Source: a virus. From it: a stretch of 26,169 nucleotides of DNA. The position numbers and the translations under genes are program-made. Location: positions 1 to 26,169 of IMG/VR virus record IMGVR_UViG_3300007640_000195; one strand, given 5' to 3'. Of the stretch, positions 1 to 26,169 are shown piece by piece; the first letter of the stretch is position 1, and each line of letters opens with the position of its first letter. The notes below the pieces were generated by a model. It was given only the letters and a program-made list of their open reading frames with translations. It ran no database searches and was not told the origin of the DNA.

Positions 1-11
1 TCGTTTCTCAT
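1..11 (-). CDS. start of a gene leaving the left edge
   Basis: Only the first codons (Met-Arg-Asn) lie in the window. The start is inferred from a near-perfect sigma-70 promoter directly upstream, in exactly the arrangement seen before the other small minus-strand genes of this cluster. The product cannot be named. Confidence 0.5.
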
Positions 12-17
12 GCCTAC

Positions 18-45
18 ATTATACGCCCACTTTCGTCCCCTGCAA
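18..45 (-). promoter_or_regulatory. sigma-70-type early promoter for the gene at 11
   Basis: On the minus strand: -35 TTGCAG (40-45), 16-nt spacer, -10 TATAAT (18-23), then 6 nt to the ATG at 11-9. The predicted +1 falls at or next to the ATG, so a leaderless or nearly leaderless transcript is expected. Confidence 0.7.
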
Positions 46-87
46 TAATAAAATCCAAAAACCGAGGTACATCTTTACAAGGCAGGA

Positions 88-128
88 GGGTTGTAACCCG
101 CCGCCGGAGCCCTGCCATTTTGGCAGGG
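88..128. other. intergenic hairpin pair (first copy)
   Basis: Two short inverted repeats follow the end of the minus-strand gene at 138-350: GGGTTGTAACCC (88-99) and CCTGCCA-TTT-TGGCAGG (111-127, extendable by one pair). There is no clear T-run, so this is not a classical intrinsic terminator. The second hairpin recurs in near-identical form, in the opposite orientation, at 1272-1286 after another gene end. The function is unknown; RNA 3'-end processing, attenuation or a recombination scar are possible. Confidence 0.5.
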
Positions 129-137
129 GCTAGAGGC

Positions 138-350
138 TTAGTCGAGATCACACCAAGCGTTTTCTGCCATCTTATACGCACAGTCATCATCATGACCGTT
201 TTCTTCGCCGCAATAGGCACACTCCCAAATCATCACATCGAAGCTCATAACTCGGGAGGAGATAGGAGCACCAGCGTAGAAGATAGCCCTCAGAGCAGCA
301 GCCACTTCGGGGAACATTTCCTCCAGCAGTTCTTTCTTGGACTTATCCAT
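138..350 (-). CDS. small cysteine-rich hypothetical protein (70 aa)
   Basis: I do not recognise this family. The N-terminal half is charged and helical (starts MDKSKKELLEEMF). The C-terminal half carries C-A-Y-C, then a His/Asp stretch and two more Cys, which could bind a metal. The start at 350 is chosen over an upstream in-frame ATG because AAGGAG sits 7 nt before it. The ribosome-binding site overlaps the 3' end of the gene at 355-501, so the two are probably one transcript driven by the promoter at 509-536. It is the only gene in the early cluster with an obvious Shine-Dalgarno, which fits its position as a second cistron. Confidence 0.7.
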   Translation of the reverse strand: MDKSKKELLEEMFPEVAAALRAIFYAGAPISSRVMSFDVMIWECAYCGEENGHDDDCAYKMAENAWCDLD

Positions 351-354
351 TTCT

Positions 355-501
355 TTACTCCTTCTCAATGACGATCTCCTCGGTCTCGATGATAGGGATC
401 ACACGGTCAGGATCACCGCAGAACTCGATGGCTTCTGCTTCGGTGTCGAACTTGACGAGGTTGAACTCGCTATCCCAAGCGGCGTAGGCGATGATCTTCA
501 T
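355..501 (-). CDS. hypothetical early protein (48 aa)
   Basis: The 48-codon frame starts MKIIAYAAWDSEF and ends in Glu-rich residues (IVIEKE). It is acidic, with alternating beta-like and helical stretches, and matches no family I can name. Support for it as a gene is the sigma-70 promoter whose -10 box lies 7 nt from the ATG, and the tight coupling to the next gene, whose ribosome-binding site lies in its last codons. Such short proteins near strong host-type promoters are typical phage host-takeover genes. That role is an inference. Confidence 0.65.
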   Translation of the reverse strand: MKIIAYAAWDSEFNLVKFDTEAEAIEFCGDPDRVIPIIETEEIVIEKE

Positions 502-508
502 GGGTTCT

Positions 509-536
509 ATTATACAGCTTTCTTGGAGGATTGCAA
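509..536 (-). promoter_or_regulatory. sigma-70-type early promoter for the gene at 501
   Basis: On the minus strand: TTGCAA (531-536), 16-nt spacer, TATAAT (509-514), 7 nt to the ATG. Same architecture as the five other promoters in the cluster, with +1 expected at the start codon. Confidence 0.75.
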
Positions 537-569
537 GTGCTTTTTTATCGGCATTCTATGGGCTAGGCT

Positions 570-728
570 TTACACGATATCCGGGATATTTCCGAGGACA
601 TCAGCGACCACCAAGAACACCCTAGCTACGGCGAGACACACGCAGGACAAGGCTTCCGAGAACACCAGGAGGCTAAGAGCGATGAAGCCATTTTTCCAGG
701 AGAGGTGCTTCTTGAGGTTCTTGTTCAT
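570..728 (-). CDS. small membrane protein (52 aa)
   Basis: The 52-aa product has a basic N-terminus (MNKNLKKHLSWKNG) followed by a long hydrophobic stretch at about residues 15-45, containing two adjacent Cys-type positions (C29, C31) and few charges. This would make one long or two short membrane helices. No family is recognised; candidates are a small host-inhibiting membrane peptide or a superinfection-exclusion protein. Its own consensus promoter, with the -10 box 6 nt from the ATG, supports the start. The upstream gene at 770-928 ends only 8 bp before the -35 box. Confidence 0.65.
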   Translation of the reverse strand: MNKNLKKHLSWKNGFIALSLLVFSEALSCVCLAVARVFLVVADVLGNIPDIV

Positions 729-734
729 GCTACT

Positions 735-762
735 ATTGTACCGTATCTTTGAGGGATTGCAA
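735..762 (-). promoter_or_regulatory. sigma-70-type early promoter for the gene at 728
   Basis: On the minus strand: TTGCAA (757-762), 16-nt spacer, TACAAT (735-740), 6 nt to the ATG. Confidence 0.75.
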
Positions 763-769
763 GTCTTTT

Positions 770-928
770 TTAGCGAATAGCGTAGAACTTTCGCAGGATG
801 TTACGACCGAAGGAAGTACGGTCCTTTTCGATAAAGGCTTCGCATTCATCCCAAGTGCCAGTAAACAGTGCTTCGGGAGCATCGATATCGATCATGCAGT
901 AGACGGTGAATGCTTTGTTTTCTTTCAT
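770..928 (-). CDS. hypothetical early protein (52 aa)
   Basis: The frame starts MKENKAFTVYCMIDIDAPE and ends RKFYAIR. The mixed beta/alpha pattern resembles a small single-domain fold, but no family can be named. In-frame upstream codons exist, but the ATG at 928 is chosen because it sits exactly 6 nt from a perfect TATAAT box, as in its neighbours. A role in early host takeover is inferred from position and promoter only. Confidence 0.7.
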   Translation of the reverse strand: MKENKAFTVYCMIDIDAPEALFTGTWDECEAFIEKDRTSFGRNILRKFYAIR

Positions 929-934
929 GCTTCT

Positions 935-962
935 ATTATACACTCTTCTCGGCATATTGCAA
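935..962 (-). promoter_or_regulatory. sigma-70-type early promoter for the gene at 928
   Basis: On the minus strand: TTGCAA (957-962), 16-nt spacer, TATAAT (935-940), then AGAAGC and ATG. This is the cleanest example of the cluster's promoter consensus. Confidence 0.8.
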
Positions 963-969
963 GTACTTT

Positions 970-1185
970 CTAGCGATTATTTGCTTCTTTCACCATACGC
1001 TTTTGCCAACGCAAAGCACCTGAGCGAGTGAAAAGCACGGTATAGTGCGGCATGGACACACCAGCGTTAGGGGTATCGGAGTAGCCGATATGGCTATCTT
1101 CGAAGAACTTGGTAGGGTTGTGTTCGATAGTCCAAGTGACGCCATGCTTATCGGTCATGGTCTTCGTTTCTTTCTTTTCTTTCAT
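970..1185 (-). CDS. hypothetical early protein (71 aa)
   Basis: The 71-aa product has a Lys/Glu-rich start (MKEKKETKTMTDKHG) and a central and C-terminal part with aromatic and beta-like residues, ending RMVKEANNR. No family is recognised. Longer in-frame extensions upstream run through the promoter and are rejected; the ATG at 1185 lies 6 nt from TATAAT. The gene ends 8 bp before the -35 box of the next gene, so each gene in this array keeps a private promoter. Confidence 0.7.
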   Translation of the reverse strand: MKEKKETKTMTDKHGVTWTIEHNPTKFFEDSHIGYSDTPNAGVSMPHYTVLFTRSGALRWQKRMVKEANNR

Positions 1186-1191
1186 GCTAAC

Positions 1192-1219
1192 ATTATACCA
1201 TACTTTCCGTAGAATGCAA
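1192..1219 (-). promoter_or_regulatory. sigma-70-type early promoter for the gene at 1185
   Basis: On the minus strand: TTGCAT (1214-1219), 16-nt spacer, TATAAT (1192-1197), 6 nt to the ATG. Confidence 0.75.
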
Positions 1220-1271
1220 GTCTTTTCTAGGGAATATTTCAAATAGTCGTAAGTTCTTTTTCCCCTATACC

Positions 1272-1326
1272 CTGCCAAAATGGCAGCCGAGGGGCGGGGG
1301 CTCCCTAGCCCTAACCCCGTAAGGGG
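1272..1326. other. intergenic hairpin pair (second copy)
   Basis: CTGCCA-AAA-TGGCAG (1272-1286) and CCCC-GTAA-GGGG (1315-1326) flank a very G-rich segment downstream of the minus-strand gene at 1341-1592. The first hairpin repeats the one at 111-127 in the opposite orientation. No T-run follows on either strand, so a simple intrinsic terminator is not supported. Confidence 0.5.
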
Positions 1327-1340
1327 AAAGGACTTAGGAG

Positions 1341-1592
1341 TTACCAGGAACCTTGATGCTCGGTGACTTCGTCGCTAGGATTTCTGGGGGCTGAACCTAC
1401 CCACTCTGCACCGTCGTAGCAAACAGGGAAGAGAACCCTAGTCTTGGTCCAAGCCGTAAATGGCGTCCCTTGCGGGAGCCCGTAACCCCTGTCAAACTCC
1501 CTATTCATTTCCTCCTCCGACAAAGTGCAAGCGACCACAGGCTCGCCCTGAGCGGCGGATTCGATGAGGTCTTTCCAGGTTGTTTTTTCCAT
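1341..1592 (-). CDS. hypothetical early protein (83 aa)
   Basis: The product begins MEKTTWKDLIESAAQGEPV and is acidic in its first half. Its middle contains a 'FTAWTKTRVLFPV' beta-like stretch, and the C-terminus is polar. No family is recognised. The ATG at 1592 is supported by a promoter with a perfect TTGACA -35 box and a -10 box 6 nt upstream. That promoter lies inside the end of the neighbouring lysozyme-like gene. Confidence 0.75.
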   Translation of the reverse strand: MEKTTWKDLIESAAQGEPVVACTLSEEEMNREFDRGYGLPQGTPFTAWTKTRVLFPVCYDGAEWVGSAPRNPSDEVTEHQGSW

Positions 1593-1598
1593 GCTTCT

Positions 1599-1627
1599 AT
1601 TCTACAGCTTACCACCGAACTTGTCAA
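1599..1627 (-). promoter_or_regulatory. sigma-70-type early promoter inside the upstream gene
   Basis: On the minus strand: TTGACA (1622-1627), 17-nt spacer, TAGAAT (1599-1604), 6 nt to the ATG at 1592. The stop codon of the 1602-2039 gene lies inside the -10 box, and the -35 box is coding sequence. Confidence 0.7.
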
Positions 1628-2039
1628 CATAAAAGCGGACATTTTTATACCAATGAACATTCAGGTTATTGGGGTCATTGTCCACACCCACGGGAGCATA
1701 TTTGGAGGCGAGGAAGGAAAGGAAATCCCCCTTCTTACCCGCTGCAACCCAGCGGTCATAGTTCTTCTGAACAGTTGCGGCACACCAACCCGCCTGACCT
1801 CTATAAGTGTCCGGGCAGCGAGGATGCAGCACCCCGAACTCCCGCCCCTTTCTACCGTTCTCGGCGTATCGAATAGCAGCCACGATAGGAGCCAGCAAGG
1901 GACGGCATCCTGGGCGAATGTTTACCTCTACGGCATCCCTGAAATCAGCAGCAGCAGCCTGTCCGTCCTTCTTGAGAATGGCATTCTGTCCCGGCACTTG
2001 CAGGAGGCAGAGGGTGAGGATCTGAGCGATGGTCAGCAT
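1602..2039 (-). CDS. secreted lysozyme-like / transglycosylase-like protein
   Basis: The 145-aa product starts with a hydrophobic, signal-peptide-like segment (about residues 1-20). A compact domain follows in which 'AIRYAENGRKGREFGVL' resembles the catalytic-Glu region of lysozyme/transglycosylase folds (Ile-x-x-x-Glu-x-Gly then a Gly-rich beta turn). The C-terminal 'NDPNNLNVHWYKNV' is a pattern I associate with phage and bacterial muralytic-type proteins. It could serve in lysis as a signal-arrest or exported endolysin, or in DNA entry. The exact family is not certain. Unlike its left-hand neighbours it lacks the consensus early promoter, and no strong Shine-Dalgarno is visible. Confidence 0.5.
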   Translation of the reverse strand: MLTIAQILTLCLLQVPGQNAILKKDGQAAAADFRDAVEVNIRPGCRPLLAPIVAAIRYAENGRKGREFGVLHPRCPDTYRGQAGWCAATVQKNYDRWVAAGKKGDFLSFLASKYAPVGVDNDPNNLNVHWYKNVRFYVDKFGGKL

Positions 2040-2073
2040 ACTACTATATCGGCAGGGAGTGTTTCGGGCTGAA

Positions 2074-2121
2074 CTAAAAAGCCCCCGGAAAATATCGCGA
2101 AAAGAACAACATGGGGGGCTT
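2074..2121 (-). terminator. leftward terminator-like hairpin
   Basis: Stem AAGCCCCC (2079-2086 on plus) pairs with GGGGGCTT (2114-2121). Read on the minus strand it ends in a run of five T. The loop is long (about 27 nt), which weakens the call. Its position suggests it stops leftward late transcription before the early cluster. Confidence 0.5.
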
Positions 2122-2160
2122 GTAAGGGGCGCAACTTACACTCCTATCTTAAAATCAGCC

Positions 2161-2270
2161 TAAACTAAATTCAAAAAAAATTTCCACCCAAACTCCAAAC
2201 CAAATTTCCACTCAAGTTCAAACCCGGCTCCAACCCCCGTTTTCAAAAAAAATTCCAAAAAATTTTTACT
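2161..2270. repeat. G-poor, A/C-rich intergenic stretch with direct repeats
   Basis: The plus strand has only about four G in 110 bases. Two imperfect 22-23-bp direct repeats are visible (around 2179-2202 and 2202-2224, core AAATTTCCACYCAA). A-tracts of eight A in a TTC-context occur at about 2173 and 2245. No gene is present. It separates the early cluster from the late-type genes. An origin, a DNA-bending or unwinding region, or an untranslated regulatory region are all possible. Confidence 0.55.
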
Positions 2271-2279
2271 CTTCCGGTA

Positions 2280-2287
2280 TATAAATT
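2280..2287 (+). promoter_or_regulatory. late-promoter-like octamer
   Basis: TATAAATT ends 3 nt before the ATG at 2291. It differs by one base from the T4 late promoter consensus TATAAATA. The tight spacing resembles that at 17663 and 14354. Confidence 0.5.
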
Positions 2288-2290
2288 AGC

Positions 2291-2554
2291 ATGAAAAACT
2301 TATACACACTGCTTACGGAGAAGATGAACAAATACGACGAAGAACGTAAAAGTTCTACAAAGCCCGAAGGACTACATCACCCAAGTGTTAGCCCAGAACA
2401 GAGGGCAAAGAGAATACGGGGTGCTGAAGAAATGCGTATGATTGGAAGAAAAAACGATGTAGATTTTCTAAAAAGTGTGAGAAGGCATAAAGGCAAAAAA
2501 GGAGTAAAAAGCGCAATCAAAGCTAGTTTAAGTAAAGTTTCAAGCAGAACATAA
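2291..2554 (+). CDS. small basic protein with NLYTL-TE N-terminus (87 aa)
   Basis: The product is Lys/Arg-rich and begins MKNLYTLLTEKM. This start is almost shared with the unrelated basic protein at 4288-4602 (MDNLYTLITERK). The rest is hydrophilic and helical, ending in a basic tail (HKGKKGVKSAIKASLSK). No enzymatic motif is seen. A virion-internal DNA-binding protein carrying a capsid-targeting tag, like the 10-residue tags of T4 internal proteins, is an attractive inference but unproven. A late-promoter-like octamer precedes it and a strong terminator follows at 2572. Confidence 0.7.
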   Translation: MKNLYTLLTEKMNKYDEERKSSTKPEGLHHPSVSPEQRAKRIRGAEEMRMIGRKNDVDFLKSVRRHKGKKGVKSAIKASLSKVSSRT

Positions 2555-2571
2555 ATGAGATACCTAAACAG

Positions 2572-3189
<618 letters not shown>

Positions 3190-3192
3190 ATC

Positions 3193-3200
3193 TTATCTAG
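3193..3200 (-). promoter_or_regulatory. late-promoter-like octamer before 3189
   Basis: CTAGATAA on the minus strand, followed by GAT and the ATG. One mismatch from the CTAAATAA motif upstream of the GH10 gene. Confidence 0.4.
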
Positions 3201-3201
3201 G

Positions 3202-4275
3202 TTACCAAGCTTCGTAGCCGTGTCCAAGTTCTTTGACCTTTTTACACCAAGGCTTGCGTTCTTGGTTAGGTCCGAACATTAGCGGTGCTTCTTCTGGAAA
3301 TTCCGTTTCATTCTTAGCGTAAAGCCAGGATTCAGCGTCATCCAAACCCCAGGTCCAGATTTCTTTAACTCCTTCTGCTTTTGCTGCTCGGTAAATTCTC
3401 CCAGCTAGTTCTGCTTGCTTTTGGAGTTTTTCTGCCTGAGTCATACCTGTCAAACCTGCAATGGAAATATCTAGTTCTGTAATTAGAACTTCTACTCCTG
3501 TACTTTTCAGAGCTTTAAATGCATCGCGGAGCGCGCTTTCTTTTACGTCTTCTTCAGCACGGATGTGAGCTTGGCATCCAATAAAATCAATCGGATAGCC
3601 GTTTTCTTTAAGCCACTTGATAGCTTCTACGTAGTTATTAACTTTTACTTGGTAGCGTTGGTAATCCTCGATGTTGTAGTCGTTGATACCAACCTTAGCT
3701 TGTGGGTCCATCGTCTTTGCTTGACGAAGGTTGATTCCGATCTCTTCCCAAGTGATGTCTTCAACACCTGGGAAAGTCTTTAGAGCCTTGCCTTTGGGTT
3801 CTAGAGGCTCATTCCAGACTTGAATGTAGTCAAACCTACCACGGAAGTGACCGACTACTTTAGAGATGTGCTTTGTGTTTGCTTTGATACGAGCAGTCCG
3901 ATCAGTAATCGGATAGCCACGTTTGACAGGGAAGAATGACGGTTTAGCCCACAACAGCGTGTGAAGCATAGTCCGTTTTCCATTGGCCTCAGCAAACTTC
4001 AGCATTTGCTCTGCTTTGGAAAAGTCGTAGTCTTCGTAGCCACTTTTGGTTTTATCCAAAAGGTTCATCCACTTCATTGCGTTACCGTCTAGGTAACCGT
4101 CGAACTTAGTCTTCAGTAGTGACCTACGAGCTTCACTATTCTGAAGGGATTCTACATGGAGCATTGCCCCAAGAAAAACCTGTTTCTCTTTCTTTGGAGT
4201 GGACTCACGCTTTTTCCATAAGCGCATTAGAAGATCAAAGTATGTAAGAGGGTTTAACGCTCTGATAAGTGACAT
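3202..4275 (-). CDS. GH10 family endo-beta-1,4-xylanase-like glycoside hydrolase
   Basis: This is a complete (beta/alpha)8 GH10 catalytic domain of 357 aa. Motifs appear in the right order: 'NAMKW' (65-69), 'HTLLW' (105-109), acid/base Glu156 in 'VWNEP', His237 in 'CQAHI', nucleophile Glu267 in 'ITELDI', and 'WTWGLDDAESW' (307-317). GH10 enzymes are retaining hydrolases that cut beta-1,4-xylan and some related glycans. No signal peptide or binding module is seen; residues 1-30 are a basic leader of unknown role. Every catalytic landmark is kept, so the enzyme should be active. A late-type octamer precedes it, which favours a virion-associated or lysis-time role over early metabolism. The true substrate may be a host capsule rather than plant xylan. 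Confidence 0.9.
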   Translation of the reverse strand: MSLIRALNPLTYFDLLMRLWKKRESTPKKEKQVFLGAMLHVESLQNSEARRSLLKTKFDGYLDGNAMKWMNLLDKTKSGYEDYDFSKAEQMLKFAEANGKRTMLHTLLWAKPSFFPVKRGYPITDRTARIKANTKHISKVVGHFRGRFDYIQVWNEPLEPKGKALKTFPGVEDITWEEIGINLRQAKTMDPQAKVGINDYNIEDYQRYQVKVNNYVEAIKWLKENGYPIDFIGCQAHIRAEEDVKESALRDAFKALKSTGVEVLITELDISIAGLTGMTQAEKLQKQAELAGRIYRAAKAEGVKEIWTWGLDDAESWLYAKNETEFPEEAPLMFGPNQERKPWCKKVKELGHGYEAW

Positions 4276-4278
4276 ACT

Positions 4279-4286
4279 TTATTTAG
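4279..4286 (-). promoter_or_regulatory. late-promoter-like octamer before GH10
   Basis: CTAAATAA on the minus strand, then AGT and the ATG at 4275. This resembles the CTAAATA-type late motif reported for T4-like cyanophages and the T4 consensus TATAAATA. Confidence 0.55.
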
Positions 4287-4287
4287 A

Positions 4288-4602
4288 CTAGCAGTTCCAT
4301 TTACGCAGACTCTTATTTATTCTTGAATCGGGGTCACGCGCCGTTTTCGCGCTAGTTAATCTCTTCTTCATACCCTTCATTCTAGAGCAGAAGGACTTTC
4401 TTCTTTTAGCTGCCTTTGAACCTTTCTTCAACTTGGAAGGCTTTGTAGTAACGGCGGTCTTGAGCTTGGAGCCAGGGTTCGCTCGTCTATAAGCATCTAC
4501 ACCTTTCTTGGTAAGTCCACCTTCACGGGACTTGTGAACGCCCATTTTCATCTTGGGCATTACGCCTTTACGTTCGGTAATAAGTGTGTAGAGATTATCC
4601 AT
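4288..4602 (-). CDS. DUF6321-like basic protein (104 aa)
   Basis: This very Lys/Arg-rich protein contains 'REGGLTKKGVDAYRRANPG', 'KLKTAVTTKPSKLKKGSKA', 'RRKSFCSRMKGMKKR' and 'ARDPDSRINKSLRKWNC'. I recall this set as DUF6321, a family of unknown function in phages and large viruses; the assignment is from memory. The N-terminal MDNLYTLITE is nearly identical to that of 2291-2554. 'RMKGMKKR' also echoes 'RMAGMKKR' in 6301-6564. It is probably a nucleic-acid-binding virion or packaging-associated protein, by inference. It lies directly upstream of GH10. Confidence 0.7.
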   Translation of the reverse strand: MDNLYTLITERKGVMPKMKMGVHKSREGGLTKKGVDAYRRANPGSKLKTAVTTKPSKLKKGSKAAKRRKSFCSRMKGMKKRLTSAKTARDPDSRINKSLRKWNC

Positions 4603-4647
4603 AAAAGTTTCTCTTTTTGTCGTTGTATAAAATAATGAGTAAGCCGA

Positions 4648-4941
4648 TTAGGAGGAAGGAGGCTGCGATGAACCCCGGAACCAACTCTCGATCCTGTTGT
4701 AGAACGCTACCAACATCGCTGCTACCGCCATCCTCACTGACCTGAACATCAGAGAGGCTATGATCCCCGTAATAATCAGAGTCTCCACCAGACCAGACAG
4801 AGCGTTCACCGCTTCCGGCAAAGCTTCTACTAGCGTCTGAGTGGTGGTGGTCTCCTGCTTTCCCACGTCACTTCCTCCAGAACTAAACGGGATCAGTGAG
4901 CATGAAGCAAGCAGCAATACGGGTATTAATAAAAATCTCAT
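4648..4941 (-). CDS. small lipoprotein with a second membrane segment (97 aa)
   Basis: Residues 1-14 form a lipoprotein signal (MRFLLIPVLLLASC) with lipobox L-A-S-C, so Cys14 should be lipidated. A Ser/Thr-rich linker follows, then hydrophobic stretches at about 50-82 and a short Pro/Ser tail. One lipid anchor plus one transmembrane segment is the layout of unimolecular spanins, though this protein is short for one. A lysis accessory or superinfection-exclusion protein is also possible. AAGGAG is placed just before the ATG. The start overlaps the stop of the upstream gene by 4 bp (ATGA), so the two are translationally coupled. Confidence 0.65.
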   Translation of the reverse strand: MRFLLIPVLLLASCSLIPFSSGGSDVGKQETTTTQTLVEALPEAVNALSGLVETLIITGIIASLMFRSVRMAVAAMLVAFYNRIESWFRGSSQPPSS

Positions 4942-5450
4942 CTTCTCCTTCTGAGGGCTGCTGGCATTTGTGGTTTACCAGTTCTCTTACGGTATTTTTC
5001 TTCGTCGTTTAAAGCGAGGTTCATAAGCTTTTTCTCTTTCTCTTTTTGAGTCTCTTTTTGAGCCCTATTCTTTGCAGGAGTAGCATTCTGAGGAACCCTA
5101 GTAAGATTGGAAGGTTTCTTCTTTGCTCCCCTGACCTTTTTGGGTTGCCTGGAACTCTGTCCGTAACCTCTCGCAAAGCTATGCTTGTTGACTGCTGTGT
5201 CTAGTTCGCTTCCCATTTCATTCGGCATAACCCGATTAAAGGTAGCCTGTGCTCTTCTGTTTGAGTCGGCTTTCTTGTAATCCTCTTTTGCGCTTTCGTT
5301 TACCTTCTCCTTCTTCTTTCCTCCTGGCTTTACCTTTCCACTGCAAACAGCGGAGGCATACATATTCGCATAGGCAGAAGGGTATACTGAAAACTTTCTT
5401 TTAGCAGCAGCCTTACCCTTAGGACAAAGTTTCTTTTCGATTAGTCTCAT
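4938..5450 (-). CDS. basic protein with CPKGKAAAKRKF motif (170 aa)
   Basis: The N-terminal domain 'LCPKGKAAAKRKFSVYPSAY' followed by 'ANMYASAVCSGK' is a conserved small module I have seen in phage and large-virus proteins of unknown function. It has two Cys and many Lys/Arg. The remaining 120 residues are low-complexity, Lys/Glu/Gln-rich and probably disordered, ending PAALRRRR. A DNA-binding virion protein is a reasonable inference. It overlaps its neighbours by 4 bp on each side, forming a tight operon 5734-4648. Confidence 0.7.
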   Translation of the reverse strand: MRLIEKKLCPKGKAAAKRKFSVYPSAYANMYASAVCSGKVKPGGKKKEKVNESAKEDYKKADSNRRAQATFNRVMPNEMGSELDTAVNKHSFARGYGQSSRQPKKVRGAKKKPSNLTRVPQNATPAKNRAQKETQKEKEKKLMNLALNDEEKYRKRTGKPQMPAALRRRR

Positions 5451-5734
5451 TTCTTTTTACCTCTCTTTGAGAAGGTGGCTACCATGGTAGGTTTGCCGCC
5501 TGGATTACCTGCGGCTCTCTTTCTTTTTACGGCTGATCTTCTTTGTCCTTTGGACATGGATCTAGCCTTTGCCGATGGGACACACTTGGGATAGCCTTTA
5601 CGCTTTTCTCCCTTGGATCTACCACATGGCTTGAAGCCCCCTTTTCCATCAGGGGCTCCTATATCAACCCATTTCTCAGATACCCACTTTCTGAGGTCTT
5701 CAGAAAGGTGTACCTTGATTACATTACGAGCCAT
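5447..5734 (-). CDS. DUF5872-like basic protein (95 aa)
   Basis: The sequence carries 'WVSEKWVDIGAPDGKGGFKP' followed by 'CGRSKGEKRKGYPKCVP' and 'SAVKRKRAAGNPGGKPTMV'. I recall this pattern as the DUF5872 family, found in phages and large DNA viruses with unknown function; the family number is from memory. It is strongly basic with two conserved Cys. It heads a three-gene overlapping operon with the genes at 4938 and 4648, and a CATAAATAA motif lies just before its ATG. Like its neighbours it may be a DNA-associated virion component. Confidence 0.75.
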   Translation of the reverse strand: MARNVIKVHLSEDLRKWVSEKWVDIGAPDGKGGFKPCGRSKGEKRKGYPKCVPSAKARSMSKGQRRSAVKRKRAAGNPGGKPTMVATFSKRGKKK

Positions 5735-5737
5735 ACC

Positions 5738-5746
5738 TTATTTATG
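5738..5746 (-). promoter_or_regulatory. late-promoter-like motif before 5734
   Basis: CATAAATAA on the minus strand, then GGT and ATG; seven of eight bases match the T4 late consensus TATAAATA. It would drive the operon 5734-4648. Confidence 0.55.
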
Positions 5747-5751
5747 GCTTG

Positions 5752-6054
5752 TTACTTATTTTTACGTCTTTTTATCTCGTCTTGTAGGTAAAAAACTGCT
5801 TTCTCTAGATCTTGGATGGCATCTTCTTTTAGATCTGCTCTCCAGACATACTTGATGACATTTCCTAGGTTGAAGTTCATGTGACGAATGATGTCCAAGC
5901 ACTCAACTCCAGACGGATGTTCATTGTAGTGCGATGGGTGTTCTACCGCGCTACTTTTTAGCCTATCTCTGGCTACTTTGTACTCCTCATAAGTCTCGTA
6001 TCTTTTTCCGTGGAAATAGATCGGTCCAGCAATAGTTGGGGGTACATCATCCAT
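5752..6054 (-). CDS. DUF3310 family protein (100 aa)
   Basis: Residues about 37-95 give the DUF3310 signature: 'EHPSHYNEHPSGVECLDII', then 'NLGNVIKYVWRADLKED' and 'DLEKAVFYLQDEI'. DUF3310 is common in phages, often fused to or next to nucleotide-metabolism functions; T7 gp1.7, a nucleotide kinase, carries a related domain. The N-terminal 35 residues are an extra segment. A nucleotide-related role is possible but unproven here. The start overlaps the upstream gene by 8 bp, and GGAT lies just upstream of the ATG as a weak ribosome-binding site. Confidence 0.85.
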   Translation of the reverse strand: MDDVPPTIAGPIYFHGKRYETYEEYKVARDRLKSSAVEHPSHYNEHPSGVECLDIIRHMNFNLGNVIKYVWRADLKEDAIQDLEKAVFYLQDEIKRRKNK

Positions 6055-6235
6055 TGTTCATATCCTTAGAGCAGTAGACGCATTCGTAACCGTTACGCTC
6101 TTTGCTTTCAACACTTATGTGAGGAGCATACCCGCAAGTTGGACAAGGATAGTCACACTCAGCGTGGTTGTGATTTGGGTCATCACAGGTGTCCTCGTCG
6201 GTAAAAAAGTCCTCATCACTTACTCTAAGATCCAT
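6047..6235 (-). CDS. small zinc-ribbon-like protein (62 aa)
   Basis: This is an acidic protein with 'CPTCG' and 'CVYC' pairs about 20 residues apart, plus Cys and His residues in 'CDDPNHNHAEC'. This is a plausible zinc ribbon. Such small phage proteins often bind nucleic acid or host transcription proteins, but I cannot name it. It is the first gene of a leftward unit with the DUF3310 gene and diverges from the plus-strand gene at 6301 across a 65-bp gap. Confidence 0.7.
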   Translation of the reverse strand: MDLRVSDEDFFTDEDTCDDPNHNHAECDYPCPTCGYAPHISVESKERNGYECVYCSKDMNNG

Positions 6236-6283
6236 ATATTATAACAGCCGTTCTCAATAGATTCTTGGTCTAATTTTGGCGAG

Positions 6284-6295
6284 GTATCTAGATAC
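6284..6295. promoter_or_regulatory. 12-bp perfect palindrome before 6301
   Basis: GTATCTAGATAC lies 5 nt upstream of the ATG at 6301, in the divergent gap between 6235 and 6301. It could be an operator or a promoter element, but this is a single short site and could be chance. Confidence 0.3.
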
Positions 6296-6300
6296 TTTGT

Positions 6301-6564
6301 ATGCCTAAAGTTAAATTCAAAATCACAGCAAAAGGCGTTGCCCCAAAAAGGAAGGCTAAAATACGAGCAGCAGCAAAAGGCGTTGCCCCAAAAAGGAAGG
6401 CTAAAATACGAGCAGCAGCAAGAGGCGTTCCCCCAGAACAAGTAGGACAGCTCATGGCTTTCGGTGACCCTGAATTGGCTGAAGAATCTCTAGGAAACCG
6501 CATGGCTGGAATGAAGAAGAGATTTAAGCGACTTTCCCAAACCAAATTAAAGAAACGCGGTTGA
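6301..6564 (+). CDS. highly basic protein with 15-aa tandem repeats (87 aa)
   Basis: Two perfect 15-residue repeats (KGVAPKRKAKIRAAA) are followed by a third, diverged start (RGVPPEQ). The repeats resemble the Lys/Ala/Pro-rich tails of histone H1-like proteins. The second half contains 'GNRMAGMKKRFKRL', echoing the 'RMKGMKKR' motif of 4288-4602. The charge pattern strongly suggests DNA binding, perhaps packaged in the head or involved in genome compaction. The family is unknown. The 45-bp DNA repeats are identical, so copy number may vary between related phages. Confidence 0.75.
   Translation: MPKVKFKITAKGVAPKRKAKIRAAAKGVAPKRKAKIRAAARGVPPEQVGQLMAFGDPELAEESLGNRMAGMKKRFKRLSQTKLKKRG
6331..6420 (+). 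repeat. two identical 45-bp tandem repeats in a coding region
   Basis: 6331-6375 and 6376-6420 are identical in DNA, including synonymous positions. A third, shorter and diverged copy begins at 6421. Perfect identity points to recent duplication or slippage. Confidence 0.95.
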
Positions 6565-6594
6565 GGTAAGTAACCTTATATTACAGTTCGTAGT

Positions 6595-6870
6595 ATGGCA
6601 TTACCGAAAACAAACAAAGACACCTTTCTCCCTATGTCTGACGAAAATTCTTGGAACGAATACCGAAAACTAGTTTTGCACGATCTAGAAAGACTTGATC
6701 AAGCAGTCAGAGAGTCAGAAGAAAAACTTTCTGCAAAGATGGATCAGCTTCAAGACTGTATAAATAGAATCGACAAGAAAGTTGTTTCTATACAGGCAAA
6801 GGCTGGTCTTATAGGAGCATTAGCTGGAATTTTGGCATCGTTAGTATCAGTTTTCCAATTTATGAAGTAA
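6595..6870 (+). CDS. coiled-coil protein with C-terminal membrane helix (holin/XhlA-like)
   Basis: Residues about 20-68 form a charged coiled coil ('DLERLDQAVRESEEKLSAKM'). A single hydrophobic helix follows at about 70-90 ('GLIGALAGILASLVSVFQFM') and the protein ends at once. This layout is typical of phage XhlA/haemolysin-like holin accessory proteins. It could be a holin component or a membrane-tethered scaffold. Its stop codon overlaps the next start (TAATG), showing coupled translation with the gene at 6870. Confidence 0.6.
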   Translation: MALPKTNKDTFLPMSDENSWNEYRKLVLHDLERLDQAVRESEEKLSAKMDQLQDCINRIDKKVVSIQAKAGLIGALAGILASLVSVFQFMK

Positions 6871-7517
6871 TGAGTAACAAAGATATAAGAATACTTTTAA
6901 ACACTCCCTCCAAAGAAGAAGGAGAGGAGCAGCTTGACGAGTTGCTTCCTCTAGCTGTTGGGGCTCTTAAACTAGGATACAAAGGGGTGAAAGGAGGGCT
7001 GAAAGCTGGAGTCGGGGCTCTTAAACTAGGAGCTAACGCTTTGACAGCAGCACCGGCTATTGCAGCAAAGGCTGTTAGAAAGGGTGTCGAGGCTGGAGCT
7101 TCGGGAGATGTCAGAAAACTAGGAACTAAAGTAGGTTTTAGACGTAGAGGAGGAACCGTAAGAGGAATCTCAAGAGGAATCGGAAGAGATATCAGAAAAC
7201 TAGGAAATAAATTAGATCGTGGACGTAGAAGAGATAACAAAAGAAGAGGGGAAGAAGTCGAAGCCATCGCACAAAGTGTCGCGGATAAACTTGGAAAAGC
7301 ACAAACCCAGTCCGGGTCACAAACCAATAAACCACAAACCAATAAGCCAGAGCCAAAAAAACCGCCACAAGGGGCTCAAACCGCAGAAGAGTTTAATAAG
7401 GAAAATGAACTAAAGCCAAAGCCAAACAATAAGCTAAAGCCAAAGACAAAGCCAAAAGAACAGCAACGAAAACCTCAAACCGCAGAAGAGTATGCTGATC
7501 AGATGGGAACTTATTAA
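6870..7517 (+). CDS. basic, repeat-rich protein of unknown function (215 aa)
   Basis: The N-terminus is acidic ('KEEGEEQLDELLPL'). An Ala/Gly/Lys-rich region with an internal repeat follows (VGALKLG appears twice), then an Arg-rich region with another repeat ('DVRKLGTKVG' / 'DIRKLGNKLD'). A Pro/Lys/Gln-rich disordered tail carries 'AQTAEEF' and 'PQTAEEY' duplications. The amphipathic Ala/Gly part could associate with membrane and the Arg part with DNA or RNA. No family is recognised. It sits between the coiled-coil protein and the neck-lyase gene with 1-3 bp spacing, so it is probably in the same late transcript. Confidence 0.65.
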   Translation: MSNKDIRILLNTPSKEEGEEQLDELLPLAVGALKLGYKGVKGGLKAGVGALKLGANALTAAPAIAAKAVRKGVEAGASGDVRKLGTKVGFRRRGGTVRGISRGIGRDIRKLGNKLDRGRRRDNKRRGEEVEAIAQSVADKLGKAQTQSGSQTNKPQTNKPEPKKPPQGAQTAEEFNKENELKPKPNNKLKPKTKPKEQQRKPQTAEEYADQMGTY

Positions 7518-7520
7518 TAA

Positions 7521-10500
7521 ATGAGCGAGATAGACCGCAGAAAGAACTGGAACCCCTTTAGACAAACCGATGACGGTAACGATATGGGTGACAGTCCTCT
7601 CAGGATGTTCGATGAGAACAATCCTGACATAGGTCTATTTAACGCTATTGATCAAGAGATCATTGCTCTAGGCGGTTCTAAAATGACCGTCTATAAGTAC
7701 GAAAGAGAAGAGACGGCAAGCAACGATCTATACGGTGAAGATCGTAAGAAAAAGATTTACTCAAAGAAGTATGTCATAGGTCACTACGACCCAACAATGA
7801 TCCAAGAGAACCTAACTGAGTTTGGTATTCAGTTAGAAAACGATCAGTTCTTTACATTCAACAAAGATTACATCGAAACCGTACTTGGCAGACCTCTTCA
7901 ACCTGGGGACATTATCCACCCCGTATTTCAAAACTTCTTATACGAAGTTTACGAAGTACAAGAAGACAGATTTGATAACTACGGAGTTTATCATATTGTA
8001 GCGTCAGCCAAACTCCTAAGAGAATCTCAATCCTTACTCAGGGAAATCGAGGGATCTATAGGAGGTGGTCCAGAAGTTCCAAAGCCAGTTAGTACAGTTC
8101 AGCTTCCCACTCTGTTCTTTGATAGCACAGATGTGGATACATTAAGAGCTTTAGCAGCAGGAAGTCTTTCTACAGAGTTTGGTAGAAGTGCTGCTGGAGC
8201 AGAAGCAGATTTTGTTAACAACAGGTATCCTGAGGCTAATGAGGAAGATGCTCCAACGGCTGGAGGAACATGGAGAAACTACGGGGACAGACTTTTCAAC
8301 GCAGCTTTTGCAGCGAAGTTTACCGACAATGAAACGAGTGCGGCAGCATTCAGCGGTTATTGCAATACTGTAGTTTCTCGATTGGTTGATTACTCAGCGT
8401 GGGGTCCAACAGAGATACAAGACCCAAGCTTGGCTGGGCAAGGAGTGTACACATTCCATAATCAGGGTTTAGCTGCTTCTCATATCCTCACAGGATTTGC
8501 TGTCTACTTAGATTTGTTCTATGATCAAATATCAGAGCCTTTGCGAAGCAATATGGTTTCCGCAATGGAAAGACAGCTTTCTGTATTTAACGATACTATA
8601 GTAAGTGGTACAGAAGACCTTCCCGGATCTAGAGAATGGATCAAGGGCATAACAAGTAATATTAACCAAGTATTTTGGAATTCCGTTCTTTGTGCTGGTT
8701 TAGTTCTACACAAAATAAACAATAGTGCTAGTGCATTAGAGTTTGTAGAAATGGCTAGAGCGAATACTTCTAGGTGTTTTGAACTTAGAAATGGAAAGGG
8801 GTCTGGATCAGATCCAGAAAACCTTTTCTATATGTCTTATTCTCTTCACGCTTTATTGCAAAGTGTTAAGGCTTTGCAACAAAACGGGTATGAAGATTTT
8901 ACCTCTGGTTACTGGCTACAAAACATATACAAGATGTATATGTATTTGTATACTCCCAATTTTTACAACATAGTCGGGTTTAGTGATCAGGACGGAGTAG
9001 TCGGAAGAGGACCACAACATATACTGTCTTACTTACAGCAGCTAACTGGAGACGGGGCTATAGGAACCATCCGAGATTCTTTGTGGGCAAACCCTAACGT
9101 TAGCCAACAAGGAAACCCCAACACTGGTATATTGTGCTTAGACTTTTTATGGAAAGATCCAGATATACCTACATCTAGCATTTCACTCCCCGATATAGAA
9201 AACTTCACGGACATGGGAGTGGGAGTTTATAAGGAAAATTGGACTTCGGGAGCTACGCAGACAGCATTCAAATCCAGTGATCCAGCAGGGCAATATGCTT
9301 GGAGCTTGTGGAAAAGCGGAAACTATCTTTTGGATAGACCTGTCATTTCTCACGAAAAGGCGGACCAAGGAAATTTTGTATACCTGCCTAGCGGAATTAG
9401 ATTTATTGACGGAGGACTATATGAAAGACCTAAGAGAACCTCCGCCAACAATGCAATAACATTCCTTCCTCCTGCTCCTTTGAAATTTAAATACACCGAT
9501 GCACAGATATCTGGTGTTTGGGATTTATCAGCCTTGTCTGCGTTTGAAGGTATCGAAGAGCAGCAACAGGCTGGGTGTTGGAATAACTTTCTGTCTGAAG
9601 AAGAAGTAGGTGTTGACAGAAACGAACTAATAGAAGGTAATGTAAAAGGGAATTTGATTCCCATGACAAAAGATTCAAGTGGCAACGTATTCGTTGCAGG
9701 AGAACATACTCGATGGTATGCGTCTTCAATTCCTTTGGAGGCTGGGGGCAGATATCGAAACGATCTACAGTCAGTTTATAGAACTAACTTAAAACTTCCG
9801 AATGATGTTTTATGCATCGTTGACCATATAGACTTGGGTACAAAACAATTAGCACCAAGATCCTATTTCAGACTTAATAGCACTCCATCAGATAGTTACG
9901 AAATTTCTGCTGGGGGAGGATTTAGTGCGATATTCCACCATGATGATGGATATGACCACACGTTGTTTTATGCAGGACCAACAACAGCGAGTGCCTTACA
10001 AATCGGAAGAAGCGTTTCAGATATAACAAAAGTTCCGGGAACAGCCCCAAAGAGCATTGACAAGGCTGGGGGATGGGACTCGCTGGGCTCCTATAGCTGG
10101 TACGCTAACTATCAGTTTGATTTCTTAACGGGTATGAACCAAATGGTTTATATCGCTGTACCGTATGACAAAACCAGCACGGTATCAGATATGACACAAA
10201 CGGATAGTTATGTACAGTTTACAGTAACTACTTCTGATGGAACGTCTTATGCTGTTAAGATAGCTTCTAAGAACGACCCGGAAATTAGAGAAATAGTTTT
10301 CTCAAGCCCTGACGTATATTACACTGTTGATTTACCTGAGTTACCTGCTGTTGAGGAGGGAGCCTTACAAGGTCCTAATGGGGGTCTCTTCAGAGGTCCG
10401 AACGGTGGTCTAATGCTTGGTCCTGACACTGTTGATTTACCTGCTGTTGAGGAGGGAGCCTTACAAGGTCCTAATGGGGGTCTCTTCAGAGGTCCGAACG

Positions 10501-10529
10501 GTGGTCTAATGCTTGGTTCTAACGGCTAA
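7521..10529 (+). CDS. gp14-like neck domain fused to heparinase II/III-like polysaccharide lyase
   Basis: The 1002-aa protein has two recognisable parts. Residues about 35-185 match T4 neck protein gp14 ('LYGEDRKKK', 'TEFGIQLENDQFF', 'LQPGDIIHP', 'FLYEVYEVQEDRFDNYGVYH'); T4 gp14 has 256 aa in total. Residues about 205-560 are helical, as in an alpha/alpha toroid. Residues about 575-935 are beta-rich and contain 'SHEKADQGNFVYL' (His611, Asp615) and 'FIDGGLY' (Asp630). This is the H-x-x-x-D-x-G-x-F plus D-x-G-Y signature of heparinase II/III-type lyases, which cleave uronic-acid polysaccharides by beta-elimination. The C-terminus has two 32-aa Gly/Pro/Asn repeats. The gene precedes the terminase, the T4 position of gp14. 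The fusion would place a depolymerase on the neck. Confidence 0.8.
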   Translation: MSEIDRRKNWNPFRQTDDGNDMGDSPLRMFDENNPDIGLFNAIDQEIIALGGSKMTVYKYEREETASNDLYGEDRKKKIYSKKYVIGHYDPTMIQENLTEFGIQLENDQFFTFNKDYIETVLGRPLQPGDIIHPVFQNFLYEVYEVQEDRFDNYGVYHIVASAKLLRESQSLLREIEGSIGGGPEVPKPVSTVQLPTLFFDSTDVDTLRALAAGSLSTEFGRSAAGAEADFVNNRYPEANEEDAPTAGGTWRNYGDRLFNAAFAAKFTDNETSAAAFSGYCNTVVSRLVDYSAWGPTEIQDPSLAGQGVYTFHNQGLAASHILTGFAVYLDLFYDQISEPLRSNMVSAMERQLSVFNDTIVSGTEDLPGSREWIKGITSNINQVFWNSVLCAGLVLHKINNSASALEFVEMARANTSRCFELRNGKGSGSDPENLFYMSYSLHALLQSVKALQQNGYEDFTSGYWLQNIYKMYMYLYTPNFYNIVGFSDQDGVVGRGPQHILSYLQQLTGDGAIGTIRDSLWANPNVSQQGNPNTGILCLDFLWKDPDIPTSSISLPDIENFTDMGVGVYKENWTSGATQTAFKSSDPAGQYAWSLWKSGNYLLDRPVISHEKADQGNFVYLPSGIRFIDGGLYERPKRTSANNAITFLPPAPLKFKYTDAQISGVWDLSALSAFEGIEEQQQAGCWNNFLSEEEVGVDRNELIEGNVKGNLIPMTKDSSGNVFVAGEHTRWYASSIPLEAGGRYRNDLQSVYRTNLKLPNDVLCIVDHIDLGTKQLAPRSYFRLNSTPSDSYEISAGGGFSAIFHHDDGYDHTLFYAGPTTASALQIGRSVSDITKVPGTAPKSIDKAGGWDSLGSYSWYANYQFDFLTGMNQMVYIAVPYDKTSTVSDMTQTDSYVQFTVTTSDGTSYAVKIASKNDPEIREIVFSSPDVYYTVDLPELPAVEEGALQGPNGGLFRGPNGGLMLGPDTVDLPAVEEGALQGPNGGLFRGPNGGLMLGSNG
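10341..10517 (+). repeat. 96-bp tandem repeat at the lyase C-terminus
   Basis: Copy 1 spans 10341-10436. Copy 2 starts at 10437 and stays identical to about 10517. Each encodes 32 aa with internal GPNGGL doublets. Near-identical DNA implies recent duplication. The role may be a linker, an assembly tag or a phase-variable tail end. Confidence 0.95.
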
Positions 10530-11195
10530 AGGAAGCATATGGCTATAATCTTTTAAGAATTTATTTCTTTCTATATGCCAATCTTCCCTATTTCCTACTT
10601 CTCCCATAGAGTAGTGAAGTAACCGCAAAGCGGATACATAAACAGGAATGCCGTTTTTTATTGCAGACATACAGTAGCGGAGATCGTAGAAGTTCCATCC
10701 GTTTATTTCTCCCTCTGTAATGGATTCAAAGATTCTCTTCCAAACGCTCACCTTTGCGTACATGAATAGACCATCTATTGCAGCCACATAAGAGGGTTTA
10801 CCATAAAAAGTACAGAAGCAATCTTCCCAATCTTTACCATGAAAAACACATCCGGCTGTTTCTTGTGGAAACTTCATAGAGTTCCACCATATAGCGTCTT
10901 CTCTCAGCCTCTTTGTCCCTGCAACTCCGTGTAGCTCCTCAGATTCGTATGCCTTCTTCATACACTTCATGAAGTACTTTTTGCCCGATATAATCTCCAC
11001 GTCATCGTGGCAAAGTATGAGAACATCGTCATCCTTAGCCCCTGATTCTACACAGTTTTTCAACCCTCTTTTGTGTGCAGAGAAGATGTCCTTTTCTCCT
11101 ACAACTTGGTCAACTGAAACCTTTAGATCGCTAAGTTGTCTTATTATTTCGGTGTTTTCGGAGGTCTTTGAGGGAATTGAAGCATATATACGCAT
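10506..11195 (-). CDS. GT-A glycosyltransferase (family 2-like)
   Basis: The 229-aa protein has a Rossmann-like start (MRIYASIP). 'VLILCHDDVEI' follows (Asp64-Asp65, the metal/nucleotide-sugar site of GT-A folds), then 'AAIDGLFMYAKVSVW' (Asp141) and 'LLHYSMGE' near the end. This resembles the GT2-like PF13712 group. Such phage enzymes transfer a sugar to phage DNA, virion proteins or host surface glycans; the acceptor cannot be told. It lies on the opposite strand between the neck-lyase and terminase genes. Its stop overlaps the lyase 3' end by 24 bp and its start is 3 bp from the terminase start. It looks like an inserted accessory gene. Confidence 0.8.
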   Translation of the reverse strand: MRIYASIPSKTSENTEIIRQLSDLKVSVDQVVGEKDIFSAHKRGLKNCVESGAKDDDVLILCHDDVEIISGKKYFMKCMKKAYESEELHGVAGTKRLREDAIWWNSMKFPQETAGCVFHGKDWEDCFCTFYGKPSYVAAIDGLFMYAKVSVWKRIFESITEGEINGWNFYDLRYCMSAIKNGIPVYVSALRLLHYSMGEVGNREDWHIERNKFLKDYSHMLPLAVRTKH

Positions 11196-11198
11196 GAG

Positions 11199-12671
11199 AT
11201 GACAAATAAAGATAAGATTCTTGAAGAGCTAAAAAAGTGCAGAGAAGATCCAATCTATTTCATTACTAGGTATGTAAAAATAGATCACCCTGTTAAAGGC
11301 AGAATACCTTTTAAACTTTTTAGATTTCAGCAGAGAATTGTAAACGAGGTTCACAACCACAGATTCAACATCGTAAGAAAGTTTCGTCAGGCTGGGGTTA
11401 CAACGATCATGGCAGCGTACAGTTTGCACATGATTATCTTTGAAAGACACCGAAACATCCTTTGTGTATCAATCGGTGATAGAGAAGCCAAAGCATTCTT
11501 GAATCGTGTCGTGAAGATGTATGATGAACTACCCGTGTGGCTAAAACCAAAGGTTACAGAAAGGAACAAAAGCACACTAGAACTATCGACAGGCTCTAAG
11601 ATCAAATCTCAACCAGCGGGTGCTGGTAGATCAGAATCAGCCTCTATCATCGTTGTAGACGAGGCGGCATTCGTAAAAGACTTTGAGGAGTTTTGGCAAG
11701 CAGTGTTCCCAACGGTATCAACGGGCGGTAAAGCCTTCCTCATCTCTACCGTAAACGGCACAGCTAACCTGTACTATCAGCTTTACCAGAATGCCATACA
11801 AGGTAAAAACGAGTTCAATGCAATTGATATTCGATGGCAAGAGCATCCTGACTATACTGAAGAGTGGGCTAAGTCTATGAAAAGCTCTATGCCTGAGAGG
11901 TCATGGCTGCAAGAGTATGAGTGTGAGTTCTTGGGAACAGGTGACACTTTCGTAGACGGAAACACCCTAAGAAAACTATCCCACAACATCTCCGAAGAAT
12001 TCTCAGAGAAGTTCACCAGAGCTTACAGAGTGTGGAAAGATCCAGAGCCCTATCACCAGTACGCATTGTCCGTAGATCCGGCATACGGTAGAGGAAGAGA
12101 TAACACGGCTTTTCATATCATCGATTTGTATTCTGGTGAGCAGGTAGCCGAGTTTTGCTCTAACACTATTTCAGTAAAGAAGTTAGCAAAGGTAATATAC
12201 GAAGAAGGAAATAGATATAACCTAGCCTACGTTATCATCGAGAGGAATGCTTTAGGCATTGTCTTGTTTGAGGAGCTATTCCACGAACTTGCCTACGAAA
12301 ACATCTATATGGATGATAAAGGGCAGTTCGGAATCCAAACTACTAAAATTGAAAAGGAAAAAGCCCTTGCTCACATGGAGGATTCTCTACGCAGATCCCT
12401 AATCAAAGTAAACTCAAACAGATTAGTAGACGAATTAGGAACCTTTGTCGTAAAAGAAAATAAGATTGAAGCTGAAAAAGGCTATAATGATGACTTGGTG
12501 ATGAGCTTGGCACTCGGATGTTATGCTATAAAAGATATTTTAGAAAACTCTCCGGTCACTCTAGATAAGAAAGAAGCCGAGCAGGAAAGTCTGGCTGAAA
12601 AGATATTTAGGTCGGAGTACCAGGACAAAACCGACCGAATGAAGGAATATCGTAAATGGGTTCTGAGCTAA
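11199..12671 (+). CDS. terminase large subunit (gp17-like)
   Basis: The DNA-packaging motor ATPase and nuclease, 490 aa. The ATPase part has a deviating Walker A 'RKFRQAGVTT' (60-69), in which the usual Gly-Lys-Thr lysine is Val and basic residues sit at the front. Walker B is 'IIVVDEAAF' (150-158), followed by a coupling motif 'STVNGT'. The RNase H-like nuclease has 'SVDPAYGRGRDNTAFHI' (about 290-306), 'YVIIERNALG' and 'GYNDDLVMSLALG', giving the three acidic metal ligands. T4 gp17 has 610 aa, so this is a shorter version with the same domains. It overlaps the portal gene by 16 bp. No strong Shine-Dalgarno precedes the ATG; CATATATA lies about 8 nt upstream. Confidence 0.93.
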   Translation: MTNKDKILEELKKCREDPIYFITRYVKIDHPVKGRIPFKLFRFQQRIVNEVHNHRFNIVRKFRQAGVTTIMAAYSLHMIIFERHRNILCVSIGDREAKAFLNRVVKMYDELPVWLKPKVTERNKSTLELSTGSKIKSQPAGAGRSESASIIVVDEAAFVKDFEEFWQAVFPTVSTGGKAFLISTVNGTANLYYQLYQNAIQGKNEFNAIDIRWQEHPDYTEEWAKSMKSSMPERSWLQEYECEFLGTGDTFVDGNTLRKLSHNISEEFSEKFTRAYRVWKDPEPYHQYALSVDPAYGRGRDNTAFHIIDLYSGEQVAEFCSNTISVKKLAKVIYEEGNRYNLAYVIIERNALGIVLFEELFHELAYENIYMDDKGQFGIQTTKIEKEKALAHMEDSLRRSLIKVNSNRLVDELGTFVVKENKIEAEKGYNDDLVMSLALGCYAIKDILENSPVTLDKKEAEQESLAEKIFRSEYQDKTDRMKEYRKWVLS

Positions 12672-14356
12672 ACGACAAAGACGAACTGCTTGAAGAGAAC
12701 TATACAGAGTTCCCAGGCGATCAAAACTACAACAATCGATCTGGTTTTGTAGGTGCTTTTGCTGCATTCTTCAAGAAGTTTCCAAAAATAGGGCAAAAGA
12801 AGAAAGGTCCTGGCAGACCTCCAAAGCTCCCTGAAGACCCGGAAGGAGATACCCAGTCAGTAGCGGGTGGAGACGTTTTTAACGCTGTAAATGACGCTGT
12901 AGGCGGCTACGGTCTTTCTGTGTCTCGATCTTCATACCGTTTGCCAGAACTAGAGCAAACTAGAAAGAGAAGATACAGGCAGTTTGAGAAGATGGATATG
13001 TTTCCTGAAATCAGTACTGCCTTTGATATTTATGCCGACGATGCCACCCAAGAAACCCTCAAAGGTGAGTCGTTTGAAATCAAAACTGAATCAGAGCTAG
13101 TAAAACGTGACATAGAAAATCTAATCGAGGTTACTGACCTTGATACCCTAATTTGGGATATTGTCAGAAACGTCGTTAAGTACGGTGATTGCTTCATAGA
13201 GAATATCGTAGATCTAAATAACAAAGATCTAGGAATCAGGAGACTAAAGGTTCTAAACCCAAACTACATTTATCGAGTAGAAAATAACTTTGGATACCTG
13301 CAAAAGTTCCTTCAAGAGATTCCTACAAAGGGAGGTCAGCAAGCAGAGTCAATTCCTTCTCTCCAAAAGGAAAGAGTTGTAGAACTTGCCAAGGACCAGA
13401 TAGTACACTTTAGACGCAGAACTTCAGACGTAAACTTTTATCCTTACGGCAAAAGTATTGCAGCACCCGCAATTAGAGCATGGGAAAACCTCCGATATAT
13501 GGAAGATGCCATGCTCATTTATCGTTTAGAGAGAGCCCCAGAAAGAAGAGTATTTTACATTGATGTTGGCAACTTGCCTACCACAAAGGTTGATAACTTC
13601 TTAGAAAAGGTAAAGGCAAGATTCAAGAAGCAACAAACCTATGACGCAAACACAGGAACAATCAACGAGCGTCACAATCCTCTAGCAGTAAATGAGGACT
13701 TCTTTGTCCCTATCAAGGGCGGACAAGGAACCAGAATCGATACTCTTCGTGGTGCTGAGAACCTAGGTGAAGTTGACGATGTTCGTTACTTCCGTGATAA
13801 GGTTCTAGCCGCTCTTAAAATACCAAAGGACTACATCGTAGAAAAGGATAAGTCTCCAGAAAGAAAGGCAAACCTTTCTCAGCTAGACGTTAAGTTCTCA
13901 AGAGCCGTCCATAGACTTCAGAAGGACATAGAGAAGGGTATCAATACTATTATAACCAGACACCTGCTACTTAGAGGCTACGATGAAATTAGCATCTCAA
14001 AAGTAAAGGTATCTCTTTGCTCACCTTCAGATATGCATGAAAAGCGTAAGCTGGAGTTGGATGAGTTTAAGCTGAGAATTGTACAAGGAATGAAAGGTCT
14101 ACAAATGTTCGATGACCAGTTCCTATACGAAAACTATTTCGGACTAACAAAGGCAGAAGTTGGCGATATGCGAAACAGAATGAAAGATCAAGCCCAACGA
14201 GATTCCGAAATCATGCAAGCATCCCAACCTCCAATGGATGCAGGAATGGGAGGGGGAATGGCTCCTGGGGCAGCACCCGAGGGTCAAGAGCTACAAGGTC
14301 AAGCTCCAGAAGAGCAAGCTCCAGGAGGAGAACCTGAACAACAACAACCTGCGTAA
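12656..14356 (+). CDS. portal protein (gp20-like)
   Basis: The 566-aa protein forms the dodecameric DNA gate at the head vertex. Recognisable T4-type portal segments include 'LEQTRKRRYRQFEKMDMFPE' then 'ISTAFDIYADDATQE', 'NVVKYGDCFIENI', 'SIAAPAIRAWENLRYMEDAM' then 'LIYRLERAPERRVFYIDVGN', and 'EDFFVPIKGG'. T4 gp20 has 524 aa. The C-terminal 60 residues are Gly/Met/Pro/Gln-rich and probably disordered. The start lies inside the last codons of the terminase gene, with AAGGAA about 8 nt upstream, so terminase and portal are translationally linked. Confidence 0.93.
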   Translation: MGSELNDKDELLEENYTEFPGDQNYNNRSGFVGAFAAFFKKFPKIGQKKKGPGRPPKLPEDPEGDTQSVAGGDVFNAVNDAVGGYGLSVSRSSYRLPELEQTRKRRYRQFEKMDMFPEISTAFDIYADDATQETLKGESFEIKTESELVKRDIENLIEVTDLDTLIWDIVRNVVKYGDCFIENIVDLNNKDLGIRRLKVLNPNYIYRVENNFGYLQKFLQEIPTKGGQQAESIPSLQKERVVELAKDQIVHFRRRTSDVNFYPYGKSIAAPAIRAWENLRYMEDAMLIYRLERAPERRVFYIDVGNLPTTKVDNFLEKVKARFKKQQTYDANTGTINERHNPLAVNEDFFVPIKGGQGTRIDTLRGAENLGEVDDVRYFRDKVLAALKIPKDYIVEKDKSPERKANLSQLDVKFSRAVHRLQKDIEKGINTIITRHLLLRGYDEISISKVKVSLCSPSDMHEKRKLELDEFKLRIVQGMKGLQMFDDQFLYENYFGLTKAEVGDMRNRMKDQAQRDSEIMQASQPPMDAGMGGGMAPGAAPEGQELQGQAPEEQAPGGEPEQQQPA

Positions 14357-14361
14357 AAATT
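14354..14361 (+). promoter_or_regulatory. late-promoter-like octamer before 14365
   Basis: TAAAAATT, then ACT and ATG. It has the same shape and spacing as TATAAATT-AGC-ATG at 2280 and CATAAATT-ATT-ATG at 17663. It overlaps the portal stop codon. Confidence 0.35.
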
Positions 14362-14364
14362 ACT

Positions 14365-16065
14365 ATGGATACAAAAGATATTTTCTTGAATCGTGATAGA
14401 TCCTTTATCAAGCTAACGGAGGCTGGGGACTATCTTGGTCGCGTTTTAAGAGAGAATCTAGTCATTTTTGATGTTGACTCATCAGATAACTCCGTAACTT
14501 ACCTGAGCGAAAGCCAAAAGTTGGTAAGCTGTGACTACTCTCTTAACGAAAACGGTAAAGTTATTATTGATGTAGTCGCCGTTGGTGAAGCATCTGACAT
14601 CTTTGATGACTCAAAAATTGATGCCCTTGTTTCTGAGGGTGTTTCTGAGTTTGTTAAAAACCTTTCAAACACCGAGTTTGACGAGGCAGACAAGAGCTTC
14701 GACTCAGTTCTCGATGCTTTCCGCATGAGAAACAGAATCAACGAAACTCGTTACGAACTTAACAACAAGCTATCAAGATTTACTGAGGATACTGTTGTCA
14801 GAGATACCACCGAGTTTGCCAAACTACATGAGCTAAAGGAAAAGATCGTTGAGTTTATGGACTCATCTTTCCAAGATCTTCACGAAAGTACCGATGTTGT
14901 TACAGCGGTAAGAATTGGCAATGCTATCCAAAAGACTACAAACGCTCCAAAGGAAGATTATGAGAGTATCGTAGGCAAGTCATTCACTGCCACTTCAAAC
15001 GACTCTACTGATCTTTACGAAATGGTTTGCCGTCAAGAGTTAATCAGCAGAGAGATCATGGAATCAAAGAAGAACTTCTCTGATATCTGGGCTTCTCACA
15101 CTGCAATGTCAGATCTAGCTTCATGCATTTTCTCAGACGAGGACACCATTCACAAGATGGTCATGGAAGCTATTCAGGAGATCCCTTATCTTGCCTTGGC
15201 GAGCAAGGGTAACATCTCTGACGCTCTAACTTCAATCTACGAGATCAACGGCACTGAGAACATTTCAAAGAAGAACATCAAGGAGTTCGTCTCTACTATC
15301 TTTGAAATTAAGAAGCCTGTTAAGACAAGAATTGTAGAAGGTCTCAACAGAAAGTACGGCATCAACATTAACAGCCTAAAGTTCGTTCCTTCTTTCGGTT
15401 CGCTAGCAGATCAGCACTCAGATCTCTTTGAATCTCTTTCAGAGCTAACTGATTCACCAGTCCTTGCAGAAACCTTTAAGGAGTTCTCAAACTTCATTAA
15501 GGGCAAGAAGGGTGTCGAAGTTCTTGAAGTAAATGACTTTATCCTAGAGTGTCTCTCCGAAGCTGGTATCGGCGTAGGTGGAGAAGAAGATTTTCTAACC
15601 GAAGCTTTCTCACTTCAAAACCTTAGCGAAGAAATCGTTGAGGAGGAAAAGAAGAAAAAGAAGGAAGAGGATAAGAAAAAGGAGGAAGAGGATAAGAAAA
15701 AGAAAGAAGACAAAAAAGAAGACGAGGACCTAGATCCTGTCGGAGAAGAAGACGAAGATGTCGATAACGACGGAGACGTTGATTCCTCAGACAAGTACCT
15801 CAAGAAGCGCAGAAAGGCTATTGGAAAAGCCATGAATGAAGCCGCTGAAGAGGAAGAGGTAGAGCAGCAAGAAGAAGAGGCTGCCGAAGAGGAGGATGTT
15901 CAAGACAGCGAAGAAGATGCTCCAATGGAAGAGCCTGTAGATGACGAAAAGCTCAAGTCCATGGTATCTGAGTTCGTAGATGCTCTTGAAGGTCTAGATC
16001 TCGATAAAATGAAAGACGCTGTTACTGAAGAAGAGGATGCCGAAGCTTCTGAAGAAGAACGCTAA
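14365..16065 (+). CDS. acidic prohead scaffold-like protein with dockerin-like Ca loop
   Basis: The 566-aa protein directly follows the portal, where T4 encodes prohead core proteins (gp67, gp68, gp22). The first 410 residues are mostly helical. The rest is Glu/Lys/Asp low-complexity sequence, typical of scaffold. One 12-residue calcium-loop motif, DVDNDGDVDSSD (465-476), followed by 'KYLKKRRKAI', looks like a dockerin or EF-hand repeat. Several L-x-E/(A,S) sites (after Glu19, 49, 399, 413) fit the T4 gp21 protease consensus, as expected for a core protein digested during maturation. No protease domain is visible. Scaffold function is inferred from position and composition. Confidence 0.65.
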   Translation: MDTKDIFLNRDRSFIKLTEAGDYLGRVLRENLVIFDVDSSDNSVTYLSESQKLVSCDYSLNENGKVIIDVVAVGEASDIFDDSKIDALVSEGVSEFVKNLSNTEFDEADKSFDSVLDAFRMRNRINETRYELNNKLSRFTEDTVVRDTTEFAKLHELKEKIVEFMDSSFQDLHESTDVVTAVRIGNAIQKTTNAPKEDYESIVGKSFTATSNDSTDLYEMVCRQELISREIMESKKNFSDIWASHTAMSDLASCIFSDEDTIHKMVMEAIQEIPYLALASKGNISDALTSIYEINGTENISKKNIKEFVSTIFEIKKPVKTRIVEGLNRKYGININSLKFVPSFGSLADQHSDLFESLSELTDSPVLAETFKEFSNFIKGKKGVEVLEVNDFILECLSEAGIGVGGEEDFLTEAFSLQNLSEEIVEEEKKKKKEEDKKKEEEDKKKKEDKKEDEDLDPVGEEDEDVDNDGDVDSSDKYLKKRRKAIGKAMNEAAEEEEVEQQEEEAAEEEDVQDSEEDAPMEEPVDDEKLKSMVSEFVDALEGLDLDKMKDAVTEEEDAEASEEER

Positions 16066-16295
16066 CCGTCTATATCTTGATAGCCCTGTTTAAGTAGGCT
16101 AATATAAGTTTCAGTCAAATCTCTTTGAATCATGCCTAGCTGGTCGATAACATCGACCAGCTTTTTTATTGCCTTCCAATTAACCTCACTTTCCTCTCCG
16201 AGACTTTTTATCTCTGAAGAGAGGAAATCAAACTCGTCCTTCTGCGCTTGCGTAAGAAGAGTTATTTTTGTTTTGATTTCGTCGTCTGATAGCAT
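16062..16295 (-). CDS. small coiled-coil protein (77 aa)
   Basis: The product is helical and charged, with heptad-like Leu/Ile spacing, starting MLSDDEIKTKITLLTQAQKD. No family is recognised. It overlaps the UvsW-like helicase gene by 34 bp on the same strand and the end of the scaffold-like gene by 4 bp tail-to-tail. A GTAAATAA octamer stands 3 nt before its ATG. Its middle codons contain the plus-strand terminator at 16138-16167, so part of the protein ('KKLVDVIDQL') is encoded by a hairpin. It could be a small accessory of the helicase. Confidence 0.6.
   Translation of the reverse strand: MLSDDEIKTKITLLTQAQKDEFDFLSSEIKSLGEESEVNWKAIKKLVDVIDQLGMIQRDLTETYISLLKQGYQDIDG
16138..16167 (+). terminator. 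intrinsic terminator inside an antisense gene
   Basis: AGCTGGTCGAT and ATCGACCAGCT form a perfect 11-bp stem with an AAC loop, followed by further T (T-run 16162-16167). It ends the plus-strand terminase-portal-scaffold transcript 72 bp after the stop, and lies within the minus-strand gene 16062-16295. Confidence 0.9.
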
Positions 16296-17641
16296 ACTTT
16301 ATTTACCTTAAATCCTAGTTTCTTGTAAGACCTTAATCTCTTTTTTGCGTGAGTTCTAAGTATTGGCTTGTTGTCGTAGAAATCATAAATGAACACCTTG
16401 CTCTTGCTATCATGGATTCTAAGACTCCTTCCCATAGCTTGTATGGTGGCTATGTCTGATTTCAGTCCTCTGGCATTTATAAAGTGAGTGATCTCTGGGA
16501 TATCAATACCAGTCTGCATGATAACAGTGCCGATTAGTATCGATCCTCCTTTCTTAGTAAACTCTTTTATTGTTTTCTTTCTCTTGGAGATATCGTCCTT
16601 GCCTTGCAGAACTAAGGAGTCTGGAAGGATCTTAGAAAGTTCGTCGGCATGGGACAGGCTTTGAACTAGAATCAGAACCTTTCCACCAGAGTCGCAGGAC
16701 TTCTGAGCTATCTTTCTAATTACTTCGTTTCTTTTCTCTCCGTTTGTAATGTACTCCGAATAAATCTCTTGATAGGACTTATAGTAATCATCGTTATCTG
16801 GATCATCGCCCAGATCAAACATTGTGATCTCTGCTTGCGATAAGAACCCTTTGTCCACAAGTGTAGATACGTCTACTTCAGAAACAACGGGTCCTAGAAA
16901 CGATACTAGATTGAGAAGCTGGTATTCGTTGGTTGGAGGAGTAGCAGTAAACCCTATCCTAACCGATGCTTTTGGAAAGGACCTTGTGATTGCAGAGGTG
17001 ACTTTGCCCTTAGAGAACTCATGAACTTCGTCAAACAAAATAAAGTCACTCTCTTTGACGTGGGTGTCAAGAATCTTGTCCACACTTTGGGCAGTGCATA
17101 AAGTGATTGGTTTGATATCCACTCCATCGCCAAAACAAACTCCCACATCAAACCCCAAACCTTTTAGAGTCTCGTAGGTCTGGATGAGAAGCTGTTTGCG
17201 GGTAAAGAAGATTACTCCAGTCTTGTCCTTTAAAGAGGAAAGAATAGATGCCATTATGAATGTTTTTCCTGCTCCAGTAGGAGCCTTCACTATACAGCCT
17301 CTTTTCTCCAAGGCAAGCTCAACCAAGGCTTGCTGGTACTCTCTCAACTCAATACCTTCTAAGTCCTCTGTTTCCAGGACGGGCTTGTCTCTATTATCGT
17401 CCACCTCAAACTCTAGTCCAAGATGGTTTAAGTCCTTGTAAATACTGTGCCTTAGACCAGTACCAAAGTTACCCTGTTTGTCTACAAAAGACTTATCTCC
17501 CGCATCTCCTCTATATTTATACTGAGGAGTGTACTGGTATCCAGGTGGTCTTCGCGTGTATTTCTTGACCAACGCGGATATCAGCTTAGTATCACTAGTC
17601 TCAATTTTAGAGAAAATATTCCCTAGAATTATTTTAATCAC
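16262..17641 (-). CDS. uvsW: UvsW-like SF2 helicase
   Basis: The 459-aa protein is a superfamily 2 helicase. Walker A is 'APTGAGKT' (120-127), DEVH box Asp204-His207 in 'FILFDEVHEF', motif III 'GFTATPP', and the C-terminal RecA fold carries 'GIDIPEITHFINARG' and 'QAMGRSLRIH' (motif VI). The N-terminal 'PPGYQYTPQYKYRGDAGDKS' resembles the UvsW DNA-binding domain. T4 UvsW (about 500 aa) rewinds and branch-migrates DNA, unwinds R-loops and drives the switch to recombination-dependent replication. The start is GTG at 17641; TATAAT lies 5 nt upstream. The gap to the divergent gene at 17674 is only 32 bp. Confidence 0.88.
   Translation of the reverse strand: MIKIILGNIFSKIETSDTKLISALVKKYTRRPPGYQYTPQYKYRGDAGDKSFVDKQGNFGTGLRHSIYKDLNHLGLEFEVDDNRDKPVLETEDLEGIELREYQQALVELALEKRGCIVKAPTGAGKTFIMASILSSLKDKTGVIFFTRKQLLIQTYETLKGLGFDVGVCFGDGVDIKPITLCTAQSVDKILDTHVKESDFILFDEVHEFSKGKVTSAITRSFPKASVRIGFTATPPTNEYQLLNLVSFLGPVVSEVDVSTLVDKGFLSQAEITMFDLGDDPDNDDYYKSYQEIYSEYITNGEKRNEVIRKIAQKSCDSGGKVLILVQSLSHADELSKILPDSLVLQGKDDISKRKKTIKEFTKKGGSILIGTVIMQTGIDIPEITHFINARGLKSDIATIQAMGRSLRIHDSKSKVFIYDFYDNKPILRTHAKKRLRSYKKLGFKVNKVCYQTTKSKQK
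16299..16306 (-). promoter_or_regulatory. late-promoter-like octamer before 16295
   Basis: GTAAATAA on the minus strand, then AGT and ATG; seven of eight bases and all of the spacing equal the motif before the GH10 gene. Confidence 0.5.
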
Positions 17642-17662
17642 GAACTATTATAGTCGAGATAT

Positions 17663-17670
17663 CATAAATT
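17663..17670 (+). promoter_or_regulatory. late-promoter-like octamer before 17674
   Basis: CATAAATT, then ATT and ATG. It matches six of eight bases of TATAAATA and has the short spacing seen at other late-type starts. Confidence 0.5.
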
Positions 17671-17673
17671 ATT

Positions 17674-18390
17674 ATGGATAATGCACCTAACGAAATTGAA
17701 GCCAAGCTAGAGCGTCTGCTAAAAAACGTACCACAGATGGAGTGGGTAGAGATCAAGCTTCCTACTGGAGCAGATGTTAAAATCAGACCTCTAACCTTCA
17801 ATGACGAGAAGAACATCAAGACCGCTTTCACCTTGTCTCAGGACGAAAGCGAGCAAGTAATCAAGTACACCTTGAACGGATGTGTTGATGGAATAGATAT
17901 TGATTCTATGGCTATCGTAGACAAGGACTATATGCTCTACAAGATCAGAGAGATCTCATACGGAAGCACTTATCCTCTGGAAGGTAAATGCGAGAACTGC
18001 AAAGCCTCAAACACTCTAAGGCTACAGCTATCATCCTTGCCCGTCAACTACGCCCCAGAAGATCAAAATCATACGGTAACACTTCCAGACTCAAAAGTAC
18101 GAGCAACCTTTAGAATGCCTACCGTCAGCGAAGAGATCTTCATCGGCAGTCTAGAAAAGAGAATGGATAACCTTTCCAGATTCGTCGTAGACATTGATGG
18201 AGAAACCGATCAATCAGTAATCCACGCATTCCTGAGAAAGACCACCGTTAGAGATGTTGACGTTCTGCGGAAAGAGGTCTATAACTCTGAGCTAGGATTT
18301 GAGAAGGTTATTGTATACCGCTGCAAGGCGTGTGACAAAGAGAACAGAACTGTTCTAGCCATCAACGAGCATTTTTTCTCCGCGAGCTAA
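17674..18390 (+). CDS. gp26/PF12322-type tail protein, probable tail-assembly chaperone (G-like)
   Basis: The 238-aa protein has 'EIKLPTGADVKIRPLTFNDE' near the start and two Cys pairs, C106-x-x-C109 and C217-x-x-C220, that could form a zinc ribbon. This fits the PF12322 family, named for T4 base-plate hub proteins (T4 gp26, 208 aa). The last codons contain an in-phase slippery TTTTTTC (18372-18378) and a hairpin. A -1 shift would bypass the stop and join the next ORF, giving a 297-aa product. That layout is characteristic of G/GT tail-assembly chaperones that coat the tape measure. The family call is fairly firm; the chaperone role is inferred. Confidence 0.75.
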   Translation: MDNAPNEIEAKLERLLKNVPQMEWVEIKLPTGADVKIRPLTFNDEKNIKTAFTLSQDESEQVIKYTLNGCVDGIDIDSMAIVDKDYMLYKIREISYGSTYPLEGKCENCKASNTLRLQLSSLPVNYAPEDQNHTVTLPDSKVRATFRMPTVSEEIFIGSLEKRMDNLSRFVVDIDGETDQSVIHAFLRKTTVRDVDVLRKEVYNSELGFEKVIVYRCKACDKENRTVLAINEHFFSAS

Positions 18391-18419
18391 GAATGACCGT
18401 TTCAGAGGGTCTTCTTAGC
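18372..18419 (+). promoter_or_regulatory. programmed -1 ribosomal frameshift signal
   Basis: Slippery heptamer T-TTT-TTC (18372-18378) is in the correct phase for the upstream gene. Then come a 7-nt spacer (18379-18385) and a hairpin 18386-18419: GCTAAGAA pairs with TTCTTAGC (8 bp), a bulged T, then GACC with GGTC (4 bp) and a 9-nt loop. The stem contains the 0-frame stop codon and the ATG of the downstream ORF. After the shift, translation reads Leu-Arg-Glu-Leu-Arg straight into that ATG with no stop. Confidence 0.8.
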
Positions 18420-18566
18420 GAAAGCTACGCTCTGGTCCACCATGTAGGTTTTGATATGCAGTCGGTCGGGCAGATGTCCAGAATCGAGAGATACGCATAT
18501 TTAGATATGTTCAAAGCGGAAAAGGAAAGAGAAAAGGAAGCCATGGAAAAGATCACTAGTAAATAA
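18393..18566 (+). CDS. -1 frame extension / small tail chaperone ORF (57 aa)
   Basis: A 57-codon frame starts MTVSEGLLSESYALVHHVGF and ends in a Lys/Glu helix ('EREKEAMEKITSK'), with 'MSRIERYAYLDMFKAEKE' between. It begins 2 nt after the stop of the gp26-like gene and is in the -1 frame relative to it. It is most likely made as a C-terminal extension by frameshifting, as in lambda gpGT, and perhaps also alone by re-initiation. The short helical form fits the T part of tail-assembly chaperones. It has no family I can name. Confidence 0.7.
   Translation: MTVSEGLLSESYALVHHVGFDMQSVGQMSRIERYAYLDMFKAEKEREKEAMEKITSK
18559..18566 (+). promoter_or_regulatory. late-promoter-like octamer before 18573
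   Basis: GTAAATAA, overlapping the stop of the -1 ORF and ending 6 nt before the ATG at 18573. It matches the octamer before 16295 exactly, but the spacing is longer than at other sites. Confidence 0.4.
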
Positions 18567-18572
18567 TATGAC

Positions 18573-19553
18573 ATGGCTCAACTTAATAACGTAGATGTAG
18601 TTCCACGCTTCAATCGCCCAACCGTAGAAAACAAGGCGATGTTGGAGCTATTTTACATTAACAATGGATCATATACCGATCCTTACCAGATTTCCGCAGT
18701 ATACGTCTTTAGCGACACTACAGCCACAAGTGAAGAACTCACCTATGTCACCAACGGAAATCCAGAGCTATTAATAGACGGAAGCGCAACCTCAACCCGA
18801 TACGGTCTAGTTGCGTCTGCTTACGAAAATCAAGCACTATTCGTATTTAAAAACGATGCACCAGAGACCACTGACTCTTCGTTTAACGTAACGGGTTTTG
18901 ACGGTTCTATATCATCCCTTAGCGGGATCTATAAGGTAGGAACTGGACACTACGCTTGTGTTCTTGGTCCAGACGCTAGTTCTACAGACTCTAATGGTGG
19001 AGTCATCGCTAACGGAGCAAGTGCTGCTGGTAACTACTTCGATATCTGGACTGTAAAGAACTCAAACGGGGCTTCATATACAACCTATATCAACAGATTT
19101 TCCCTTTATCAGGATAAGATCTACGTTTCTACAGAGCCTCTAGGGATAACCGCTACCACGAAGCTAGTCAACAGCTACATCGAGTTGGACTCTAAGGTAA
19201 ACCTAACCTTCCAAAATATGTTTACCATTAATAATCGAAACCAAGATTTCTCATTCAAGAATAACTTTAGGGAGTCGATTATATCCGATGCAGCCCTCAA
19301 GATAACGAAACTGAACGATGAGCCTCACTTGTCTTCTCGTTATGTTGTACAAGAGTTTAGCTCAACAAGCTCTGTCCTGACCACAGATTCAGCAGACACA
19401 GTTCTCTACAACTGGGATACTGCTGCGCTCAAGACAACTGCGTCTTCTGATGTGAACTTTGGTCCGCCAACTGGAGTGTACGAAGTGCAACTCAAGATGA
19501 CCGTCTTGAACGAAACCATCTACAGTCCTAGATTCAAGGTTATTGTAAGGTAG
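18573..19553 (+). CDS. putative virion structural protein (326 aa)
   Basis: This is a Ser/Thr/Asn-rich, beta-type protein starting MAQLNNVDVVPRFNRP and ending 'VYEVQLKMTVLNETIY' then 'SPRFKVIVR', suggesting Ig-like or jelly-roll domains. No signal peptide or enzymatic motif is seen. Position between the gp26-like gene and the tail genes makes a tail or baseplate component likely. I do not recognise the specific family. Its 3' end overlaps the convergent primase gene by 14 bp, with no obvious terminator in between. Confidence 0.65.
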   Translation: MAQLNNVDVVPRFNRPTVENKAMLELFYINNGSYTDPYQISAVYVFSDTTATSEELTYVTNGNPELLIDGSATSTRYGLVASAYENQALFVFKNDAPETTDSSFNVTGFDGSISSLSGIYKVGTGHYACVLGPDASSTDSNGGVIANGASAAGNYFDIWTVKNSNGASYTTYINRFSLYQDKIYVSTEPLGITATTKLVNSYIELDSKVNLTFQNMFTINNRNQDFSFKNNFRESIISDAALKITKLNDEPHLSSRYVVQEFSSTSSVLTTDSADTVLYNWDTAALKTTASSDVNFGPPTGVYEVQLKMTVLNETIYSPRFKVIVR

Positions 19554-20613
19554 ACAGTTTAGCCATAGCAGACCAAGATCTGGAATAAGGTTCAAACCGC
19601 TTGTCAAAAAAGTATCGGATAACAGCCCTTTTCTTTGGATCGTCCAGGGTCTTCAACAAGTCTCCGAGATCTTTTCCGCCTGTCTTAGAGATTCTCTGTA
19701 TTCCTTCTCGGTCAAGAACGTAAACATTTGATAGCTGTTTCGCTATGGATTCTGCTGCTCGGATTCCGGGAGCATCGAGGTCTGGGAATACATACACCTT
19801 GGCATACTTGCTTAGTTCCTCCTTCAGGTCAGAACTCATGGAAGCCCCGTTTAGAGCGTAGAAGGAGAAGGGACCCAAGGAGTAGAAACAAGAGAGAGCG
19901 TCCAGACTTGATTCAGTCAAGACAGCAATCTTTTCTCCGGGGTTTATTCTTGTCACCTTGTCCAGAGAGCCGGAGACATCCGTGCCGAGATCCTCTAGAG
20001 CATACTTCTCGGAGAAGTTCAAATACTTCATGCCAAACTTACCAGTCATGTCCTTGGCAGAGAAGTTTGTGAACTCAGATCCTACATCTTGTGTAGGTAT
20101 AATCAATCTACCGTAAAACCTACCAGATGTAGCGTACATCATCCCCTCGTATGGGATTCCTCTGGAACGTAGCTCCATGCAACTCTTATACGCCAAAGGA
20201 TCAGTCACAATACTGGACACGTCTATTTCCTTGAGACCGTAGCCCTCTACAATCTTCTTGTGCAGACTGACCTGAGGCTTGACCTTAGCACTTCTTGCAT
20301 AGTCGCTATAGATCCCTTTCTGGCAAAGCCTCTCCATGTCACTGAGGATGTGACCTCTGATCTCTCCGAAGATCATCTTCTGGGCTTCTTTGTATCCGAT
20401 GCCCTCAAACGCTGCTACGAAGGATACAAAGTTCCCCTTTCTGCCGCTCACAAAGTCCTGCCAGAGACCAGTCTCCTTGTTGATGGAGAGCTTGAATTTG
20501 TAGTCATCAAAGAAGGGGGAGTTGACCATGAACTCATATTCAGTTTCCTTATAATCCTCAAATCTACCGTACAGGTAGTCTTTGATATACTCAGGAGGCA
20601 TCGAAATGTTCAT
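19540..20613 (-). CDS. DnaG-type TOPRIM primase (gp61-like) with cysteine-less zinc ribbon
   Basis: The 357-aa protein has the length of T4 primase gp61 (342 aa). The TOPRIM core is clear: 'AVLTESSLDAL' (catalytic Glu234), 'VYVFPDLDAPG' (Asp278, Asp280), and before it 'RFYGRLIIP', as in the DnaG RNA-polymerase domain. The N-terminal segment 31-63 aligns by pattern with the CHC2-type zinc ribbon, but Cys positions are replaced ('NSPFFDD' for NCPFCGD, 'WQDFVSG' for W-C-F-C-G). The protein would make RNA primers for lagging-strand synthesis with a replicative helicase encoded elsewhere. The first ATG overlaps the divergent nuclease start by 8 bp; Met5 (20601) is an alternative start. Confidence 0.85.
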   Translation of the reverse strand: MNISMPPEYIKDYLYGRFEDYKETEYEFMVNSPFFDDYKFKLSINKETGLWQDFVSGRKGNFVSFVAAFEGIGYKEAQKMIFGEIRGHILSDMERLCQKGIYSDYARSAKVKPQVSLHKKIVEGYGLKEIDVSSIVTDPLAYKSCMELRSRGIPYEGMMYATSGRFYGRLIIPTQDVGSEFTNFSAKDMTGKFGMKYLNFSEKYALEDLGTDVSGSLDKVTRINPGEKIAVLTESSLDALSCFYSLGPFSFYALNGASMSSDLKEELSKYAKVYVFPDLDAPGIRAAESIAKQLSNVYVLDREGIQRISKTGGKDLGDLLKTLDDPKKRAVIRYFFDKRFEPYSRSWSAMAKLSTLQ

Positions 20614-21391
20614 AAATAGGGTATCCCCGTCAAAAATTAAAGTCTACAAAGATTGCAAGTTAAAGTATAAACTAAAATATATCGACCGTCTGCCAGACGA
20701 TTACAATGACTCAACTAACACCGACGCTCTTCAATTCGGAACTTACATTCACGAAATCTTTGAGCATGGTTCTGAGCTAGAAACTCTAGAAGAGCTAAAG
20801 GATCTAGCCAAAGACCTCAGAGACAAGTACAAGTTCGGAAAGGAAAAAGAAAAGTTGATTGACGAAAGTGTCGAAAACTTCTTTCACTGGAACAAGGCTC
20901 TGACCGCTGAGACAGTCGGCAAGGAGCTAGTGTTCGGAGTTGAACACAAGTCCTACGAACTCAATGGTATTATAGACCGTGTGCTGAGAAGTCCTGAGGG
21001 AAAATATCTGGTCATCGACTACAAAACCAGCAAAAGACCTCTAACAAAACGTCAGCTATACACAGACGATCAGCTTATCATGTACGCAGCAGCAATCAGC
21101 AAGCTGTACGATGTCAGCCCGTCAAATATCACTCTAGGGCATTATTATCCGCACCTAGACAAGTTCGTTAGTATCGTCTATCCGGCTTCCGTGGTCAACG
21201 GGTATCTGAACAACAGCCTGGATAGGAAGATCTGGGACATCAGGAAGAGGAAGAAGCACCAGTTCCCAGCGGAGAAAAACAAGTTCTGCGATTGGTGCGG
21301 ATATAGAGATATCTGTCCAGCCTTCACAGGCAAGAAGAGCCTCCTAGAGGAAGCTATCGCTAATCATAAATCAAAGGATAATAAAGAGTAA
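20606..21391 (+). CDS. Cas4/AddB-like PD-(D/E)XK nuclease with Fe-S cluster
   Basis: The 261-aa protein begins MFINRVSPSKIKVYKDCKLK. Active-site residues are visible: His49 ('GTYIHE'), Asp124 ('LNGIIDRV'), Asp138 and Lys140 ('VIDYKTSK'), and the Gln/Tyr helix 'DQLIMYAAA'. Cys17 plus Cys228, Cys231 and Cys237 give the four-Cys 4Fe-4S cluster of the AddB/Cas4 group (PDDEXK_1). Such nucleases resect DNA ends. In phages they may act in recombination or host DNA degradation. The start at 20606 is chosen because AGGAGG lies 7 nt upstream; an earlier in-frame ATG at 20582 lacks one. There is no CRISPR array nearby. Confidence 0.88.
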   Translation: MFINRVSPSKIKVYKDCKLKYKLKYIDRLPDDYNDSTNTDALQFGTYIHEIFEHGSELETLEELKDLAKDLRDKYKFGKEKEKLIDESVENFFHWNKALTAETVGKELVFGVEHKSYELNGIIDRVLRSPEGKYLVIDYKTSKRPLTKRQLYTDDQLIMYAAAISKLYDVSPSNITLGHYYPHLDKFVSIVYPASVVNGYLNNSLDRKIWDIRKRKKHQFPAEKNKFCDWCGYRDICPAFTGKKSLLEEAIANHKSKDNKE

Positions 21392-21632
21392 TATCTATTA
21401 CCTCAAAAAACCTCTGAACTACAGCGTCAGAATACTTATGGGTCTTGGTGAGAAACTTCACTAAGACCTTTTTTTGTATAGGTTTTTGGTACTCAAAAGC
21501 ATTAAGTAGCTTTTCCTGAAATAACTCAATAAAATGACTAGAGAAAACGTGCTTATGCTTATCTTTAAATTTTAGGCTTAAAGCATAAGATACCTGATCT
21601 AAAAACTCGTAAACTTCAGTATTGTATTCCAA
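21360..21632 (-). CDS. hypothetical protein (90 aa), TTG start
   Basis: The frame gives a plausible helical, Lys/Phe-rich protein (EYNTEVYEFLDQVSYALSL...) with no internal Met. The only visible start is TTG at 21632, abutted by a perfect TATAAATA. If that octamer is a T4-type late promoter, the transcript would begin inside the first codons, so either the start or the promoter reading needs correction. The end overlaps the nuclease gene by 32 bp tail-to-tail, and the plus-strand terminator for the nuclease is embedded at 21441-21475. The function is unknown. Confidence 0.5.
   Translation of the reverse strand: MEYNTEVYEFLDQVSYALSLKFKDKHKHVFSSHFIELFQEKLLNAFEYQKPIQKKVLVKFLTKTHKYSDAVVQRFFEVIDITLYYPLIYD
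21441..21475 (+). terminator. intrinsic terminator inside an antisense gene
   Basis: GGTCTT pairs with AAGACC, with an inner GTGA/TCAC stem, followed by seven T. It lies 50 bp after the nuclease stop codon and within the minus-strand gene 21360-21632. Confidence 0.85.
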
Positions 21633-21640
21633 TATTTATA
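21633..21640 (-). promoter_or_regulatory. perfect T4-type late promoter octamer
   Basis: TATAAATA on the minus strand, identical to the T4 late consensus, directly before the TTG at 21632. It is preceded by a run of G (GGGTGGGGGGA). Confidence 0.6.
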
Positions 21641-21693
21641 TCCCCCCACCCGCCCTGATTACAGTCTGACTATATACATAATATAAGAGATTT

Positions 21694-22224
21694 ATGATAA
21701 GAAAACTTGTAGGCATCGCTAAGGAGATAAAAGCTAACATCCTTCAAAAAAGCAAAGTCCTTAGAAAAATCAGAAAAGTAGACCCTACTGAGGGTATATC
21801 CCCGGTATACACTTTCTACTACCGAGGGGCTAAATCTGAAGATCAATTTCCCATAATCTTGCTGGTTGAAAGGAGAGGTTCCCCCAGCCTAAGGTTTAAA
21901 TACCCTAAATTTCAGCAACATTCTCTAGGTTTCAAGAAGCCAATCCCCAGCAAAGCTAAAGGAGAAACCTATATAGCTGGATTACTACTAGATACTTTGT
22001 CTCCTTCCTTGGCTACTACACTGGTTGAGAGGTTTAAGAATGTACCGATAATCCCTTTAGAAGCAGCACTAAGAATAACTCAGCTAACCAAGCAAAACTA
22101 CAGGGTATATGACACCAGAAAGATTAGAAGATTTTCAGTCATTGACCCAGAGGATTTCATCCTGAACCTAGACTTCAACCTAGACGGTGTAGTAGACGAT
22201 AAAGACTTTAGAACCTTCAGATAA
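21694..22224 (+). CDS. putative tail-associated protein with C-terminal Ca-loop motif (176 aa)
   Basis: A basic N-terminus is followed by a beta-rich domain ('SPVYTFYYRGAKSEDQFPII' then 'LLVERRGS'). The C-terminus ends in a 12-residue calcium-loop pattern DFNLDGVVDDKD (160-171), as in a dockerin or EF-hand repeat. The central part faintly resembles phage proteins with a 'YTFRY...FPL' motif found in T4-like structural modules, but this is not firm. It is 3 bp upstream of the tape-measure gene and probably part of the tail module. Confidence 0.6.
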   Translation: MIRKLVGIAKEIKANILQKSKVLRKIRKVDPTEGISPVYTFYYRGAKSEDQFPIILLVERRGSPSLRFKYPKFQQHSLGFKKPIPSKAKGETYIAGLLLDTLSPSLATTLVERFKNVPIIPLEAALRITQLTKQNYRVYDTRKIRRFSVIDPEDFILNLDFNLDGVVDDKDFRTFR

Positions 22225-22227
22225 TTT

Positions 22228-23862
22228 ATGGCTATTCTCGGCAACATAACAGAGCTTGTAAATGAGCTTGGCAAAACTGTCAATGCTCTCGGAGAGTTTA
22301 GAAAAAGTTTTGAGGACATAAATCGGGTTGCTGCTCAAACTGGCAGAGACGATCTCATCTCCAGAGGTGCTTTCATTGACCAGTTTAAAGATACTGGTGC
22401 AAGCTTTAAAGAAGCGACGGGGATTTTCAAGCAATCCCTTAATGTTGGGGTAGCTGGTAATTCCGCCAACCTAGAACTGATAACGGATATCAGTAGGTTG
22501 GGTCTGAATGTCGGTGCTTTCTCAGAGATCCTAGCAACTACTCAACAAGTCTTCGGTCTTAATGCCGAGGCAAGTATTGCGTTTACTGAGGCAGTTGTCG
22601 GTGCGGGAAGGCAGTTTAACATTGCTGGAGATAAGTTCGCAGAACTGGTAAAGGGTCTTCAGCAGACTCTTGCAAACGTATCTGTCCAGTTCCGAGGAGA
22701 CGCATTTAAATCATTCTCAGACGCTGCGACTACATTGGCTGGTAGCATTGGTCCTACCGCTATTGGAGGTATTCAGACAATACTTTCAAAGGTAACAGGA
22801 ACCACACAAGATAGTTTTGCAAGACTAGCCCTCCTTGGTGTAGATCCTGGTGCTGTTGGTAGAGTTGCCGCTGGAGGTGATACTCAAGCCACTCTAGCCG
22901 CCATCACAGATGTTGCTCAAGCTGCTGTAACTCTCGCAGAACAGTTTGGAGTCGGAGGTCCAAATGCAGACCCAAGATTGCTTGGTGAGTTTACGAAACT
23001 TACTGGGTTCACCGCTCAAGACCTGTTGATCTCGGAGAAGATTCTTGAATCCAGCAATATGGGATTTGAGGCTTTGAACGAACAGGCTGCCGAAGAAGGG
23101 AGAAGATCTCAAAGAAGTAGAGATCTTACAGAGGCGTTCAACAGACTTGTGTTCAATTTGCAGGATAGATTGTTCACTTTCTTTGAAGGTCTTACTGGAG
23201 GAAGTGAAGCGTTCGCTGAGAAACTATCTGGCTTTGGAGATCAATTCCTAAATGCCATAGGAGCTACGGAAGAAAACTTCAGAGCCTTAGGACAAAACAT
23301 TAGAACGTTTATCGAAGGAGACGGATTCGGAAAACTAACGGCAAATATTATTGATGTCACGGAAACGATTGTGGATCAGACTGTGGCGACCTTTAAAGGT
23401 ATTGCAGATATCACGAAAACGTTTGTGAAGGAGACTGTGACGTCCATTAAAGATTTTGCAGTGTCTGTAGACGATTTTGTCCAAGACATGGGCGGTTACT
23501 CACGGTCTATTGATACTGCTTTAGGTATTGCACTGGGACCTATTCACAAATCTCAAGCAGAATGGGAAAAAGAAGAAGAGGAGCAAAAACAGATTAACAA
23601 GATATACCTCGAAGGACTAATTCAAGAACTTATGACAAGAGAACAAGAACTAATAGACAAAAGACTACGAGAACTAGAAGCCCAACGATCTCGGGAAGAA
23701 AGTGAGAAGTTATTACAGCAGCTTGTTGTTTTGATCGAAAAACAGGGTATGGCTGCTGCGAGTCAAGCAGTGAAAGCTGGAATATACACTCAGAATCAAC
23801 TAAGGGCTGCCCAAATAAGGCTAGACCCAGACTATGTACGTATAGTGGGAGTCGGAGAATAG
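22228..23862 (+). CDS. probable tail tape measure protein (gp29-like)
   Basis: The 544-aa protein compares with T4 gp29 at 590 aa. It is almost entirely helical, with long Ala/Gly/Phe-rich amphipathic stretches at about residues 30-260 ('LELITDISRLGLNVGAFSEI'), a hydrophobic/helical region to about 430, and a charged coiled coil at about 450-505 ('EWEKEEEEQKQINKIY'). Tape measures set tail length and pass into the host envelope at infection. Location just before the tube-cap and gp53-like genes supports this. There is no enzymatic domain. ATAATTT precedes the ATG and no Shine-Dalgarno is evident. Confidence 0.75.
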   Translation: MAILGNITELVNELGKTVNALGEFRKSFEDINRVAAQTGRDDLISRGAFIDQFKDTGASFKEATGIFKQSLNVGVAGNSANLELITDISRLGLNVGAFSEILATTQQVFGLNAEASIAFTEAVVGAGRQFNIAGDKFAELVKGLQQTLANVSVQFRGDAFKSFSDAATTLAGSIGPTAIGGIQTILSKVTGTTQDSFARLALLGVDPGAVGRVAAGGDTQATLAAITDVAQAAVTLAEQFGVGGPNADPRLLGEFTKLTGFTAQDLLISEKILESSNMGFEALNEQAAEEGRRSQRSRDLTEAFNRLVFNLQDRLFTFFEGLTGGSEAFAEKLSGFGDQFLNAIGATEENFRALGQNIRTFIEGDGFGKLTANIIDVTETIVDQTVATFKGIADITKTFVKETVTSIKDFAVSVDDFVQDMGGYSRSIDTALGIALGPIHKSQAEWEKEEEEQKQINKIYLEGLIQELMTREQELIDKRLRELEAQRSREESEKLLQQLVVLIEKQGMAAASQAVKAGIYTQNQLRAAQIRLDPDYVRIVGVGE

Positions 23863-23889
23863 TGATGCCTGTGCGTATCAGATTAAAAA

Positions 23890-25029
23890 ATGGCATTTTT
23901 TAAAGAATTAGTAGGAGATTCAGGGGGTTCGTTACTTTATAACGTCTTGAATCCTTTTCTACCAGACGGCAGCGATGTTGTGCTGGATGATGCTGGTTTG
24001 CAGAATAGTTTTGGGGCTCCTAAGTTTGAACACGCTCTAGAGGAAAGAGGATTTATTCGATTCACTTACCCCGAATACATGAAAGAGCATAACGAAAACA
24101 TAGGAAAAGTCACAGGGGTTGTTGCAGCCCCTATTTCTACTCTGTCTCAGTTCTTCGGAGGTCCGCCTATCGAACTGAAACTTCCTGAAAACAATTCCAT
24201 AACCAGAAAACTTCCATTCTTTGAGAATCCTCAAATAACTGAGAGACGCACGGCAAACTACGCCAACACAAACGTCTTCTTGAGAAATGAACCAGTTAGG
24301 CTTTATACGGGGTCGGGTCCAAGAAGGATAAATCTTAAGCTAACTTACACCCTTCCGCATATAGCCCAGTTTTTAGGAAACTACTTGAATAATCCGGCTA
24401 TCTTAACCCCTGAAGAAAGCCTAGATTTGCAAGCTATAAAACGACAAGTCTCCGAGCTTCTAAAAAAGCAGTCAGGCATGGGGGGTGGAGGAATAGGTCC
24501 TGCACCAAACCCTAAGTACGCAGGTAATGGAACGGTCGTATCTAGGAGCGGTAAACTTGTAGGATTATCTGAAACTATAATCAGGACCGATGGAGATAAT
24601 AATCCCGGCGATGGTCCTAGAATGCCTTCCCATAGAAACGTTCAGTTAAAGGGGGCTGATAATCAGTTCTACTTCAATGCTCAAGTCCTTTTCAACGAAT
24701 ATCATGTAGAGCTTACTCACATTATTGAGTATATGTTGAACGTTGCCAGAAGTTCCGTTATAGGCACTGTTCAATCATTGGAAAAATTTGGTCCTCCCGT
24801 AGGTCGCCTAAACATGGGTATCGTTTATAACGATATGCCTGTGATCGTTAAAGATTATAGAATCAATTTTGACTACGCTAATGGAATGGATCATGCATCA
24901 CTATTCAGTAGGGTGATTACCATCGACCTGACTCTTGAGGAGTTCAGACAAGACAAGGGTCTTCTACACGGACCTGACAACGACACACCACTCCAAGGGT
25001 GGGACACACTCTTTAAAGGTATTAGATAA
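23890..25029 (+). CDS. baseplate tail-tube cap/initiator protein (gp48/gp54-like)
   Basis: The length of 379 aa fits T4 gp48 (364 aa). The C-terminal part 'SVIGTVQSLEKFGPPVGRLN' followed by 'MGIVYNDMPVIVKDYRINFD' and 'SRVITIDLTLEEFRQ' has the tube-protein-like pattern of gp48/gp54: a helix with a GP loop, then two antiparallel beta strands. The middle contains a Gly-rich loop (about 198-205). These proteins cap the baseplate hub and start tube polymerisation. It is followed by the wedge gene with a TAATG overlap, as in T4-like baseplate clusters. The choice between gp48 and gp54 is not settled. Confidence 0.7.
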   Translation: MAFFKELVGDSGGSLLYNVLNPFLPDGSDVVLDDAGLQNSFGAPKFEHALEERGFIRFTYPEYMKEHNENIGKVTGVVAAPISTLSQFFGGPPIELKLPENNSITRKLPFFENPQITERRTANYANTNVFLRNEPVRLYTGSGPRRINLKLTYTLPHIAQFLGNYLNNPAILTPEESLDLQAIKRQVSELLKKQSGMGGGGIGPAPNPKYAGNGTVVSRSGKLVGLSETIIRTDGDNNPGDGPRMPSHRNVQLKGADNQFYFNAQVLFNEYHVELTHIIEYMLNVARSSVIGTVQSLEKFGPPVGRLNMGIVYNDMPVIVKDYRINFDYANGMDHASLFSRVITIDLTLEEFRQDKGLLHGPDNDTPLQGWDTLFKGIR

Positions 25030-25334
25030 TGGCTGCCTATTCAGATAAGTCACGATACAACCTACAAGGATCGAATAGAGTGATCCACAAAGGAAAAGAG
25101 ATCAAAGATGTAACATCTTCTGATCGTTACAACGTATTCGTTCAAAATCTACCTAATGTCCAAGGCAGGTTAGCTCAGGTGTCTCTGCAATTTGAAGCTA
25201 GACCAGATCTTATCTCTTACGCGGCTTACGGGACGGCGGCTTATTGGTGGTTAATTATGTTAGCAAATAATATTTCAGATCCTGAAGAAGATTTGACTGT
25301 AGGAAAGATAATAAAAATCCCTAGTATATCGTAA
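25029..25334 (+). CDS. baseplate wedge protein (gp53-like, LysM-like fold)
   Basis: The 101-aa protein has 'FEARPDLISYAAYGTAAYWW' followed by 'LIMLANNISDPEEDLTVGKI' and a terminal 'IKIPS'. This is the gp53/LysM-like wedge signature (RPDLIAY-YG---LWW-I---N-I-DP--L--G--LKIP). T4 gp53 (196 aa) clamps neighbouring wedges together; this is a minimal version. It overlaps both neighbours by single-base TAATG junctions, a tightly coupled baseplate operon. Confidence 0.85.
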   Translation: MAAYSDKSRYNLQGSNRVIHKGKEIKDVTSSDRYNVFVQNLPNVQGRLAQVSLQFEARPDLISYAAYGTAAYWWLIMLANNISDPEEDLTVGKIIKIPSIS

Positions 25335-26169
25335 TGGAGGCTTATGTAGATAATAAACCTGCGTTTGTGTTGCTGTCTTCTTCTCTTGACGAAATCAAAA
25401 CTTTTGGAGACCCTCGCTACACAGACCCCTTTGACCTTGAGAATACTCTTATAGATTTTGAGTATTCTTTTGGCAATGGTAAGTATCAAGCTACATTTAC
25501 TCTCATTAACCCTAGCGAGCAAGCAGAGAAACAACTTCTATCCCTGTATAACCTAATTTACGCTAAGGACAATCCTAATATCACTATTAGTAATCCTTCC
25601 ATAGGCAATATAAAGTTTTATTTTAGTTGGGGGTACACTACGGAGTCCATGTCAACTCCGAGAGCAGGAATTTTAGGAAGCGTTAATTACTCGCTTACGG
25701 CAAGCAACGAAAGAGTGATATCTTTCACGCTTCTGGATTCAATATCTTTTAATGAAATACAGGATGATAAAAGACCCGGACCAGTTCAGATTGTGGTCAA
25801 GAAAGGTTTGTACAAGGAGGCTGGAACAGGCACTCTTCCTGACACTCCGTTAGACTTCCCCGAAAGTGCCAGCGTAGATATTCTCAGACCTTCAGAGGTT
25901 ATACCAGTTCTTCTGAAAGACTTCCTGGCTCAGTACAGAGGCGATGTTTTCCCTTACATCAAAGCTGCTTCTGTTATGGAGAAGCTTGATAGAATATACG
26001 ATGATTTGGTAATTCGTCTGAAAGCTCAAGAACTACAAGATAACGATATTTTAGTTGGCTTAGAAGGAGGTGTCTCTGTCACCCCATATAAACAACAGGC
26101 TTGGGAGATCTTAGGTAGATCTCTCGGAATGCCTGTCACGATAAACACCAAAACTATAAGCACGGGAAA
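25334..26169 (+). CDS. baseplate structural protein, 3' incomplete
   Basis: An open frame of 278 codons runs from ATG at 25334 to the window edge without a stop. It begins MEAYVDNKPAFVLLSSSLDE. 'YSFGNGKYQATFTLINPSEQ', then 'IKFYFSWGY' and 'NERVISFTLLDSISFNE', suggest a beta-rich domain like those of baseplate hub/gpD-type proteins, but the family is not certain. The start is coupled to the gp53-like stop by TAATG. Position makes a baseplate component very likely. Confidence 0.7.
   Translation, partial: MEAYVDNKPAFVLLSSSLDEIKTFGDPRYTDPFDLENTLIDFEYSFGNGKYQATFTLINPSEQAEKQLLSLYNLIYAKDNPNITISNPSIGNIKFYFSWGYTTESMSTPRAGILGSVNYSLTASNERVISFTLLDSISFNEIQDDKRPGPVQIVVKKGLYKEAGTGTLPDTPLDFPESASVDILRPSEVIPVLLKDFLAQYRGDVFPYIKAASVMEKLDRIYDDLVIRLKAQELQDNDILVGLEGGVSVTPYKQQAWEILGRSLGMPVTINTKTISTG

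Follow-up and report, generated by a model that had tools for sequence, protein, structure and literature searches.

The window analysed here, the whole 26,169-nucleotide stretch of the virus record IMGVR_UViG_3300007640_000195, encodes a protein that is probably (we put the probability at roughly 0.6) a working head-closure protein of the gp14/Hc2 type carrying a uronic-acid polysaccharide lyase at its C-terminus, borne at the neck and produced by the joining of two adjacent genes. The usual places to look for polysaccharide-degrading phage enzymes are the tail fibres and spikes. Here, as in T4, six gp14 subunits would assemble into the ring that seals the packaged head and to which the tail docks, and since the enzyme would begin right after the gp14 core, where the flexible arm of T4 gp14 sits, up to six lyases could be arranged around the neck, under the head. 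The original prediction likewise placed the enzyme at the neck, a location that would follow naturally from the gp14 identity of the N-terminal domain. The lyases may beta-eliminate an acidic polysaccharide, either the capsule or slime of the host or environmental mucilage, with His611 as the putative base and Tyr437 as the putative acid, and such cleavage could help the particle to travel through or leave the matrix.

The fusion is encoded on the plus strand by a single open reading frame (positions 7521-10529; 1002 codons, ATG start), uninterrupted as first described, and the frame is genuine. The same open junction is found in two other contigs. L001 (3300006802) shows no mismatches to the window across the fusion frame, with 15 mismatches and one gap in 15,018 bp overall, and L002 (3300007539) is 98.4% identical to window positions 7600-10424 at the DNA level (40 mismatches, four gap openings), encoding from residue 28 onward a fusion protein with 97% identity. 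These independent contigs rule out an artefact of a single assembly as well as a sequencing error joining two genes, a doubt raised with the original prediction. A further contig, L004, holds only the C-terminal end of the fusion protein. Between the window and L002, the gp14 part differs by four synonymous and no nonsynonymous changes, and the enzyme part by 11 synonymous and 18 nonsynonymous changes, giving a dN/dS of 0.45 that is not low and derives from few changes.

The N-terminal domain (residues 1-172; positions 7521-8036, plus strand) is a gp14-like head-closure (Hc2) domain, as had been proposed, based on its fold, its homologue in the relative L003 and the gene neighbourhood in relatives. 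An AF2 model of the domain (pLDDT 65) matched the gp14 fold over about residues 23-171, within a domain spanning roughly residues 23-177, with the predicted beta-barrel characteristic of gp14 and stoppers. Each of the five highest-ranking Foldseek matches of this model was a neck structure of T4 (E 2.0e-6 to 2.2e-4), in which chain M is probably gp14, judging from its residue range. Structure comparison by VIA gave Z-scores of 9.6-10.5 to T4 chains, 10.6 to the phage 812 neck and 8-10 to many further stoppers. The window domain had no match to Hc2 family profiles; its L003 homologue matched the Hc2 family phrog_679 (1.9e-7) as well as PF11649 (0.023, below cut-off). The profile search found phrog_679 in two of 14 relatives, and hhalign of the gp14 alignment against the single T4 gp14 sequence was weak (3.6%). 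Finally, VIA aligned window residue 171 with T4 gp14 residue 177, at which the T4 core is known to end. The domain thus resembles T4 gp14 (Hc2; PF11649, phrog_679) in fold, in the gene neighbours of relatives and in a presumed hexameric closure ring, whereas the T4 core is followed by a flexible C-terminal arm of 79 residues, which later touches gp15, and the core here by an enzyme of ~750 residues.

Core and enzyme are connected by a linker (residues 173-190; positions 8037-8090, plus strand) containing an SD-like string, AGGAGGTGG, at 8060-8068, which may be left over from a once separate lyase gene. An internal start for the lyase was considered and rejected: the first in-frame GTG past the linker (residue 205, nt 8133) lies 65 nt past the string, and no in-frame ATG occurs between residue 93 and the next one at residue 345. 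The 69 nt of residues 173-195 are the same in the window and L002. It could be speculated that gp14 merely carries the lyase, which would be released in free form at burst if the linker were cleaved either while the particle assembles or following lysis, as might fit the free-standing lyase of L003, which is separate from gp14 and by eye has no obvious signal peptide, and the GH10 and small membrane-protein-like genes in the vicinity. Yet, no motif for cleavage could be identified in the linker, whose sequence does not differ between the window and L002, and repeated covalent fusions would be pointless if every one of them were cut, making such a release improbable.

Residues 191-936 (positions 8091-10328, plus strand) form a polysaccharide-lyase/epimerase-like enzyme in which His611, Tyr437, Tyr634, Asp615 and Asp630 were considered. 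Profile scans assigned it to no Pfam, NCBIfam or PHROGs family (best PHROGs match 0.094), and none of the Pfam profiles for PL12, PL15, PL17, PL21 and other families (heparinase II/III) scored above its curated cut-off. As these family scans were uninformative, the identity of the enzyme was drawn from relatives and solved structures. Closest by sequence was 6hzn, the human dermatan-sulfate epimerase (DSE), with 1.8e-10 and, in profile comparison, 4.7e-16. The separate lyase of L003 is 50-53% identical to the window enzyme and had a single Pfam match, PF16332 DUF4962 (0.0016), at 17.5 bits versus a cut-off of 28.7. An AF2 model of the enzyme part built from three sequences was poor (pLDDT 36), with helices first and strands after; Foldseek with this poor model returned PL35, DSE and PL15 at ranks 1-7, a PL35 lyase first, at TM-scores of only 0.19-0.25 by query length. 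Judged by sequence, residues ~190-936 are a member of the toroid plus beta-domain lyase/epimerase superfamily, so that the superfamily first proposed is supported by the 6hzn homology and the PL-rich list obtained with the poor model. The more specific guess of PL12, PL15, PL17 or PL21 was not supported, as dermatan-sulfate epimerase and PL35 are closer to the enzyme than these families.

The alignment places Tyr437, Tyr634 and His611 of the window at Tyr261, Tyr473 and His450 of DSE. Within the lyase signature given originally (His611, Asp615 and Asp630), His611 is thereby retained, whereas Asp630 falls one residue off the position of DSE Glu470 and the two tyrosines had been overlooked. Ile381 is aligned with the catalytic His205 of DSE. 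Judged by spacing, the counterpart of the PL35 metal ligand His403 is Lys613 in the window protein and a histidine in L003, the metal-site motif being HxHxD in L003 and HxKxD in the window. With these two replacements, and with neck binding modules already known from lactococcal phages in the available excerpts of that literature, the lyase fold could be catalytically dead and serve to bind an acidic glycan at the neck. Such a binding role is distinctly unlikely, however, given that Tyr437, Tyr634, His611 and the asparagines flanking Ile381 (Asn380/Asn382) are conserved in both lyases at 50-53% identity and that PL35 lyases use Asn, not His, as the neutralizer. Conversion of uronic acids within the polymer without chain cleavage, as by dermatan-sulfate epimerase, would agree with DSE being the closest solved sequence and with the alignment of both tyrosines of its catalytic set; yet this C5-epimerase activity seems very unlikely, since the essential His205 of DSE is not conserved and a PL35 lyase ranked first in Foldseek with the poor model.

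By profile, the lyase was found in one of the 21 contigs searched, that of L001. A search of the phages collection with the L003 lyase yielded nothing, and the complete window protein was matched there only through its gp14 part. Pattern scans of genome_contigs for bacterial relatives, made with short patterns, yielded 107 and 105 matches, none of which was confirmed; bacterial relatives may nevertheless exist, and a DUF4962 protein of Ilyobacter matched the lyase weakly (23.8% identity, E 1e-3).

In L003, gp14 and the lyase are separate genes lying 3 nt apart, followed downstream by a glycosyltransferase and gp17 as in the window. Returning to the proposed neck-mounted lyase, the fusion may have arisen by joining of these neighbouring genes, which are still apart in L003, and we infer that evolution went from separate to fused. 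The idea of a lyase grafted onto a structural gene agrees with the single frame of the window, but in L003 the lyase is an adjoining gene of its own. The protein ends in a C-terminal tail (positions 10329-10526, plus strand) with two 91-nt direct repeats of the GALQGPNGGLFRGPNGGLMLG unit, of which L002 has one copy. A glycosyltransferase-like gene on the minus strand (10506-11195; PF13712 1.6e-11) overlaps the fusion frame at its 3' end, and gp17, the terminase large subunit (11199-12671; PF03237 5.4e-14, phrog_2 6.2e-50), and the portal gp20 (12656-14356; PF07230 1.8e-81) follow on the plus strand. The T4 order of gp14 before gp17 noted earlier is therefore kept insofar as gp17 lies downstream, but the minus-strand gene intervenes and the window has no gp15 or gp16 between the two. 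A GH10 glycosidase gene (3202-4275, minus strand; PF00331 5.5e-54) and small membrane-protein-like genes are located near the fusion gene, and in L028-L030 a GH10 gene directly follows gp14 (PF00331 1.8e-36 in L028).

Neither gp13 nor gp15 was identified in the 41 kb known for this virus, and a plain gp14 could therefore be encoded elsewhere in its incomplete genome. Such a paralogue might build most of the ring, with the fused copy taking few positions or serving another use, an arrangement recalling L070, L071 and L114, where, among the matches listed, a plain gp14 directly precedes a second copy joined to a hydrolase. Yet, a single gp14 is present in the 41-kb contig of the virus and in 19 of the 21 contigs searched, some of them 45 to 84 kb long, and the sole gp14 found within 45 kb of L107 is the hydrolase fusion, which occupies the canonical neck locus (gp23-gp13-gp14 fusion-gp15-gp18), rendering a mixed ring in the window virus unlikely. 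Likewise, gp13 precedes gp14 in L013, L018 and L027, and gp15 follows it in L011, L018 and L027.

Related uncultured viruses were surveyed using three seeds, the fused gp14 of the window, the fused gp14 of L107 and the 237-aa gp14 of L089, which gave at least 187 contigs; only the best matches to each seed were taken, and the counts are therefore not frequencies. Of the 181 complete frames among the matches listed, 165 encode a gp14 of 160-215 aa, and the short form is therefore the usual one; six of the 187 contigs were left out of this count, namely L022, L031, L115, L127 and L198, open at the 3' end, and L151. A gp14 tree comprised 101 distinct domains from 165 rows; 19 rows had been removed because they lacked the FTFN motif, and three because they had fewer than 150 aa. 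In at least five contigs among the matches listed, gp14 carries a C-terminal alpha/beta-hydrolase of the esterase type, and further related viruses have other large C-terminal domains. No convincing family match was obtained for the additional domains in L044, L164 and a 350-aa group or for the 345-aa gene of L023, and a glycosidase-like barrel suspected by eye in L044 was not borne out by any search. Extensions are also seen in gp15, with hydrolase-like and other large domains, and were absent from gp13, gp18 and gp23 in the clusters examined. Because extensions of gp14 and gp15 recur in related viruses, the gp14-lyase fusion exemplifies a broader pattern and is not a lone oddity. This suggests that the virus neck is a mounting point for enzymes. 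Whether, in these uncultured T4-related viruses, the gp14 and gp15 rings are a general mounting rack, to which lineages independently attached a lyase, a hydrolase or other domains, some duplicating gp14 so that mixed rings could form, seems to us an even bet.

If the closure ring carries enzymes, depolymerases may hide among proteins annotated as neck or hypothetical. The essential connector would then tolerate a large C-terminal cargo, and gp14 would lend itself as a natural scaffold for six-fold display. A further question is whether an enzyme at the head end serves travel through mucilage or comes into action after binding or contraction of the tail.

Enzymes at the neck have precedents, and gp12 of phi29 is an enzymatic neck appendage. 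In the open-licence literature searched, no fusion of an enzyme to gp15 or to a head-closure protein such as gp14 was found, so that the original statement that no example had been described stands for the fusion, but not for neck enzymes and carbohydrate modules, which are known as separate proteins according to the excerpts available. Among the enzymes, DS-epi1 and the PL35 GAGases share with the enzyme described here the toroid plus beta-domain superfamily and the aligned tyrosines and histidine (for PL35 also Asn, by spacing), whereas the latter is viral, fused to a neck protein, without His205 of DSE and below any family cut-off. As far as the accessible portions of the sources describe them, Dpo7 and the pre-neck appendage proteins and the P22 neck lysin gp4 likewise site enzyme activity at the phage neck; yet the former are separate proteins and the latter activity is the connector's own, and in neither case is a lyase joined to the protein of the head-closure ring. 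Finally, lactococcal 936 phages, with their neck passage structure and evolved MTP and Dit proteins, have likewise grafted carbohydrate modules onto structural proteins, the neck included, but in the parts of that literature available these are mainly binding modules, placed on collar, tail-tube and baseplate proteins.

The fusion ORF (window 7521-10529, +) is a single open frame of 1002 codons with an ATG start. The uninterrupted gp14-lyase frame claimed in the original prediction was confirmed, as it is intact in L001, a contig from a different metagenome with 99.82% identity to the window over 15,018 bp (15 mismatches and one gap, with 0 mismatches in the fusion ORF), and the domain junction is also open, from residue 28 onward, in L002 from a third metagenome (98.4% identity over 2,829 bp; 40 mismatches, 4 gap openings). 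Compared with L002, the window shows 0 nonsynonymous and 4 synonymous changes in the gp14 part (residues 28-172) and no difference in the 69-nt linker; the enzyme part (residues 196-935) has 18 nonsynonymous and 11 synonymous changes, corresponding to a dN/dS of 0.45 from small numbers. No in-frame ATG is found between residues 93 and 345 of the ORF. The Gly/Pro/Asn-rich C-terminal tail is encoded by two 91-nt direct repeats of 97% identity (window 10337-10427 and 10433-10523), of which L002 carries a single copy. After the ORF come a minus-strand glycosyltransferase-like gene (PF13712), the gp17 terminase and gp20 portal genes and, further on, genes for gp53 (PF11246) and a baseplate protein of T4 type (PF12322), so that the virus is a contractile-tailed relative of T4.

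The N-terminal domain alone has no family-model match. Its 189-aa homologue in the related contig L003 matches phrog_679 'head closure Hc2' (1.9e-7), a family matched by 2 of 14 relatives. BLASTP to T4 gp14 gave 3e-5 at 23% identity; with hhalign, an alignment of 14 rows matched the T4 sequence taken alone weakly (3.6%). With an AF2 model (pLDDT 65), the best five Foldseek matches were T4 neck structures (E 2.0e-6 to 2.2e-4), and VIA gave Z-scores of 9.6-10.5 to T4 chains, with the phage 812 neck level at 10.6 and further stopper proteins next (Z 8-10), bearing out the gp14-like domain predicted originally. The gene order in relatives agrees with these fold matches, gp14 being preceded by gp23 and gp13 in L013, preceded by gp13 and followed by gp15 and gp18 in L018 and L027, and followed by gp15 and gp18 in L011; the domain is taken as gp14. 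Among solved structures, YopN of phage phi3T is weakly similar to residues 67-133 (window 7719-7919; E 0.009 to 0.02), which may reflect a shared fold.

The enzyme had been read as a heparinase II/III-type lyase with a signature at His611, Asp615 and Asp630. These residues do appear meaningful, yet by sequence the domain is instead like dermatan-sulfate epimerase (DSE) and the PL35 glycosaminoglycan lyases. Against solved structures, phmmer matched residues 371-652 to human DSE 1 (6hzn, 1.8e-10), and a three-row profile found DSE (6hzn) at 4.7e-16 with a PL35 chondroitinase second at 0.012. In the DSE alignment, His611 corresponds to His450, Tyr437 to Tyr261 and Tyr634 to Tyr473, using an inferred chain-to-protein numbering offset of 22 that fits all seven residues named in PMC8006597. 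The position of DSE His205 is occupied by Ile381, flanked by Asn380 and Asn382. In PL35, catalysis involves Asn192 (with Asn191), Tyr246 and His401, and Mn is bound by His403, Asp405, Asp421 and His457 (PMC12088678). By spacing, Asn382 or Asn380, Tyr437, His611, Asp615 and Asp630 would fit this set; in place of His403 the window has Lys613, whereas L003 keeps a His. The AF2 model of the enzyme part was poor (pLDDT 36), and its best seven Foldseek matches were PL35, DSE and PL15 structures with low TM-scores.

In L003, gp14 and lyase are two genes, gp14 ending at 1249 and the 749-aa lyase starting at 1253; as in the window, a glycosyltransferase gene (PF13712) and gp17 lie downstream. As short gp14 genes are many, we infer that the fusion is the derived state, arising from separate genes. 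Speculatively, a former ribosome-binding site may persist within the frame as AGGAGGTGG at 8060. The L003 gp14 groups with those of L028-L030 (support 100/100 in the tree of gp14 domains), where the next gene encodes a GH10 glycosidase (L028 2284-3384, 1.8e-36; L029 and L030 725-1825); the window carries a GH10 gene at 3202-4275 (-). A 345-aa protein without family match follows gp14 in L023 (4462-5499), L099 (1670-2707) and L024. Genes of this kind appear to be interchangeable at the position after gp14.

The same fusion was sought among gp14 relatives in a virus collection, where the matches listed comprised 187 contigs, 181 with a complete 3' end. Among these listed matches, the gp14 ORF is 160-215 aa in 165/181, longer than 215 aa in 16 and >300 aa in 12, the lyase fusion occurring in 2 contigs. 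In L106 and L107 (813 aa), gp14 continues into an alpha/beta-hydrolase that includes a PepX_C domain (in L107 PF00326 1e-8, AXE1 2.8e-8 and PepX_C 1e-6, every one above cut-off); the extensions of L044 (600 aa), L164 (760 aa) and a 338-351-aa group gave no family match. By eye, the genes upstream of the L164 gp14-like fusion (contig 3300024302_000034; 4060-4887 and 3531-3956) are unlike gp13 and gp23. The extension of the 350-aa group occurs in split form: in L126, gp14 (4354-5370) has a different extension, and an overlapping separate 137-aa ORF (5361-5774) matches the end of the L120 extension (55% over 60 aa). L070 (1978-5014), L071 (3406-5068) and L114 (4544-6786) encode a plain 192-aa gp14 and then, with stop/start overlap, a second gp14 fused to a hydrolase related to that of L106 and L107; this second gp14 runs off the contig in L114 and ends early in L071 (363 aa). 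A tree built from 101 distinct gp14 domains places the lyase fusions beside unfused L041/L045 (99/95), L044 beside unfused L086/L087 (100/99) and the 350-aa group beside unfused L057 (99/80); L164 and L106 are long branches of unsure placement. Since fusions group with different unfused gp14, several independent fusions are likely.

Extensions also occur in gp15, the tail terminator/sheath stabilizer, as C-terminal additions in L072 (4615-7314), L118 (2168-4763), L119 (3286-5913), L132 (1521-4298) and L053/L058 (L053 4831-9271), and as N-terminal additions in L108 (675-2669), L197, L206, L233 (2193-4358) and others. The gp15 parts of six extended genes are 34-46% identical to known gp15. Using Pfam, the additions of L233 (BD-FAE, 2.9e-7) and L053 (TIG, 3.4e-6) matched above cut-off, those of L119, L132 and L108 gave sub-threshold hydrolase or fn3 signals, and the remaining five tested had no match. 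After clustering at 90% identity, gp14 is longer than 215 aa in 11/83 clusters and longer than 300 aa in 9/83. The survey seeds bias this figure; more informative is how neighbouring genes of the same contigs differ: gp15 is longer than 340 aa in 10/74, whereas none of 66 gp13 (>400 aa), 78 gp18 (>900 aa) or 67 gp23 (>900 aa) clusters is oversized. The gp14-enzyme fusion is one case within a wider pattern of gp14 and gp15 extensions.

The case for neck placement is strongest for L107, whose hydrolase fusion stands between gp13 and gp15 in a block running gp23 (60% identical to that of L013), gp13 (64%), gp14 fusion, gp15 (45%), gp18 (49%) and is the sole gp14 found in the 45-kb contig. The window virus has one gp14, the fused one, in 41 kb of an incomplete genome in which gp13 and gp15 were not identified; two gp14 genes were found in 2/21 contigs searched. 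The T4 closure ring consists of six gp14 subunits, whose core ends at residue 177; the flexible stretch that follows, residues 178-256, makes contact with gp15 at a later stage (PMC12270204, preprint). T4 residue 177 aligns with window residue 171, and the enzyme, starting near residue 190, would therefore sit at the point from which the flexible arm of T4 gp14 extends. If the ring consists solely of fused subunits, up to six enzymes would surround the neck.

The original prediction was right in outline, but the enzyme has a different affinity, a wider pattern lies behind the fusion and enzymes at the neck have precedents. It knew of no described example, and in the open-licence literature searched no head-closure or tail-terminator protein with a fused enzyme was found. 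The phi29 protein gp12 has teichoic-acid activity. Enzymes described at the neck include Dpo7, which matches a pre-neck appendage protein at 99%, and P22 gp4, according to a 2017 review the sole virion lysin located there (PMC5380687). In 936 phages, neck passage structures bear carbohydrate modules (PMC6669499).
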